NCBI RefSeq assembly: GCF_013391805.1
Contig: NZ_CP058364.1
Span: 930,501 to 994,500, forward strand
Origin: Galbibacter sp. BG1
GTDB taxonomy: Bacteria > Bacteroidota > Bacteroidia > Flavobacteriales > Flavobacteriaceae
Reading direction: 5' to 3'
Length of the DNA: 64,000 nt
In this document: positions 1 to 64,000 of the stretch, piece by piece
How positions within the stretch are numbered: position 1 is the stretch's first letter
Layout: each line of letters starts with the position of its first letter
Position numbers and translations under genes: made by a program
The notes under the pieces: generated by a model
Told to the model about the DNA's origin: nothing
Seen by the model: only the letters and a program-made list of their open reading frames with translations
The model's database searches: none

Positions 1-174
1 CATGTTGTAAAATGCCCTTATTGTATCGATGCATACACCCAAGACGGATTGCAACGTGGCATTACAAAAGAAGAAATGATGGAGGCGGTACACGCCGGAG
101 CTGCCATAGAAAGCGGTGCTACATTGGTACACGGGGTGCAAATGATGAAAAAATACGATAAGTTATCCATGTAA
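1..174 (+). CDS. Arsenosugar-cluster CMD/AhpD-like peroxidase-like protein (3' end only)
   Basis: The frame is open from the window edge and ends in TAA, leaving 57 C-terminal residues. They contain a CxxC pair (KCPYCIDAY) followed by a helical stretch with a conserved-looking His near VHGVQMM. This matches the carboxymuconolactone decarboxylase/AhpD fold, in which the Cys pair is redox active. Bacterial arsenosugar clusters commonly carry a peroxidase-like protein of this type directly before the radical SAM gene arsS, and arsS is the next gene here after a gap of about 180 bp. The start lies outside the window. The family call rests on the CxxC segment plus context, so the exact role (possibly redox handling of arsenic or selenium species) is inferred. 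Confidence 0.72.
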   Translation, partial: HVVKCPYCIDAYTQDGLQRGITKEEMMEAVHAGAAIESGATLVHGVQMMKKYDKLSM

Positions 175-356
175 TCTTTTTTATTTAAATTCCTAAAAGT
201 TAATTGCTCATTGGCGACTTAAACAAATTATCCAAAAGAGTAACGAAACCGCTTCCGTATTAAATGCGTAGGTACTACTAGGAATGCAAGAAACTATTCA
301 ATTATTCCATTTTAAATGAAATACAGCCTTATTCTTTAATTTTTTAAAACCACAGG

Positions 357-1412
357 ATGTCGACACAGTCGCTACATAAGAGAAAAAACAAACTTTCAGA
401 AACAGAAAATCAATTAGAGATTCTTTCCCACGGGATTTTTGCCAATGGGGAACTACCCACTTTTAAGCAAAAAATCGCAGAAACAAATCAGTTTCCCTTG
501 CGACCCAAAAAACTGGAAATCTTACAGATAAACGTTGGCTATATGTGCAACCAAGTGTGTTCGCATTGCCATGTAGATGCTGGGCCCGATCGTAAGGAAA
601 TTATGACCAAGGAAACCATGCTGCAATGCATAGACGTTATAAAAACAACAGGGGCACATACTTTGGATCTCACGGGTGGTGCTCCAGAGATGAATCCTAA
701 TTTTAGATGGTTTGTAGAAGAAGCTTCCAAGGCAGGTGTAAAAGATTTTATTGTAAGGAGTAATTTAACCATTATTGAAGCCAATAAAAAATACCACGAT
801 CTTCCTGAGTTTTTTAAAAAACACAATGTTCATGTAGTTTCATCGATGCCACATTGGACGAAAGGAAAAACAGATAAACAAAGAGGGGAAGGTGTTTTCA
901 ACAAGTCGATAGAAGCGCTCAAAAAACTTAATAACGTAGGGTACGGGATGCCGGGAAGCGATTTAAAACTGGATTTAGTTTACAATCCTGCAGGGGCTTT
1001 TCTCCCTACCAATCAAGCATCCATGGAAAAGGACTTTAAAAAGGCTTTAATGGACGATTTTGGGATTCAGTTTCATAATTTGTTCGCTATTACCAACCTT
1101 CCCATTTCCAGGTTTTTAGAATATCTAATCGCCTCAGATAATTACGAGGATTATATGTATAGTTTAGTGGAGGCTTTTAACCCTTCCGCAGTGAGCAACG
1201 TAATGTGCACCAATACCATTTCGGTGAGTTGGGATGGTTGGTTGTATGATTGTGATTTTAATCAAATGCTCGAATTAAAGGTAGCCAGTAAAGTAAAACA
1301 TATTAGCGAATACAACGAAGCTGTTTTAAACGACAGGGATATAATTATCTCCCAGCATTGCTATGGCTGCACCGCAGGTTCTGGCAGTAGCTGTCAAGGT
1401 TCTGTAGCTTAA
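357..1412 (+). CDS. arsS: Arsenosugar biosynthesis radical SAM protein ArsS
   Basis: This is a 351-residue radical SAM enzyme. The iron-sulfur cluster cysteines are C64, C68 and C71 (CxxxCxxC in CNQVCSHCHVDAGP), followed by a GGAPEMNP segment typical of SAM binding. The C-terminal DUF3641-like region is rich in Cys (CTNT, DCDFNQML, HCYGCTAGSGSSC) and could hold auxiliary metal sites. The family transfers a 5'-deoxyadenosyl group onto dimethylated arsenic to give dimethylarsinoyl-deoxyadenosine. The ATG at 357 is in an A-rich context. It is followed 11 bp later by the glycosyltransferase and then by PNP and arsM on the same strand, which is the expected arsenosugar gene set. The identification is strong; biochemical details come from the family. 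Confidence 0.93.
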   Translation: MSTQSLHKRKNKLSETENQLEILSHGIFANGELPTFKQKIAETNQFPLRPKKLEILQINVGYMCNQVCSHCHVDAGPDRKEIMTKETMLQCIDVIKTTGAHTLDLTGGAPEMNPNFRWFVEEASKAGVKDFIVRSNLTIIEANKKYHDLPEFFKKHNVHVVSSMPHWTKGKTDKQRGEGVFNKSIEALKKLNNVGYGMPGSDLKLDLVYNPAGAFLPTNQASMEKDFKKALMDDFGIQFHNLFAITNLPISRFLEYLIASDNYEDYMYSLVEAFNPSAVSNVMCTNTISVSWDGWLYDCDFNQMLELKVASKVKHISEYNEAVLNDRDIIISQHCYGCTAGSGSSCQGSVA

Positions 1413-1423
1413 AAAATGTACGT

Positions 1424-2035
1424 ATGAAAGAAAAAAACGTACTTCTAATTTTTACCCGAAATCCTGTTTTAGGGAAGGTAAAAACAAGATTGGCAAAGAC
1501 TTTAGGCGATGAAAAAGCATTGGAAATTTATAAATTTCTCCTAAACAGGACTTCGGAAGTAACTGGAAGGATTCTTTGCGATAAAAATGTTTATTATTCT
1601 GAAGAAATCCCAAAAAAAGATCTTTGGGATGCTACAATTTTCACTAAACAAGCACAAACTGGGCATGATTTGGGTGCACGAATGGCAAACGCTTTTCAGG
1701 AGAGTTTTGCAGCTGGGTACACTAAAGTTGTTATTATAGGAAGCGATCTTTACGACCTAACTGAAAAGCACCTTCAACAGGCATTTGAAAAATTGGATGA
1801 TCACGATGCGGTTATAGGCCCTGCAAAAGATGGAGGTTATTATCTTTTAGGCTTAAAGCAAATGGTTCCAGAGGTATTTCAACAAAAAAATTGGGGAACA
1901 AGTTCGGTTTTAAGAGATACTTTACAAAGTTTAAAATCTCTTGATGTAGCTTTGTTGGAAGAACTCAACGATATAGATATTTACGACGATATAAAAGAGC
2001 ATCCTGCATTTAAAAAATTCATCCTCCCTAATTAA
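1424..2035 (+). CDS. TIGR04282-family arsenosugar biosynthesis glycosyltransferase
   Basis: A 203-residue cytosolic protein of the DUF2064/TIGR04282 nucleotide-sugar transferase family. The N-terminus has the nucleotidyl-transferase-like motif FTRNPVLGKVKTRLAK. The middle has the metal-binding GSDLYDLT and the signature GPAKDGGYYLLGL. It follows arsS by 11 bp, so the two genes are almost certainly co-transcribed. In arsenosugar clusters this protein is thought to add a sugar or glycerol-type aglycone to the dimethylarsinoyl riboside; that step is inferred from genomic association. There is no signal peptide or membrane segment, and length and motifs fit the family. A distinct housekeeping role in another pathway is less likely given the context. 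Confidence 0.88.
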   Translation: MKEKNVLLIFTRNPVLGKVKTRLAKTLGDEKALEIYKFLLNRTSEVTGRILCDKNVYYSEEIPKKDLWDATIFTKQAQTGHDLGARMANAFQESFAAGYTKVVIIGSDLYDLTEKHLQQAFEKLDDHDAVIGPAKDGGYYLLGLKQMVPEVFQQKNWGTSSVLRDTLQSLKSLDVALLEELNDIDIYDDIKEHPAFKKFILPN

Positions 2036-2079
2036 AATTTTGATATTTTAAGTGTCGGATTTGAAAATAAATTAAAAAT

Positions 2080-2895
2080 ATGACCAAAAAACAGTTACAA
2101 GAAACCACTGCATATTTAGAAAGTAAAGGATTTGAAAATCCGGAAATCGGTATTGTTTTGGGTACCGGTTTAGGAAAATTGGTAGACGAAATTGAAAACC
2201 CAATTGTAGCCCATTACAACCACATTCCATTTTTTCCACTGGCAACGGTAGAGTTCCATAGCGGAAAACTTATCTATGGGGAAATAGAAGGTAAAAAAGT
2301 GGTGGTTATGCAAGGCCGTTTTCATTTATACGAAGGTTATGATTTTATAGACATTACTTATCCCATTCGTGCCATGCATCAGCTCGGCATCAAAAAATTA
2401 TTAATTTCCAATGCTGCAGGATCTATTAATCTCGACTTTAAAAAAGGGGATTTAATGCTTATTGAAGATCATATAAATTTACAAGGAGGTTCTCCACTTG
2501 CGTTTAAAGGGGTTAGCCAGTTCGGCGAACGATTTGTAGACATGAGCGAGCCTTACGATTTAGATATGCGAAAAACCTTAATTAAGGTAGCAGAAAAAGA
2601 AAATATTACCCTACAAAAAGGAGTCTATGCTTCGGTTGTAGGGCCACAATTGGAAACCAAGGCCGAGTACCGTTACTTAAAAATTATAGGTGCAGACGCC
2701 GTGGGAATGAGTACGGTACCAGAAGTTATTGTTGCCAACCATTTACAATTACCAATAGCTGCTATTTCCGTAATTACAGATGAAGGTGATCCTGATAATC
2801 TCTCGCCTATTGACATTGAGGAAATTATAAAAATTGCCGGCGAAGCCGAACCTAAAATGATAACGCTTTTTAAAAAATTGATTAAGCAATTATGA
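2080..2895 (+). CDS. Purine nucleoside phosphorylase, class I trimeric type
   Basis: 271 residues with the PNP/MTAP-family landmarks: phosphate-binding GIVLGTGLGK (24-33), GRFHLYEGY (79-87), NAAGSIN (111-117), GPQLET (188-193) and VGMSTVPE (208-215). The purine-recognition position, equivalent to Asn243 of human PNP, appears to be Asp234 (ISVITDEGD). Asp at this place recognises 6-amino purines in methylthioadenosine phosphorylase, so an adenosine-type substrate is plausible. The stop codon overlaps the start of arsM (ATGA), which implies translational coupling. From this position I infer phosphorolytic removal of adenine from the ArsS product; ordinary purine salvage is the alternative. Family assignment is firm, substrate is not. 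Confidence 0.9.
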   Translation: MTKKQLQETTAYLESKGFENPEIGIVLGTGLGKLVDEIENPIVAHYNHIPFFPLATVEFHSGKLIYGEIEGKKVVVMQGRFHLYEGYDFIDITYPIRAMHQLGIKKLLISNAAGSINLDFKKGDLMLIEDHINLQGGSPLAFKGVSQFGERFVDMSEPYDLDMRKTLIKVAEKENITLQKGVYASVVGPQLETKAEYRYLKIIGADAVGMSTVPEVIVANHLQLPIAAISVITDEGDPDNLSPIDIEEIIKIAGEAEPKMITLFKKLIKQL

Positions 2896-3860
2896 GCTAT
2901 TTAGAAACTACCAAAAATGTTTACAAGGAAGCAGCATTAACGCCAGATGTGGGTCTGTGCTGTACCACCAATCCCATTTGGGAATTACCGGGCCTAAAAA
3001 TCCCGAAAATTATGCAGGAAATGAACTATGGTTGTGGGAGCACGGTTCACCCGAGGGATTTGGTAAACAACCCTAAAATATTATATGTTGGCGTTGGTGG
3101 TGGTATGGAACTTTTACAATTTTCCTATTTTTCAAGACAAAAAAATGGTGTTATCGGGGTCGATGTGGTTGATGAAATGTTGGAAGCATCCCGAAAAAAC
3201 TTTAAAGAAGCCGAAACTCAAAATAGCTGGTTTAAAAGTGAATTTGTAGATTTAAAAAATGGCGACGCGCTACGTTTGCCGGTAGAAGACAACAGTATCG
3301 ATGTGGCGGCACAAAATTGCCTATTCAATATCTTTAAAACGGAAGAGTTACAGAAAGCAATTGCTGAGATGTACCGTGTTCTAAAACCACACGGAAGGCT
3401 GGTAATGAGCGATCCTACATGCGAACAATCCATGAGCGATGAATTGCGCAATGATGAACAATTAAGGGCACTTTGTCTAAGCGGAAGCCTTCCAATTAAA
3501 GATTACGTAAAAATGCTTACCGATGCCGGTTTTGGAACTATTGAAATTCGCGCCAGAAAACCCTACCGAATTCTAGACCCCAACCATTACAACACTAACG
3601 AATTGATTTATATTGAATCGATAGAAGTGGCTGCCATAAAAGATCCTATGCCAGAAGACGGGCCGTGTATTTTTACAGGAAAAACTGCCATTTATTATGG
3701 AAAGGAAGACTATTTCGACGATAAAAAAGGACACATATTATTACAAAATCAACCTTTGGCCATTTGCGACAAAACTGCAAACGCACTTAAAAACCTAAAC
3801 CGAGACGATATTTTTATATCAGAATCCACTTGGCATTACGATGGTGGTGGCTGTTGTTAG
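2892..3860 (+). CDS. arsM: Arsenosugar biosynthesis arsenite S-adenosylmethionine methyltransferase ArsM
   Basis: A 322-residue class I SAM methyltransferase. The SAM motif ILYVGVGGGMELLQ is at about 63-76, with the acidic ribose-binding segment GVDVVDEML following. Candidate arsenic-binding cysteines are C23/C24, C48, C143 (QNCLFNIF) and the extreme C-terminal GGGCC (C321/C322). ArsM methylates As(III) stepwise, giving the dimethylarsenic used by ArsS. The ATG overlaps the PNP stop by four bases, marking it as the last gene of the operon. It is followed by a REP-like repeat region. The family call is strong because of the arsS neighbour and the cysteine layout. Confidence 0.93.
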   Translation: MSYLETTKNVYKEAALTPDVGLCCTTNPIWELPGLKIPKIMQEMNYGCGSTVHPRDLVNNPKILYVGVGGGMELLQFSYFSRQKNGVIGVDVVDEMLEASRKNFKEAETQNSWFKSEFVDLKNGDALRLPVEDNSIDVAAQNCLFNIFKTEELQKAIAEMYRVLKPHGRLVMSDPTCEQSMSDELRNDEQLRALCLSGSLPIKDYVKMLTDAGFGTIEIRARKPYRILDPNHYNTNELIYIESIEVAAIKDPMPEDGPCIFTGKTAIYYGKEDYFDDKKGHILLQNQPLAICDKTANALKNLNRDDIFISESTWHYDGGGCC

Positions 3861-3867
3861 AAAATTA

Positions 3868-4030
3868 CTGTCGCCCTGAGCCTGCCAGTGCTGAACTATG
3901 CTTTTGCACATTGAAAGTTATTTCGAGCGTAGCGAGAAATCGCATAACGGATAAACTATGTTGTCATGCTGAGCTTGTCGAAGCATATTGAAGCATCAAA
4001 TTACCCTTCGACTAACTCAGGGGTGACATA
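3868..4030. repeat. REP-like intergenic palindromic repeats
   Basis: The gap between arsM and the next gene holds several short palindromic units: one around TTTCGAGCGTAGCGAGAAAT (about 3921-3940) and one containing GCTGAGCTTGTCGAAGCA (about 3967-3986), with a partial inverted partner CCCTTCGACTAACTCAGGGG near 4002-4025. Sequences of this kind occur in many copies between genes in Flavobacteriia. They probably form hairpins that separate the arsenosugar operon from the following gene. No promoter or coding potential was seen. Confidence 0.7.
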
Positions 4031-4047
4031 AAAATTACATTTTAAAA

Positions 4048-4935
4048 TTGAACAAATACTTCAACATCATAAAAGATTCCTATTCGGGGTATTTTAACTA
4101 CCTCCTTGATGAGATCACAAGGTTTCATTGGGAAAACTACTTTTATGGCTTATTGGTTATATCGCTTATAGTTTGGTTGCTCGAAATTTTATTCCCCTGG
4201 CGAAAAAATCAAAAAATATTCAGAAAGGATTTTTGGCTGGATACTTTTTATCTATTCTTTAATTTTTTCCTTCTGAATTTAATCGCTTTAATAGCGCTCT
4301 CCAATACGGCTGAAGCTATTTTTAATGATTTTCTAGGTTTATTTGGAGTCTCAGTTTCCAACTTTCAACTCTTTGATGCTACGCAACTGCCTTGGTTTGT
4401 AGGTTTATTAATTTTTTTCTTAGTTGCCGATTTTATACAATGGGGCACCCATATTATGTTGCACCGGGTTCCCTTTCTTTGGAATTTTCACAAAACCCAT
4501 CATTCGGTAAAGGAGATGGCCTTTGCCGCTCATTTTAGGTATCACTGGATGGAGCCTATTGTTTACAAATCGATGTTGTATATCCCCGTAGCCATTATTG
4601 GTGGCTTTACTATTGAAGCAGTGGCGATTGTTCATTTTTTCAACATTACTATTGGGCACTTAAACCATGCCAACGTTGGTTGGGATTACGGTCCATTAAA
4701 ATATATCTTCAATAATCCGAAAATGCACATTTGGCACCACAGCAAAAAAATGCCCAATAATTATGGCGTTAATTTTGGAATAACCCTAAGTATTTGGGAC
4801 TATATTTTTAAAACCAATTATATTCCCTACGACGGAAGGGATATTGAATTGGGTTTTTACGAAGATGAAAAGTTCCCGAAAAAGTTTTTGAATCAAGAAT
4901 TGTATCCTTGGAATGCTGAAAAGGAGACCCAATAG
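4048..4935 (+). CDS. Sterol desaturase / fatty acid hydroxylase superfamily membrane protein
   Basis: A 295-residue integral membrane protein with about four hydrophobic segments. It has the histidine clusters of the diiron fatty acid hydroxylase superfamily: HIMLHRVPFLWNFHKTHHSV in the middle, a HFRYHW element, and HIWHHS near the C-terminus. These eight or more His residues would bind a di-iron centre for O2-dependent hydroxylation or desaturation of a lipid. The only usable start in the open frame is TTG at 4048, since an in-frame TGA lies at 4024-4026 and no ATG occurs before the first membrane segment. The substrate is unknown. Bacteroidota members act on varied lipids, and a link to the arsenic operon is not supported beyond proximity. 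Confidence 0.85.
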   Translation: MNKYFNIIKDSYSGYFNYLLDEITRFHWENYFYGLLVISLIVWLLEILFPWRKNQKIFRKDFWLDTFYLFFNFFLLNLIALIALSNTAEAIFNDFLGLFGVSVSNFQLFDATQLPWFVGLLIFFLVADFIQWGTHIMLHRVPFLWNFHKTHHSVKEMAFAAHFRYHWMEPIVYKSMLYIPVAIIGGFTIEAVAIVHFFNITIGHLNHANVGWDYGPLKYIFNNPKMHIWHHSKKMPNNYGVNFGITLSIWDYIFKTNYIPYDGRDIELGFYEDEKFPKKFLNQELYPWNAEKETQ

Positions 4936-4938
4936 TAC

Positions 4939-4967
4939 TTTGTACTAAATCAAAATAATTATATTTG
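4939..4967 (+). promoter_or_regulatory. Bacteroidota-type promoter of clpP
   Basis: TTTG at 4939-4942 and TATATTTG at 4960-4967 are separated by 17 bp, a good match to the -33 TTTG / -7 TAnnTTTG consensus of Bacteroidota sigma-ABfr. The -7 box ends 18 bp before the ATG of clpP. It contains the TTG that would otherwise look like an upstream start codon. Confidence 0.65.
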
Positions 4968-4985
4968 AAGAATAAAAAAAAGAAT

Positions 4986-5528
4986 ATGGCTAGTAATAAA
5001 ATTCAAGATAAAATAGACAATGCCCTTTTGGAAGAACGAAAAGTTTTTCTTTGGGGACAGGTAGACGACAAATCGGCAAAACATGTTATCGACCGACTTT
5101 TATATTTGGACTCCATAAGTGACGATGAAGTTAAATTGATAATAAACAGCCCAGGAGGATATGTAACCTCTGGTTTTGCAATTCACGACACCATGAAATC
5201 CCTTAAAAGTCCGGTTTCAACAATTTGTACTGGTTTTGCAGCTTCCATGGGATCAATTCTGCTTTCAGCGGGAGAAAAAGGAAGACGTTTTGTATATCCA
5301 TATGCTCGGGTTATGATTCACCAACCTAGTGGCGGTGCACAAGGACAAGCCTCGAATATTGAAATTCAAGCAAGGGAAATCGTTAAAACAAAAGAAATTA
5401 GTGCTAAAATACTAGCCGACAATTGCGGACAGGATTTTGAGAAAATCATGAAAGACTTTAATCGTGATTATTGGATGAACGCCGAAGAATCTTTAGAATA
5501 CGGTATTGTAGACGGTATTCTTGATTAA
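4986..5528 (+). CDS. clpP: ATP-dependent Clp protease proteolytic subunit-like protein
   Basis: 180 residues from the ATG at 4986. A TTG at 4965 would add seven Lys/Asn-rich residues, but it lies inside the predicted -7 promoter box, so I reject it. The catalytic triad is visible: Ser87 in GFAASMGS, His112 in MIHQPSGG and Asp161 in RDYWMNAEE. The oligomerisation and substrate-channel region LLYLDSISDDEVKLIINSPGG is canonical. ClpP forms tetradecameric barrels fed by ClpX or ClpA/C unfoldases. No clpX or tig neighbour is present, so this is probably a second, stand-alone ClpP paralogue rather than the tig-clpP-clpX copy. A clear terminator follows. Confidence 0.92.
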   Translation: MASNKIQDKIDNALLEERKVFLWGQVDDKSAKHVIDRLLYLDSISDDEVKLIINSPGGYVTSGFAIHDTMKSLKSPVSTICTGFAASMGSILLSAGEKGRRFVYPYARVMIHQPSGGAQGQASNIEIQAREIVKTKEISAKILADNCGQDFEKIMKDFNRDYWMNAEESLEYGIVDGILD

Positions 5529-5552
5529 GTAAAAGTCATTTTAAATATACAG

Positions 5553-5579
5553 GCCAACTCCATAAGAGTTGGCTTTTTT
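5553..5579 (+). terminator. Rho-independent terminator after clpP
   Basis: GCCAACTC (5553-5560) pairs perfectly with GAGTTGGC (5566-5573) across a 5-nt loop and is followed directly by six T residues. It lies 25 bp after the clpP stop codon. Confidence 0.88.
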
Positions 5580-5638
5580 CATGTAAAAAATTTTATCTTT
5601 AGGGCAATCAACCTAAAATACAAACACCACCACGTCCT

Positions 5639-7270
5639 ATGATTATTAAAAAGTTTCTCCCCCTGTTCGTAATTTCAATCTTATTTAGTTGCCAGGAACA
5701 ACCAACAAAGAAAGAAACTACCGAGAAAAAGCAGCGACCCAATATTGTTTTTATCATGTCGGACGATCATGCTTACCAAGCCATTAGCGCTTATTCCGAC
5801 AAACTTGTTGAAACCCCAAACATCGATAAAATTGCAAAAAAGGGAATGCTTTTCACTAATGCTTCCGTTACCAATTCTATCTGCGCACCTTCAAGGGCGG
5901 TCATCCTTACTGGAAAACACAGCCATATTAATGGAAAAGTAGATAATCACTTCCCTTTCGACACTACCAATGTTACTTTTCCAGAACTCTTTCAAAAAGC
6001 AGGATACCAAACTGCTATGTTTGGGAAGTTACATTTTGGTAACAACCCAAAAGGGGTAGACGATTTTATGATTTTGCCGGGACAGGGAAATTACCTGAAC
6101 CCAGACTTTATAACCAAAAAAGGCGATACCACCATAACAGGCTATGTAACCGATGTTATCACCGATTATACCATTGATTGGCTGGATAAAAAACGGGATA
6201 AAAACAAACCTTTTATGGTTATGTACCTCCATAAAGCTCCCCATAGACCATGGTGGCCGAGTCCAGAACGATTTAAGGAGTATACCCAAAAAACGTTCCC
6301 CGAGCCTGAAACGCTGTTTGACGATTATAAAAACCGTGGTACAGCAGCCAAAACTGCCGAAATGAATATCCTTTATGATATGCAGTATGGTCACGATAGC
6401 AAAATAAGACCTGAAACTTTAGAGGATATGGGCAATGTAGAGCCCAAAGTAGCCTCCTTTAAAAATGGCTTTTCTAGACCTTATGGGAGAGCGAATGATG
6501 CCCAAAAAGCACTTTACGACCCCATTCTGGATTCCATAAATAAGGATTTCAAGGAAAATTGGCCAAAAATGACGGATGAGGAAAAAATGAAGTGGAAATA
6601 CCAGCGGTATATGCAAGATTATTTAGGCACTATAGCTTCCGTAGATGATAATGTTGGTAGGGTTTTGGAATATTTGGAAGAAAACAACCTTACTGAAAAT
6701 ACCATTATAGTGTACACTTCAGATCAAGGATTTTATTTAGGGGAACATGGCTGGTTTGATAAGCGGTTTATTTACGAAGAATCGTTTAGAACACCACTTA
6801 TGATTAGTTGGCCTGGCATTATAAAAGAAGATGTTGTAAATGATGATATGGTTCAAAATTTAGACTTTGCCCCCACACTATTAGACGCTGCGGGCATACC
6901 AATTCCTAGCGACATGCAAGGGGAAAGTATGGTGCCGCTTTTAAAAGGGAATAATGAGGAGTGGGATCGTGAAGCAGCCTATTACCATTATTACGAATAT
7001 CCATCTATACATATGGTTAAACGCCACTATGGAATAGTTACCAAAAAATACAAATTGGTTCATTTCTATTATGATGTAGATGAATGGGAGTTGTACGACC
7101 GTATTAAAGACCCCAAGGAAATGAATAATGTTTACAATGACCCTGCCTATAAAGATGTTGTTGATAAACTAACAAAAGACCTTCAAAAGCTACGGGAAAA
7201 GTACAAAGACTCTTCTGCATTGGATGAAATGTACATTAAGAGATACTTGGAAAAAATAGACCATAAGTAA
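5639..7270 (+). CDS. Sulfatase family S1 lipoprotein
   Basis: A 543-residue arylsulfatase-type enzyme. The N-terminus is a lipoprotein signal with a lipobox ending ILFSC (Cys18), placing it on a membrane facing the periplasm or outside. The formylglycine motif is CAPSR at residues 82-86, so Cys82 needs oxidation by a maturase (anSME or FGE) not present here. Metal ligands include Asp42/Asp43 (IMSDDH) and the later YTSDQGFYLGEHGWFDKR segment, which is characteristic of S1 sulfatases. It would desulfate a carbohydrate, which fits a marine polysaccharide degrader. The subfamily and substrate cannot be fixed by eye. It converges with the GH113-like gene, two bp apart, so there is no shared operon. 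Confidence 0.92.
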   Translation: MIIKKFLPLFVISILFSCQEQPTKKETTEKKQRPNIVFIMSDDHAYQAISAYSDKLVETPNIDKIAKKGMLFTNASVTNSICAPSRAVILTGKHSHINGKVDNHFPFDTTNVTFPELFQKAGYQTAMFGKLHFGNNPKGVDDFMILPGQGNYLNPDFITKKGDTTITGYVTDVITDYTIDWLDKKRDKNKPFMVMYLHKAPHRPWWPSPERFKEYTQKTFPEPETLFDDYKNRGTAAKTAEMNILYDMQYGHDSKIRPETLEDMGNVEPKVASFKNGFSRPYGRANDAQKALYDPILDSINKDFKENWPKMTDEEKMKWKYQRYMQDYLGTIASVDDNVGRVLEYLEENNLTENTIIVYTSDQGFYLGEHGWFDKRFIYEESFRTPLMISWPGIIKEDVVNDDMVQNLDFAPTLLDAAGIPIPSDMQGESMVPLLKGNNEEWDREAAYYHYYEYPSIHMVKRHYGIVTKKYKLVHFYYDVDEWELYDRIKDPKEMNNVYNDPAYKDVVDKLTKDLQKLREKYKDSSALDEMYIKRYLEKIDHK

Positions 7271-7272
7271 CC

Positions 7273-8286
7273 TCAACGATCCTCAGAATAATATTTAGCG
7301 ACAACTTTTAAGGCTGGTTTATTCTGTATAGTAAAGCGGTTGTCATCTAAACCTCCTGCATTTAAATCGGGGAACCATTTCCATAGAAAACCGCCAGCAA
7401 ACCAAGGCTCTTTCCAAAAAGTTTGGTAAAGGGCCTCCAGTGCATTGCTCTGTGCTGTATGATTTGCTTTTGTGGTAGACCTATGGTGTTCCCAAGGAGC
7501 TTTCGCTGCATAATCGCTGCTTCGATAACCATATTCGGTGAATAAAATAGGCTTATTAAATGTTTCTGAAAGCGATTTCATTTGTTTTTTATAGGTTTTC
7601 CAATTGTCCGACAAAACCGCCACCGACGGTGTTTTTACCTTCGACAAAGGAAAATAAGCATCGATCCCGATAAAATCTAAATCCCCCCAGAAACTTATCT
7701 TTTGGTAACTGTCCCAATTTTCAGCATAGGTAAGCTCCCCGGAATATCGTTGACGGATTTTCACGATGAGTTCTTTAAAAAATGCGGGCCTTTCTAGGGC
7801 AAACGAATGAAGTTCGGTACCAATACAAAAATATTTTATGTTCAGCGACTCCCCTACTTCAGCAAAAAAGAGAATAAATGATTCGTAGGAATCTTCCAGT
7901 CGTTTCCAATCTTTTTCGGTTTTCATTTTAATATCTCCCGTAAATTTACCATCCCAAACCCAAATCTGTGGTTTAAGCATACATTCCATCCCCAATGAAT
8001 TTAATTCCCTCGCATATTGAGCAATCCCCTCTTTTCGTTCCCCAAACCATTGTTTTTCGTCGCTGTAGACAACCTCTGGATGCTCCAAGCTTCGCAAAAA
8101 ACCAAAGGGCATTAAAGCAACGGTATTGGTATGGATATTTTTTAATGCCATTGCCTGTGTTTTCTGTAACGAATCCCGTGAGGCCACTAAACTTACACCG
8201 TTTATTTTGGAAATAGACTCCTGCTTGCTGGCACAATTTACCAAGACCATCGAAAAAGCAATCGCAAAAATTTTTACAACCTTCAT
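7273..8286 (-). CDS. Glycoside hydrolase family 113-like lipoprotein
   Basis: 337 residues with a lipobox at Cys18 (MVLVNC) and a TIM-barrel glycosidase sequence. Candidate catalytic residues are Glu158 (CIGTELHSF, acid/base) and Glu251 (ILFTEYGYRS, nucleophile), the spacing expected of clan GH-A enzymes. The overall pattern, including PQIWVWDG and DFIGIDAYFPL, resembles GH113, whose characterised members include beta-mannanases. The anchored form suggests action at the cell surface or in the periplasm. It is transcribed towards the sulfatase and away from the following redox operon. GH113 is my best fit; another GH-A family is possible, and the substrate is unproven. Confidence 0.8.
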   Translation of the reverse strand: MKVVKIFAIAFSMVLVNCASKQESISKINGVSLVASRDSLQKTQAMALKNIHTNTVALMPFGFLRSLEHPEVVYSDEKQWFGERKEGIAQYARELNSLGMECMLKPQIWVWDGKFTGDIKMKTEKDWKRLEDSYESFILFFAEVGESLNIKYFCIGTELHSFALERPAFFKELIVKIRQRYSGELTYAENWDSYQKISFWGDLDFIGIDAYFPLSKVKTPSVAVLSDNWKTYKKQMKSLSETFNKPILFTEYGYRSSDYAAKAPWEHHRSTTKANHTAQSNALEALYQTFWKEPWFAGGFLWKWFPDLNAGGLDDNRFTIQNKPALKVVAKYYSEDR

Positions 8287-8377
8287 TTAAAAATCTTTCT
8301 TTTAAAGTTAGAGATAATCAATTTAAAATGCTTCTAAATTGAATTGAATTTTTAAGTTCTTATCTTGCAATACGACC

Positions 8378-8385
8378 TACTTTTG
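8378..8385 (+). promoter_or_regulatory. Possible -7 promoter box for the redox-glycosyltransferase operon
   Basis: TACTTTTG matches TAnnTTTG and sits 62 bp before the GTG start of the FAD oxidoreductase. I see no TTTG at the usual distance upstream, so only half of the promoter is supported. Confidence 0.35.
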
Positions 8386-8447
8386 AGAGCCTGGAAACAT
8401 AGTGTGCGTTTTTAAGGTATATTATAGATAAACCAAAATTTAATCGT

Positions 8448-9743
8448 GTGAAACACATCGTCATCATTGGAAATGGAATTGCTGGCATTACAGCCGCCAG
8501 GCATATTCGAAAATTAAGCGATTATAAAATCAGTGTTATTTCGGCTGAATCCCAATATTTTTTCTCTAGAACGGCTTTAATGTATGTGTATATGGGCCAT
8601 ATGAAGTTTGAACATACACAACCCTATGAAAATTGGTTTTGGAAAAAAAACGATATCGATTTAATTGAAGGGTATGTAAATAGCATTGATACCGACGCCA
8701 ATAAGTTGATTTTCGAGGATGGACACCATTTAAACTACGATGATCTTATAATTGCCTGCGGCTCAAAACCAAATAAATTTGGTTGGCTGGGAGAGGACCT
8801 AAACGGTGTGCAAGGGCTCTACTCTAAACAAGACCTAGAACTTCTTGAAGAGAATGCCCCGAATAAAGAGGTATGCAAAAGAGCGGTTATTATTGGGGGC
8901 GGACTTATAGGTATTGAATTGGCAGAAATGCTTCGTACCAGGGAAATCCTGGTAACCATGCTCGTTCGCGAAAAGAATTTTTGGGGCGGGATTCTTCCCG
9001 AAGGGGAAGCTACCCTTGTTGCAAACCATATTCGCGAGCACCATATCGACCTACAACTGGAAACTGAGCTCAAAGAAATTATCTCTGACGACAAGGGAAA
9101 AGCTACTGCGGTAATTACCTCTAAAGGTGAAAGAATTGATTGCGATTTGGTAGGATTAACCGCCGGTGTTTCACCAGCCATAGATTTCTTAAAAAATAGT
9201 TCCATTGAAATAGGGAAAGGGGTTAAAGTGAATAAATACCTCGAAACCAATATTTCCAACATTTATGCCATTGGCGATTGTGCCGAACAAATGGAACCCA
9301 CAGGCCTTAGAAAACCTGTAGAAGCTGTTTGGTATACCGGTAGAATGATGGGCGAAGTGGTTGCGCAAACTATCTGCGGAAATAAAATGCCCTACAATCC
9401 TGGGGTCTGGTTCAATTCAGCGAAGTTTTTAGACATAGAATACCAAACATATGGTTGGGTTTGGGCAAAACCAAAAGACTACGAAAAACAGTTTTACTGG
9501 GAACACCCCGATGGTAAAAAATGCATCAGGATTTCCTTTCACAAAGACTCCAATGCTATTTTAGGCATCAATACTTTTGGGATTAGGCTTTCCCATGAAA
9601 AATTTGATCAATGGATTTCAGAAGAAAAAGATGTTGCGTTCGTGGTCCAAAACTTAAACCAAGCTCATTTTGATCCGGAATTTTACAAAAAGTATTATTC
9701 AGAAATTAAAAGAACCTTCGACAATCAGTTTCAATCGGCTTAA
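8448..9743 (+). CDS. NAD(P)/FAD-dependent pyridine nucleotide-disulfide oxidoreductase
   Basis: 431 residues with a start at GTG 8448. An N-terminal FAD dinucleotide fold (IIGNGIAG, residues 6-13), a central NAD(P) fold (IIGGGLIGIELAE around 148-160) and the second FAD signature AIGD (274-277) define a rubredoxin-reductase/NirB-like flavoprotein. No CxxxxC redox disulfide is present, so it probably passes electrons to a protein partner. The C-terminal ~110 residues form an extra domain I do not recognise. The next gene, six bp downstream, encodes a membrane polyferredoxin, which makes a NAD(P)H-to-iron-sulfur electron transfer pair likely. The gene opens a six-gene operon. Family is firm, partner role inferred. 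Confidence 0.87.
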   Translation: MKHIVIIGNGIAGITAARHIRKLSDYKISVISAESQYFFSRTALMYVYMGHMKFEHTQPYENWFWKKNDIDLIEGYVNSIDTDANKLIFEDGHHLNYDDLIIACGSKPNKFGWLGEDLNGVQGLYSKQDLELLEENAPNKEVCKRAVIIGGGLIGIELAEMLRTREILVTMLVREKNFWGGILPEGEATLVANHIREHHIDLQLETELKEIISDDKGKATAVITSKGERIDCDLVGLTAGVSPAIDFLKNSSIEIGKGVKVNKYLETNISNIYAIGDCAEQMEPTGLRKPVEAVWYTGRMMGEVVAQTICGNKMPYNPGVWFNSAKFLDIEYQTYGWVWAKPKDYEKQFYWEHPDGKKCIRISFHKDSNAILGINTFGIRLSHEKFDQWISEEKDVAFVVQNLNQAHFDPEFYKKYYSEIKRTFDNQFQSA

Positions 9744-9749
9744 AATATT

Positions 9750-11357
9750 ATGATGAACAACACAGTACAAAGAAATATGTCGCTTTCCGGAGAACCGCCG
9801 GTGGCTCTAAATACTATTCAGAAATTTTCGGTGCTTTTGGGAATGTTTGGCTTAGGGGTTTTGTTACTTGCCCTTTTTAATGTGAGTTTCCCAAACAAAA
9901 CTACTTGGTTAACAATCTCGCTATCTGCCATTACTCTGGGGATTGTGATATTTTCTTATGGTGCATATGCCGACAGATCAGCTGGAATAAAAAATGACGG
10001 CGTTTGGCAAAAATCAATTTCTTCCCGTGGTTTTTTAGCTTGGCTACTCGGGATTGCCCTAACAGGTTTCTATATTGTTCTTTATTTTTTCCCTCAGTAT
10101 TTGGGGTTGAGAAACGAAGGGGACAATGTAGGGGTTATAGCTTTGTTCGATCCGCTGAGTTATTTTTTAAGCGGCAATCCGGCAAGCCAATGGTTTGTTT
10201 ACGGAACGCTTTATACCATTGCCATTTTTGCTTTCGGGATAAAATTTATTTGGAAATATAGACACAACCGCTACGAAATATTGAGGACTATTAGCGTGAT
10301 GTTTTTTCAAACCTCTTTTGCTTTTATCATCCCCGAAGTAATGGCTCGTTTAAAAAAATCTGAAGCCTATAAAGACATTCCTTATTACGACCTTAAAAAT
10401 ATATGGCCCCTTAATTATAACAATTTTCAACAATATCGCGTGGACGGTTTTATAAGTTCTGGAGATATTGGAATGGCATTATTGGCATTTGGAATCTTAT
10501 CTATTTTTGTTATCACTCCCGTTCTCACTTACTTCTACGGAAAACGTTGGTACTGCTCTTGGGTTTGTGGCTGTGGAGGTCTTGCGGAAACTTCTGGTGA
10601 TTCTTTTAGGCATCTATCGGATAAAAGTCTGTTTGCTTGGAAGGTAGAACGCTGGGTTGTACACAGTGTCTTGGTTTTTGTGGTTTTAATGACAACTGCA
10701 GTTATCCATAGCTACCTAAGTTACGACGCTTCTAAATACTGGCTGAATAAGGATCTATTCCTCATTGGGGTAGGTGTTTTTTTGGGACTGCTTTTTGCCA
10801 TTATTTGGTATTTTAAAAAGGAAGAGCTCCAAAAAGATGCACGCTACGGAGCCATCGGGTATTTGGCCATTACCTTGGGCCTTATTGCCATTCATTATTT
10901 AAGCGGAAGCAGTGTTTTTATATTTAATCCTGAGACTTTACGGTCTACCTACGGTTTTCTTATTGGATCTATTTTTTCTGGGGTAATCGGCACCGGGTTC
11001 TACCCTATTTTTGGAAACCGTGTGTGGTGCCGTTTTGGCTGTCCTATGGCTGCCATACTCGGACTCCAACAGCGGTTGTTTTCGAAATTTAGAATTACCA
11101 CAAATGGCGGACAATGTATTTCCTGCGGAAATTGCTCAACATATTGCGAAATGGGTATCGATGTTCGTGCCTATGCCCAAAAGGGTGAAAATATTGTAAG
11201 AGCTTCTTGTGTAGGCTGCGGTATTTGCTCGGCGGTTTGCCCAAGAGGAGTGCTTAAGTTGGAAAACGATAAACCAAAGGGACGTATCAACAGCGATGCG
11301 GTTTTATTGGGAAATGATGTTGATTTATTGGATTTAGTGAAACAAAACAAAAATTAA
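9750..11357 (+). CDS. Membrane-bound 4Fe-4S polyferredoxin (NapH/NosR-like)
   Basis: 535 residues with about eight hydrophobic segments. Cysteine motifs are CSWVCGCGG (C269, C273, C275), CRFGCP (C427, C431) and two ferredoxin clusters near the C-terminus: C456/C459/C462/C466 and C487/C490/C493/C497, the latter ending in CP. The layout resembles NapH, NosR and CcoG electron-transfer proteins, with TM segments carrying Cys pairs and a soluble 2x[4Fe-4S] tail. It lies 6 bp after the flavoprotein and 54 bp before a MORN-repeat protein. The terminal acceptor is not encoded nearby; no nitrate, nitrous oxide or cytochrome oxidase genes are seen. The electron route (for example to a periplasmic or lipid substrate) is unknown. 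Confidence 0.85.
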   Translation: MMNNTVQRNMSLSGEPPVALNTIQKFSVLLGMFGLGVLLLALFNVSFPNKTTWLTISLSAITLGIVIFSYGAYADRSAGIKNDGVWQKSISSRGFLAWLLGIALTGFYIVLYFFPQYLGLRNEGDNVGVIALFDPLSYFLSGNPASQWFVYGTLYTIAIFAFGIKFIWKYRHNRYEILRTISVMFFQTSFAFIIPEVMARLKKSEAYKDIPYYDLKNIWPLNYNNFQQYRVDGFISSGDIGMALLAFGILSIFVITPVLTYFYGKRWYCSWVCGCGGLAETSGDSFRHLSDKSLFAWKVERWVVHSVLVFVVLMTTAVIHSYLSYDASKYWLNKDLFLIGVGVFLGLLFAIIWYFKKEELQKDARYGAIGYLAITLGLIAIHYLSGSSVFIFNPETLRSTYGFLIGSIFSGVIGTGFYPIFGNRVWCRFGCPMAAILGLQQRLFSKFRITTNGGQCISCGNCSTYCEMGIDVRAYAQKGENIVRASCVGCGICSAVCPRGVLKLENDKPKGRINSDAVLLGNDVDLLDLVKQNKN

Positions 11358-11411
11358 CGTAAGATTCCGTTATAAAAGCGAACTAATAATCAAGCACTTA
11401 ATTTAGAATTC

Positions 11412-11900
11412 TTGATTTACGCAAAAAAAATAATCGCTTTACTTTTTCTCAGTATCCCTATTGGTATCTTTGCGCAAGAGTATTCGTATCAAAAAAGTTA
11501 TCATCAAGAAGGTGTTTTGGCTTCCGAAGGATGGGTGCAAAATTCAGTAAAAGAAAAATATTGGAAGTATTACTATCCCTCTGGTGTTTTAAAACAGGAA
11601 GGACATTATAAAAGTGGGAAAAAAGAGGATTTCTGGTATTATTATAATGAAAATGGAGATAAGATCCGTCAAGGACATTACAATGCGGGAAAGAAAACAG
11701 GATGGTGGATTGTATATAAAAATAACCTGATGGTAAAAAAATGTCAGTATCAGGACGATATGTTAAACGGTTACAGTATTCAATATCGAAATAAAAAGCC
11801 GGTTTTGTGCCGAAAATTTAAAAACGACAGCTTAGTCGGTGAATGGGATTCCATGGAAAGTTTTAAAAAAGAAAACAGTTTAAAAGACCTTAGGGAATGA
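11412..11900 (+). CDS. Exported MORN/YwqK-type repeat protein
   Basis: 162 residues from TTG 11412; no ATG occurs in the frame between the previous gene and the signal peptide. A hydrophobic signal ending PIGIFAQ suggests export. The mature part has about five repeats with the pattern YYPSGVLKQEGHYKSGKKEG-like (for example EGHYKSGKKEDFWYYY, QGHYNAGKKTGWW), typical of MORN-repeat variants annotated as YwqK antitoxin family. In Bacteroidota these are usually scaffold-like repeats and need not be antitoxins. Its stop overlaps the next start (ATGA), placing it firmly in the operon with the glycosyltransferases. No enzymatic motif is visible. Confidence 0.78.
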   Translation: MIYAKKIIALLFLSIPIGIFAQEYSYQKSYHQEGVLASEGWVQNSVKEKYWKYYYPSGVLKQEGHYKSGKKEDFWYYYNENGDKIRQGHYNAGKKTGWWIVYKNNLMVKKCQYQDDMLNGYSIQYRNKKPVLCRKFKNDSLVGEWDSMESFKKENSLKDLRE

Positions 11901-12586
11901 ATAACATAAAAGTAATCATTCCAGCTTTTAATGAAGAAGCTTCCATAGGTTTAGTGATTCAGGAAATTCCGAAGATTGTGAAGGAGGTAATTGTGGTGAG
12001 CAATAATTCTACAGATGCTACCGAAGCTGCAGCCAAAAAAGCGGGCGCCACGGTTTTGAATGAAAACCGAAAAGGTTATGGTTATGCCTGCTTAAAGGGG
12101 ATGGAATACATTGCTAAAAGCCAGGAACAACCAGATATTATAGTATTTTTAGATGGCGATTACTCCGATTACCCGGAAGAACTAACCAAGGTAATTGCTC
12201 CAATCCTAGAGGACGATATAGATTTAGTGATAGGGGCTCGAAAAAAAGCGTTGCGTGAACCCAATTCCATGACCCCACAGCAAGTTTTTGGAAATTGGTT
12301 GGCAACCACATTAATGAAGCTGTTTTTTAACGCAAAATTCACAGATTTGGGTCCGTTTAGAGCTATAAAATACCATAAATTGCTCGCATTGGAAATGGTA
12401 GACAAAACCTATGGTTGGACGGTGGAAATGCAGTTAAAAGCCCTCAAAAAGAATTTGAGCTATGTAGAAGTCCCTGTGCATTATAAGAATAGAATTGGGG
12501 TTTCTAAAGTTTCAGGCACGGTAAAAGGAAGCGTTATGGCGGGAGTGAAAATTTTAGGTTGGATTTTTAAATACAGTTTTAAATGA
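11897..12586 (+). CDS. Family 2 glycosyltransferase, dolichol-phosphate mannose synthase-like
   Basis: A 229-residue soluble GT2. It has the N-terminal nucleotide-binding IIPAFNEEASI, the metal/donor site FLDGDYSDYPEEL (DGD) and the downstream GARKK and LGPFRAIK segments typical of DPM1/DPG-synthase-like transferases. There are no strong membrane segments, so it may attach peripherally. Such enzymes move a hexose from a nucleotide sugar to a polyprenyl phosphate or lipid. It overlaps both neighbours by four bp, indicating translational coupling with the MORN protein and with the CesA-like transferase. The product may be the lipid-linked sugar used by the GT-C protein two genes later; this is inference. 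Confidence 0.87.
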   Translation: MNNIKVIIPAFNEEASIGLVIQEIPKIVKEVIVVSNNSTDATEAAAKKAGATVLNENRKGYGYACLKGMEYIAKSQEQPDIIVFLDGDYSDYPEELTKVIAPILEDDIDLVIGARKKALREPNSMTPQQVFGNWLATTLMKLFFNAKFTDLGPFRAIKYHKLLALEMVDKTYGWTVEMQLKALKKNLSYVEVPVHYKNRIGVSKVSGTVKGSVMAGVKILGWIFKYSFK

Positions 12587-14070
12587 TTTTAGAGCTTGTT
12601 TCATATATAATTCTAAGTGTTTATATTCTGGCTTTACTGCTTATTCTATTTTATAGTTTAACACAGCTGAATCTCCTCATTAATTATCTAAGGTACCGCA
12701 ACGAAAACTTAAACGAACCCAAATTCAATTTTTTAGACGCCAGGGAAATTCCCAAAGTTACCGTTCAACTTCCCATTTACAATGAAGAATATGTTATCGA
12801 TAGGTTGCTTGAGAATATTGTAAAGTTAGAATACCCGAGCAACAAGCTGGAAATTCAAGTACTCGACGATTCTACTGATGGATCGCTTGTAGAAACAGCC
12901 GAAAAAGTAAGAGTTCTTCAAAGTATGGGATACCCTATATCTCATGTTATACGCAACAACAGAAAAGGTTTTAAGGCAGGTGCTTTAAAAGCCGGACTAG
13001 AAACAGCAACGGGCGACTATATCGCCATTTTCGATGCCGATTTCCTTCCGGCAAGCGATTGGCTAAAAAAAACAGTCCCTTATTTTAAGGATCCAGATAT
13101 TGGGGTGGTACAAACGCGTTGGGGGCATATAAACAGAAACTATTCCATTCTTACCAAAATACAGGCCTTTGCCCTAGATGCCCATTTTACGATCGAGCAG
13201 GTAGGAAGAAATGCCAAGGGACATTTTATAAATTTCAACGGTACCGCAGGTATTTGGAGAAAAACTTGTATTATCGACGCCGGGAATTGGGAAGGCGACA
13301 CCCTCACGGAAGATTTGGATTTAAGTTATCGGGCACAATTAAAAAATTGGAAGTTTAAATATTTGGAAGATGTGGAGACCCCGGCAGAACTTCCTGTGGT
13401 AATAAGTGCCGCAAGAACACAGCAGTTCAGATGGAACAAAGGGGGGGCAGAAAACTTTAGAAAAACAGTCAGGAATTTATTGAGTGCCAAAAATCTATCT
13501 TTCAAAACCAAATTTCACGGTTTTATACACCTACTCAACAGCTCGATGTTTTTGTGTGCTTTTTTAATCTCTTTTTTAAGTGTTCCCATATTATTCATTA
13601 AACACCAAAGCATTCTTCCTGTTTGGATATTCGATCTAACCGGAATCTTTATATTAAGTACACTTATTCTTTATTTTTGTTATTGGTTTACCTATAAAAA
13701 CATTCAGGATGAAGGATGGAAAAGCATCTTCGCCTATACACAAATGTTCATAACATTCTTTACGGTAATCCTTGGTTTTACATTACATAATAGCTTTGCA
13801 GTTATTGAAGGACATAGAGGAAAAAGAAGCGATTTTGTACGTACCCCAAAATTCAACATAAAGAATGTATCCGATAGTTGGAAGGGGAATAAATACTTGG
13901 CCAAGTCTGTCTCCGGGAATATCGTTTTGGAAGCACTGCTCATGCTCTATTTTTTCTTCGGAATGATAAGTGGCTTTTGGCTCAATGATTTTACGTTATT
14001 TCCTTTTCATTTGATGCTTTTTATTGGTTTTGGTTTTGTATTTTTCCATTCCATAACAGCTAGAGTATAA
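12583..14070 (+). CDS. Cellulose synthase-like processive family 2 glycosyltransferase
   Basis: 495 residues: one N-terminal TM segment, a cytosolic GT-A domain and about four C-terminal TM segments. Processive GT2 motifs are present: VLDDSTDG, DAD at 151-153, TED at 242-244 and QxxRW as QQFRW (280-284). This is the D,D,D,QxxRW pattern of cellulose, mannan and related beta-glycan synthases. There is no BcsB/BcsC partner and no PilZ domain, so it is not a standard cellulose operon. It starts in a four-bp overlap with the preceding GT2, and the next gene begins one base after its stop. It may build a short glycan on a membrane lipid. Donor and product cannot be read from sequence. Confidence 0.87.
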   Translation: MILELVSYIILSVYILALLLILFYSLTQLNLLINYLRYRNENLNEPKFNFLDAREIPKVTVQLPIYNEEYVIDRLLENIVKLEYPSNKLEIQVLDDSTDGSLVETAEKVRVLQSMGYPISHVIRNNRKGFKAGALKAGLETATGDYIAIFDADFLPASDWLKKTVPYFKDPDIGVVQTRWGHINRNYSILTKIQAFALDAHFTIEQVGRNAKGHFINFNGTAGIWRKTCIIDAGNWEGDTLTEDLDLSYRAQLKNWKFKYLEDVETPAELPVVISAARTQQFRWNKGGAENFRKTVRNLLSAKNLSFKTKFHGFIHLLNSSMFLCAFLISFLSVPILFIKHQSILPVWIFDLTGIFILSTLILYFCYWFTYKNIQDEGWKSIFAYTQMFITFFTVILGFTLHNSFAVIEGHRGKRSDFVRTPKFNIKNVSDSWKGNKYLAKSVSGNIVLEALLMLYFFFGMISGFWLNDFTLFPFHLMLFIGFGFVFFHSITARV

Positions 14071-15432
14071 ATGCTAACCTATTGGAAAACCCATAAATAC
14101 CCTTTAATATTTGCTATTGCTTCACTTCTTTTTTATTGGAGTTTTGCATACGATTTGCATCGAAGCGATTTTGCTAAGTTAATTGGCCTTTATGCAGCGC
14201 TTTTCTTTTTTGCTTATAAAATACTTCAATTTGAAAAAGGGAACTTTGAGTTTTTGGTGATTTTTGGCATCTCAGCACGACTGATTTTTCTTTTTGCCAC
14301 GCCCAATCTTTCCCAAGATTTTTACCGCTTCATTTGGGATGGGAAACTATTGTTAAACGGTGTAAACCCATATTTATTTGCTCCGGATAACCTTATAAAT
14401 AAAGATTTATTTGCTACAGAAAATTGGCAAGGTTTATATAACGGTATGGGTCCACTTAGTGCTGCCAACCACAGCAATTACCCTCCTGTAAATCAAATAT
14501 TCTTTTATTTAGGGAGTCTACTGGGCGGGAGTAGTTTATTGGGGAACATTATTTCAATGAGGATTTTTATTATCCTGGCAGATTTAGGCATTCTTTACTT
14601 TGGAAGAAAAATTCTAATATGGCTAAAATTACCTCAGCACCAAATTTTCTGGTATTTTCTCAATCCTTTTATCCTTATAGAACTCACTGGGAATTTACAT
14701 TTTGAAGGGGTCATGCTATTCTTTTTAGTGGCAAGTATGTTTTTTATCCTTCAGCAAAAATGGATTGTTGGTGCTTTACTTTTCTCATTATCTATTTCTG
14801 TTAAACTTCTTACGCTGGTATTATTACCGCTGTTTATAAGGTGGTTTTACCATAATAACACCAGTAAGAAGATAGGAACACTAAGGCTATTAGGTTTTTA
14901 TTTAGTGGTTTTCTTGGGGGTTTGTGCCAGCTTTTTACCTTTTGTTTCTTCAGAAATGATTCAACATTATGGGGAAACTATAGGGCTTTGGTTTCAAAAA
15001 TTCGAATTTAATGCAAGTATTTATTACTTAATACGCGAATTTGGTTTTTATAGACAAGGATATAATATCATTGCAACAGCAGGAACAAGGTTGGCCATTT
15101 TGGTATTTTTGTTTGTGTTAGGAATGGCCTTTTTCAGAAAAAACCAACAGCCAAAAACATTGTTGGTATCTATGCTTATGGCTGTTTCTTTCTATCTTTT
15201 TTTGAGTACTACTGTGCACCCTTGGTACGTGGCGACACCACTATTATTATGCGTGTTTACGAATTACAAATTTCCAATAATTTGGAGCCTTGCGGTATTT
15301 TTAAGCTATTACTCTTATTCCAATGAGGTTTTTAATGAAAACCTATGGATGGTAGCCATTGAATATCTCCTTATTTATGCGGTGTTTTTGAAAGAGGTAT
15401 ATTTTGAAAAGCCTATTTTGAAACATCTTTAA
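14071..15432 (+). CDS. Polytopic GT-C-type mannosyltransferase-like protein
   Basis: 453 residues, strongly hydrophobic, with about 10-12 TM segments. The first loop carries DFYRFIWDGKLLLNGVNPY and then HSNYPPVNQIFFYLG, a signature seen in polyprenyl-phosphate-dependent mannosyl/glucosyltransferases of the GT87/PIG-M-like groups. The acidic residue in the first extracytoplasmic loop is expected to be catalytic. These enzymes use lipid-linked sugar donors on the periplasmic side, which fits the upstream DPM1-like enzyme as donor maker. It begins directly after the preceding stop and is the last gene of the operon. Family placement is moderate; substrate is unknown. Confidence 0.75.
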   Translation: MLTYWKTHKYPLIFAIASLLFYWSFAYDLHRSDFAKLIGLYAALFFFAYKILQFEKGNFEFLVIFGISARLIFLFATPNLSQDFYRFIWDGKLLLNGVNPYLFAPDNLINKDLFATENWQGLYNGMGPLSAANHSNYPPVNQIFFYLGSLLGGSSLLGNIISMRIFIILADLGILYFGRKILIWLKLPQHQIFWYFLNPFILIELTGNLHFEGVMLFFLVASMFFILQQKWIVGALLFSLSISVKLLTLVLLPLFIRWFYHNNTSKKIGTLRLLGFYLVVFLGVCASFLPFVSSEMIQHYGETIGLWFQKFEFNASIYYLIREFGFYRQGYNIIATAGTRLAILVFLFVLGMAFFRKNQQPKTLLVSMLMAVSFYLFLSTTVHPWYVATPLLLCVFTNYKFPIIWSLAVFLSYYSYSNEVFNENLWMVAIEYLLIYAVFLKEVYFEKPILKHL

Positions 15433-15562
15433 AAATTTCTGAAAACCGGACATACCCAGAAAATAATCGTTTAGAAATCTTCTTTCCGTAAAAAAACTAT
15501 CAAATAGGGGAAAAACCTCTATTCCCAAATACAACCCAAACAAGGTCGAGCTTGAGAATATA

Positions 15563-16435
15563 TTACAGCATTTTTAAGTTTATGACCTCTTGATTGGTAA
15601 GATGCCTCCAAGTTCCCCTTGGGATATCTTTTTTGGTTAGTCCGTCGTAAGCAACCCTGTCTATTTTTATTATCTCATAATCGAGTTCCTTAAATATTTT
15701 GGTAACAATTTTGTTTCGGTTGCTATAAATTTTAACCCCTACTTCATTTTTATTACCGCCTTCAATAAAAGAAATTTCTTCTACTTTTACCTCTTTATCC
15801 TCGATTACGATTCCTTCCCTTACTTTGTGTAAATCTTCGTGCTTAAAACTTTTGTCGAGAGTTACATGGTAGATTTTTCTAAATCCTGGACCTTGAGTTA
15901 ATTTTTTGGAAAGCTCCAAATCATTGGTAAAAAGCATCAAACCGGTAGAATTTCTTTCCAACATCCCTACTGGTAAAATTCTACTTTTGGTAGCGTTTGC
16001 CACCAATTCCATTACCGTTTTCTTACCTTTTTCTATTGATTTTGCAGTTACAAATCCCTTCGGCTTATTTAGTAAAACATAAGCCTTTTTTTCTGGATTG
16101 ATAGCTCGTCCATCGAACTTAACCTCATCGGTAAGCTGTACCTTATAGCCCATTTCGGTTACCACTTTACCATTTACGGTAACATTCCCAGAGGCAATAT
16201 AGATATCTGCATCCCTACGCGAACAAACTCCACTATTGGCGATGTACTTATTAAGGCGTATTTCGTTTGGAGCTAGTTGACTTTGCTTAGATGATTGAGT
16301 ATTTTTTAGAGGTGAGTTTCCCCGAGCGTAGCTCTTGCTTTTTGCATTTCCTCCCTGTCTTCCGGAGAATTTTTTACTACCACCACCTTGTCTTCCATAA
16401 CTCTTTCCTTTTTTAGATTTATCCTCTCTACTCAT
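15563..16435 (-). CDS. RsuA/RluB-family rRNA pseudouridine synthase (variant active site)
   Basis: 290 residues. The N-terminal ~55 residues are a Lys/Gly/Ser/Arg-rich disordered tail, followed by an S4 RNA-binding domain (IRLNKYIANSGVCSRRDAD) and the synthase domain with LLNKPKGFVT. The catalytic block normally reads GRLDxxTxGLL. Here it is GMLERNSTGLMLFTND, placing Glu160 where the universal catalytic Asp is expected; the codon is GAA. The rest of the fold signature is intact. Either this is a tolerated Asp-to-Glu change, a lineage-specific version, or an enzyme with lost or altered activity. It is transcribed divergently from the adhesin operon. Family is certain; activity is questionable. 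Confidence 0.9.
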   Translation of the reverse strand: MSREDKSKKGKSYGRQGGGSKKFSGRQGGNAKSKSYARGNSPLKNTQSSKQSQLAPNEIRLNKYIANSGVCSRRDADIYIASGNVTVNGKVVTEMGYKVQLTDEVKFDGRAINPEKKAYVLLNKPKGFVTAKSIEKGKKTVMELVANATKSRILPVGMLERNSTGLMLFTNDLELSKKLTQGPGFRKIYHVTLDKSFKHEDLHKVREGIVIEDKEVKVEEISFIEGGNKNEVGVKIYSNRNKIVTKIFKELDYEIIKIDRVAYDGLTKKDIPRGTWRHLTNQEVINLKML

Positions 16436-16815
16436 TATAATAAATTTTTTACAAAGATATGTTTTATCGTATTCAAAATATAACTTCTTGAATTATAATA
16501 ATTATTTCAAAAATGAAGTGCTTTTCTAACAATTAACATAAAATATAACATTTAACAATTTAATAACACTGGAAAAGCAAATTCATCACAGAATAAAAAT
16601 CTTTTTAACTAATTTTTAACAAAACCCTCCTTAAACAAAATTCGTATATACTTTACATTAGATGTGAGTAAACAGTTATAATTTTATATTTCATATACTA
16701 TTTTATGAAACAATTTAAATATAATCCTATTATTTCCATCACCTAATTTACCCCATAAACCTATATTTATTGGCGTCCCCCAGATTTACGAGTAATCAAC
16801 GTAAACAATACACCA
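16436..16815. other. AT-rich divergent intergenic region
   Basis: 380 bp between the divergent pseudouridine synthase and adhesin genes. It is very AT-rich with A/T runs, for example around 16540-16570 (AACATTTAACAATTTAATAAC). It must hold promoters for both directions. Only a candidate on the minus strand is recognisable. No conserved RNA fold or operator was seen. Confidence 0.5.
16452..16459 (-). promoter_or_regulatory. Possible -7 promoter box for the pseudouridine synthase
   Basis: On the minus strand this reads TATCTTTG, an exact TAnnTTTG match, ending about 16 bp before the start codon at 16435. A TTTG lies upstream but with a short 14-bp spacer, so the full promoter is uncertain. Confidence 0.42.
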
Positions 16816-19800
16816 ATGAAAAAATTTACTACTGCTTCAAGATTGTGTTTTGGGATTATTTTCATCTTTTTGTTTAACGCAAAGATTAATTCCCAAACGA
16901 AGGTTTTTGCAACTTCCATCGTTAGCGAAAATCGTACCGAAAATTCAAGTAATGCCAAAGATGGTAATTTAGCAACCAAGGCAAAAATAAATGCCAGTTC
17001 TGGCTTAGCCTTGGGTATTGGCGCCTATTCCGGGCATATTGAACTGCAATATCCGGCTGTAGTTCCAGCAAATACCACCTCTTATATAAAAATAGACACA
17101 GAAACCAACATTCTACCCGCTTTATTGGGAGGTACGTTGGGAGGATTACTATCAGATGTCCTTGGGATCGTTTTAATAGGAAATCAAGAATTTACCGTAC
17201 AAGCGCTTAATGGCGAAAATCCCGTTCTTACAGGACGTTCTGAAACAGATAATGATTTTTCCAGTGGACGGCTTAGAGTCGTAATAGATGCAGCGGGCAA
17301 CTATTACATCGCTATTACTCCAGGTCAAAATTACAATCGTATTCGGTTAACCAATCGTTTAGGATCTTTAGTTGGATTGGGAAACACCAAATCTCTGGGA
17401 CTTTATGGGGCGTATTACACCTCCAATCCTGCCGAATGCGGGGATCCTGCTTTCACCTCCTATGATGGGGGTGGTTTAACGCTTGCCATAATAAATGACG
17501 GCGGCGGCGTTCGAAATCCTAAACACGCCATAGACAGCAATCCAAATAATTTTTCCGAACTTAATTTAGGGAGATTAGGCTTAGGTGTTTTGGGGTCTAT
17601 TCAACAATCCATTTATTTTGAAGGCTCCGGAAACGCTACCGATAGCTATAGTATCAAGCTAAGGCTCTCCCCCGCACTAGTTGCCTTGGGAGCCCTCGAC
17701 AACGTAAACATCATTGCAAGCAATAAGGGACAAGTAGTACAGAGCATTCCATTTACCAGTTTGTTAAATGCAGAAATCCTTTCGCTCATTCAAATAAGGG
17801 CGAACCAAAACCTACCAACCACAGTACCTTTTCGTCCCGGTGTTCCGGTAGATAGAATTACGGTACGATATTCATCCTTACTGAATGTGGAAATCGGACA
17901 AAGTTTAGATCTTTTTGGAGTAACAAGAACACCTGCGCTCCCAATTGTAAATGCCAATTCCATCAATAAACAAGTATGTACAGGAGAAACCGCAGCTTTA
18001 ATTGCTACCAGCAATCCCAATAACCTTGAATTAAGATGGTACGATGCTCCAGAAGAAGGTAATTTACTAACCACTATTGGCTCTGGAGAAACTTTCACCA
18101 CTCCATCAATTACTGAAAATACCGTCTATTACGTTGCAACTGCCAAAGTGGGATGTCCTACAGAATCTGCTCGCGTAGCAGTGAACGTGACCGCTATAAA
18201 CAGACCTGTGGGAGCAGATATTTCCATCTATGGGGCAGAAGACGATAGTTGCGAGGGAAGTACCATTACATTGACTCCTTCCAGCACCATCGACGGAAGT
18301 TTCGCTTGGTACTTCGATCCCGATAAAGCATCCCCAATTACTGATGGTCTAACCCAGGACAATGCCACTTATAACATCAATGAAGATGGCGTTCTAAGCA
18401 TTACTGGATTAACCGCAAGTGAAACCCCTATTAATTATTACACAAGCATTGCCAGCACAACTACAGGATGCGAAAATACATCTGGAAATCTTGCTGAAAC
18501 TACAGTAAGCGTTATTTCGAATGATCTTAATCCCTCCATAGCTTTTGACGGAAATATTACTGGAGACAATATTATAAATAAGGCAGAGTCCGAATTGGAA
18601 ATTATTATTTCTGGAACCGTTTCAGGAGATGCCATGGCTGGCGATACCATAACTCTTACTGCAAACGGGATGGACTATACGGGTTCGGTTGCCTCCGATT
18701 TAACTTTCAACATTTCCGTAGAGGGAAATGCACTTGTTACCGATCAAGATTTAACTCTGGAAGTTTCGGTGACTACCAGCAATGGAACCTGCGAAACTTC
18801 AGCAACAGATTTACTAACTTATTCTGTAGATATCACAACACCAACCATCCCAACTGTTAATGCGCAAAGCACTAACGACACCACTCCAATAATCACTGGG
18901 ACGGCATCTTCCGAAGATAATATTTCAATTGTAGTAAATGGAATCACATATACCGAAGGCGATGGAATCCTTACCGATAATGGAGACAACACATGGGCTT
19001 TGCAAATCCCGGATGGCGATGCGCTAACAGAAGGTATTTATGATGTGGTCGCTACTGCTACAGACGATGCAGGTAATACGGCTAACGATACCACTACAGA
19101 CGAATTGAATATCGATCTAACCGATCCTGAAATCCCGACAGTAGTTCCCGTAACCACCAACAGCAATACTCCCAGTATTTCTGGTACTGCGGCTTCAGAA
19201 GATGAGCTTACTGTTGAAGTAAACGGAATAACTTATAGCGAAGGAGACGGGAATTTAACAGATAATGGGGATGATACGTGGACACTACAAATCCCAGACA
19301 CAAACACCTTGCCGGATGGCACTTACGATGTAGTCGCCACCGCTACCGATGATGCAGGAAATAGCGCCACAGATACGACTACAGACGAGCTTACCATAAA
19401 CGCATCAGCTCCCAATACACCTACCGTAGATTTTCTAACAACCACAGATACCACCCCTACCATAACTGGAACGGCAGATTCGGTAAATGATCTCACTGTG
19501 GAAGTGAATGCAATTGTTTATACAGAAGGTGATGGCAATTTAACTGATAATGGCGATGATACATGGACTTTACAAATACCAACGGGAAGCGAACTTCCAG
19601 ACGGTGTTTACGATGTAGAAGCAACGCTAACAAATGGTGCAATAAGCGCTAATGATGCCACGGTAAATGAATTAATAATAGATACTATACCTCCAAATAA
19701 CCCAACCGTAAATACGTTGGCCACCAACGATACTACTCCGGAAATTACGGGAACAGCTACCTCTAAAGATGCCCTAACCGTGGAAATAAATGGCGTTACC

Positions 19801-22800
19801 TATACCGAAGGAGATGGAAATTTAACCGATAATGGAGGTGGTACATGGACTTTGCAAATCCCCAACGGAAACGAACTGCCAGACGACACCTATGACGTAG
19901 TGGCCACCGCTACCGATGCCGCTGGAAATTCATCCAACGACACAACCACAGATGAAGTCTCTATTAGTACCTCTCTTCCGGATATCCCTTCCGTAGATCC
20001 ACAGATTACTTCAGATAATACCCCAACTATTACGGGAACCGCTAATTCGGTAGACAACCTTACCGTTTCGCTAAACGGCATAACCTATACCGAAGGCGAC
20101 GGCAACCTTACCGATAATGGAAATGATACATGGACTTTGCAAATTCCAGAGAGCGATGTGCTACCAGATAACACCTACGATGTAGTAGTGGAAGTTACAG
20201 ATGATTTTGGAAACAACAACAACGACACCACCACAGATGAAGTTACCATAGACACCACCACACCGGTAATTCCAACAGTAAACCAAATGATGACCAATGA
20301 TACCACACCCGCAATAACAGGAACGGCAGATTCTGCAGATGATTTGAGTATTGAAGTGGATGGTGTAACCTATACTGAAGGCGATGGAAATTTAATGGAT
20401 AACACAGACAATACATGGACACTACAAATTCCAAATAGCAATGAATTAACAGATGGCACTTACGATGTTGCCGTTACGGCCACCGACGGAGCCGGCAATA
20501 CTGCCCAAGATGCCACTATTGATGAAGTAACCATAAATTCGTCTTTGCCAGACAATCCAACCGTAAACAACTTAGACACAAACGACGTCACTCCAATGAT
20601 AACGGGTACTGCCATGTCTCAAGACGATCTTTCTGTTGCGGTAAATGGAATCACATATTTAGAAGTCGATGGCAACCTTACCGACAACGGGGATAATACA
20701 TGGAGTCTTCAAATTCCAGAGAGCGATAAGTTGCAAGATGGCGTTTACGATGTAGTGGCCATTGCCACCGATAATGCCGGCAATACTTCTAGAGACACCA
20801 CCACAGACGAATTAACAATTAGCAATACTTTACCTAATAGACCAATGGTTAATTGGCTAACCACAGCCGATACTACTCCAATGATAACGGGTACGGCAGA
20901 TTCCAACTACGAGCTTTCTGTTACCGTAAATGGAGTTAGCTATATCGAAGGCGACGGTAACCTTACCGATAATGGAGACGACACATGGAGTCTTCAAATT
21001 CCAGATAATCAAATGCTTTCAGATGGATTTTATGATGTTAAAGCGATAGTGACCGATAAATTTGGCAACACCAATACCGACAACACACTTAATGAATTGA
21101 TTATCGATACGGTATCGCCCACGGCACCTACGGTAAATAATCTAGTAACGAACGACCCGACACCAATCATTACAGGAACGGCAGATTCAGAGGATGAATT
21201 GAGCGTTATGATAAATGGGGTTACCTATCTAGAAGGAGACGGAAGATTGATCGATAATAGCGATGACACATGGACCTTACAGATCCCGAATGCAAATGCG
21301 CTTCCAGACAATGTGTATGATGTGGTTGCCGCCGCAATGGATCCTGCGGGAAATACAACTGCAGACAACACCACAGACGAAATTACTATTGATTCTGCCT
21401 TACCAAACACTCCCATGGTAAACCAACTCACTACTAAAGATCCCACTCCTATAATAACAGGAACTGCAGATAGCGAGGATAACTTAACAGTGGAGGTAAA
21501 TGGTATTACCTATTTCGAAGGGGATGGAAACTTAACGGACAATGGAGATGATACCTGGACATTACAAGTTCCAGACGCAAATGAATTACCAAATGGTGTT
21601 TACGATATAGTAGCTATTGCTACCGATGATGCGAACAACACCGCAACAGACAACACTATAGATGAGCTTACTATCGACACTACATTGGACGGGGAACTTA
21701 CCATGCCAACAGTGAACAAACTTGTTACGGATGACAAAACACCTACCATAACAGGAACAGCCTCTTCAGAAAATGAGCTTACGGTAAAGGTTGATGGAAT
21801 GACTTATGCTGAAGGAGCTGGAAGTTTGGTTGACAATGGCGACGATACTTGGTGGCTCACCATACCTAGCAGCAGGGCTCTTGACATTGGAACCTACAAT
21901 GTGGTCGCTACCATTATGACGAGTAGCGGAACTACCGTAACAGATATCACTACTAACGAACTTACAATCTTATCAATTAGTGATAATGCTCCTCCAACCA
22001 CACCAACGGTAGTAGAAGTTGTTAGTAACGACCCCACACCAGAAATTATAGGAACAGCCGACTCTAATGATACTCTTACAGTTGAAGTAGATGGAAATAT
22101 TTATACGGAAGGGGATGGCGATTTATCTGATAATGGGGACGACACATGGACATTGCAAATTCCAACGGAAGACGAACTTCAAGAAGGTGTTTACGACGTA
22201 ATTGTAACCGTAATCAACGATCAAGGAGAAACCGCTACCGACAATACCACGGATGAATTAACAATAGAGAATATTCCTGTTTCTGATATTACCATCACGA
22301 AAACCGTAGATAATATGACTCCTTTGGTTGGTGAGATAATAGAGTTCATCGTAACAGTTTCCAATACAGGGGAAACAGAATTCAAAGATGTTATTATAGA
22401 CGAGGTTATTGCCTCCGGATTTAGCTTCCAGCAACATACACTTTCTACTGGAACCTACTTTTCTGGAAGCGGCGTTTGGAATATTGATGTGTTGGCAGCC
22501 AACGAAACGGCCACTTTAACTATAAAGGTAAAAGTAAATCCTACTGGCAACCGTACCAATATTGCTACTATTAGCGCTACTACACCTATGGATGATAACT
22601 TGGATAACAATGAAGCGGAAGTAAATATAGAACTGAGCTGCTTAACGGTGTTTAATGAATTTACACCCAATAACGACGGGCATAACGATTATTTCCGGAT
22701 TGAATGCATAGAAAAGTACCCTAACAGCGTACTCAAAATTTTTAATAGGTACGGAAATAAAGTTTATGAAACAAAAGGGTATCAAAACGATTGGACAGGA

Positions 22801-22923
22801 ATTGCCAATGTGAACGGAGCTGTGAGCAGGGATAAAAAATTACCTGCCGGCGTCTATTTCTATTCCCTCAAGATAGATGAATTGGGAGAAGACAAATCGG
22901 GATGGTTATACATCGCCAAATAA
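16816..22923 (+). CDS. Giant Ig-repeat surface adhesin with T9SS type-B sorting domain
   Basis: 2035 residues. A signal peptide (1-26, ending KINSQT) is followed by a ~350-residue N-terminal region unlike known domains, then an Ig-like segment (about 372-460, VCTGETAAL...LRWYDAP). Twelve tandem Ig-like repeats of about 95 residues follow (about 675-1820; core pattern TPxITGTADS...YTEGDGNLTDNGDDTWTLQIP). Then come a DUF11 domain (about 1825-1935) and the gliding-motility-type C-terminal domain (about 1942-2035, starting CLTVFNEFTPNNDGHND). That last domain directs secretion through T9SS and surface attachment with PorP/SprF help. PorP/SprF and OmpA genes follow at once, the usual SprB-like arrangement. 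Likely function is adhesion or gliding on surfaces; ligand unknown. Confidence 0.92.
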   Translation: MKKFTTASRLCFGIIFIFLFNAKINSQTKVFATSIVSENRTENSSNAKDGNLATKAKINASSGLALGIGAYSGHIELQYPAVVPANTTSYIKIDTETNILPALLGGTLGGLLSDVLGIVLIGNQEFTVQALNGENPVLTGRSETDNDFSSGRLRVVIDAAGNYYIAITPGQNYNRIRLTNRLGSLVGLGNTKSLGLYGAYYTSNPAECGDPAFTSYDGGGLTLAIINDGGGVRNPKHAIDSNPNNFSELNLGRLGLGVLGSIQQSIYFEGSGNATDSYSIKLRLSPALVALGALDNVNIIASNKGQVVQSIPFTSLLNAEILSLIQIRANQNLPTTVPFRPGVPVDRITVRYSSLLNVEIGQSLDLFGVTRTPALPIVNANSINKQVCTGETAALIATSNPNNLELRWYDAPEEGNLLTTIGSGETFTTPSITENTVYYVATAKVGCPTESARVAVNVTAINRPVGADISIYGAEDDSCEGSTITLTPSSTIDGSFAWYFDPDKASPITDGLTQDNATYNINEDGVLSITGLTASETPINYYTSIASTTTGCENTSGNLAETTVSVISNDLNPSIAFDGNITGDNIINKAESELEIIISGTVSGDAMAGDTITLTANGMDYTGSVASDLTFNISVEGNALVTDQDLTLEVSVTTSNGTCETSATDLLTYSVDITTPTIPTVNAQSTNDTTPIITGTASSEDNISIVVNGITYTEGDGILTDNGDNTWALQIPDGDALTEGIYDVVATATDDAGNTANDTTTDELNIDLTDPEIPTVVPVTTNSNTPSISGTAASEDELTVEVNGITYSEGDGNLTDNGDDTWTLQIPDTNTLPDGTYDVVATATDDAGNSATDTTTDELTINASAPNTPTVDFLTTTDTTPTITGTADSVNDLTVEVNAIVYTEGDGNLTDNGDDTWTLQIPTGSELPDGVYDVEATLTNGAISANDATVNELIIDTIPPNNPTVNTLATNDTTPEITGTATSKDALTVEINGVTYTEGDGNLTDNGGGTWTLQIPNGNELPDDTYDVVATATDAAGNSSNDTTTDEVSISTSLPDIPSVDPQITSDNTPTITGTANSVDNLTVSLNGITYTEGDGNLTDNGNDTWTLQIPESDVLPDNTYDVVVEVTDDFGNNNNDTTTDEVTIDTTTPVIPTVNQMMTNDTTPAITGTADSADDLSIEVDGVTYTEGDGNLMDNTDNTWTLQIPNSNELTDGTYDVAVTATDGAGNTAQDATIDEVTINSSLPDNPTVNNLDTNDVTPMITGTAMSQDDLSVAVNGITYLEVDGNLTDNGDNTWSLQIPESDKLQDGVYDVVAIATDNAGNTSRDTTTDELTISNTLPNRPMVNWLTTADTTPMITGTADSNYELSVTVNGVSYIEGDGNLTDNGDDTWSLQIPDNQMLSDGFYDVKAIVTDKFGNTNTDNTLNELIIDTVSPTAPTVNNLVTNDPTPIITGTADSEDELSVMINGVTYLEGDGRLIDNSDDTWTLQIPNANALPDNVYDVVAAAMDPAGNTTADNTTDEITIDSALPNTPMVNQLTTKDPTPIITGTADSEDNLTVEVNGITYFEGDGNLTDNGDDTWTLQVPDANELPNGVYDIVAIATDDANNTATDNTIDELTIDTTLDGELTMPTVNKLVTDDKTPTITGTASSENELTVKVDGMTYAEGAGSLVDNGDDTWWLTIPSSRALDIGTYNVVATIMTSSGTTVTDITTNELTILSISDNAPPTTPTVVEVVSNDPTPEIIGTADSNDTLTVEVDGNIYTEGDGDLSDNGDDTWTLQIPTEDELQEGVYDVIVTVINDQGETATDNTTDELTIENIPVSDITITKTVDNMTPLVGEIIEFIVTVSNTGETEFKDVIIDEVIASGFSFQQHTLSTGTYFSGSGVWNIDVLAANETATLTIKVKVNPTGNRTNIATISATTPMDDNLDNNEAEVNIELSCLTVFNEFTPNNDGHNDYFRIECIEKYPNSVLKIFNRYGNKVYETKGYQNDWTGIANVNGAVSRDKKLPAGVYFYSLKIDELGEDKSGWLYIAK
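18838..22275 (+). repeat. Twelve tandem ~285-bp coding repeats in the adhesin
   Basis: Each unit encodes one ~95-residue Ig-like domain ending in a TTTDELTID-like linker. Units have diverged but keep long shared stretches around GGNLTDNGDDTW-type segments, so copy number can change by recombination. Two units (the 11th and 12th) carry short extra linkers. Confidence 0.88.
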
Positions 22924-22977
22924 TTAAGCACTATGTATGCAGTAGCAATCAATCGTAACCTTAATAACAAAATTTTT

Positions 22978-23901
22978 ATGAAAACTTCAACTCAACATAA
23001 AGCAATTATCGTAGCCATTCTAGGTGCCTTTTTTAGCATCTCGGTAACGGCACAGCAACAGCCACAATTTACGCAGTACATGTACAATACACTTACCTTA
23101 AACTCAGGTTATGCCGGCGCCAATCGTTTGGAGGTGGGGCTCATTCATCGATCTCAATGGGTTGGGATCGATGGGGCGCCTTCCACACAATCGCTTACTG
23201 TAGGGGGAAAAGTAGGCAATCGTATTGGTGTTGGCCTAACTGCAATAAACGATAATATAGGGCCATCAAACCAATTGGATATAAATGGGGTGTTCTCCTA
23301 TAACATCCAACTTAATTATAATACCTATCTGTCTTTTGGAATGAATGCAGGTATTGATATTTTAAATGTAGATTGGTCTGAAGGTCGGTATGCAGACACC
23401 CAAGATCCTATCTTGGCAAACAACATAAACAACGTAAGGCCCATTATTGGAGCAGGGGCATATCTCTATAGCGACCGATGGTATGCAGGTATATCTACCC
23501 CGAATTTTATAAAAACTGAAACCTATGATGATGATGAAGAACTGGTAATAGATGAGACTACTCAATTTTACCTCATGGCGGGTTATGTTTTTCCCATTTC
23601 CCCAGGGTTTATGCTAAAACCCACCACATTGGTTAAATATACCGAGGGAGCTCCCGTTACTGTAGATGTATCTTTAAACGCCCTTTTGCAGGAAAAGTTT
23701 ACTGTTGGAATGGCCTATCGCTTTAACGATGCCGTTAGTTTTTTACTAGGTTTCCAAATTACAGATAACTTCTACGCAGGTTATGCTTATGATTATGCTA
23801 CTACAGAACTCACAAAGTATAACGATGGTTCCCATGAAATCATTTTAAGATATACTCTGCCCAATTTAAACAAAAGAGCAAAATCACCTAGATTCTTCTA
23901 A
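22978..23901 (+). CDS. PorP/SprF family type IX secretion membrane protein
   Basis: 307 residues from ATG 22978, which gives a clean signal peptide (FFSISVTAQQQPQFTQYMYN). An ATG at 22933 in the same frame would add 15 polar residues before the signal and is less likely. The start of the mature protein, QFTQYMYNTLTLNSGYAGA, is the hallmark of the PorP/SprF family. The remainder alternates beta-strand-like segments and ends in an aromatic residue (SPRFF), as outer-membrane barrels do. Members help type-B cargo such as SprB reach or stay on the surface. The gene lies just after the type-B adhesin and 19 bp before the OmpA-like gene, so the three form a cargo-specific unit. Confidence 0.93.
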   Translation: MKTSTQHKAIIVAILGAFFSISVTAQQQPQFTQYMYNTLTLNSGYAGANRLEVGLIHRSQWVGIDGAPSTQSLTVGGKVGNRIGVGLTAINDNIGPSNQLDINGVFSYNIQLNYNTYLSFGMNAGIDILNVDWSEGRYADTQDPILANNINNVRPIIGAGAYLYSDRWYAGISTPNFIKTETYDDDEELVIDETTQFYLMAGYVFPISPGFMLKPTTLVKYTEGAPVTVDVSLNALLQEKFTVGMAYRFNDAVSFLLGFQITDNFYAGYAYDYATTELTKYNDGSHEIILRYTLPNLNKRAKSPRFF

Positions 23902-23920
23902 CCTAATACCAACTACTTCG

Positions 23921-25855
23921 ATGAAAACAACCACCATTCTAATAGCCTTTGCTTTATTCTCTTCTTCCCTATTCGCACAAAAAAGCACGTGGAAGGCCGA
24001 AGAATTATTCACCAATTATCATTTTGAAGAAGCTGCCCAGCAGTACAAAAAAGTCATAGAAAACAATAAAAGGCTCAAACCGGAAGAATTGGAACGCTTG
24101 GCCGACAGCTATTTCAATATTAACGACTATAAAAACGCCTTTATATGGTATGAAAAACTGTACGATCTCGAAAAAAAGCACATCAAAGAAAGTACTTTTA
24201 TTAAATACATACAGTCTGCTAAATCGAATAGAAAATACGATAAAGCAAACGAATTGATAAAAGAATATTATGCCGGAGATTATGCACGCATAGCGGCTAT
24301 TACAAAACAAAAGAGACACCTAGACGAGGTCAAGGTATCAGATTCGTTGTATAAAATAAGAAATGCTTCAATTAACAGTCCGATGTCGGATTTTGCACCG
24401 ATGTACTTTAAGGATTACTTAATTTTTTCTTCCGCTAGGGATACTGTAGTTTCTAAGGATAAAATCTACCCCTGGAATAATCAGCCCTATCTGGATTTTT
24501 ATATTTCAGAAAGAAACAAGAGCAATGGAGAGCTTAAAGAAGCTACAAAATTCAGCTTAAGCGAAAAAAGCAATTTTCATGATGCCACTATCGCTTTTAG
24601 TAAAGATTATAAGTTCGTTTACTTTACAAGCAATTACAACAGTAAAAATAGATTGAAAACCAATAAAGACGGAGTTTCCAATCTAGAAATTTTAAAGGGT
24701 TATGTTACTGGGGAAACCATTACCAATATCGAGCCATTAGAATTTAATAGAATGAAATATTCCTGTGGACATCCCGCTATTTCTTCGGACGGAAAATATC
24801 TATATTTCGCTTCGAATATGCCAGGCGGCTATGGAGAGTCCGATCTCTATGTGGCCGAAATCTATGAAGATGGCTCCACCGGGGAGCCGGTAAATTTAGG
24901 GCCGACAATTAATACCGCTGGAAGGGAAATGTTCCCTTTTGTAGCAGATAGCACTTTGTATTTCTCTTCGGATGCGCATTACGGACTGGGAGGAATGGAT
25001 GTTTTCCAAAGTAAAATTATATCCAAAACCAGTTATGAAACCCCTTTAAATATGGGGCCTACGCTTAACGGAAACATGGACGATTTCAGTTTTATCTACA
25101 ATCCGAAAGACCGTACGGGTTATTTTGCTTCCAACAGGAGCATGGGTAAAGGCGACGACGATATTTACTACTTTAAAAAGCGTGACCCGCTAATGCATCA
25201 ATTGTTTTCGGGTTATGTGTACGATTCAAAAACAAAAGAGCCTTTGCCTGAAACCAATATTGAGGTGAGGGACATTCTTTTGGATTCGGTGACGCAAACC
25301 TTCAAAACCGATGAAGATGGGTATTATGAGGTAAAGCTTCCTTTTAAAAACGAACGGGAGTTGTACTTTTCAAAAACCAATTACACGTCCAAATCCCTTA
25401 TTGCGCAGACTACGGAAAATCATTCTGAAGCACTTACAGAAAACGATGTGTATTTAACTTCCTTAGAAAGTTTAACCGTAAAAGAAGGGGATAAGGTAAA
25501 AATAGATGTTGATCCTATTTACTTTGAATTGGACAAAGCAGAAATTACCCCACAGGCACAAATTGCGTTAGAAAAAGTATTGTATGTAATGAAGGAATTC
25601 CCAACGCTTACCATCATGATAGAATCGCACACCGATTCTAGGGGATCTGATAGTTATAATATGAAACTTTCCAACGCCCGGGCAGAAAATACCAAACGTT
25701 ACCTGATTGCCAGCGGAATAGACGCTAGAAGAATTGAAGGTGCCAGAGGCTTCGGGGAAACAAGGTTGCTAAACCACTGTTCTAACGGTGTAAAATGTAC
25801 GGAAGAAGAACACTCATTAAATAGGCGATCTAATTTTATTATTGTTGAAGAGTGA
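23921..25855 (+). CDS. OmpA-family protein with TPR-like and PD40 domains
   Basis: 644 residues with an N-terminal signal (SSSLFAQ). Residues about 25-120 form TPR-like helices (EELFTNYHFEEAAQQYKK). Residues about 150-425 hold several PD40/beta-propeller strands (for example YLYFASNMPGGYGESDLYV and PFVADSTLYFSSD). A CarboxypepD_reg-like domain follows (about 430-510, SGYVYDSKTKEPLPETNIEV). The C-terminus is a peptidoglycan-binding OmpA domain (about 526-644, with ESHTDSRGSDSYN and SNARAENTKRYL). This architecture regularly accompanies PorP/SprF and type-B adhesins, where it probably anchors the surface complex to peptidoglycan. A terminator follows. The role is inferred from family context; domain calls are firm. 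Confidence 0.92.
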   Translation: MKTTTILIAFALFSSSLFAQKSTWKAEELFTNYHFEEAAQQYKKVIENNKRLKPEELERLADSYFNINDYKNAFIWYEKLYDLEKKHIKESTFIKYIQSAKSNRKYDKANELIKEYYAGDYARIAAITKQKRHLDEVKVSDSLYKIRNASINSPMSDFAPMYFKDYLIFSSARDTVVSKDKIYPWNNQPYLDFYISERNKSNGELKEATKFSLSEKSNFHDATIAFSKDYKFVYFTSNYNSKNRLKTNKDGVSNLEILKGYVTGETITNIEPLEFNRMKYSCGHPAISSDGKYLYFASNMPGGYGESDLYVAEIYEDGSTGEPVNLGPTINTAGREMFPFVADSTLYFSSDAHYGLGGMDVFQSKIISKTSYETPLNMGPTLNGNMDDFSFIYNPKDRTGYFASNRSMGKGDDDIYYFKKRDPLMHQLFSGYVYDSKTKEPLPETNIEVRDILLDSVTQTFKTDEDGYYEVKLPFKNERELYFSKTNYTSKSLIAQTTENHSEALTENDVYLTSLESLTVKEGDKVKIDVDPIYFELDKAEITPQAQIALEKVLYVMKEFPTLTIMIESHTDSRGSDSYNMKLSNARAENTKRYLIASGIDARRIEGARGFGETRLLNHCSNGVKCTEEEHSLNRRSNFIIVEE

Positions 25856-25881
25856 TGTTGGTTAAGCTTTTTCAACGTTTT

Positions 25882-25911
25882 AAGTCCTCATGTTCGCATG
25901 GGGGCTTTTTT
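25882..25911 (+). terminator. Rho-independent terminator of the adhesin operon
   Basis: A stem from 25882 to 25892 pairs with 25897 to 25907 around a TTCG tetraloop, with G-T wobbles, then a T run. It lies 27 bp after the OmpA gene. Confidence 0.82.
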
Positions 25912-26172
25912 GTTGATTTGGTTAATTGAGGGGGTTTTAAATAAGTAAAGAAGGGAAAGAGGAAAAATTATTTTTTTGGTCTTCTGGCTTCTGGCTTCTG
26001 TCCTCCAGCTTCTAGTCTTCAACAACAGACGCCTTTGGTGAAAGTGTTAATATGTCGTTGATAGTATTCTTTCTTTATTCGATATAGAAAACAGATAATT
26101 TGGTAGATTTGAAGAGGAGCGGTAACCGCATGTTGCGGTTATATAGTAATTGTGTATAATTAAAAGTCAAAA
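25912..26172. other. Intergenic region with short CTTCTGG repeats and leader repeat copy A
   Basis: Around 25980-26020 there are degenerate CTTCTGG/CTTCTAG repeats with no coding potential. From 26046 the sequence is the first copy of a leader repeat described separately. No promoter consensus is obvious ahead of the HNH gene. Confidence 0.5.
26046..26153. repeat. Leader repeat copy A (upstream of HNH gene)
   Basis: About 108 bp, similar to 27315-27420. Shared blocks include TGTTAATAT, GTTGATAG, ATAGAAAACAGAT, ATTTGGTAGATTTG and a 3' hairpin region. The hairpin here is TAACCGCA-TGT-TGCGGTTA (26123-26141), perfect over eight base pairs. The copy ends 20 bp before the HNH start codon. Confidence 0.75.
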
Positions 26173-26901
26173 ATGAAAAATGAGTTAATAATTGGAGACC
26201 GTTTTGAAGGAGTTCTTTTAGAGACAATTAAAGGAAAAAGTTCTTCAAGACCAAGAGTAAGACCTCTTGAGTATTTTGACTTAGAAATCAGAGTGGAATT
26301 CCCTCGACATCTTCGAGAAGATAATCCATTGGGAACTCGATTCAGATCGGACGTTAAAGTATCACAAAAGACTAAAAATGGAGAACCTTGGGGTAGCCCA
26401 TATTTAGTTGCAACGGATAGCAGTATTATTAAACTTGATTATACTCCTAAAAAGTTAATTCAGGCAATAAAACTAAATACTGCAAGTGATAGAGCATATG
26501 ATTACATAGAGAAAGAGTTTAAAGTTGAACCTAAACTCATAAAGTTTTCGGAATTTAGAAAAAAAGCTTACATAAATTCAATTGAATCACCTAAATCAAA
26601 AGTAACAAATGCTTCAAGCATTCAGCGTTCGGATATTATAAAGACTTACGCACTTTCAAGAGCTAACGGGACTTGTGAGGCTTGTGATAATGACGCTCCT
26701 TTCCTCAAAAGGAATGGCCAACCATATCTTGAAGTTCATCATATTAAGGAATTAGGCAAAGGCGGTAGTGATTCTCCTAAGAATGTTGCTGCAATTTGTC
26801 CAAACTGTCATGCCCGAGTAACTCACGGTCAAGATGCTAATAAATTTAACAATGAATTGCGGTCTAAAATTTTGACAAAAGAAGAAGAACTTGAAAAGTA
26901 A
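26173..26901 (+). CDS. HNH endonuclease domain protein
   Basis: 242 residues. The C-terminal third is an HNH nuclease: zinc-type Cys pairs C168/C171 (CEACDND) and C209/C212 (CPNCH), with His189/His190 (LEVHHIKELGKGG), Asn204 and His213. The N-terminal ~110 residues (for example EYFDLEIRVEFPRH and NGEPWGSPYLVATDSS) look like a small beta-rich module I cannot assign. It could recognise modified or specific DNA, as in McrA-like restriction nucleases. No methyltransferase or other restriction subunit is adjacent, so it may be a solitary defence or mobile nuclease. It is preceded by leader repeat A and followed by a REP-like palindrome and the 21-bp repeat tract. Confidence 0.85.
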   Translation: MKNELIIGDRFEGVLLETIKGKSSSRPRVRPLEYFDLEIRVEFPRHLREDNPLGTRFRSDVKVSQKTKNGEPWGSPYLVATDSSIIKLDYTPKKLIQAIKLNTASDRAYDYIEKEFKVEPKLIKFSEFRKKAYINSIESPKSKVTNASSIQRSDIIKTYALSRANGTCEACDNDAPFLKRNGQPYLEVHHIKELGKGGSDSPKNVAAICPNCHARVTHGQDANKFNNELRSKILTKEEELEK

Positions 26902-26907
26902 TTGTAC

Positions 26908-26946
26908 CCCGCTAGCGCGAGCGTCACGCTCGTGACACTTACGAGT
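26908..26946. repeat. REP-like palindrome after the HNH gene
   Basis: GCTAGCGCGAGCGTCACGCT is followed by CGTGACACTTACGAGTAAG. Nested inverted repeats are visible: CGAGCGT/ACGCTCG (26918-26932), and alternatively GTCACG/CGTGAC (26923-26936). This GC-rich palindrome in AT-rich DNA has the style of Bacteroidota REP elements. It begins a few bases after the HNH stop. Confidence 0.65.
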
Positions 26947-27018
26947 AAGAATAAAAAAGGAATTGATTTTCCAGTTTTGGCCTCCGGCATCTGGCTTCCA
27001 GTACCCAGTAAAAAATAC

Positions 27019-27291
27019 CATTTAGGTTCGGCAACTATAATTTTAGGTTCGCTAACCAACCATTTAGCCTCCACGGCCAAGCGTTTAGGTAAAACAACCA
27101 TGTTTTTAGCCTCCGCACCTAAAAGTTTAGGCTAAATACCGAAAGTTTTGGGCAGTGTCCTTAAAGTTTTAGGTTATTTCTTAAAAACTTTAGTAATGGA
27201 AGTCAAAACTTTAATCATAACGATCAAAATTTTGGTCATAGCACCTAAAAATAGGGTCTCGGAACCTAAACGGCACGTGTTTCTACCTAAA
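27019..27291. repeat. Exactly 21-bp-periodic degenerate tandem repeat (13 units)
   Basis: Thirteen consecutive 21-bp units with no length change. The consensus is roughly nnTTTAGGnnnnnnnnCCTAAA, so each junction tends to form a CCTAAAnnTTTAGG palindrome (clear at about 27112-27127). The last units lose TTTAGG but keep CCTAAA. Sequence between the fixed positions is nearly random. It lies between the HNH gene and leader repeat B. There is no CRISPR-like repeat/spacer layout and no convincing gene. Confidence 0.85.
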
Positions 27292-27314
27292 AAACAGCCG
27301 ACCTAACCCGAGAT

Positions 27315-27420
27315 GTTAATATTTGGTTGATAGATTATTTCTTCTTAAGGCATAGAAAACAGATTATTTGGTAGATTTGGAGAGTAACGGTAACTGCATA
27401 TTGTTGTTATATAATAGTTG
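27315..27420. repeat. Leader repeat copy B (upstream of higB)
   Basis: Imperfect direct copy of 26046-26153, sharing TGTTAATAT, GTTGATAGAT, CATAGAAAACAGATTATTTG and GTAGATTTGGAGAG. The hairpin is degenerate here (TAACTGCA-TAT-TGTTGTTA) but still mostly pairs. It lies about 100 bp before higB. Confidence 0.75.
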
Positions 27421-27476
27421 CATTTGTTCAAAAAACCATTATTTTAACTAACACCTTCTGTTAATTATTTTTTACA

Positions 27477-27484
27477 TACCTTTG
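27477..27484 (+). promoter_or_regulatory. Probable -7 promoter box of the higBA operon
   Basis: TACCTTTG matches TAnnTTTG and lies 37 bp before the ATG of the toxin gene. The -33 element is poor (TTCTG near 27456). Confidence 0.5.
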
Positions 27485-27521
27485 CATGAGATAAAGTGAC
27501 AGAAATAAACTTATCCTGAAC

Positions 27522-27854
27522 ATGGATATATCATTTGACGATAATAGATTGAAAAAATATGCCAATAATGACAAACAAGCAATAAAAAAGTTAGGTCGAA
27601 GAAGAGCTGATTTATATAAACAGCGATTAGATGATTTATATGATGCAAGCACATTAGAAGATGTAAGATATCTACCCGGTAATTACCATGAGTTAAGAGG
27701 TAATAGAAAAGGTCAATGGGCGTGTGACTTAGATCATCCATATAGACTCATCTTTGAACCACACGAAGACCCAATACCTACAAATGAATCAGGACAATAT
27801 ATTTGGTTAAAAATAAAAGGTGTTGAAATTATTGAAATAGTCGATTATCATTAA
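27522..27854 (+). CDS. higB: HigB/RelE-type toxin of a type II toxin-antitoxin system
   Basis: 110 residues of the RelE/ParE/HigB fold. Typical elements are the Lys/Arg-rich helix KKLGRRRADLYKQRLDDLYD, then LEDVRYLPGNYHELRGNRKGQWACDL, HPYRLIFEP and the C-terminal strand KGVEIIEIVDYH. HigB toxins cleave mRNA on the ribosome. The antitoxin gene starts 12 bp downstream, and toxin-first order is the classical HigBA arrangement. The gene sits just after leader repeat B in the accessory patch, so horizontal acquisition is likely. Functional activity cannot be judged from sequence, but no truncation is visible. Confidence 0.86.
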   Translation: MDISFDDNRLKKYANNDKQAIKKLGRRRADLYKQRLDDLYDASTLEDVRYLPGNYHELRGNRKGQWACDLDHPYRLIFEPHEDPIPTNESGQYIWLKIKGVEIIEIVDYH

Positions 27855-27866
27855 AAATGAAGAATT

Positions 27867-28973
27867 ATGGCAACGAATAGAAATGAATATTTACCAGAAA
27901 CAGTATCTCATCCAGGATTGACTTTAGCTGAGAAATTAAAAGAATTAGGCATGGGAAATAAAGAGTTTTCAGTAAGAGTCAATAAGCCTGAGAAAACAAT
28001 AACTGCAATCACTAAAGGAGATAGTTCAATTACAGCCGAAATGGCAGTAAAATTTGAAGACGTTTTAAAGATCCCTGCATCATTCTGGTTATTACGACAA
28101 AGAAGGTATGACGAGTATAAAGCCAGGGTTAAAAGAAATGAAGATATTCAAAATGCCATTGAGTGGGCTAAGGGTTTTCCTTATGCCAAAATGGCAAATT
28201 TAGGTTGGGTTGAGAAAACAAGAAAAATAGAAGAGAAAGTTCTAGCTCTATTTGACTTCTTTGGAATTTCTGACCATAAAGCATGGACTTCATATTATTT
28301 TGAGCAAGAATTAAAGGTCAGTTTTAGAATATCACTTGCTCACACAAATGAAGCAATGGCCGTTTCTGCATGGTTAAGACAAGGAGAAAAGAAAGCTAAG
28401 GAAGTTACAACAAATCCCTTCAATCCACAATTGCTTAAAAATTCATTGAATGAAGTAAAAAAAATAATGGCTGACCATCCGGAAAATTTCTTTGAAAGGC
28501 TTCAAGAAGTTTGTTTTAAGGCAGGTGTAATCGTACTTTATACACCATGTCTACCTAAAGCTCCAGTTCATGGCTCAACTAGATGGTTAGGTGACACACC
28601 ACTAATACAATTATCCGCTCGATATAAAACGAATGATAAGTTTTGGTTCACTTTTTTTCATGAGATAGGTCATATCCTTTTACATGGAAAAAAATATATC
28701 TCAATAGAAAATGTGAATTATAGTGACCAGGATTTAGATAAAGAGAAAGAAGCTGATGAATTTGCAATTAAGTGGACTTTTAGTGAAGTTGAAGAAAAAG
28801 AAGTAATTAATGCAGCCCCGTTGTCATCAGATGATATTTTGAATTTTGCAAAAAAATTTAATACACATCCTGCATTAATTATTGGTAGATTCCATAAAAA
28901 AGAATTTGTTCATTACAGTGTTGGTAGAGAATTTATCGAATCGATTGATTTAGAAAAAACAAATGGTAACTAA
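27867..28973 (+). CDS. higA: HigA-type XRE antitoxin fused to an ImmA/IrrE-like metallopeptidase
   Basis: 368 residues. An XRE helix-turn-helix of HigA type occupies about residues 10-65 (LAEKLKELGMGNKEFSVRV...MAVKFEDVLKIPASFWL). The C-terminal half is an ImmA/IrrE-like zinc peptidase with HEIGH at 265-269 and a downstream third ligand in EKEADEFA (Glu295). A classical HigA has only about 100 residues, so this is a two-domain form. The peptidase may process the repressor itself or another protein and so control toxin release. It follows higB by 12 bp. Domain calls are strong; how the peptidase acts in the TA system is inferred. Confidence 0.88.
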   Translation: MATNRNEYLPETVSHPGLTLAEKLKELGMGNKEFSVRVNKPEKTITAITKGDSSITAEMAVKFEDVLKIPASFWLLRQRRYDEYKARVKRNEDIQNAIEWAKGFPYAKMANLGWVEKTRKIEEKVLALFDFFGISDHKAWTSYYFEQELKVSFRISLAHTNEAMAVSAWLRQGEKKAKEVTTNPFNPQLLKNSLNEVKKIMADHPENFFERLQEVCFKAGVIVLYTPCLPKAPVHGSTRWLGDTPLIQLSARYKTNDKFWFTFFHEIGHILLHGKKYISIENVNYSDQDLDKEKEADEFAIKWTFSEVEEKEVINAAPLSSDDILNFAKKFNTHPALIIGRFHKKEFVHYSVGREFIESIDLEKTNGN

Positions 28974-29289
28974 ACCTATAAGGAATAGCCCCCACTCCCG
29001 TAAGTAAGCCTCAGACTCGTTACGAGTCTAAATAAAAAACAAGAGAAGAAGCCTCAAAATGCTTAAAACAAACTTTCTTAACTGACCACTTCGGTTTTCT
29101 AGCATCCAACTTTAAACCTCCAACTTCCAACACTTAGTAACCCCACATGGAATTAAAAAACCAGTGTTTATGCTAAAGCAAAATCAATACGCTATATATT
29201 AATTTATAAAAGTTTAAATTTACGTCAGTCAGAAGGGTGAAAAACTTAGCAAACTTATTATAGATTGAGTAAGCAAGAGCTTTTAATTC
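28974..29289. other. Intergenic region with a palindrome after higA
   Basis: 316 bp. A perfect hairpin AGACTCGT-T-ACGAGTCT (29013-29029) lies 40 bp after the higA stop; it lacks a T run and looks REP-like. A low-complexity CCAACTT/CCTCC stretch follows at 29106-29130. No promoter for the LytTR gene was recognised. Confidence 0.55.
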
Positions 29290-30126
29290 ATGAGTAATAC
29301 ACAACCAACCAAAAATACGGCAAAAACATTACGGCATACACTTACCAGTAGTTCATTATGGAGTTGGTTACAAAAAATTATTTTATTTATAGTTTTCTCC
29401 TTAGTGGTGAATCATTTAGCTACCCGAGACAGTTTTTTTGGTGGTGATTCCTATAGATTCCCGATAGAAGGTTTTCTGTCATCTATTGCGTTGTGTATTT
29501 TCATTGGAATCATAGCAGAGCTTAATTTTAAATATTACAAGAAGAAACATTTCTGTAAAAAGGTAGAAAGTGTCACAATCTTAAGGTTTATGGCTTCTAA
29601 CCTAGGTTACATTACACTATTGTATATTCCTCTAAGTATAGCAATAAATATACTTGCAGGTGGACAGACAGAATTCTACTACTTATTAATTGGTTTGCTA
29701 ATTACGCTACTCTTAAGCTTTATTCTCATAGCATTGACATACGCACATAATATCTACAATTTATATAAGCTATCTATAAAAGATGCTGAAATTACTATTG
29801 AAAGCAGCGGAAAAACTACAAAGCTTACCTATGAAAATATTGCCTGCTTTTACAGCGAAAACAAGATTGTATATACGGTACAAAATGATGGTAGCGTAAT
29901 TCATACCGATTTTACACTGAATGAACTCGAAGAAAAAATAAACGACCAATTGTTTTTTAGAGTCAATCGGCAAATGATTATTCACAAAGATGCTGTAGGC
30001 CAAATTGAAAAAATTGAAAACGGCAAGTTACGTATTTGGTTAAAGTCGGTTATTGAAAACGATGCGATTGCTGAAATCAATATCAGTCGGTATAGGCGCA
30101 AAGCATTTATGGATTGGTTTCAGTAA
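29290..30126 (+). CDS. Membrane-anchored LytTR-family transcriptional regulator
   Basis: 278 residues. The N-terminal half has four predicted TM segments (about 26-44, 60-76, 100-122, 132-155). The C-terminal half (about 165-278) is a LytTR DNA-binding domain, with LTYENIACFYSENKIVYTV, the FFRVNRQMIIHKDAV motif and a final ISRYRRKAFMDWF helix. No receiver domain is present, so it is a one-component membrane regulator instead of a response regulator. It probably senses something in or at the membrane and controls nearby genes. The CPBP protease gene follows 125 bp downstream on the same strand, a pairing seen with peptide or stress control systems. The target is unknown. Confidence 0.88.
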   Translation: MSNTQPTKNTAKTLRHTLTSSSLWSWLQKIILFIVFSLVVNHLATRDSFFGGDSYRFPIEGFLSSIALCIFIGIIAELNFKYYKKKHFCKKVESVTILRFMASNLGYITLLYIPLSIAINILAGGQTEFYYLLIGLLITLLLSFILIALTYAHNIYNLYKLSIKDAEITIESSGKTTKLTYENIACFYSENKIVYTVQNDGSVIHTDFTLNELEEKINDQLFFRVNRQMIIHKDAVGQIEKIENGKLRIWLKSVIENDAIAEINISRYRRKAFMDWFQ

Positions 30127-30251
30127 AAAGCACCAAAAATCACCGACCATTCAGTTTTAAATTTACTACCACTCAGTAAAAGCATCAGCATTTAAAGGGG
30201 TTTTCAAAGATTTTGTTCATTACTTGGCTTTGAATTTAAAGACGAAAAAAA

Positions 30252-30917
30252 ATGAACAACCTCAGTTTAAAACAAATTATAATTCCATTAATCACTACTG
30301 TGATCATCTGCTTTTTATGGTTTGGACCAATCCGTATTCCCTACATAGAAAATATCATCATTGCTATTCTGATTATTATAATGAGTTATATAGAATACCA
30401 AGGGAAACCATTTTCAACACTTGGAATTCGGCGAGAAAAATTTACATTTAAAAATATCTTTTTGCTCGCACCATTGGTTGCGCTAGGACTCTTCGCATTT
30501 TATGTCTTTGTTTTGGTTCCCGGAATTACAAAACTCACGGGAGCTCCTATAGATTATTCGGCATTTAATCAATTAACTGGGAATTTATCCGCCAGCTTAG
30601 TCGCCTTGGTGTTGGTATGGGCGACTGCGGGATTTGGGGAAGAAATAATCTTTCGCGGTTATTTTATGCGACAGTTTGTTAAATTCTTTGGAGAAAGCAA
30701 AGTCAGTATTGTGCTTAATATATTTCTTCTTTCATGTTTGTTTGGCTTTATGCACAGTTATCAAGGGATTACTGGGCAACTTGTTACGGGTATTGTAGGA
30801 GCGATTTTGGCTCTCATATTCTATTTGCGCAAATACGATTTGTGGTTTGTTATCGCTGTGCATGGTTTTTTTGACACTATTGCAATCATTTGTGTGTACC
30901 TCGGCTTGGCACAATAA
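30252..30917 (+). CDS. CPBP family intramembrane glutamic endopeptidase
   Basis: 221 residues and about seven hydrophobic segments. The family motifs are present: EExxxR at Glu130/Glu131/Arg135 (FGEEIIFRGYF), a second motif with His168 (FGFMHSYQG) and His204 in AVHGFFDT. CPBP (Rce1/Abi) proteases act inside the membrane. In bacteria they often serve in bacteriocin immunity, anti-sigma or signal processing. The gene follows the LytTR regulator and is followed by REP-like sequence. An overlapping frame starting 30224 is a shadow. Function beyond proteolysis is unknown. Confidence 0.88.
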   Translation: MNNLSLKQIIIPLITTVIICFLWFGPIRIPYIENIIIAILIIIMSYIEYQGKPFSTLGIRREKFTFKNIFLLAPLVALGLFAFYVFVLVPGITKLTGAPIDYSAFNQLTGNLSASLVALVLVWATAGFGEEIIFRGYFMRQFVKFFGESKVSIVLNIFLLSCLFGFMHSYQGITGQLVTGIVGAILALIFYLRKYDLWFVIAVHGFFDTIAIICVYLGLAQ

Positions 30918-30948
30918 AACCATAGGAGTTAACAACCCACAAAAACCC

Positions 30949-31135
30949 TGCTAGAGCGAGCTAGTATTAAAACTGCCATGCCGTATTACAACAAAGGGTA
31001 TTATGGTTAATTGGGATGATTTGGTTTCCACGTGGTTGTCATACCGACCAACGAGAGGCATCCCATTATTATGCATTTCCTGATGTGATTTCTCCCTGCG
31101 GTCGAAAAGACACATTGAAGGGATAATATAAAAAC
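30949..31135. repeat. REP-like repeats between the accessory patch and isoprenoid genes
   Basis: GCTAGAGCGAGCTAGTATTA at 30951-30970 is an imperfect palindrome. Further on, 31077-31112 contains a TGTGATTTCTCCCTGCGGTC segment, whose complement (GACCGCAGGGAGAAATCACA) is a common Bacteroidota intergenic repeat. No gene was seen in the 260-bp gap. Confidence 0.6.
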
Positions 31136-31177
31136 AATGAACATTTAATTTTCCAGGATCCAACACCCCATAATTCC

Positions 31178-32083
31178 CTACAAAATCCTATTCAACACCA
31201 AGTCAACATCAATCAATAGAATACTGAAAACCCCCGAAACGATAATAAGCTTAAGGATGTTATGCAACAATAGATAATGTAATTTCCTGTTGGATTTCCA
31301 AAGGAAAAATACAAACACCAACATTAACAGCATACAGCCATAAAAGAAAATGTACATAAAGCCAATCTCGTAGGAGGTTACCAAGAGATAGGCGGGAAGA
31401 AAAGTAAGCACACTTAAAAAAGTGATAATAATTTTTGAAGTACGCTCGCCATATACCACCGGAATTGTTTTGTAATTCTGTGCGATATCACCTTTTATAT
31501 TTTCCAGGTCTTTAACCATTTCCCTAATGAGAATAAAAAGAAATAGGAAAACAGCATGTACAAATATTACAGGTTGAAAGTTACCGTAATAAAGAAATAC
31601 TGCAAAAAATGGTGTAATCGCTAAGGTAGCGGACACAAAATTACCTATAAATGCAATTTTTTTCAGTTTATGGGAATAAAACCATATCCCAAAAATATAA
31701 AGTGAAAAAAATACGACGGCCCGAAAAGAAGCATAACTTGCAAAAATCACCGAAATGAAATTCAGGATAAAATAGGAAGACAATTTAAAACGCTGACTCA
31801 CCAATCTATCCAACATGGTTTTTGTAGGCCGATTTATCAAATCTTTCTCGACATCGTAAAAACTATTTATAATGTACCCGGAAGCAATAGCAATGGCAGA
31901 AGCGGAAACGATAGCGAATAAGTTGGGATCGAAAATTATTTTACTAACAGGCGTATCTGGCGCCAAAATATAAATTGAGGTAAGGTATTGGGCTAAAGTT
32001 ATTACCAAAACATTGTAGCCTCTTACTACCGAAAACAGGCTAAGGAACTTGAACAAGATAAGTTTTTGCCCTCGGTTGAACAT
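31178..32083 (-). CDS. UbiA-family prenyltransferase (geranylgeranylglycerol-phosphate geranylgeranyltransferase-like)
   Basis: 301 residues with about eight or nine TM segments. The first Asp-rich motif is ASGYIINSFYDVEKDLINRP (NxxxDxxxD) and the second is around VKDLENIKGD, both typical of UbiA enzymes that bind prenyl diphosphate through Mg2+. In Flavobacteriia this member is commonly annotated as geranylgeranylglycerol-phosphate geranylgeranyltransferase. Its place next to mevalonate kinase and diphosphomevalonate decarboxylase on the same strand supports a role in isoprenoid lipid metabolism. It starts 15 bp after the mevalonate kinase stop. The exact acceptor is uncertain. Confidence 0.85.
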   Translation of the reverse strand: MFNRGQKLILFKFLSLFSVVRGYNVLVITLAQYLTSIYILAPDTPVSKIIFDPNLFAIVSASAIAIASGYIINSFYDVEKDLINRPTKTMLDRLVSQRFKLSSYFILNFISVIFASYASFRAVVFFSLYIFGIWFYSHKLKKIAFIGNFVSATLAITPFFAVFLYYGNFQPVIFVHAVFLFLFILIREMVKDLENIKGDIAQNYKTIPVVYGERTSKIIITFLSVLTFLPAYLLVTSYEIGFMYIFFYGCMLLMLVFVFFLWKSNRKLHYLLLHNILKLIIVSGVFSILLIDVDLVLNRIL

Positions 32084-32098
32084 ATTTTGAAAATACTT

Positions 32099-33037
32099 TT
32101 AGAAGTTATAGACAACCTCTAGTTTGTAACCTTCCAATGCTTTTTTGGCCTGCTCAATATCTTGGGTGAACCCTAAAATATAACCGCCACCGCCAGAACC
32201 GCAAAGTTTTAAGTAGTAATCGTTAGTATCGATTCCTTGTTTCCACAATTTGTGGAATTGTGCGGGAATCATTGGTTTGAAGTTTGTTAAAACAGTATCA
32301 GATAAATGTTTTAGATTGGTAAACAAAGATTTTACATCCCCTTTTAAAAAATCGTCCACACAGGCGTCCGTATGTTTTATAAATTGATCTTTCAACATAT
32401 TGCGAAAACCTTCCTGCTTCATGTTTTCCATAAAAATCTGTACCATTGGAGCCGTTTCCCCGGTAGTACCGCTATCCAATAAAAACACAGCGCCTTTTCC
32501 ATCAACCGCTTGGGAAGGGATTCCTGTAGGTTCTATATTGTCTTTGGAGTTGATAAGGATAGGCAAACTCAAATAGCTATTTAATGGATCCAAGCCAGAG
32601 GACTTTCCGTGGAAAAAAGATTCCATGGCCCCAAAAATGGACTTTAATTTTAAAAGTTTATCCCTTGTTAAGTTTTCCAACACCGTAATTTTATCGGCAG
32701 CATATTTATCGTAAATGGCAGCCACCAATGCGCCACTACTGCCCACACCGTATCCTTGCGGAATACTGCTATCGAAATACATTCTGTTTTCAACATCTTC
32801 AGTAAGTTTTTCAATATCAAAAGACACTAAACTATCCGGTTCTTGCTGAAGTTCATCAAGATAAAGCGCAAACTTTTTTAAACTTTCATTGGATTTTTTG
32901 GCTTCTGAAGATAAATCATCACTTACCTTCAATGCTCCATTATAGAAATTATAAGGGATAGACAACCCTTTGGAATCTTTTATGATGCCATACTCTCCAA
33001 AGAGCAATATTTTAGAGTAGAATAAAGGACCTTTCAT
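32099..33037 (-). CDS. mvk: Mevalonate kinase (GHMP kinase family)
   Basis: 312 residues. The GHMP ATP-binding motif is PQGYGVGSSGALVAA, and the C-terminal motif 3 is LCGSGGGGYILGF. The N-terminal FYSKILLFGEYGIIKDSKGL matches motif 1 of mevalonate kinases. It phosphorylates mevalonate in the lower mevalonate pathway and acts in the cytosol. It is in one operon-like run with diphosphomevalonate decarboxylase upstream (gap about 106 bp) and the UbiA prenyltransferase downstream (gap 15 bp). Phosphomevalonate kinase activity is another possibility within this family, but neighbours and motifs favour mevalonate kinase. Confidence 0.88.
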   Translation of the reverse strand: MKGPLFYSKILLFGEYGIIKDSKGLSIPYNFYNGALKVSDDLSSEAKKSNESLKKFALYLDELQQEPDSLVSFDIEKLTEDVENRMYFDSSIPQGYGVGSSGALVAAIYDKYAADKITVLENLTRDKLLKLKSIFGAMESFFHGKSSGLDPLNSYLSLPILINSKDNIEPTGIPSQAVDGKGAVFLLDSGTTGETAPMVQIFMENMKQEGFRNMLKDQFIKHTDACVDDFLKGDVKSLFTNLKHLSDTVLTNFKPMIPAQFHKLWKQGIDTNDYYLKLCGSGGGGYILGFTQDIEQAKKALEGYKLEVVYNF

Positions 33038-33143
33038 ATAATTGTCGATTATCTCGGGATAATCACGTTTTGTTTAACATTTAAATATAAGAAATTTAAC
33101 ATTCCCAACAAAGTGTTTCTAAATAATGATATCTTTCCTTCAG

Positions 33144-34241
33144 TTATAAATTTTCAAAGGCTTTTGCACCTTCGCCAACTTGGTCGCAAATATACTTACC
33201 ATCCTTACAATATGCAACGAGTTCGCTTTTAATAAATTCCAGCACTTTTTCTTTGGTATTTTCAGGATATAATACATGTACATTGGCACCTGCATCCAGT
33301 GTAAAACAAACCGGTACACCAGTGGTTTTTCTATACTCCCATATCTTATCGATAATGGCCAGTGTATTTGGTTTCATCAATATAAAATAGGGAATGGAGG
33401 TCATCATCATGGCATGTAGCGTAAGCGCTTCACTTTCCACAATTTCTATAAACTTCTCAAGATTGCCTTCACTGAAAACGGTTTTTAATACGGAAAGGTT
33501 TTTATGTGCTTGATGAAATCTATTTTCAGCAAAAGGATGGCCGTTCATCAAACCGTGTCCCACGGTACTGCTCACTTTTTTCTCCCCAACGTCTACCAGT
33601 AAAATAGTGTCTTGGTAGTTTTTAAAAACGTCGTGTACGTGGCCAGTATATTTTACTCCAAACAGATTGTTACTTTTATTCACCTCTTCGTGGGTTCCCC
33701 AAGCTACAAGAGGTCCTTCTATACTTCTCGAAGCACTTCCAGAACCTAAGCGTGCCAAAAATGAAGATTTTTCATTGAAGTATTCATCTTCCATTTCCGG
33801 ATTTAATTCACGCTCCATACTCATTAAACACAGCGCCAAAGCGCTCATCCCGCTTGCAGAAGAAGCAATACCACTACTGTGTGGAAAAGAATTGTGGGTT
33901 TTAATGGTGAATTGATATTCTTTTAAAAAAGGGAGATACTTATAAATCCGCTTAAAAAAAGTTTCAATCTTTGGTGCAAAATCGGGTTTCAACTCCCCAT
34001 CCAAATACACTTCAAAACTAAAATCTTCTTCTGTATGTTGCTTTTCCTTTTTGGTAAATTTTAAAGTGGTTTCGGTATGGCATTTATCCAACGTAAAACT
34101 AATGGAAGGGTTGGCTGGGATTTGATGTTCTTTCTTTCCCCAGTATTTCACCAAGGCAATGTTGCTGGGTGCCTGCCATGAAAAACTGCCCGACTCCAAT
34201 GTTTTGCTATAGGGCTTTGGAATAAACTTATCTACCGTCAT
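33144..34241 (-). CDS. mvaD: Diphosphomevalonate decarboxylase
   Basis: 365 residues of the GHMP superfamily. It begins with the MVD-typical WQAPSNIALVKYWGKKE, has the phosphate loop SFPHSSGIASSASGMSALAL and the segment GSGSASRSIEGPLVAWG, and ends with a FTLDAGANVHVLYP element. It converts mevalonate diphosphate to isopentenyl diphosphate. Length fits bacterial enzymes. It lies upstream of mevalonate kinase on the same strand and is preceded by a good -7 box, so the isoprenoid operon probably starts here. TspO is divergent upstream. Identification is strong. Confidence 0.93.
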   Translation of the reverse strand: MTVDKFIPKPYSKTLESGSFSWQAPSNIALVKYWGKKEHQIPANPSISFTLDKCHTETTLKFTKKEKQHTEEDFSFEVYLDGELKPDFAPKIETFFKRIYKYLPFLKEYQFTIKTHNSFPHSSGIASSASGMSALALCLMSMERELNPEMEDEYFNEKSSFLARLGSGSASRSIEGPLVAWGTHEEVNKSNNLFGVKYTGHVHDVFKNYQDTILLVDVGEKKVSSTVGHGLMNGHPFAENRFHQAHKNLSVLKTVFSEGNLEKFIEIVESEALTLHAMMMTSIPYFILMKPNTLAIIDKIWEYRKTTGVPVCFTLDAGANVHVLYPENTKEKVLEFIKSELVAYCKDGKYICDQVGEGAKAFENL

Positions 34242-34258
34242 TTTTACTAAAATTTAGA

Positions 34259-34266
34259 CAAATATA
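34259..34266 (-). promoter_or_regulatory. Probable -7 promoter box of the isoprenoid operon
   Basis: On the minus strand this reads TATATTTG, an exact TAnnTTTG, ending 17 bp before the mvaD start codon. No clear TTTG is seen at the -33 position. Confidence 0.48.
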
Positions 34267-34351
34267 AATTAATCTACTAAGTTGTGCTGTACAGGAAGCT
34301 TTGTTTTAATTGTAAAATAAATTGCTATTTTTAAGGAATAAAGCAAAGCAG

Positions 34352-34828
34352 ATGATTTCAAAAAAACTAACCCGTATTTTAATTTCGGTGGCTGTATGCT
34401 TATTGGTGGGCTTTCTTTCTGGATATGCCACGCAAACTTCGGTGGGGACTTGGTACGCCACCATTAACAAACCTTCTTTTAACCCTCCCAATTGGATTTT
34501 TGCTCCTGTTTGGACAGTTTTGTATGTTATGATGGGTATTGCCGCTGGTATTGTTTGGGCAAGGGGGTTTTACCATAAATGGGTGCAAACGGCTTTATAT
34601 CATTTCGGATTCCAATTGATATTTAATGCCATGTGGAGTATTGTTTTCTTCGGGTTTCAAAAGCCATTCTGGGCGTTGCTGATAATTATAACCCTGCTTA
34701 TTCTTATATTATTAACCATTAAATGGTTTAAAGTGGTAAATAAAGTTGCTGCCTACCTCCTCATCCCTTATTTATTATGGGTGTGTTTTGCAACCGTGCT
34801 CAATTTTAGTATTTGGCAACTTAATTAG
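34352..34828 (+). CDS. tspO: TspO/MBR family tryptophan-rich sensory protein
   Basis: 158 residues from ATG 34352; a TTG at 34322 would add ten residues but is a poorer start. Five TM helices are visible. Family hallmarks are WYATINKPSFNPPNWIFAPVWTVLYVMMG, here a continuous Trp/Pro-rich region after the first helix, and WARGFYHKW. TspO binds tetrapyrroles or sterol-like ligands and takes part in stress responses. It is divergent from mvaD and converges on the flavoprotein gene with a 4-bp gap. Ligand and function in this organism are unknown. Confidence 0.92.
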   Translation: MISKKLTRILISVAVCLLVGFLSGYATQTSVGTWYATINKPSFNPPNWIFAPVWTVLYVMMGIAAGIVWARGFYHKWVQTALYHFGFQLIFNAMWSIVFFGFQKPFWALLIIITLLILILLTIKWFKVVNKVAAYLLIPYLLWVCFATVLNFSIWQLN

Positions 34829-34832
34829 ATTC

Positions 34833-36089
34833 TTAAAATTGTTTTGCAATAGCTTTGGCAGCCATAAAAGCGCCGGTCCATGCATTTTGAAAATTAAATC
34901 CGCCTGTAATCGCGTCAATATTTAATACTTCCCCTGCGAAATAAAGATTTTTGCAGATTTTGCTCTCGTAAGTCTTAAAGTCAATTTCTTTTAAATCCAC
35001 CCCTCCGGCAGTCACAAATTCTTCTTTAAAGGTGGTTTTCCCGTTTACATTATAAACTGCTGAAGTTAACTCCCCCACTAAATTTTGAAGTTGTTTTTTA
35101 TTGACCTCTGCCCAATTTAACTGTTCCTGAATCCCGGCAGCCCCTAGAATTTTGAACCACAAACGCTTTGGAAGTTCAAACGGGCGCGTGTTGAAAACCG
35201 TTTTTTTAGCTTCGGAAGATTTTATTTCCTTTAACAAGCCTAAAACTTCATCGGCGTTTAACTGCGGAAGCCAATTTACTTGAATTTTAAATTGATAGTT
35301 AAGGGCATGTAATTCCCTTGCTCCCCAAGCTGAAAGTTTTAAAATGGCAGGCCCACTCATTCCCCAATGCGTAATAAGCAAGGGGCCATTGGCTATGGCT
35401 TTTTTCCCATCGTCTAGCTTGATGGCTCTCCCTTTTCCATCCAACAGACTCACTTGTGCAGCAGAAGAAACCCCCATAAGCTCACTTATTCGGTCATCTT
35501 TTATATTAAATGTAAATAAGGATGGAACCGGCGAAATCACGCTATGCCCCAACGTTTCCATTTGTTGCCATATTTTTGGGTTACTTCCTGTGGCTATAAG
35601 TATTGTTTTGGATTGTAAGATACCTTGAGTAGTATCCAACTCCCAAGACGCAGTATCTCCTTGCTTAGGGGTTATATTTTTTACAGCGCAATTGGTGTTC
35701 ACTTTAATGCCTAATTTATCTACTTCGGAAGTAAAACAATCGATAATGGTTTGGGAAGAATCGGTTTCTGGAAACATGCGTCCGTCCTCTTCAATTTTCA
35801 GTTTCACGCCACGCTCTTCAAAAAAAGCTACTGTGTCTCCACTGCAAAAGCTATGAAAGGGCCCTCGAAGCTCTTTTCGCCCCCGTGGATATGCTTTTAC
35901 AAGTTCGTTTGGGATAAATTCGGCATGAGTAACATTGCAGCGCCCACCACCAGAAATTTTTACTTTATTGAGCACTTCCTTGCCCCTTTCTAAAATGACT
36001 ATCTGCAAATTTGGATTTTGCTGTGCTATTTGAATAGCCGCAAAAAATCCAGCCGCTCCACCACCCACTATAACTACATCTAAAACCAT
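34833..36089 (-). CDS. BaiN/HI0933-family NAD(P)/FAD-dependent flavoprotein
   Basis: 418 residues. It has an N-terminal FAD fold (VIVGGGAAGFFAAIQIA), a KVKISGGGRCNVTHAE motif characteristic of the HI0933/YhiN group, a central LLITHWGMSGPAIL motif, and a C-terminal CKNLYFAGEVLNIDAITGGFNFQ-type segment that closes the FAD site. Members are widespread and mostly uncharacterised; one relative (BaiN) reduces bile acid intermediates. It converges with tspO, whose stop is 4 bp away. Nothing nearby indicates a substrate. The gene's 5' side abuts a 21-bp tandem repeat array. Confidence 0.88.
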   Translation of the reverse strand: MVLDVVIVGGGAAGFFAAIQIAQQNPNLQIVILERGKEVLNKVKISGGGRCNVTHAEFIPNELVKAYPRGRKELRGPFHSFCSGDTVAFFEERGVKLKIEEDGRMFPETDSSQTIIDCFTSEVDKLGIKVNTNCAVKNITPKQGDTASWELDTTQGILQSKTILIATGSNPKIWQQMETLGHSVISPVPSLFTFNIKDDRISELMGVSSAAQVSLLDGKGRAIKLDDGKKAIANGPLLITHWGMSGPAILKLSAWGARELHALNYQFKIQVNWLPQLNADEVLGLLKEIKSSEAKKTVFNTRPFELPKRLWFKILGAAGIQEQLNWAEVNKKQLQNLVGELTSAVYNVNGKTTFKEEFVTAGGVDLKEIDFKTYESKICKNLYFAGEVLNIDAITGGFNFQNAWTGAFMAAKAIAKQF

Positions 36090-36142
36090 AGGGCAAAGTT
36101 AGTTTTTTTGCCCGTACTATAATTAATCTATTTTTTAATGAC

Positions 36143-36415
36143 TGCAAAGCCTTCTCCGGGTTGTACAAAATCATCTTCGAGTCCTGCAAAACCTTCTCAA
36201 AGTCGTGCAAAGACATTTCAGATTCATACAAAGCCTTCTCTGAGTAGTGCAAAAACATCTCGAAGTCGTGCAAAGACAGTTCAGATTCATGCAAAGCCTT
36301 CTCTGAGTGGTGCAAAAACATCTCAAAGTCGTGCAAGACATACTTGTATATATACAAAAACATTTTGGAATCGTACTTAGACTTCTATGAGGTATGCAAG
36401 CCGCACTGCAAGTTG
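36143..36415. repeat. 21-bp tandem repeat array (13 units)
   Basis: Thirteen successive 21-bp units without indels; consensus approximately TGCAAAGnCTTCTCnnAGTCG. Units 4-6 (36206-36268) and 7-9 (36269-36331) form a 63-bp higher-order repeat with few differences. The last four units are degenerate. Because 21 bp is seven codons, both strands stay open and the minus strand gives heptad-like Leu/Glu peptides. I regard these as by-products. It lies in the 503-bp gap between the BaiN-like gene and the porin. Confidence 0.9.
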
Positions 36416-36592
36416 TTAAATCCTTTCTGGAGGTTGAAATGCAATAATTATAGCATTAAGATTAAATAAGCTGGTAAATCGAGTCTGAAATCCTGCTAAA
36501 AAAAGTGGATTAGCTTGCCTAACCGTGGTGAGCAGTCAGGCTCAACTTACAATGTTGATTTGGCAGTACCTACTTATCAACATTGAGTTTTA
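36416..36592. other. Intergenic remainder after the tandem array
   Basis: The part of the 36090-36592 gap beyond the repeat array contains no gene or recognisable element; a terminator for the porin gene is not obvious. Confidence 0.4.
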
Positions 36593-37834
36593 CTAAAAGT
36601 AAAACATAAATCCAAAACTTATACGCATGGCATCCCGGCTTTTAGACTCTGCAATAAACTGGTCGTTTACAAAGCCTTCGCCAGAGAGTTTTTTAACCCC
36701 ATAATCAAGTTCCAAACCAATCGTCATTCGATCGTAAGGATCGTACATTACATTAAAAATTCCGTAGAAATGCCTATGGTCCATATTCCCATTAAGATAA
36801 ATGCTGGGTTCCTCATCCTCCGGAAAAAAAATATGCCGCGTAGCATTATCTGTATAGAAATAGGTGTAACCAAAAACGAGGTTGGTGTGAATTTTAGGGT
36901 GAAAGAAATATTCGTAGGAAGCCCATCCACCGAGGGCAGGGGTAGCACTAAAACTATTGTTCTTGGTAGGAAAGCCATCGTAACCATGACCAGAAATAGT
37001 GGTCATGTAAGCGGTAATACCTTTACCACCAACGAATTGAAACTGCAGATTATTTCTGGAATTTATACGGCGATAAATCCCAGAAAAACTAAAACCATAA
37101 CCAAAAAAGCCATCTTCCTCTTGGTTGAGCTTATATCGAATATATCTATAAACAGAAGACAGACGGAGATGTCCCCAAGGCTTTTCAAATTTCATGGCCG
37201 CAGTTAAATCTGGCACATATTGATTGGCTTCCTCCACATAAGGTTCTAAATCTTTATATCTCGTATAGTCGTTTATCGGTGCTTCCAGACTAATCTCATA
37301 AATAAAATTGGGGTTACGCAAGGTATTTTTATATTTTATATGCAGTGTTCGCAACCAGATTCCAGACGGTGGCCCTTCCCATTCCATGATGTCTGGCCAT
37401 AAAATTTCGTCTCCGAAGTTGTTCCAATTCTGTCCGATTTGCCAGTGTTCTGTTTCCACAAAGGCCCGGCGTAAACGTACGCGGCCATCACCTCCCCAAA
37501 AATCGGATTCTACCACTGCGTCTACTTTTTTGCCACTATCTAAAATAAGACTGGTTTCCATGCGGATTTGCGTTTGGTAAAGGTCTACATTTAAGCTTTT
37601 GGAGTCGTCTGTACCAAAAACATTAATACTCCCAACGGCAAAAGTTTCGCTGTCCTGCAATCCTCCAAAAACATCAAAATAACCGTTGAGTTTCATGTTT
37701 ACCCCCAGACTAGCTTTGTAGCGAGGCAACTCACCGACCGAATCTTTCGCCTGCACCGATAACAAACGATCTTGGGCCTCCATCGAAACGAGACCACATA
37801 TATTCAGAAAAAAACAAAGTAATAGCCTCCTCAT
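36593..37834 (-). CDS. DcaP-family trimeric outer membrane porin-like protein
   Basis: 413 residues with a signal peptide (LVSMEAQ) and a long series of amphipathic beta strands ending in FGFMFYF, a C-terminal Phe typical of outer-membrane barrels. Segments such as FDVFGGLQDSETF, RLRRAFVETEHWQIGQNW and WPDIMEWEGPPSGIWLRT fit the DcaP group, trimeric porins described for dicarboxylate or similar small-molecule uptake. No transporter or enzyme operon accompanies it, so its substrate is open. The start at 37834 gives a proper signal sequence. The opposite-strand frames are shadows of this gene. Confidence 0.8.
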   Translation of the reverse strand: MRRLLLCFFLNICGLVSMEAQDRLLSVQAKDSVGELPRYKASLGVNMKLNGYFDVFGGLQDSETFAVGSINVFGTDDSKSLNVDLYQTQIRMETSLILDSGKKVDAVVESDFWGGDGRVRLRRAFVETEHWQIGQNWNNFGDEILWPDIMEWEGPPSGIWLRTLHIKYKNTLRNPNFIYEISLEAPINDYTRYKDLEPYVEEANQYVPDLTAAMKFEKPWGHLRLSSVYRYIRYKLNQEEDGFFGYGFSFSGIYRRINSRNNLQFQFVGGKGITAYMTTISGHGYDGFPTKNNSFSATPALGGWASYEYFFHPKIHTNLVFGYTYFYTDNATRHIFFPEDEEPSIYLNGNMDHRHFYGIFNVMYDPYDRMTIGLELDYGVKKLSGEGFVNDQFIAESKSRDAMRISFGFMFYF

Positions 37835-37933
37835 GGTAAATCTTTTAGAAACGAGAGGTGTGGAGGAATTTAAAAATACAATATTTTAAGTTTAAAATGG
37901 CTATAATATAAAACATATCCCATATATAATTTA

Positions 37934-37941
37934 TATATTTG
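37934..37941 (+). promoter_or_regulatory. Probable -7 promoter box of the toxin-antitoxin pair
   Basis: TATATTTG is an exact TAnnTTTG match that ends 16 bp before the antitoxin ATG at 37958. It lies in AT-rich DNA; no -33 TTTG is clear. Confidence 0.48.
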
Positions 37942-37957
37942 TTGAAATTTATTTGAA

Positions 37958-38209
37958 ATGAAAAAATTAATAGACATTGAAGAGGATCTTTTGTATAAAT
38001 TGAAGCTGTTGGCAGTACACGAAAACATGAGTGTAAAAGCACTTATGGAAAAAGCCGTAGCATTTTTTGTGGAGCATAAACAAAATCTGCGTGCAGAAGC
38101 GTTATCAGACGAAGAAAAGGAAGACCTTGGGTTGCTTCTTCTTATGAATCAAGCTGAAAACGATAGCTATGTGAGTGAAGAAGAAATTATGAAGGCACTC
38201 AAAGAATGA
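37958..38209 (+). CDS. Antitoxin of a RelE/ParE-type system (RHH-like)
   Basis: 83 residues. The N-terminus (KKLIDIEEDLLYKLKLLAVHENMSVKALMEKAV) resembles a ribbon-helix-helix DNA-binding fold, and the acidic tail (LSDEEKEDLGLLLLMNQAE...EEEIMKAL) would wrap the toxin. Its stop codon overlaps the toxin start (ATGA at 38206), so expression is coupled. Antitoxin-first order is the usual one, in contrast to the higBA pair. Identification rests on the pairing and size more than on a unique motif. Confidence 0.82.
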   Translation: MKKLIDIEEDLLYKLKLLAVHENMSVKALMEKAVAFFVEHKQNLRAEALSDEEKEDLGLLLLMNQAENDSYVSEEEIMKALKE

Positions 38210-38472
38210 CAGTAAAATACAAATCCAGTTTTCTCAAGGATATTAAAAACATCAAAGACAAAAAGCTAAAATCCCGAATAACTGATTGTATTGTTGAAAT
38301 AAAGCAAAGTGATAGACTTACAGATCTTAAAAGTATTAAAAAATTAAAAGGCCATCAGTATGCGTATAGACTTAGAGTAGGAGATTATAGAATCGGTCTT
38401 TTTTTAAAAAATGACGTTGTCGAATTGGCAAGAGTGGTTAAAAGAAACGATATTTATAAGCTTTTTCCTTAA
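38206..38472 (+). CDS. RelE/ParE family toxin
   Basis: 88 residues with the RelE core: SSFLKDIKNIKDKKLKSRI near the N-terminus, KKLKGHQYAYRLRVGDYRIGLF in the centre and ARVVKRNDIYKLFP at the C-terminus. The Arg-rich YRLRVGDYRIG strand is the usual substrate-binding part. It likely acts as an mRNA interferase or gyrase inhibitor controlled by the overlapping antitoxin. It converges with the glycerophosphodiesterase gene with an 8-bp gap. Confidence 0.88.
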   Translation: MTVKYKSSFLKDIKNIKDKKLKSRITDCIVEIKQSDRLTDLKSIKKLKGHQYAYRLRVGDYRIGLFLKNDVVELARVVKRNDIYKLFP

Positions 38473-38480
38473 GAAGATTA

Positions 38481-39233
38481 TTATTTCACCCTTTCTGGAA
38501 AATCAGTGATAATTCCTTCTACTCCAAAAGATTTTATTTTGGTAATGGCTTCTGGTTCATTAACCGTCCAAGTGTAAACCTTAAAACCGCGACTTTGCAT
38601 TTCAGCTACGTTTTCCTTGGTAAGGATTTTATAATTGGAATGAATAGCTTCTGCATTTAAAAAATCGGCTTCTGGAATCGCATTTACCAAATCGTTACTG
38701 GTAAGCACACCAATGGGCATATCTATATCCAATTCCCGAGTAATTCGTAATTCTTCCCAATTAAAGCTAGAAATAATAAAATCATCTTTTTTCCAGCCTT
38801 TTTCGACAATGTATTCTTGTATGATTTCATGAACGGGATTGGCCGTGTTTTTACCCTTTAGCTCAATATTTAGTCGAACTTTTTTATCTATAAGATCTAA
38901 AACTTGTTGCAAGGTTGGAATAGAAAAACCGCCATTTAACTTAATTTCATCCAGTTCTTTCTTGGTGTAATTTTCAATGGGACCATTTCCGTTGGTAAGT
39001 CTTTCCAAAGTTTCGTCGTGAAAAACAACCACAGTACCATCTGCAATGGTAAAAACATCAATTTCGATGGCATCAACACCTAAATCCATCGCTTTTTGTA
39101 TGGATGGCAAACTGTTTTCCATTACATGCCCTTTGGCACCGCGATGACCGATGGTTAATGTTTTTTTCATTTGGCTATAGCTTTGGTAGCTAAATAATAC
39201 AATAGCGATATAGATAAAGCTTCTTTTTCTCAT
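38481..39233 (-). CDS. Glycerophosphodiester phosphodiesterase, exported
   Basis: 250 residues with a signal peptide (IAIVLFSYQSYSQ) and a GDPD TIM barrel: catalytic HRGAKG with the following Glu in MENSLPS, metal ligands EIDVF and VVFHDETLERLT, and a C-terminal YTWTVNEPEAITKIKSFGVEGIITDFP. It hydrolyses glycerophosphodiesters to glycerol-3-phosphate and alcohol outside the cytoplasm. The start at 39233 gives the signal sequence; the internal Met before KKTLTIGHRG would give a cytosolic form and is less likely. No phosphate-transport genes are adjacent. Family is firm. Confidence 0.9.
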   Translation of the reverse strand: MRKRSFIYIAIVLFSYQSYSQMKKTLTIGHRGAKGHVMENSLPSIQKAMDLGVDAIEIDVFTIADGTVVVFHDETLERLTNGNGPIENYTKKELDEIKLNGGFSIPTLQQVLDLIDKKVRLNIELKGKNTANPVHEIIQEYIVEKGWKKDDFIISSFNWEELRITRELDIDMPIGVLTSNDLVNAIPEADFLNAEAIHSNYKILTKENVAEMQSRGFKVYTWTVNEPEAITKIKSFGVEGIITDFPERVK

Positions 39234-39240
39234 TTACTTT

Positions 39241-39400
39241 CATTTTTTTGCTCGCCCAAAAAAACGAAACAAAAAAGGGCGCCTTATCAAAGGAATTTTT
39301 TCGACAATTAAGTCGAAAAACCGAGGTCAAAACTCCGCGTCGCCTCGTGCCTCTGCTCCTGTTTTCGGAGCTTTTGCCCCCTATTCTATGATAAGGTGTT
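39241..39400. repeat. Candidate MITE-like or repetitive inverted-repeat element
   Basis: Arms CGCCTTATCA (39280-39289) and TGATAAGGTG (39389-39398) are inverted and about 100 bp apart. Between them lie a hairpin TTTTTCGAC-AATTAA-GTCGAAAAA (39297-39320) and a GCTCC...GGAGC hairpin near 39349-39371. The left flank CTCGCCCAAAAAAACGAAAC resembles intergenic repeats found in other Bacteroidota genomes. No ORF is present. Confidence 0.5.
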
Positions 39401-39410
39401 TTGCTTCATT

Positions 39411-41297
39411 TTATTGAAGCTCAAAAATAAACGATTGCAATGGAGCAAGTGTGATTTTCACAAATCCTTTACCGTTTCTTAAAGTAAGCTCGCTTTCACT
39501 TCCGTAGAGCAGATCCTTCAAAGGATATTTTTCATTCTCTAAACTCCATTTGGTAATTATTTCTGAAGGAATCTGAAGTTCAAACTCATGGGAAACATCG
39601 GTGTCAAAATTGGAAACTACGATCAATTTTTCATTTTCCGTAAATCGAACAAACGAGAACACCCTATGGTTGTAGTTTTCAGTATTTTCTTTATTGAAAT
39701 AGTGTATTTCCTTGCTCTCACCCATAATAGCTTCGCTATGGGTGGCTACGTTTAATAGACGTTTGTAAAAATCACGTAGCTCTTTCTCTTCTTCGGAAAG
39801 TTGGCCGCCATCGAACTTACCATCGTTCATCCATCTTTGGTGATGAGGTACGCCAATATAATCGAAAATGGAGGTTCTACTCGGGTCTCCAAAACCAGCA
39901 TCTTCCGCGCCAGGTTCACCAACTTCTTGACCGAAATAAATCATCATCGGGGAAGTTCCTATGGTTGCCAAAACGGTCATGGCAGGTTTTGCGGTAGCCG
40001 CATTTCCCACAAATTCCGGACTCGCAATACGGTGCTCGTCATGGTTTTCAAGGAAATAAAGCATGTGCGACTCGATGTCTTCATATTTATTGCGAACAAC
40101 AGGAATATGGTCGGTCCAGCCGTAGCCTTTCATTATGTGCTTTATGGAATCGTACATATCTACTTTGTCATACAGATAATCCATTTTTCCTTTGTGTAAG
40201 TAGGCTCGGTACAAATCTGGGTTATACACTTCGGCCATTAAAAATGCATCTGGATTTTTCATTTTAATGTGCGAATTCATATAGCTCCAAAACTCCACAG
40301 GCACCATTTCTGCCATGTCGTAACGGAAACCATCCACGCCAAAATCGATCCAATATAAGGCAATATCCTTAAACTTCACCCAAGAATCGGGCACTTCTTT
40401 TCCTTGCCAGAACTCAAAATGTTTTTTATAGGATTCATTTTCAAAATTTTCAGGAAGCGTATCAAAATCTTTATGTCCATCTGGCGATACTCCGTAATTC
40501 ACCTTAACGGTTTCGTACCAATCATTTTGGTCGGGTTGTGAAGCTCTTGCTCCATTGCCCGTCCATTTTGCTGGATTTTCATCAAACTTTCCATCAATCA
40601 AAGCATGCTCTTCGCCACCCAACGGTTTATAGTCATCGCGCCATTCCGGTAAGGTGAAGGCTTCGTTTGGATTGTAATAAAAGTTGTTGTCTTTTCTGTA
40701 AGTAACGGTTACGTCATCGGAAGCTCCAAAACTTTCTACCCCTTCAGGGTTGGTAATTCCTTCATAATTACGGGCCACATGATTGGGAACAATGTCGATA
40801 ATAACTTTAAGGTTTTTTCCGTGGGTACGCTCCACGAGTGCTTTAAATTCATCTAAACGATTCGCAGGATTGTCCGCCAAATCAGGATTCACATTATAAT
40901 AATCCTTAACAGCATACGGCGATCCAGCACGGCCTTTAACCACTTCTGGGTCGTCATTGGAAATTCCGTAAGCGGTGTAATCATTTACTAGGGCGTGATG
41001 CGGAACTCCTGTATACCAAATATGGGTTATGCCCAAATCTTTTATTTCAGAAAGAGCTTTATCCGTAAAATCGGAAAATTTACCAACACCATTCTCCTCA
41101 ATAGTGCCCCAAGGCTTGTTGGTTGTATTTGTATTACCAAATAAACGTGTAAACACTTGGTAAATTACTATTTTGGAATTCTGCTCTTTTTTAATTTCTT
41201 TCTTCATCTCTTTGGTGTTGGAACAAGCGATAACTAAAGATAATAAGATTGCGGAGAATAGTATTTGTTTTGGGTTTATCATTTTATAAAACTTCAA
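39411..41297 (-). CDS. GH13 alpha-amylase family lipoprotein
   Basis: 628 residues with a lipobox at Cys25 (LVIAC). The GH13 catalytic residues are Asp327 (GFRYDMAE, nucleophile), Glu356 (FLMAEVYNP, acid/base) and Asp420 (ENHDEHR). A C-terminal beta-sandwich follows the barrel (about 530-628). As a lipoprotein it acts at a membrane outside the cytoplasm, hydrolysing alpha-1,4 glucans or maltodextrins. Its start overlaps the end of the next upstream GH13 gene by 14 bp, so the two are co-translated from the minus-strand alpha-glucan operon. Subfamily and product size are not assignable by eye. Confidence 0.92.
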   Translation of the reverse strand: MKFYKMINPKQILFSAILLSLVIACSNTKEMKKEIKKEQNSKIVIYQVFTRLFGNTNTTNKPWGTIEENGVGKFSDFTDKALSEIKDLGITHIWYTGVPHHALVNDYTAYGISNDDPEVVKGRAGSPYAVKDYYNVNPDLADNPANRLDEFKALVERTHGKNLKVIIDIVPNHVARNYEGITNPEGVESFGASDDVTVTYRKDNNFYYNPNEAFTLPEWRDDYKPLGGEEHALIDGKFDENPAKWTGNGARASQPDQNDWYETVKVNYGVSPDGHKDFDTLPENFENESYKKHFEFWQGKEVPDSWVKFKDIALYWIDFGVDGFRYDMAEMVPVEFWSYMNSHIKMKNPDAFLMAEVYNPDLYRAYLHKGKMDYLYDKVDMYDSIKHIMKGYGWTDHIPVVRNKYEDIESHMLYFLENHDEHRIASPEFVGNAATAKPAMTVLATIGTSPMMIYFGQEVGEPGAEDAGFGDPSRTSIFDYIGVPHHQRWMNDGKFDGGQLSEEEKELRDFYKRLLNVATHSEAIMGESKEIHYFNKENTENYNHRVFSFVRFTENEKLIVVSNFDTDVSHEFELQIPSEIITKWSLENEKYPLKDLLYGSESELTLRNGKGFVKITLAPLQSFIFELQ

Positions 41298-43125
41298 TTA
41301 TATAACTCGTTTTGCCAGCGACTTTAAGTGTTTCGTTAAGCGATAGTTCTTTTTCTGAAATAATATCAACTCCTTTTTTGGCATTCTTAATATTTTCTTG
41401 AAAACGGCTTAAATCCAATGAACGCTCATCTTCGCTATTGTTGATAACCACCATTACCGATTCCTTTTCATTATGCCTGAAATAAACATACACTTCTTCC
41501 TGCGGAATATATTGCGTGGTTTTCCCTGAATGGATTACGGTTTTGTTTTTTCTCCAATTGAATAGTTTGGAGGTAAAATCGAAGTACTCATTCTGACTTT
41601 CCGTTCTTTCTGATGCGTTGAAAGCGTTTATTTCATCACCTTCCCAGCCACCCGGGAAGTCTCGCCTAATGTCGCCATCTCCTTTTCCTTTGTCGCCTGC
41701 CATTCCAATTTCTGAGCCGTAATACACCTGAGGAATTCCCCGTACAGTTGCCATCAATGTCATTACCAGCTTGTAGTCCTCTATGTTTTTGTAAATCTCA
41801 TTTATTCGCCCGGTGTCGTGATTTTCGGCAAAAACCAGAATATTATCAATGTTTGGGTACAGAAAATCATTCACGAAGTTTTCATATAATTGAATAGTCC
41901 CCTTATCCCAAGAAGGATTTTTTTCATTGAAAACCGCTGTTACCGCATCGTGCAAGGTAAAGTCCATAACACTTGGTAAATGCGAATTATAATTTTGGAT
42001 AGCACCAATTTTACTGTCCTTCTGCCAATAAGCGATTTGTGCTTGGTCGTGCATCCAAATTTCACCTACAATATTAAAATTAGGATATTCGTCCATTATC
42101 GTTTTTGTCCACTCGGCAATTCCTTCTTTATCATTGTAAGAATAAGTATCAACTCTGAAACCATCCAAATCGGCATATTCAATCCACCAAATGGCATTTT
42201 GTATAAGGTAATTCAGCACTAACGGATTGGATTGATTTAAATCGGGCATCGATTTTACAAACCACCCATCCATACACATTTTATAATCTATTGTAGAAGC
42301 ATTCGGATCCATTTGAGTGCTCATTCGGTAGTTGGTCTGGGCATATCCCGGAAATTGATGAATCCATTCGTATGTTGGTAAATCCTTTACCATCCAATGT
42401 TCGGCGCCCCAATGATTTACCACATAATCCATAATCAATTTCATGTCTCGCTTGTGCATTTCCGAAGCCAGTCTTTTATAATCTTCGTTGGTTCCGTAGC
42501 GTGCATCTACTTTATAAACATCGCTTTGTCCGTATGTGTGATAAGAATATTCCGCATCGTTATCTTCGCCCATGGGCGTACTCCAAATAGCGGTAGCACC
42601 TAAACTTTCAATATAGTCTAAGTGGTCGATAATCCCTTGGATATCGCCCCCATGTCGTCCACCTTGTTTGGTTCGGTCTGCTTTCTCGGTAAGTCCATCA
42701 ACACTGTCATTGGATGGGTTTCCGTTTGCAAAGCGATCCGGCATCAATAAATAAATCATATCGGAAGAATCGAAGCCTTTTCTATTGGCTGAATTTTCTT
42801 TTCTCGATTTCAATTCATAATCGAAAGTTTCCTTGATTCTTCCATTTTCGGAAAAAGAAAGTGTATAGTTTCCTGCGGAATGTCCTTCTAGTTCAATGGT
42901 AACAAATAAGTAATTCGGATTCTCCGTTTTCTTTACCTCCTTTATATTCAATTCTTCAATGGATGGCTGTAATGAAGAAATATTATCTCCATACACCATC
43001 AATTGAATTTCGCTTTTTTTCATCCCGCTCCACCAAAAAGGAGGCTCTATTTTTTTTATTTGTGCGGTAGCTGAAAGCTGAATCAGAAAGGCAACTAAAA
43101 AAGGTAAAGCGTATTTCATTTTCAT
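41284..43125 (-). CDS. GH13 neopullulanase/cyclomaltodextrinase-like enzyme (SusA-type)
   Basis: 613 residues with a cleavable signal (LIQLSATAQ), so periplasmic. An N-terminal Ig-like cyclomaltodextrinase domain (about 22-105, PPFWWSGMKKSEIQLMVYG) precedes the barrel, with DGFRVDTY (nucleophile Asp), NIVGEIWMHD (acid/base Glu) and FAENHDTGRI (Asp). A short C-terminal beta domain ends the protein. This build is that of SusA neopullulanase, which cuts maltodextrins that have entered the periplasm. It overlaps the downstream GH13 lipoprotein by 14 bp and is separated from the GH97 gene by a REP-like gap. Confidence 0.92.
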   Translation of the reverse strand: MKMKYALPFLVAFLIQLSATAQIKKIEPPFWWSGMKKSEIQLMVYGDNISSLQPSIEELNIKEVKKTENPNYLFVTIELEGHSAGNYTLSFSENGRIKETFDYELKSRKENSANRKGFDSSDMIYLLMPDRFANGNPSNDSVDGLTEKADRTKQGGRHGGDIQGIIDHLDYIESLGATAIWSTPMGEDNDAEYSYHTYGQSDVYKVDARYGTNEDYKRLASEMHKRDMKLIMDYVVNHWGAEHWMVKDLPTYEWIHQFPGYAQTNYRMSTQMDPNASTIDYKMCMDGWFVKSMPDLNQSNPLVLNYLIQNAIWWIEYADLDGFRVDTYSYNDKEGIAEWTKTIMDEYPNFNIVGEIWMHDQAQIAYWQKDSKIGAIQNYNSHLPSVMDFTLHDAVTAVFNEKNPSWDKGTIQLYENFVNDFLYPNIDNILVFAENHDTGRINEIYKNIEDYKLVMTLMATVRGIPQVYYGSEIGMAGDKGKGDGDIRRDFPGGWEGDEINAFNASERTESQNEYFDFTSKLFNWRKNKTVIHSGKTTQYIPQEEVYVYFRHNEKESVMVVINNSEDERSLDLSRFQENIKNAKKGVDIISEKELSLNETLKVAGKTSYIIEVL

Positions 43126-43366
43126 TGTTTTTGGTTTTATTTATGTTGTTGATGTCTTGGCGAATCCCACTCCAAAGTGGGATGTGGCCATCTCCCCGAA
43201 AAACTCACTAGTTTGATTAGGGAGATCGCCGCGCTTCCTTCGGTCGCTCGCGAAGACGTCTTCACGAGGGAGGAACGACCGTGGTGATCTCCTGAAAATT
43301 ACTACTTCATTTTAGGAGATTGTCACACTCCTTCGTCGTTCGCAAAGACGTTAGTATTCAGCATAA
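43126..43366. repeat. REP-like palindromic repeats inside the alpha-glucan operon
   Basis: The 241-bp gap holds a perfect hairpin ATCCCACT-CCAA-AGTGGGAT (43164-43183) and several longer inverted segments. Among them are CTTCCTTCGGTCGCTCGCGA (near 43236-43255) and a partner CCTTCGTCGTTCGCAAAGACG close to 43331, typical of Bacteroidota intergenic repeats. It separates the GH97 and GH13 genes and could attenuate or stabilise the transcript. Confidence 0.68.
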
Positions 43367-45481
<2,115 letters not shown>

Positions 45482-45600
45482 CTATATATTTTTTAAATTT
45501 TCATGCTTTTCGGATTTTACAACCTTTTGAAAAAAGCCTTCGATCTACCCAAAATGTAACGGCAGACAGGCAAGCTTAGGCTGACAGGTATTGCGTGAAA

Positions 45601-47904
45601 TTATGCAACAACAGAAGCTGGTTTTACCACAACTTCTTTTCCGTTAAGCTTCACCTTTAAATCGCGGTCTCCATCAATTGAAAAAGTTGTATTTTCTTGG
45701 GTTACATTCACTTTTACAATGCTTCCCCTAAAATTCACTTTAAAAGAAAAGCCCTTCCATTGCTTAGGGATTCTAGGTTCAAAAGTTAATGTTCCATCTT
45801 TAACGCGCATGCCACCAAAGCCTTCTACAATGCTCATCCAAGTACCGGCCATGGAGGTAATGTGCAGTCCTTCGTGAACTTCTTTGTTATAATCGTCTAA
45901 ATCGAGTCGGGAGGTGCGCAAATAGAAAGTATACGCTTGCTCCATTCGGTTAAGAACAGCCGCCTGAATGGAGTGAACGCACGGCGAAAGCGAAGATTCA
46001 TGCACCGTAAATGGCTCATAAAAATCGAAATGACGCTCTAATTCTTCTTTGCTGAAATGATCTTCAAAGAAATAGAATCCTTGTAGCGTATCGGCCTGTT
46101 TTATGTACGGCGAACGCAAAATTCTATCCCAAGACCATTTTTGGTTAATCGGACGCTGCTCTTTTGGTAAATTCTCAACCGTAATTAATTCCTTATCCAA
46201 GAATCCATCTTGCTGAAGGAAAACATTGTGCTCTTCAGAATAAGGGAAATACATATTTTCGGCAACCTCCATCCATTTTTCAATTTCTTCGGAAGACAGG
46301 TTTGCTTTTTTCATAATGCGACTGAAATCAGAAGCATACTCAGTTTTTACTTTTTCAATGTTTTCCACCGCATATTTGATGCACCATTGTGCAATGTAGT
46401 TGGTGTACCAGTTGTTGTTTACGTTATTTTCGTATTCATTTGGGCCGGTAACGCCAAGGATTACATATTTGTTCTTAGCCGTCGAAAAATTAGCCCTTTG
46501 GTGCCAAAAACGTGCAATGGCTATCATAACTTCAAGTCCCATTTCTGGAATGTAGCTGTAGTCGCCCGAATAGCGTACGTAGTTATAGATTGCATAAATC
46601 ATGGCGCCGTTACGGTGAATTTCTTCAAAAGTGATTTCCCATTCATTATGACTTTCCTCGCCGTTCATGGTTACCATTGGGTACAGTGCCGCTCCATTTT
46701 TAAAACCGAGTTTTTCCGCATTTTCAATAGCTTTACCAAGATGGTTGTAGCGATATTTCAAGAGGTTTCTCGCCACTTGGTCGTCTTTTGTAGCCATGTA
46801 AAATGGAATACAGTACGCCTCGGTATCCCAATAGGTGCTGCCGCCATATTTTTCTCCTGTAAATCCTTTCGGACCGATATTCAATCGGGCATCTTTCCCT
46901 AAATAAGTTTGATTAAGATGAAAAATATTAAAACGGATTCCCTGTTGTGCCTTTACATCGCCTTCTATGGTGATGTCTGCCATTTCCCAAATAGCAGCCC
47001 AAGCCTCTTTTTGGGTAGTTAACAGCGCTTCAAACCCTAAATCAGCTGCTTTTGTTAAAACTTCTTTTGAAGCCTCAATCAAGTTTTCTTGCTCGTGATT
47101 TAAAGAGGTAACATAACCTGCCATTTTTTCAATAGCAGCTGTTTGTCCTTTTTCTACAGTCACTGTATAAGTAAGTGTAGCTTTTAATTCTTCAACTTTT
47201 TCTTCTGAAGAAACTTCAACCTTCTTGTCATTTACATACAAAGTATTGACCATTCCGGTACAGACATGGTATTCTGTTTTATTGGTTTTAGAAACTACAT
47301 AACCAAAATTATTTTCAGTATCAGTTTTATAAACATCCCAGAAAGCATCGTCCCAATTGGTATCTTCGTTGGTAATTCCGCCATCTACATAAGGTAAAAA
47401 TGTAATTTCAGCGTTTTGATTGATTGGTTTTACTTCATACCTAATGGCACCCACTTCATCCATTTTCAAGCTCAAAAATCGGGTAGCTGTAACTTCTACT
47501 TCAACATTATTAGGCAACACAGCTTTAAAAGAACGTTTGTGCCAACCTTCTTTCATGTTCAATTCCCTACGGAAACCTTCAACCGACTTGCAAGTGTGCA
47601 AATCTAACATTTCACCGTTTACCTTAATATTAATCCCTATCCAATTGGGTGCGTTAAGCACTTTGGCAAAATATTCTGGGTAACCGTTTTTCCACCAACC
47701 CACTTTGGTTTTATCGGGATAATAGACCCCAGCGATATAACTTCCTTGAAATGTAGGTCCGGAATAGTGTTCTTCAAAATTAGCGCGTTGCCCCATAGCA
47801 CCGTTACCGATACTAAATAAACTTTCGGATGACTTTACTTTCTCTGCCTGAAATCCTTCTTCTATTAAAGACCATTCGTTTGGTACAATATAATCTTGAT
47901 TCAT
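45601..47904 (-). CDS. GH65 maltose phosphorylase-type glycoside phosphorylase
   Basis: 767 residues without a signal peptide, hence cytosolic. The catalytic Glu is in GVTGPNEYENN, and the phosphate-binding region includes KQADTLQG and HESSLSPCVH. An N-terminal beta-sandwich and an (alpha/alpha)6 barrel fit GH65. It phosphorolyses maltose to beta-glucose-1-phosphate and glucose; the adjacent beta-phosphoglucomutase is the matching next enzyme. Kojibiose or trehalose phosphorylase are alternatives within GH65, but the maltodextrin context favours maltose. It begins one base after the pgmB stop, so it is translationally linked. Confidence 0.92.
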   Translation of the reverse strand: MNQDYIVPNEWSLIEEGFQAEKVKSSESLFSIGNGAMGQRANFEEHYSGPTFQGSYIAGVYYPDKTKVGWWKNGYPEYFAKVLNAPNWIGINIKVNGEMLDLHTCKSVEGFRRELNMKEGWHKRSFKAVLPNNVEVEVTATRFLSLKMDEVGAIRYEVKPINQNAEITFLPYVDGGITNEDTNWDDAFWDVYKTDTENNFGYVVSKTNKTEYHVCTGMVNTLYVNDKKVEVSSEEKVEELKATLTYTVTVEKGQTAAIEKMAGYVTSLNHEQENLIEASKEVLTKAADLGFEALLTTQKEAWAAIWEMADITIEGDVKAQQGIRFNIFHLNQTYLGKDARLNIGPKGFTGEKYGGSTYWDTEAYCIPFYMATKDDQVARNLLKYRYNHLGKAIENAEKLGFKNGAALYPMVTMNGEESHNEWEITFEEIHRNGAMIYAIYNYVRYSGDYSYIPEMGLEVMIAIARFWHQRANFSTAKNKYVILGVTGPNEYENNVNNNWYTNYIAQWCIKYAVENIEKVKTEYASDFSRIMKKANLSSEEIEKWMEVAENMYFPYSEEHNVFLQQDGFLDKELITVENLPKEQRPINQKWSWDRILRSPYIKQADTLQGFYFFEDHFSKEELERHFDFYEPFTVHESSLSPCVHSIQAAVLNRMEQAYTFYLRTSRLDLDDYNKEVHEGLHITSMAGTWMSIVEGFGGMRVKDGTLTFEPRIPKQWKGFSFKVNFRGSIVKVNVTQENTTFSIDGDRDLKVKLNGKEVVVKPASVVA

Positions 47905-47905
47905 T

Positions 47906-48565
47906 TTATTTGGGTTGAAGTTGTTTTAAAAAATTGAATGTTATTTCAGTGAAGCTCGAAAAATTATAATCAGCTTCCTTTAAATTTTGCTCGTTTCCTA
48001 ATCCAATAGAAATCATCTGGGCACTGTTGGCTGCAGCAATACCGGCTTCGGCATCTTCAAAAACGATGCAATTTTCTGGAGCCACATTTAATTGCTTAGC
48101 AGCAATTAAGAAAACCTCTGGATCTGGTTTTGCTTTCGATACGCTGTTACCATCCACAATAGCATCAAACATATCCATTATGCCCACTTTCTCTAAAATA
48201 GTAGGTGCATTTTTACTGGCCGATCCCAATGCAATTGGGTAATTGGCCGCTTTTATTTCAGCCAAAATCTCTTTTACGCCAGGCAAAATATCTGCTTCTG
48301 TCATTTTCTCAACGTAAGTGAGATAATCTGCGTTCTTGTTGGCCGCCAATTCATCAAACTTTTCTTTAGAAACATTGGCATTGGCCCAATTCAATATTTT
48401 TTTTAGGGAGTCTACTCTGCTCACCCCTTTTAATTGCTCATTCTGTTCATGTGTTAATTCGAAATTGAATTCTGCCGCCGCCTTTTTCCATGCTAAATAA
48501 TGGAATCGTGCGGTATCTACTATAACGCCATCTAAATCGAATATAAATCCTTTTTCCGTATTCAT
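47906..48565 (-). CDS. pgmB: Beta-phosphoglucomutase
   Basis: 219 residues of the HAD superfamily. The nucleophile motif is FDLDGVIVDTA (first Asp), motif II is GSASKNAPTIL and the acidic motif IV is FEDAEAGIAAA with Lys in VSKAKPDPEVF. The cap domain helix is that of beta-PGM. It converts beta-glucose-1-phosphate, made by the GH65 enzyme, to glucose-6-phosphate. It is one base before the GH65 gene and 35 bp after the MFS transporter gene, completing cytosolic maltose use. Identification is strong because of motifs and context. Confidence 0.93.
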   Translation of the reverse strand: MNTEKGFIFDLDGVIVDTARFHYLAWKKAAAEFNFELTHEQNEQLKGVSRVDSLKKILNWANANVSKEKFDELAANKNADYLTYVEKMTEADILPGVKEILAEIKAANYPIALGSASKNAPTILEKVGIMDMFDAIVDGNSVSKAKPDPEVFLIAAKQLNVAPENCIVFEDAEAGIAAANSAQMISIGLGNEQNLKEADYNFSSFTEITFNFLKQLQPK

Positions 48566-48600
48566 TTTAATTTTTTATAGTGAAATACCTATAGAAAAAC

Positions 48601-49974
48601 TTAATCTATGGTATATGCAATTGCTTGTTTATTTACGATTAATAAGTTTGCCAATCCAGCTAGAACTAAACAGATTCCCGCCACTATCATGGAATTGATG
48701 GTTTCTTCCCCAATAAGTTTATAGGCAAAGTTTATACCTCCAACCGCAGCTATAATTTGAGGAATTACAATAAACATATTAAAGAGCCCCATATAAACGC
48801 CCATTTTTTTGGCGTCTATAGAACTCGATAGCATAGCGTATGGCATGGAAAGAATGGACCCCCATGCGATCCCTACCAAAATAAAGCTTATAAAGAGATA
48901 AGATGGATCTGGAACAAAATACATGGAAATAAAACCTATGCCACCTATAATTAAGGAAACCATATGGGTGTACTTTCTATTAACCCGTCTACGGGATGCA
49001 TAAAAAGTAAGTGCCAAAGCAAAAACCATGGACGAAAGTCCGTATACTCCCATTGCCGAGCCTACTTTATCGGAAGCGTCTTGATATTTTTTATTAGCGG
49101 TATTAAAAGCTGTTTGCTGTTCTACCACTTGAAGGTCGAACGTGGTTTCCACTGGAGCGGGCGCATTAAAAACGTGCTCTGTAAGCGCCGGGGTAGCCAA
49201 ACTCCACATGGTAAAAAAGGCAAACCAACTAAAAAACTGAATCACCCCTAGCTTTACCATTGTAGGGGGCATCTTACCAATATTTTCTATAATATCCTTT
49301 ACAAAATGCCCTTTGGTATCTTCTTTCATTTTTTTGAAAGCTTCCATATCTTCAGGCGGATACTCATCGGTGGTGAAAATGGTATATAAAATACTAGTAA
49401 TAAAAACAAAAGCCCCGATGGCGAAAGCCACTTTAACAGACATAGGGACCACACCGGCGGCTGCCTCGTTACTAACCCCTAGCTGATTTACCATCCATGG
49501 TAAATTACTGGCAACCCAGGTACCGATACCTATAATAAGCGTTTGAACCACAAAACCATAAGACCGCTGGGATTCATGAAGTTTATCGGCCACTAAAGCC
49601 CTAAACGGCTCCATACTTACATTTATAGAAGCGTCTAAAACCCATAGTAATCCTGCAGCTACCCACAGCGCTGGAGAGTGCGGTACCATTAATAGAGCTA
49701 AAGAACTTAAAATCGCCCCGATTAAAAAATAAGGACGCCGACGCCCCAACTTGGGATGCCAAGTTTTGTCGCTTAAATAACCTATTATGGGTTGAATTAT
49801 GAGTCCGGTAAGAGGTGCTGCAATCCAAAGTAAGGGAATCGCGTCTTTTTCAGCACCTAGTGTCTGAAATATTCTGGACATAAAACCTCCTTGGAGAGCA
49901 AAACCAAATTGAATTCCCAGAAAACCGAAACTCATGTTCCAAATTTCCCAGAAACCTAATATACGCTTTTTCAT
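48601..49974 (-). CDS. MFS sugar transporter (SLC45/maltose-type)
   Basis: 457 residues from ATG 49974, which starts MKKRILGFWEIWNMSFGFLG as in known relatives; an upstream in-frame start at 50022 would add 16 residues and is unlikely. About 12 TM segments. Motifs include GYLSDKTWHPKLGRRRPYF between TM2 and TM3, a variant of the MFS D-R-xxxGRR signature, and SLC45-like segments near SMPYAML. The central soluble insert (about 215-300) separates the halves. It should import maltose or maltodextrin across the inner membrane for the GH65 enzyme. It heads the minus-strand operon; candidate operators lie upstream. Confidence 0.9.
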   Translation of the reverse strand: MKKRILGFWEIWNMSFGFLGIQFGFALQGGFMSRIFQTLGAEKDAIPLLWIAAPLTGLIIQPIIGYLSDKTWHPKLGRRRPYFLIGAILSSLALLMVPHSPALWVAAGLLWVLDASINVSMEPFRALVADKLHESQRSYGFVVQTLIIGIGTWVASNLPWMVNQLGVSNEAAAGVVPMSVKVAFAIGAFVFITSILYTIFTTDEYPPEDMEAFKKMKEDTKGHFVKDIIENIGKMPPTMVKLGVIQFFSWFAFFTMWSLATPALTEHVFNAPAPVETTFDLQVVEQQTAFNTANKKYQDASDKVGSAMGVYGLSSMVFALALTFYASRRRVNRKYTHMVSLIIGGIGFISMYFVPDPSYLFISFILVGIAWGSILSMPYAMLSSSIDAKKMGVYMGLFNMFIVIPQIIAAVGGINFAYKLIGEETINSMIVAGICLVLAGLANLLIVNKQAIAYTID

Positions 49975-50082
49975 TATCGTAATGTATTCGTTTGTAATAC
50001 GATAAGCGCTAAGACTTATCAAAACTTAAATTATATTGAGAAGTAGAAATATAAGTTTTGATGGGGGCTAAAATACTATTTT

Positions 50083-50113
50083 TTTGTTAACAAACTAATT
50101 ATCTTAACGTTAA
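50083..50113. promoter_or_regulatory. Candidate operators upstream of the MFS operon
   Basis: Two perfect palindromes are close together: TTTGTTAACAAA (50083-50094) and TTAACGTTAA (50104-50113). The second holds the AACGTT core that also appears upstream of susC. They lie about 110-140 bp before the transporter start in an otherwise AT-rich 390-bp gap (49975-50364), which shows no other feature. I infer LacI-family binding. Confidence 0.4.
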
Positions 50114-50364
50114 AAGTTGTATTTATCTGATTCCAGAGAAGATCATGCATTACAAAAATCAATTTTTTTTATAATTAGTCTCTATAATCTATTTCAAGTA
50201 GAAATAAGATCATACTGAATCCTGCACCAAGATTCTAAATTTTGAATATTGATAAATTGAGACTTTAGTTAAGAGTATTAAATTTACGTATTTTAGTAGT
50301 GCTCACATTTTGTGAAAATAAGAACTTTAAGTTGCAAACTGACAAGAGGTCTTTTCATCGTCTT

Positions 50365-50658
50365 CTAATATTTGAACGGCTCCCTTTTTGAATGTCGAAC
50401 TATTAATATTCTAATTTGAGATTTCGTGATTTGATAGGCAATTCGGTAATGATAAACCTCAAATGCCCTAACTGATCCATCGTTATCTTTACGATATTTA
50501 TCAATCGGATAGATTTCTGGATTTAATTTCAAGGCTTCCGCTTTGTCAAAAATCTCGTCACGTACTTTTTCAGCAGCAGGCAACGAATCTTTTTTAATAA
50601 AAGTATATGCCTCATTCAATTGTTTCAAGGCTAATTTCCGCCAAACAACTTCTACCAT
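50365..50658 (-). CDS. RelE/ParE family toxin
   Basis: 97 residues with RelE features: VVWRKLALKQLNEAYTFIKKDSLPAAEKV at the N-terminus, a central INP-like segment ALKLNPEIYPIDKYRKDN, then VRAFEVYHYRIAYQI and IRILIVRHSKREP at the C-terminus. The Arg/His strand is the putative catalytic part. It is translated just after the antitoxin gene (starts overlap by seven bases), giving the usual antitoxin-first order. It is the third type II toxin-antitoxin pair in the window and lies between the two arms of the alpha-glucan locus. Confidence 0.88.
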   Translation of the reverse strand: MVEVVWRKLALKQLNEAYTFIKKDSLPAAEKVRDEIFDKAEALKLNPEIYPIDKYRKDNDGSVRAFEVYHYRIAYQITKSQIRILIVRHSKREPFKY

Positions 50659-50873
50659 TTACTTGCTATTCTTCGTACTTCTTCCTGAGTATAAAACTCT
50701 CCTTTCTCAATATCAACAATAGCCTTGTCTATTTCTTTATTATATTGCTCCAAACTAATTCTTTCGGTTTCCCCCATCTCTTCATTTACTATGGATTCCA
50801 ACTTATCGAACAGGGACTCATTTATAAAGTCTAGCTTTTGTATGAACTTATATTTTCTGATTTCTAAATCCAT
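50652..50873 (-). CDS. Antitoxin of the RelE/ParE-type pair
   Basis: 73 residues from ATG 50873; a TTG at 50882 would add three residues and is not needed. The sequence is acidic and helical (ESIVNEEMGETERISLEQYNKEIDKAIVDIEKGEFYTQEEV), as expected for a small antitoxin that binds its toxin. A clear DNA-binding motif is not obvious. Overlap with the toxin start supports the pairing. A near-match -7 box TATCTTTA lies about 20 bp upstream. Confidence 0.8.
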   Translation of the reverse strand: MDLEIRKYKFIQKLDFINESLFDKLESIVNEEMGETERISLEQYNKEIDKAIVDIEKGEFYTQEEVRRIASKW

Positions 50874-50957
50874 TATTAACAATTAGATAATTTAAAGATA
50901 CAATTTTTGTTTGGTTATTAACGATCTTGGCCGGGAAGCTTTTCCGCGAATTATGTT

Positions 50958-51980
50958 TTAAACCGGCTTCGTAGATTCCCGCTCTAAAATAGAGGTTTTA
51001 ATCACCTCCGTCCTATAACTGGATTCGTCATCGCCATTTTCCAAACGATCGATAAGCATTTTTGCCGCTTTTTCCCCCATTTCAAAACCGTGCTGAATAA
51101 CCGTGGTTAAAGTTGGATAGGCATACTTAGACAAAATCCCGTCGCTAAACCCAATAAAGCTCATTTCCTGTGGAATTTTAAATCCGCAATTGTGCGCTTC
51201 CCTCATGGCCACTACAGCATACAATTCGTTTACGCCAAACACAGCATCGAATTGTTGGGTATCGAAAAGATCTTTAATTTTCCCTTCCAACTCTTCGTCT
51301 TTATCCACTTTTATAATGAGGTTTTCGTCTAATTCAATACCAGCATCGTAAAGGGCATTAACATAGCCCTGCGTTCTAAGTTTGCCAATAGAAATATAGT
51401 CTTCCGTAGTAATTAATGCTATTCGTTGACAACCTGAATAAATTAAATGCTGAATTGCATTGTAAGAGGCACGTGCGTCATCGATAATTACTTTATCGCA
51501 GTAAATTTCATCAGAAGTACGGTCGAACATCACTAAAGGCATTCCTTGGTTGATTACTTCCCGCAAATGATGAAAATCTCTTTTTAGCAACGTTTCTTTG
51601 GAGAGCGACAGTAAAAATCCGTCGATACTCCCATTGGCCATGGTCTCCATATTAATAACCTCTTTATCAAAAGATTCATTGGACAAGCAAACAATAACAT
51701 TGTAACCAAGTTCGTTGGCCTTATGCTCAATCCCGCTAATAATCAAGGTGAAGAAATGGTGCACAATTTCTGGGATGATAACCGCTACATTCTTTGTTTT
51801 CCTATTTTTAAGACTTAGTGCTATGTTATTGGGCTTGTAATTATAAAGCCTTGCAAAAGCCTGCACTTTTTCAATAGTATCTTTGCTTATTTCAGAGCTA
51901 TTGCTCATCGCCTTGGATACAGTTGAAATGGACACATCCAGTTCTCTGGCAATTTCTTTTATGGTAATTTTTTTCTTCAT
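50958..51980 (-). CDS. LacI-family transcriptional regulator
   Basis: 340 residues. The LacI helix-turn-helix is at about 3-27 (ITIKEIARELDVSISTVSKAMS), followed by the hinge helix region PNNIALSLK and a periplasmic-binding-protein-like sensor domain (about 60-335). It is divergent from the susCDE operon and lies 5' of the MFS operon, with AACGTT palindromes in both control regions. It is therefore the likely regulator of the alpha-glucan locus, binding a maltose-type ligand. No SusR-type regulator was seen, so this organism uses a LacI protein here. Ligand and mode of action are inferred. Confidence 0.9.
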   Translation of the reverse strand: MKKKITIKEIARELDVSISTVSKAMSNSSEISKDTIEKVQAFARLYNYKPNNIALSLKNRKTKNVAVIIPEIVHHFFTLIISGIEHKANELGYNVIVCLSNESFDKEVINMETMANGSIDGFLLSLSKETLLKRDFHHLREVINQGMPLVMFDRTSDEIYCDKVIIDDARASYNAIQHLIYSGCQRIALITTEDYISIGKLRTQGYVNALYDAGIELDENLIIKVDKDEELEGKIKDLFDTQQFDAVFGVNELYAVVAMREAHNCGFKIPQEMSFIGFSDGILSKYAYPTLTTVIQHGFEMGEKAAKMLIDRLENGDDESSYRTEVIKTSILERESTKPV

Positions 51981-52392
51981 ATCTGTAGTGGTAAAAACGC
52001 TTCTTAGAAGGGATTACAAAAATAGCGATTTCGACCTACATTTTCTAGAAGAGACCGGCATTTCTGTTTCTTACGAATTTAAGGAATTCATAATAATCTA
52101 CCTTTTAATTTGCGAATGCTAAAATTAGAGCCTTCAAATCCGTTATTCTGTTAAAAAATAAAAAGTTCTCAACACTAAAACGTTTTCGCAACCTTCTCAG
52201 GGAACTCCAACGTTTTCTTTACTCAAAATTTACATAGTTTTAACACCGAGAAGTAAAATATAAGTTAAAAATCAGTCTAAACAATTCTAGAATTATTTAT
52301 GAAATGAGCAGTTCTAATTTTTTGCAAAATCAATCAAAACATTAAATCACGAATTACATCTAACACTAAAAAATAAATAAAAATTTACATAG
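51981..52392. other. Divergent control region between lacI-type gene and susC
   Basis: 412 bp, AT-rich. The only supported elements are the AACGTT palindromes at 52177 and 52209. I see no TAnnTTTG box close to the susC start. No ORF is convincing. Confidence 0.5.
52177..52214. promoter_or_regulatory. Candidate LacI-type operators upstream of susC
   Basis: A perfect 10-bp palindrome AAAACGTTTT at 52177-52186 is followed by a second AACGTT core at 52209-52214, 29 bp apart centre to centre (AACGTTTTC occurs in both). They lie about 180-215 bp before susC and 200 bp before the lacI-type start. Palindromes with a central CG fit LacI-family sites. Confidence 0.45.
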
Positions 52393-55299
52393 ATGAAAGT
52401 ATTCAATACAATACCCTTGCTATTATTCCTTTTACCGCTTGGTATTTTTGCCCAGCAGCAGGTAAGCGGGGTAGTTACAGATGCTTCAACAAACACCCCT
52501 ATACCGGGTGTAAATGTTGTAATAAAAGGAACTACTACAGGAACAACAACCGACTTTGATGGTAATTACACGATCGAAGCGGAAGACGGGACGATTTTAC
52601 AATTTTCCTATATAGGTTTTACTGCTTCAGAAAAAACAGTAAACGGACCTTCCATTAATGTTACCCTTACTGAGGACACACAACAACTGGACGAGGTAGT
52701 AGTAATTGGTTATGGTACGGTTAAAAAGAAAGATGCTACCGGAGCGGTAGATCAGGTGACTTCTAAAGACTTTAACAAAGGCCCGATTGTAAGTGCAGGC
52801 CAATTGATTACTGGTAAAGTAGCCGGGGTTAATGTTACCTCTGGCGGTGGAGCACCGGGTGAAGGACAAAATATTACCATTCGCGGGCAAGGATCTCTTT
52901 CATTAAATTCTTCCCCATTATATGTAATCGATGGTGTTCCTATTTCAGAAAGTAATATCGGCGGTGCTAGAAACCCATTAAACTTTCTAAACCCCAACGA
53001 TATTGAAAGTATGACCGTTCTTAAAGATGCTTCGGCAACTTCTATTTACGGTTCCAGGGCTGCCAATGGAGTAATTATGATTACCACTAAAAAAGGAAAA
53101 GGGAACGAATTCAAATTTAACTATTCTGGAATCACAACACTCTACACGCCCACAAATTATGTGGATGTAATGAATGCCGATGAATTTAGATCACTTGTCA
53201 ACGAGACTGGAGATGCCGCAGCTATTGGGAGGTTAGGTTCCAATAACACCGATTGGCAGGACGAAATCTATGGAGATGCCTTTGGTATAGAGCACAACCT
53301 TACCACCAATGGTAATATAAAAGGCGTTTTGCCAATAAGAGCATCTTTGGGTTATACAGACCAAGGAGGAATTCTTAAAGGCGATAACTTTAAAAGAACT
53401 TCTGGAGCATTAAATTTGCGCCCATCGTTTTTTGACGATCATTTAAAGTTCGAATTGAACGGTAGAGGTGTGTATACAGAGAATGATTTTGGAAACCGGG
53501 ATGCTATTGGATCTTCAGTGGATTTCGATCCTACAAAACCTATTTTTGATGCAAACTCTCCCTTTGGAGGTTATTATACTTGGCTGAATGACGATAATGT
53601 GCAAAACAACCTCGCCCCTACAAACCCAGTGGCACTTATTAATTTAAAAGATGATTCTTCCATAGTTAGACGTTTTTTAGGAAATGCAAAAGTAGACTAC
53701 AAACTTCATTTCTTTCCAGATATTACGGCTACAGTAAATGTTGGTTTAGACCAAAGTACCAGTGATGGGAAAACAGTAGTTTCAGAACAGATGCCTTCTT
53801 CTCAATTAGATTGGAACGGTTCTTTTAGCAATTACAGCAATGAACAAACCAATAAATTGTTCGACGCCTACGCTACATATTCCAAAGAGATCGATAGACA
53901 CTCGATTAATGCAGTGGCAGGATACTCTTACCAAAGTTTTGAGTACGACACTTTTAGTTTTGACAGTGAAGCAGAGGAAGAAGGAAACGACCCAATAACA
54001 ATTGATAAATCTAAAAATGTTTTACTTTCTTACTTCGGAAGATTAAACTATGGTTTTGATGACAGATATTTAGTAACTGCCACCTTAAGAGCCGATGCTT
54101 CTTCCAAATTAAACCCAGACGATCGTTGGGGTTATTTCCCTTCTTTCGCTTTGGCGTGGAATATTAATAACGAAAGCTTTTTGGAAAATTCCGAAGTTAT
54201 AGATCAGTTAAAACTTCGTGTTGGATATGGGGAAATAGGAAACGTAAATGGCTTGGGAGACTATCTTTTCCTTACCAATTACACGGGCAGTAGAACAAAC
54301 GCCAATTACCAAATAGGAGATGGATTCCTCCAAACTTTCCGTCCAGAAGCATATAATGAAGACTTACGTTGGGAAGTTGGTAACAACCTAAACGTAGGTG
54401 TTGATTACAGTTTCTTCAACCGAAGAATTTTTGGTTCCGTAAATGGTTATATCAAAAAAACTGAAGATTTAATAAGTTTTGTAACTATTGATCCTTTTAC
54501 AAATTTCTCTAATGGTATTAACAAAAATATCGGGGACATGGTAAACAAAGGGATTGAGTTTGAATTAAATTTAGTTCCAGTAAGAACCGAAGATTTTACT
54601 TGGAGTATTGGCTATAATATCGCTGTAAACGACAATGAAATTACCAGTCTGCCAGATGAAGTAGAAGTTGGTGGTATTAATGGAGGTACTGGAAACAACA
54701 TTCAATTGCATAAAGAAGGATACACTCCATTTAGCTATTGGGTTTACAAGCAGGTGTACAATGAAAATGGTACTCCAATAGAAGGTGCTTACGTAGATAG
54801 AAATGCAGACGGACAAATTAATGATTCCGATAGATATTTGTATAAGAGTCCGTATGCCGATGTACTTATGGGGTTAAACACAAACCTAAATTATAAAAAT
54901 TGGGATTTAGCTGTGGTAACCCGTGCAAGTCTTGGAAACTATGCTTACAACAACATGGCTTCCAGCAAGAGCTACCTATTGAGAGCAACGGAGAACAATA
55001 TCTTAACTAATCTACACAGGGATTATTTCAATACTGGTTTTAGAACCATTACAGAGACAAATCTTCAAAGTGATTATTACATACAAGATGCTTCGTTCTT
55101 TAAAATAGACAACATTACACTTGGATACACCTTCAGGGAAGCGTTTGGAAGTTCTAACGTGAGATTCTACGGAGCGGTAACCAATGTTGCGATATTTACA
55201 GATTACGACGGATTAGATCCTGAAATTGGTGGCGGAATAGACAACAATTTCTATCCAAGACCAAGATCGTTCGCTTTTGGAGTTAACCTTGATTTTTAA
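52393..55299 (+). CDS. susC: SusC/RagA TonB-dependent outer membrane transporter
   Basis: 968 residues with a signal ending IFAQQQ. A carboxypeptidase-regulatory-like domain (about 22-98, VSGVVTDASTNTPIPGVNV) is followed by the plug domain (DEVVVIGYGTVKKKDATGAV; then YVIDGVPI and ASATSIYGSRAANGVI) and a 22-strand barrel. The last residue is Phe. It imports bound malto-oligosaccharides with energy from TonB. It leads the susC-susD-susE-amylase operon, with the SusD gene starting 3 bp downstream, and lies divergent from the LacI regulator. The SusC assignment is strong; glucan specificity is inferred from the neighbouring amylases. Confidence 0.95.
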   Translation: MKVFNTIPLLLFLLPLGIFAQQQVSGVVTDASTNTPIPGVNVVIKGTTTGTTTDFDGNYTIEAEDGTILQFSYIGFTASEKTVNGPSINVTLTEDTQQLDEVVVIGYGTVKKKDATGAVDQVTSKDFNKGPIVSAGQLITGKVAGVNVTSGGGAPGEGQNITIRGQGSLSLNSSPLYVIDGVPISESNIGGARNPLNFLNPNDIESMTVLKDASATSIYGSRAANGVIMITTKKGKGNEFKFNYSGITTLYTPTNYVDVMNADEFRSLVNETGDAAAIGRLGSNNTDWQDEIYGDAFGIEHNLTTNGNIKGVLPIRASLGYTDQGGILKGDNFKRTSGALNLRPSFFDDHLKFELNGRGVYTENDFGNRDAIGSSVDFDPTKPIFDANSPFGGYYTWLNDDNVQNNLAPTNPVALINLKDDSSIVRRFLGNAKVDYKLHFFPDITATVNVGLDQSTSDGKTVVSEQMPSSQLDWNGSFSNYSNEQTNKLFDAYATYSKEIDRHSINAVAGYSYQSFEYDTFSFDSEAEEEGNDPITIDKSKNVLLSYFGRLNYGFDDRYLVTATLRADASSKLNPDDRWGYFPSFALAWNINNESFLENSEVIDQLKLRVGYGEIGNVNGLGDYLFLTNYTGSRTNANYQIGDGFLQTFRPEAYNEDLRWEVGNNLNVGVDYSFFNRRIFGSVNGYIKKTEDLISFVTIDPFTNFSNGINKNIGDMVNKGIEFELNLVPVRTEDFTWSIGYNIAVNDNEITSLPDEVEVGGINGGTGNNIQLHKEGYTPFSYWVYKQVYNENGTPIEGAYVDRNADGQINDSDRYLYKSPYADVLMGLNTNLNYKNWDLAVVTRASLGNYAYNNMASSKSYLLRATENNILTNLHRDYFNTGFRTITETNLQSDYYIQDASFFKIDNITLGYTFREAFGSSNVRFYGAVTNVAIFTDYDGLDPEIGGGIDNNFYPRPRSFAFGVNLDF

Positions 55300-55302
55300 A
55301 AA

Positions 55303-56928
55303 ATGAGATACATGAAAAATACATATAAATTATTCATCACAATGATCGCGATAGGAGCTACCTTCGTGTCTTGCCATGATGATTTGGATCAGTCACCTAT
55401 CGATCCAGATAGTTTTACTGAAGAGGATGTTTATGCTAATGCAGATGAAGCTAAAGGAGCGCTATCAAAGCTCTACGCGAGTTTAGCTCTTACGGGGCAA
55501 CAAGGGCCTGCCGGTCAACCCGATATAACTGGTATCGACGAAGGTACTTCTCAATATTCCAGAATGCTTTTCAGTTTAAATGAATTGACGACTGACAATG
55601 CTGTAGTTGGATGGGGAGACCCTGGATTGCCCAACTTACACGCAATGAATTGGGGCGCCAGTAACGATTTTACTTCAGCTATGTATTATCGATTGGCTCA
55701 AGAAGCATCCTTTTGTAATTCTTTTATCGATAAATCGCATGCTTTGGCAGACGATCCAGAAGTTCCATTCTATATCGCGGAAGCAAGATTTTTAAGAGCA
55801 TTTGCTTATTATAATCTTATTGATCTTTATGCTAATGTTCCTTTGGTAACCGAAATTTCAACGGAATTGCCGGAGCAAAACACAAGAGCAGAACTTTTTG
55901 CCTTCGTGGAATCGGAATTATTAGCCATTGAAACGGAATTAAAAGAAAGTGGAGCCAATGAATACGGCCGTGTAGACCGGGTTGCAGCGTGGGCATTATT
56001 ATCTAAGTTATACTTAAATGCAGAGACTTGGATCGGTGAAGCAAAATATTCCGAAGCGGTTACCTATGCCAACAAAGCCATTAATTCTGGCTATTCTTTA
56101 AATACCACTGACGCAAACGGAAACGGTTCTGCCTACGATGAACTTTTCTTGGCAGATAATGATACGAACGGCGCTCAAAATGAATTTATTTTTGCTATTA
56201 ATTTCGATGGAAACCAATCCCGTACTTTCGGAGGAACTACTTTCTTAGTGCACGCTGCGATCGGCGGAGATATGGATCCTTCAGAATTTGGAGTAAATGG
56301 AGGTTGGTCTGGTTTAAGAACTACCAAAGCTTTGGTGGATCAATTTAGCGCTTCCATCATAGAAAACGATGCAGATGGTTTCCCAATTGCATGGTCCGAT
56401 GCTCGGGCGATGTTTTTCACTGAAGGTCAGAATTACGAGATCAATACCATCGCTAATAAATTTACAGATGGTTATGCCGTTACAAAGTTTAAAAATGTAG
56501 ATTCTCAAGGAAATGCCGGAGTTGATGAAGGAGGGGATTTTGTAGACACAGATCTTCCTTTAATACGCTTGGCAGAGATGCATCTTACCTATGCAGAAGC
56601 AGTTTTAAGAGGAGGTTCTGGAGGCGATTTGGCAACAGCAACTTCTTACATCAACGCTTTAAGAGCGCGCGCCAATGCTAGCAGTATAGCTCAAGCCGAT
56701 TTAACTTTAGACTTTATTTTAAGCGAAAGAGCCCGCGAATTATATTGGGAAGGACAGCGAAGAACAGACCTCGTAAGGTACGGCTTATTCACCACAGGTA
56801 GCTATTTATGGCCTTTTAAAGGAGGATCCAGAAATGGTACTTCCGTAGAAAATTATAGAAACCTATTTCCTTTACCTAGCAATATTATATTAATCAATAC
56901 TAATCTAACCCAGAATCCTGGCTACTAA
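55303..56928 (+). CDS. susD: SusD/RagB nutrient-binding outer membrane lipoprotein
   Basis: 541 residues. Lipobox with Cys24 (GATFVSC). The SusD fold shows its TPR-like helices (for example EAKGALSKLYASLALTGQQG and EARFLRAFAYYNLIDLYANVPLV) and the C-terminal LSERARELYWEGQRRTDLVRYG motif typical of SusD proteins. It caps the SusC barrel and captures oligosaccharides. It starts 3 bp after susC; an ATG at 55312 is an alternative start. A SusE gene follows at 11 bp. Family is certain; ligand probably alpha-glucan because of context. Confidence 0.95.
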   Translation: MRYMKNTYKLFITMIAIGATFVSCHDDLDQSPIDPDSFTEEDVYANADEAKGALSKLYASLALTGQQGPAGQPDITGIDEGTSQYSRMLFSLNELTTDNAVVGWGDPGLPNLHAMNWGASNDFTSAMYYRLAQEASFCNSFIDKSHALADDPEVPFYIAEARFLRAFAYYNLIDLYANVPLVTEISTELPEQNTRAELFAFVESELLAIETELKESGANEYGRVDRVAAWALLSKLYLNAETWIGEAKYSEAVTYANKAINSGYSLNTTDANGNGSAYDELFLADNDTNGAQNEFIFAINFDGNQSRTFGGTTFLVHAAIGGDMDPSEFGVNGGWSGLRTTKALVDQFSASIIENDADGFPIAWSDARAMFFTEGQNYEINTIANKFTDGYAVTKFKNVDSQGNAGVDEGGDFVDTDLPLIRLAEMHLTYAEAVLRGGSGGDLATATSYINALRARANASSIAQADLTLDFILSERARELYWEGQRRTDLVRYGLFTTGSYLWPFKGGSRNGTSVENYRNLFPLPSNIILINTNLTQNPGY

Positions 56929-56939
56929 AAATTATAACA

Positions 56940-58094
56940 ATGAAAAAAATATCAATTTTATTATTCGCCTTTGCAGCGGTTCTAAGCTTCAATGCTTGTT
57001 CTGATGATGATGATTTTAGCTTTGTAGCAAAACCGGATCCAGAAGGTATTTCTTTTGAAAACGAACCTCTTGCTTCCTATGCTTTAGAAGCGGAAAATGA
57101 AAATAACTTAGCAGAAAGATTTGTTTGGAATGCTGTTGATTTTGATGCTCCAACACCTGTAAAGTATGAGCTACAATCGTCTGTGGAAAATACTTTTGAA
57201 GGAATGACTATTTTGGCTTCCGATCTTACGGAAACCAATTACGGAGTAACCGTTAAAAATATGATTTCTTTGGCTGAAGAAGCTGGTTTGGACAGCGATC
57301 CAGATACAGAAGCGCCAAATACCGGAAACCTTTTCTTTAGAGTTAGGGCTTATGTTGGAGATAAAGCTTCTAATTTGGTAGAACAATTATCAGATACTCT
57401 TTCGTTGTATGTTGTTTTAGTAGAACCAAAAGACGATGCAGAGCCAATAGAACTTAAACCACAATTATTCCTTGTTGGAGATGCTACGGCAGCGGGTTGG
57501 AATCCTGAAAACACCAATACACCTCTATTTAGAGATCCTGAAAATGAAAACGTATTTTTCTTTACTGGTCGTTTTGCAGGTGGAGCAGATGTTGAAGGCT
57601 TCAAATTATTAGAGACTCTTGGCCAATGGCAACCTCAATGGGGCTTAGATAATGGAAATGTAAGTAACAGCGACCTACTAGGCTCAGATCCTTCTGCTTT
57701 TAAAGTTTCTGAAGACACTTATTACAGTTTCTCAATCAACAAAGAAGATCTTACCTACACTTGGGAAAAGTACGATGCTTCTGCAGCTCCAATTTACAGC
57801 AGTATTGGTATTTTAGGGGATGCTACCGCAGATGGTTGGGATGCCGATCAAGATCTTACCAAGTCAACTTTCGATCCACATATTTGGTATATCGAAGGGA
57901 TTACGGTTACAGATGGAGAAGCCAAATTTAGATTAGATAATACCTGGGATACGAGTTGGGGAGCAGATACAGCCCTAAGCGGACAAGGAACTCTTGGAGG
58001 TCCAAACATTCCAGTAAGTGCCGGAACTTATAATGTTTGGTTTAATGATATAGATGGAAGGTATTTATTTATTCGTCAGGTAACAGAAGAATAG
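56940..58094 (+). CDS. susE: SusE-like starch-binding outer membrane lipoprotein
   Basis: 384 residues with a lipobox at Cys20 (LSFNAC) and an Asp-rich tail after it that favours surface export. An N-terminal SusE domain (about 25-150) is followed by two similar beta-sandwich modules with the LVGDATAAGW / ILGDATADGW motif (about 175-275 and 280-380), containing aromatic residues suited to starch binding (QWQPQWG, TWDTSWG). It would hold polysaccharide at the cell surface beside SusD. It lies 11 bp after susD. Its stop is followed by an inverted repeat before the amylase gene. Confidence 0.9.
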   Translation: MKKISILLFAFAAVLSFNACSDDDDFSFVAKPDPEGISFENEPLASYALEAENENNLAERFVWNAVDFDAPTPVKYELQSSVENTFEGMTILASDLTETNYGVTVKNMISLAEEAGLDSDPDTEAPNTGNLFFRVRAYVGDKASNLVEQLSDTLSLYVVLVEPKDDAEPIELKPQLFLVGDATAAGWNPENTNTPLFRDPENENVFFFTGRFAGGADVEGFKLLETLGQWQPQWGLDNGNVSNSDLLGSDPSAFKVSEDTYYSFSINKEDLTYTWEKYDASAAPIYSSIGILGDATADGWDADQDLTKSTFDPHIWYIEGITVTDGEAKFRLDNTWDTSWGADTALSGQGTLGGPNIPVSAGTYNVWFNDIDGRYLFIRQVTEE

Positions 58095-58118
58095 TCTTTA
58101 GCTTACCCCATTAAAATT

Positions 58119-58160
58119 CAAGGCGAAATATTCATATTCTATGATTGTTTCGCCTTGTTT
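58119..58160 (+). terminator. Long inverted repeat between susE and amylase gene
   Basis: CAAGGCGAAA (58119-58128) and TTTCGCCTTG (58148-58157) form a perfect 10-bp stem with a 19-nt loop, followed by TTT. It could act as a partial terminator or as an RNA-stability hairpin that sets amylase expression below that of the transporter genes. Confidence 0.5.
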
Positions 58161-58195
58161 GCTCAAAACAAAATATAAAACTGAAAATAAAAGTC

Positions 58196-59632
58196 ATGAA
58201 AAATAAATTAATATACACCGCGGTTTTAGCAACCTCATTGCTTTGGTCTTGTTCCAGCGATGATGACACCACAGCAGAACCTCAACCAGAACCAACTCCA
58301 GAGGCCGAGATCGTTCCACTGGAACTGTCTAATTACGATAATGGCAGCCGGGTTATGATGCAAACCTTTTATTGGGACGTAGAGCCTAAAGGTGAGTGGT
58401 GGAATATACTCAGTGAAAAAGTTACAGATTGGGCCGATGCCGGTGTAGACCGACTTTGGTTGCCCGTTGCCACAAAAGGACAGTCGGGACCTTATTCCAT
58501 GGGTTACGATCCATCCGATTATTTCGATTTTGGAGAATACCAACAACACGGTACCGTAGAAACAAGATTTGGAAGCAGGGCAGAACTGGAAAATTTTATA
58601 TCCAAAGCACATGCAGAAGACCTGGAAGTTATTGCCGATATTGTTATTAATCACAATTCGGGCGGTGGAGAAGAATACAACCCATATCGAGACAAAAACA
58701 CATACACTCTTTTTAATGAAGAGAACGGAAATGCTTCAGGAATGTTCAATAGAAATTATGAGAACTTTTACCCTAACAGCACAAGCGATTACGACGAGGG
58801 TAGTTTGTTTTACCCTGAACAAAATTTAGACCACAACCAAGAATATGTTCAAAATTGGCTTTGGAAACAAGATAATTCCGTAGCTAAATATTACATGAAT
58901 ACTATGGGGTTCGACGGTTGGAGATTTGACTATGTGCTTGGTTTTGAACCATGGGTAGTGAAAGCTTGGTTGGAAGAAGTTGGTGGTTTTTCGGTAAGTG
59001 AATTGTGGGATGGTAGATCCGAGGTTCTAGAAGCGTATGCTCAAGAAACAGGTAGTGGGGTTTTCGATTTTTCCACCTTTTACAAACTCGATGAGGCCAT
59101 GGATAGACTGGACGACCTAAGCCATTTAGAAAACAAAATGTTATGGCAAACAATGCCGGAGAAAGCAGTTACTTTTACGGCCAATCACGATACCGAAAAA
59201 GACAGTAACGAAGACAACTTTATATCATCTGAAAATAAACTAAAGGCCTACGCCTTTATATTAACTCATCCGGGATATCCTACAATTTTCTATTCGGACT
59301 ATGAAAATGAAGCCTTCAAGGAACAAATTCAGTTATTAATAAAAATTCACAACAGTTTAGCCACTGGAGAAGTAGAAATTTTATATTCGGATAATGATGA
59401 GTACATCATGAAAAGAAACGGTACAGGTGAAAATCCAGGATTGATACTTTACCTCAATACTTCGCAAAACACTAAGCGAAGATCTATCAAATCCAATTGG
59501 ACACAAACGTATTTAAAAGATTATACAGAAAGCACCAATTTCACTCCTTTAAGTAATGAAAACGGCGAAGTTAGCATAGAAGCTCCGGGGGATGGTTGCG
59601 CTATTTGGTCTATAATGACAACAGCAAAATAA
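58196..59632 (+). CDS. GH13 alpha-amylase lipoprotein (surface amylase candidate)
   Basis: 478 residues from ATG 58196; a TTG at 58145 would put 17 residues before the signal and overlaps the inverted repeat. A lipobox at Cys19 (SLLWSC) is followed by SSDDDTT, an acidic run that often marks surface export of lipoproteins in this phylum. Catalytic residues: Asp245 (GWRFDYV), Glu269 (SVSELWDG) and Asp332 (NHDTEKD). Motif order and VMMQTFYWD at the N-terminus of the barrel fit the GH13 endo-acting amylases. It is the likely surface enzyme that makes oligosaccharides for SusC/D/E. A strong terminator follows. Confidence 0.9.
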   Translation: MKNKLIYTAVLATSLLWSCSSDDDTTAEPQPEPTPEAEIVPLELSNYDNGSRVMMQTFYWDVEPKGEWWNILSEKVTDWADAGVDRLWLPVATKGQSGPYSMGYDPSDYFDFGEYQQHGTVETRFGSRAELENFISKAHAEDLEVIADIVINHNSGGGEEYNPYRDKNTYTLFNEENGNASGMFNRNYENFYPNSTSDYDEGSLFYPEQNLDHNQEYVQNWLWKQDNSVAKYYMNTMGFDGWRFDYVLGFEPWVVKAWLEEVGGFSVSELWDGRSEVLEAYAQETGSGVFDFSTFYKLDEAMDRLDDLSHLENKMLWQTMPEKAVTFTANHDTEKDSNEDNFISSENKLKAYAFILTHPGYPTIFYSDYENEAFKEQIQLLIKIHNSLATGEVEILYSDNDEYIMKRNGTGENPGLILYLNTSQNTKRRSIKSNWTQTYLKDYTESTNFTPLSNENGEVSIEAPGDGCAIWSIMTTAK

Positions 59633-59655
59633 TTATATAATACACTTAGTATTTT

Positions 59656-59690
59656 AAAAGGTGTGTCGATGAATTTCAGCACACCTTTTC
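59656..59690 (+). terminator. Terminator of the susCDE-amylase operon
   Basis: AAAAGGTGTG (59656-59665) pairs perfectly with CACACCTTTT (59680-59689) around a 14-nt loop; the T tract is part of the stem end. It lies 23 bp after the amylase stop. Confidence 0.75.
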
Positions 59691-59926
59691 TAATTATTAG
59701 CAGTTTATAGTAAAAATTACTTTTATTATTATAACAAAATACACCTATAATAATTCGCAAAACCCTATTTTAAGTCTCGATATTTTTATATATTCACACT
59801 TTATTATAACAATTTAACATTGCTTTATGGGTTTTTGGCTTGTTGTCAAGCTAACAAACGGGAAGTCAAGCCTATAATACCAAGTAGTGTTAAATAGCTA
59901 ACTATTTGAACTTAAAATTTAATTGT
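59691..59926. other. Intergenic region upstream of second susC
   Basis: About 236 bp. AT-rich. No AACGTT palindrome was found here, unlike upstream of the first susC, so separate control is likely. No promoter box is convincing. Confidence 0.4.
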
Positions 59927-62900
59927 ATGAAGAACAATTTTCTGAAAGGCTTAGCCCTTGTTGGAGCATTTTTGTGTTTTAGCATGGCGCAAGCCCAGAC
60001 TGTTAGTGGAACAGTCTCTGACGCAACCGGTCCATTACCTGGGGCCAATGTTCTGGTAAAAGGAACATCGAACGGTACACAAACAGATTTTGACGGAAAC
60101 TACACCTTAGATGGTGTACAATCGGGAGCAACATTGGTTTTTAGCTATGTTGGTTTTGCCGCTAAAGAAGTACCGGTGAACGGACAATCAACCGTTAATG
60201 TAACATTACAGGAAGATGCACAAGCTCTTGATGAGGTTATCGTTGTGGGTTACGGTACAACAACCAAAAAAGACGCAACAGGTGCGGTGGAAAGTGTGAA
60301 ATCGGAGGATTTCAATAAAGGTTTAGTGACATCTCCAGATCAATTAATTCAAGGGCGAGTTGCTGGTGTGCAAATTACGCAATCGAGTGGTGAGCCTGGA
60401 GCTGCAGCAAACATTAGAATTAGAGGTACTTCTTCTATTCGAGCAGGAAACGACCCATTAATTGTAGTTGATGGTGTTCCACTCGGAGGAGGTGGTGGTG
60501 CAGGATCCGACGTGGGATTTGGTAGACAAAGTTCCAGAAACCCATTAAGCTTCATTAATCCGAACGACATTGCTAGTATGGACGTCTTAAAGGATGCTTC
60601 CGCAACTGCTATCTATGGTTCGAGAGGGGCAAACGGTGTTATTATTATTACTACTAAAAAAGGTAAAATAGGAAAACCTCAAATAAACTTCAATTCCTCA
60701 GTACAGTTTAGCAAAATCTCTAATGAATACGATCTTATCACAGCAGATGATTACCCGAGTATTGCGGCGGATGTAGGAAATCAAAATCCAGATTTAGGAG
60801 CGCGCCTTGATCCATTCGGTTCAATATTAAGAACCGCGTTTTCTCAACAATATGATTTTTCTTATGGGGCAGCTTCAGAAACTGGGAACTATAGATTTTC
60901 CATGGGCTATCAAGATCAAGAAGGAATTATTAAAGGAACAGGTCAAACTAGATATAGTGGAAGTGTAAACATCACACAACGTGCTTTTAATGATGTTGTA
61001 ACATTTGACTCTAGCGTGATTTACTCTTACATTGGTGATGATGGCGAGGCAGTTTCGGACAATGTTGGAGCCGAAGGAGATCTAATTTCTTCAGCATTAA
61101 GATGGAATCCTACGAGACCTTTTTATAACGCTGATGGCACGTTCAACCAGCCAAGTGACAACCAAAGAAATCCTCAAGCATTTCTAGAGTACTACGAAGA
61201 CAAAACAGAAACTTCTAGGATTCTGGCAAATTTCGCTACTACCATTAACATTACTGAAAACTTAAAATATAAGTTTAATGTTGGTATAGGCAGAAACGAG
61301 TCAACTAGAAGAACTGCTGCATCTTCAGCATTTAACACCAATAACACATTTAATCGAGGAATTGCTTCTTATGAAGACAACTATAATTTTAATAAATTAT
61401 TTGAACATACCCTTAATTATAAAAATGAAATAGCAGAAGGTCTTAATTTAGACGCTCTTATTGGATATTCTTATCAGGCTTTTGAAGCTAAAGGAAACAG
61501 AATGGTGGGAAGGGATTTTAGCATAGCAGACCAAGATCTTTACATAAAAGACATTGGTTATGCAGCTACTTTCCAGCCAACTGAAGTATCGGCATATTTT
61601 AATCCTTCTTTTGAGCTCCAATCGTTTTTTGGTAGAGCAAATATAAATTACAAACAAAAATATTTACTTACGGCAACCTTAAGAGCTGATGGTTCTAGTA
61701 AGTTTGGAGATAATAATAAATATGGTTATTTCCCATCAGTTGGAGCGGCATGGAGATTGAGTCAAGAAGGTTTCTTGCCTGAAGCAATTTCAGAATTCAA
61801 ACTTAGAGGTAACTGGGGTATTACAGGAAATCAAGAGTTTCCTGCTGGCTCTGCCCAAACACAATTTGGCCCAACAGGAGATGGGACAGCCTTACAGCAA
61901 GATAATGTAGCAAATCCCAATTTGCAATGGGAGTCTGTAGAACAATGGGGAGTAGGTTTCGATTACGGTTTTGCCAATAATAGAATTACCGGTTCGGTTG
62001 ATTATTTTAGCAGAACCACAAATGATTTATTATTCAGATTACCCGCAATTCAACCTGCACCAAATGTGAACTATTGGACAAATTTCGATGACATAGAAGT
62101 TTTGAACAATGGACTTGAATTATCGATAAATGCTGCAATCATTGAGAAAGAAGATTTTACTTTCAGTGTCGGATACAATATGGCCTTTTTAAACAATGAA
62201 ATTAAAAACGTTTCCAATCAATTTCCTTTGGGAATCCCTACAGGAGAAATTAATGGTCGTAGTTTGACTGGTCAAACCGCACAACTGTTATATGACGATC
62301 AACCTCTATATTCATTTTATTTACCAGTTTTTGAAGGCTATGATAGTGCGGGGTTACCAATTTATGCAGATACTAATGGTGATGGTGTAATTAATCCTAA
62401 TTTTGATGGTCCTGGAGGATCTTCAGACAGAACATTTGTAGGGGACCCTAATCCAGATATCACCATTGGTATTGCCCTTAATGCTCGTTACAAAAATTTT
62501 GATTTTGGAGCGAATTTAAATGGTGCATATGGTCATCAAATCTATGATAACACAAACGCTGCGCTTTTTTATAAAGGAGCGGTAACTGCTGGTGATAATG
62601 CCACGTATCAAGAAGTGAATTCGGGAGCTGCTGAAACTGGAGGTGGTCCATTTTTATCTACTAAAGATTTACAAAGTGGTGATTTCTTGAGATTAAACAA
62701 CCTTACAGTTGGATATACTTTAAACTCGAATGCCATGGCAACAGACTGGATTCAGTCACTTAGATTTTACGTGACTGGTCAAAACTTATTTGTAATAACA
62801 CCGTATAATGGCTTTGACCCTGAAGTTAACACCAATAAATCAGTTGATGGAGTACCTTCTTTCGGTATTGATTATACATCTTACCCAAGAAGTAGAGGAT

Positions 62901-62929
62901 TTGTTATAGGATTAAATGCTAATTTTTAA
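59927..62929 (+). CDS. Second SusC/RagA TonB-dependent outer membrane transporter
   Basis: 1000 residues from ATG 59927; an upstream TTG adds seven residues and is unlikely. Signal ends SMAQAQ. The carboxypeptidase-like domain (VSGTVSDATGPLPGANVLVKG) and plug (DEVIVVGYGTTTKKDATGAV; later VVDGVPLGGGGGAGSD and ASATAIYGSRGANGVI) precede a beta-barrel ending GLNANF. It is distinct from the first SusC outside the conserved motifs. A SusD gene follows 4 bp downstream, so it is a second import system whose substrate cannot be deduced within the window. Confidence 0.94.
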   Translation: MKNNFLKGLALVGAFLCFSMAQAQTVSGTVSDATGPLPGANVLVKGTSNGTQTDFDGNYTLDGVQSGATLVFSYVGFAAKEVPVNGQSTVNVTLQEDAQALDEVIVVGYGTTTKKDATGAVESVKSEDFNKGLVTSPDQLIQGRVAGVQITQSSGEPGAAANIRIRGTSSIRAGNDPLIVVDGVPLGGGGGAGSDVGFGRQSSRNPLSFINPNDIASMDVLKDASATAIYGSRGANGVIIITTKKGKIGKPQINFNSSVQFSKISNEYDLITADDYPSIAADVGNQNPDLGARLDPFGSILRTAFSQQYDFSYGAASETGNYRFSMGYQDQEGIIKGTGQTRYSGSVNITQRAFNDVVTFDSSVIYSYIGDDGEAVSDNVGAEGDLISSALRWNPTRPFYNADGTFNQPSDNQRNPQAFLEYYEDKTETSRILANFATTINITENLKYKFNVGIGRNESTRRTAASSAFNTNNTFNRGIASYEDNYNFNKLFEHTLNYKNEIAEGLNLDALIGYSYQAFEAKGNRMVGRDFSIADQDLYIKDIGYAATFQPTEVSAYFNPSFELQSFFGRANINYKQKYLLTATLRADGSSKFGDNNKYGYFPSVGAAWRLSQEGFLPEAISEFKLRGNWGITGNQEFPAGSAQTQFGPTGDGTALQQDNVANPNLQWESVEQWGVGFDYGFANNRITGSVDYFSRTTNDLLFRLPAIQPAPNVNYWTNFDDIEVLNNGLELSINAAIIEKEDFTFSVGYNMAFLNNEIKNVSNQFPLGIPTGEINGRSLTGQTAQLLYDDQPLYSFYLPVFEGYDSAGLPIYADTNGDGVINPNFDGPGGSSDRTFVGDPNPDITIGIALNARYKNFDFGANLNGAYGHQIYDNTNAALFYKGAVTAGDNATYQEVNSGAAETGGGPFLSTKDLQSGDFLRLNNLTVGYTLNSNAMATDWIQSLRFYVTGQNLFVITPYNGFDPEVNTNKSVDGVPSFGIDYTSYPRSRGFVIGLNANF

Positions 62930-62933
62930 AAAA

Positions 62934-64000
62934 ATGAAAATGAAAAAATTATATTGGATACTAGTTCTGTTTTTTGCCTTTTTTATAGGCTGTACAGATC
63001 TAGATGAAGAATTAAACGACACTGTAGATAGTGAAGTTGCCAAGGAATCCGCAGATACGGAATCTTTGCTAATAGCGGCCTATCAAGCAATGCGTATTTT
63101 TGATACGCAGGATAATATTTTTGCATTGCAAGCACATACATCAGATGAGATGGCTGGCCCAACCAGAGGACCGGATTGGGATGATGCAGGGATTTGGAGA
63201 GTGCTCCACACTCACGATTGGACAAGCTCCCACAATTATGTTAATAGTGCCTACAATGGTTTGCTAAGTGGAATCTTTAGAGCTACACAAGTTTTAGAAT
63301 TTGCTCCTAATGCAAGTCAAGCAGCTCAAGCCAGATTTTTAAGAGCATTCTTTTCATTTCATATGGTAGACAATTTTGGTCTTGTATTGGGAAGAGAACC
63401 TGGAGAAGATCTTACCCAACCACCATCCATATACTTAAATCGACCTGAAGGGATAGAATTTGTTATTTCTGAATTGGAAGGAGTAATGGATGATCTTCCA
63501 GCGTCTGGACCTGCAGCTTTAGCTACACAAAATGCAGCACATACGCTCTTAGCAAAAGCTTACTTAAACAGAGCAGTTTATATGGCTACAGACGAATCTA
63601 CGAATGCAGCCTCAGCAGGACCATTTACTTTTAGTACCGAGGATATGAATAAAGTTATTGCTCATTGTGATGCTATTATGTCCTCTGGTGATTACCAATT
63701 GGAATCTATGTATTTTGATAATTTTTCTCCTACAAATACTGATGATTCCTCGGAAAATATATTTGTAAGTAACAACGTTCGCGGTGATAATACTGCCAAC
63801 ACGCACTCAAGATGGCACATGACCCTTCACTATAATAATCAACCAGATGGATGGAATGGATTTGTTACATTATCCGATATTTATGACTTGTACGAAGATG
63901 ACGATATTAGAAAAAGCTTTACACCTGATTATTTTGAAGGAAATACTGGTATGAATGCAGGATTTCTAATTGGTCAACAATATGCTGCCGATGGCACCCC
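62934..64000 (+). CDS. Second SusD/RagB-like lipoprotein (5' part, runs off the window)
   Basis: The frame opens at ATG 62934 (another ATG at 62940) and stays open to the window end, about 355 residues. A lipobox ends FFIGC (Cys20), followed by TDLDEELND. Helical segments such as ESADTESLLIAAYQAMRIFD and ASQAAQARFLRAFFSFHMVD and the Asn/Gly-rich central part fit SusD/RagB proteins. It starts 4 bp after the second susC stop and so completes a second SusCD pair. The C-terminus, and with it any downstream enzymes, is missing, so the glycan target is not known. Confidence 0.93.
   Translation, partial: MKMKKLYWILVLFFAFFIGCTDLDEELNDTVDSEVAKESADTESLLIAAYQAMRIFDTQDNIFALQAHTSDEMAGPTRGPDWDDAGIWRVLHTHDWTSSHNYVNSAYNGLLSGIFRATQVLEFAPNASQAAQARFLRAFFSFHMVDNFGLVLGREPGEDLTQPPSIYLNRPEGIEFVISELEGVMDDLPASGPAALATQNAAHTLLAKAYLNRAVYMATDESTNAASAGPFTFSTEDMNKVIAHCDAIMSSGDYQLESMYFDNFSPTNTDDSSENIFVSNNVRGDNTANTHSRWHMTLHYNNQPDGWNGFVTLSDIYDLYEDDDIRKSFTPDYFEGNTGMNAGFLIGQQYAADGT

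Follow-up and report, generated by a model that had tools for sequence, protein, structure and literature searches.

The available text of PMC8161180 poses as an open question why some bacteria carry non-coding tandem repeats whose length is fixed while their sequence is free. The same question is raised by a tract in the chromosome of Galbibacter sp. BG1. The window, that is the whole stretch of 64,000 nucleotides analysed here, covers bases 930501-994500 of this single-contig 3.71-Mb genome. In it, the first-pass annotation had described thirteen 21-bp units, none of another length, carrying TTTAGG and CCTAAA at fixed positions and joined by palindromic junctions. Self-match at lag 21 in the interval 27019-27291 was 0.571, against 0.263 +/- 0.029 in shuffles (z 10.7); none of 1000 dinucleotide-preserving shuffles got to 0.571 at any of the lags compared (12 to 60), and self-match was also 0.45-0.53 at lags 42, 63, 84, 105 and 126. 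A shift-tolerant decoder (1-4 bases) read 276 bases with no shift and set the array register 2 bp to the right of the earlier frame (Table 1). The number of units and their constant length are thereby borne out. Since Tandem Repeats Finder reported only 27017-27067, with 2.4 copies, the array lies mostly below ordinary detection. As for the palindromic junctions, a perfect CCTAAAnnTTTAGG occurs once, at 27118, and the remaining junctions are imperfect. The HNH gene ends 120 bp before the array and the HigB-like toxin gene starts 229 bp after it. A CRISPR array, which would have near-identical repeats and unique spacers, was considered and rejected, the 21-bp units sharing kept words only.

Table 1. 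Features of the array locus and of the second 21-bp repeat (window positions).
Feature	Position	Strand	Remarks
Accessory stretch between OmpA-type and UbiA genes	25856..31177	.	
First module copy, before the HNH gene, without array	26045..26165	+	
HNH endonuclease gene	26173..26901	+	Best PADLOC match type IV methyl-directed restriction enzyme, 1.5e-18
13-unit 21-bp array, consensus TTTAGGTnnnnnACCTAAAnn	27021..27293	.	Self-match, shift-allowing decoder
Module of ~120 bp directly after the array, before the HigB-like gene	27314..27433	+	Invariant AGAAAA and TAGATTTG blocks, 7-8 bp hairpin
HigB-like toxin gene	27522..27854	+	PF05015, 27.5 bits vs cut-off 27
HTH + M78 peptidase antitoxin-like gene	27867..28973	+	Best PADLOC match PD-Lambda-2_B, 1.9e-30
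Second 21-bp array, non-palindromic, about GCAAAGnCnTCTCnnAGTnGT	36131..36440	.	Separate family

The tract is one member of a dispersed family of TTTAGGTnnnnnACCTAAAnn units. When the own genome was searched for two TTTAGG words 21 bp apart, with one mismatch allowed, more arrays were found near 567.3-567.7, 1959.1-1959.3 and 2150.0-2150.4 kb and confirmed by a scan of each stretch; for matches near 789 kb the scan gave no array. Seven genomes of the genus, here called Galbibacter/Joostella, were then compared, including Galbibacter mesophilus (G006), G. orientalis (G005) and Galbibacter sp. EGI 63066 (G002). With up to two mismatches, the array pattern matched 11 times in the own genome (2 for the control), 143 in G006 (3), 25 in G002 (0), 24 in G003 (0) and 7 in G005 (1), so that five of the seven genomes exceed their control counts; G001 (1 match, control 3) and G004 (1, control 0) are without this array in the same search. 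Across the taxonomic family, with one mismatch, 14 of 299 genomes had a match; apart from the own genome, this is roughly what the reversed pattern gave as a control. The other 285 had none with this pattern, which misses degenerate arrays. The array is thus dispensable, being missing from G001, G004 and most genomes of the family. Nucleotide similarity to tract plus module was found in 3 of the 40 relatives searched, own genome counted. At a limit of z 6, which would miss decayed arrays, 398 kb of the own genome (20 stretches) contained one 43-nt array and no 21-bp array, and no 21-bp array was found in 317 kb of other genus and family genomes (20 stretches, several of them very short and one with N runs).

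The exact pattern was also searched in a collection of 84,980 species. It gave 71 stretches, 52 with a decoded array of at least 84 bases and 19 without. Arrays were found in Galbibacter, Joostella, Flavobacterium, Bergeyella, Chitinophagales, Saprospiraceae and other Bacteroidota, and outside Bacteroidota in two Treponema contigs and one Acidobacteria contig. The spread in other Bacteroidota is patchy. Relatives do carry arrays, a point that the first-pass annotation had proposed to check. As the scan used this consensus, the shared consensus is partly a product of the search, which also favours well-kept arrays. The region 27000-27440 had no match in phage or plasmid collections; the exact pattern occurred in four viral contigs, with a clear array in L158, beneath a 318-aa ORF. 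The similar 21-bp arrays of the Treponema contigs lie at L113:6765-6995 and L128:7-174; the former would read as LGxFPKx heptads and may be coding there. In Flavobacterium geliluteum (L121:2737-3114), several self-complementary unit types, with TTTAGGT, TTTGACG and TTTGGGG stems, occur in one array.

In order to weigh length against sequence, mutated consensus positions and phase shifts were counted in the arrays of the genus. About a third of the consensus positions were mutated (1708/5383, 22 entries), and only four phase shifts, all +1, were found in 321 de-duplicated units (19 segments, L158 being excluded from the shift counts). When run on simulated arrays in which insertions and deletions were equally frequent, the decoder recovered ~70-90% of the indels with no bias towards either. 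Aligned with three homologous G. mesophilus copies, the window array differed by 52-57 substitutions and by gaps of 21 bp only, whereas its flank, diverged to a similar degree, showed 20-27 substitutions over 127 positions and four gaps of 1-2 nt in each case. Among the homologous G. mesophilus copies the array gaps were 42 and 21 bp, and the ~130 bp after the array contained at least one gap of 1-2 nt in 6/6 comparisons. Within the arrays of four dispersed G. mesophilus copies, too, the gaps measured 21 bp; the one exception, a gap of a single base, lies at an array edge. For the decayed array L039 no shift was decoded; as the in-phase excess there is evident only at a distance of one unit, little weight is placed on it. 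Together, these results uphold the earlier statement that unit length is much more strongly conserved than sequence; the random indels in relatives that would have spoken against it were not seen between species. The arrays gain and lose whole units. One G. mesophilus array lies upstream of a menD-like gene, and none was seen over the corresponding 620 bp of the six other genomes, which likely reflects gain of an array at a new site (present in 1/7 genomes).

The shifts that do occur are strongly one-sided. The 394 units of 30 array segments from other taxa contained 49 insertions, all but three of them of 1 bp (46), and 3 deletions, which gives 53 insertions to 3 deletions over all arrays. 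The deletions are confined to three arrays (L107, L135 and L136) and the insertions are spread over more than twenty. Forty-four of the 56 shifts fall at unit positions 7-13, that is in the linker that separates TTTAGGT from the following ACCTAAA, plus edges, where simulated random indels would place 20-29%. As the added base falls in the linker, the rigid part is the compact dyad ACCTAAA-nn-TTTAGGT, and this dyad is the palindromic junction of the first-pass annotation. Successive shifts in other taxa were 43 bp apart ten times and 64 bp apart twice, other distances occurring once each; these shifts are not independent, several of the arrays coming from one Chitinophagales MAG with a 43-bp super-repeat. 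Such super-periods correspond to units of 21+22 or 21+21+22 and, not being multiples of three, are not codon spacing. They are close to four and six B-DNA turns, which fits two turns per unit. The earlier equation of 21 bp with two helical turns thus gains from the 43-bp super-period of other taxa; that the palindromes lie on one face of the DNA is inferred, and the cooperative protein binding, DNA looping or nucleoid-associated site suggested in that annotation would be candidate roles. Predicted curvature was above that of shuffles (mean z 2.3 over 18 arrays, 3.0 in the window, with a peak at unit length 21), with assumed wedge angles and for a measure in which any 21-bp repeat adds up in phase; it was weak in several arrays (L041 z -0.9, L127 0.3, L130 0.7).

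The two half-motifs are periodic, as first described, but they are not equally kept. In the window array, left units retain TTTAGG and tend to lose CCTAAA and right units do the opposite (correlation 0.73, permutation p 0.003). The CCTAAA-minus-TTTAGG score climbs from left to right in 18/18 Galbibacter/Joostella arrays of at least 10 units, with p<0.05 in 13 of them. Among 13 arrays of other taxa, two climb (p<0.05) and five run the opposite way (p>0.95). As read from the sequence, the polarity amounts to putative half-sites facing inward at both array ends.

The reading that we tentatively prefer, at slightly less than even confidence, is that the tract is a non-coding, constant-length 21-bp satellite forming a phased array of putative dyad protein sites. 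Its rigid element would be a 16-bp dyad, ACCTAAA-nn-TTTAGGT, recurring every two B-DNA turns across a linker of 5 bp, or of 5 or 6 bp in other taxa. A putative dimeric DNA-binding protein would sit on successive dyads along one helix face and form a cooperative complex, and selection would keep the spacing because of that complex, while the arrays would gain or lose whole units and appear at new intergenic sites. We infer that selection, rather than mutational bias, is behind the kept spacing. Several observations count against phased sites: neither a binding protein nor an array-linked gene was found, the array is dispensable, a few arrays show some stem covariation, and a row of equal dimers does not predict the polarity of the outer units.

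We consider it possible, though unlikely, that the array is a neutral satellite with no function, in which slippage and unequal recombination change the unit number, out-of-phase units recombine badly and get lost, and quasi-palindrome correction maintains self-complementarity. Whole-unit differences and the patchy distribution would follow, and two G. mesophilus paralogues are closer in the array (18 substitutions/253) than in the module (29/132), as homogenisation would give. Against this, phase is held in the 321 genus units despite the mutated third of consensus positions, and the excess of insertions over deletions and its placement in the linker are both absent from simulated random indels.

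A bolder version of the phased-site reading, and a more doubtful one, is that a putative Bacteroidota protein polymerises on ACCTAAAnnTTTAGGT dyads two turns apart, with the inward half-sites at both ends defining the array. We know of no description of such a chromosomal scaffold. If true, it would explain why constant-length bacterial satellites keep length and not sequence, the protein reading helical phase over letters.

It is improbable that the array is instead transcribed into a row of RNA hairpins (or forms them as single-stranded DNA), TTTAGGT-loop-ACCTAAA, acting as a small RNA, a sponge or a recombination substrate. Consensus units could fold with a 7-bp stem and a 5-nt loop, and satellites of Bacillus coagulans are transcribed according to the available text of PMC8625621. 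Pairing was examined in 52 arrays, a set that omits arrays sharing a 40-mer with another. Among the arrays listed, within-unit pairing was better than in re-dealt units, at z of at least 2, in L064, L102, L107, L113, L139 and L155, and adjacent-unit pairing reached z 4.0 in L153. The omitted arrays were analysed separately (13 arrays): one had p<0.05 (L105, p 0.03), L110 (0.054) and the mixed-unit array L121 (z only 1.8, p 0.056) were near it, and L128 gave no value. Over the 52 arrays, however, pairing covariation was absent (same-unit z 0.9, adjacent-unit z -0.3), the window array gave z -0.8, the predicted fold of the tract region hardly surpasses that of shuffled sequences (z -1.7, 7/100 as good), and no Rfam match up to E 1 was found in 25500-37500. 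Moreover, a hairpin loop should take -1 as readily as +1, contrary to the 53 to 3 shifts. A structured RNA hairpin array is accordingly not supported, compensatory stem changes being absent overall, though a few arrays reach z of at least 2. Mirrored-unit pairing was raised (z 2.7, 38 arrays of at least 8 units), the sole one of three pairings to be so, and outer-unit polarity can explain this.

Still less probable is that array and module mark a junction at which accessory cassettes, often for defence, are exchanged, genes being swapped by homologous recombination between junctions of identical sequence. The whole accessory stretch is absent from G003 and G004, where the OmpA-type gene adjoins the UbiA gene at a distance of ~45-60 bp. 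At the G. mesophilus OmpA-type locus (87% protein identity), array and module are kept and the neighbours differ, SLATT_5 standing in place of HNH and ParDE in place of the HigB-like pair. Of the identified neighbours, eight have a PADLOC match: the window and L007 contribute two each, L059 three and L147 one. On the other side, the excess is small (8/67 neighbours vs 3 to 6/67 random genes), arrays adjoin housekeeping genes too, e.g. the menF-menD-like pair, and a cassette junction leaves the constant 21 bp unexplained. Counted by model, the neighbours had 69 PADLOC matches at 1e-10 vs 4 for random genes; a single protein (L147) accounts for 50 of the 69 and few proteins for several others, and in view of the small per-protein excess no general defence link is claimed. 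The HigB-like toxin gene itself had no PADLOC match at 0.01, and the HigB/HTH pair by the 567-kb array matches PD-Lambda-2_A and _B. The interval between the OmpA-type and UbiA genes (window stretch; L059) appears as a hot spot in which HNH, PD-Lambda-2-like, SLATT_5, ParDE and PDC-M11 are exchangeable.

The module lies upstream of 11 genes in two species (window; L006, L007, L041, L059, L060), and its hairpin has eight predicted pairs, one with compensatory changes. Its TAGATTTG block resembles the Bacteroidota -7 element, and the module is a candidate promoter/leader or cassette boundary. Seven-nucleotide CTTCTGG-type repeats lie beside the cassettes at 25975-26012 and 26975-26998 and, by eye, also before G. 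mesophilus arrays.

Finally, a decayed or active heptapeptide-coding repeat, LGxxPKx, is hardly credible: 21 bp is seven codons, one window frame reads HLGSATIILGSLTN and one Treponema array lies under a 159-aa ORF, but none of 18 arrays is stop-free in any frame, six comparisons show no excess of third-position substitutions (window vs L059a: 17, 19 and 21 at codon positions 1, 2 and 3, of ~91 each), and the 43-/64-bp super-periods break the frame. In 11 of the 52 entries an ORF of at least 80 aa (86-318 aa) spans more than half of the array; the remaining 41, among them the window, have no such ORF. The ordinary coding repeat that the first-pass annotation had named as an alternative is thus rejected for this genus.

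The window contains a second, non-palindromic 21-bp family (Table 1), whose phase is held over 10 units; elsewhere in the own genome, similar stretches lie at 1978.9 and 236.5 kb. As it has GCAAAG arrays besides those of TTTAGG/CCTAAA, this one genome contains several same-length families. An open frame over much of the second array reads as leucine-bearing heptads, and this family may be coding. A 43-nt array of different sequence, with the dyad GATACGTnnnnnnACGTATC, was observed at L162:7120-7480 (own genome 387.1-387.5 kb), where 131 codons without a stop run across it; its period would also fit the helix spacing.

In partition-site iterons, parC for example, a protein that multimerises binds a row of evenly spaced sites. 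The array resembles them in its evenly spaced row, with binding putative here, and differs in being chromosomal and dispersed, with no par-type gene among seven window neighbours. REP/BIME palindromes share with it the dispersed intergenic self-complementary units; unlike them, the array forms long head-to-tail rows with a fixed 21 bp and without overall stem covariation. On the question why such repeats keep their length, the family offers a handle in its rigid dyad and its tolerant linker, with a direction of tolerance, +1 and hardly -1. As related species are found with and without the array at one locus, the DNA-helix explanation is directly testable.

The closest known class is that of the non-coding tandem repeats of Subirana and Messeguer, of constant length (20-21 nt, and also 52 nt; PMC8161180, PMC6749651). 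In the available text of PMC8161180, repeats of constant 20-21 nt, with several families per species and free sequence, are described in Bacillus and other groups, a polymerising protein or nucleoid role is proposed and 20-21 nt is noted as two helical turns. Priority for the protein or nucleoid suggestion and for the two-turn remark therefore lies there, as far as that text goes, and the present array adds variant features. Here too, at least four units of one length, a non-coding sequence and several same-length families in one genome were found. A literature search gave no account of a rigid dyad, of indel rarity measured against the flank, of +1 linker shifts with 43/64-bp super-periods or of polarity, some of which may stand in Subirana and Messeguer (J Bacteriol 2020). 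Compared with the available text on these repeats, the arrays share fixed length, variable sequence, a non-coding nature, several families per genome, species specificity and a short kept word. They differ in that the kept word is a dyad, that short indels are counted as rare relative to the flank, that arrays of other taxa carry +1 linker shifts (21/43/64 bp) and that those of the genus show inward polarity.
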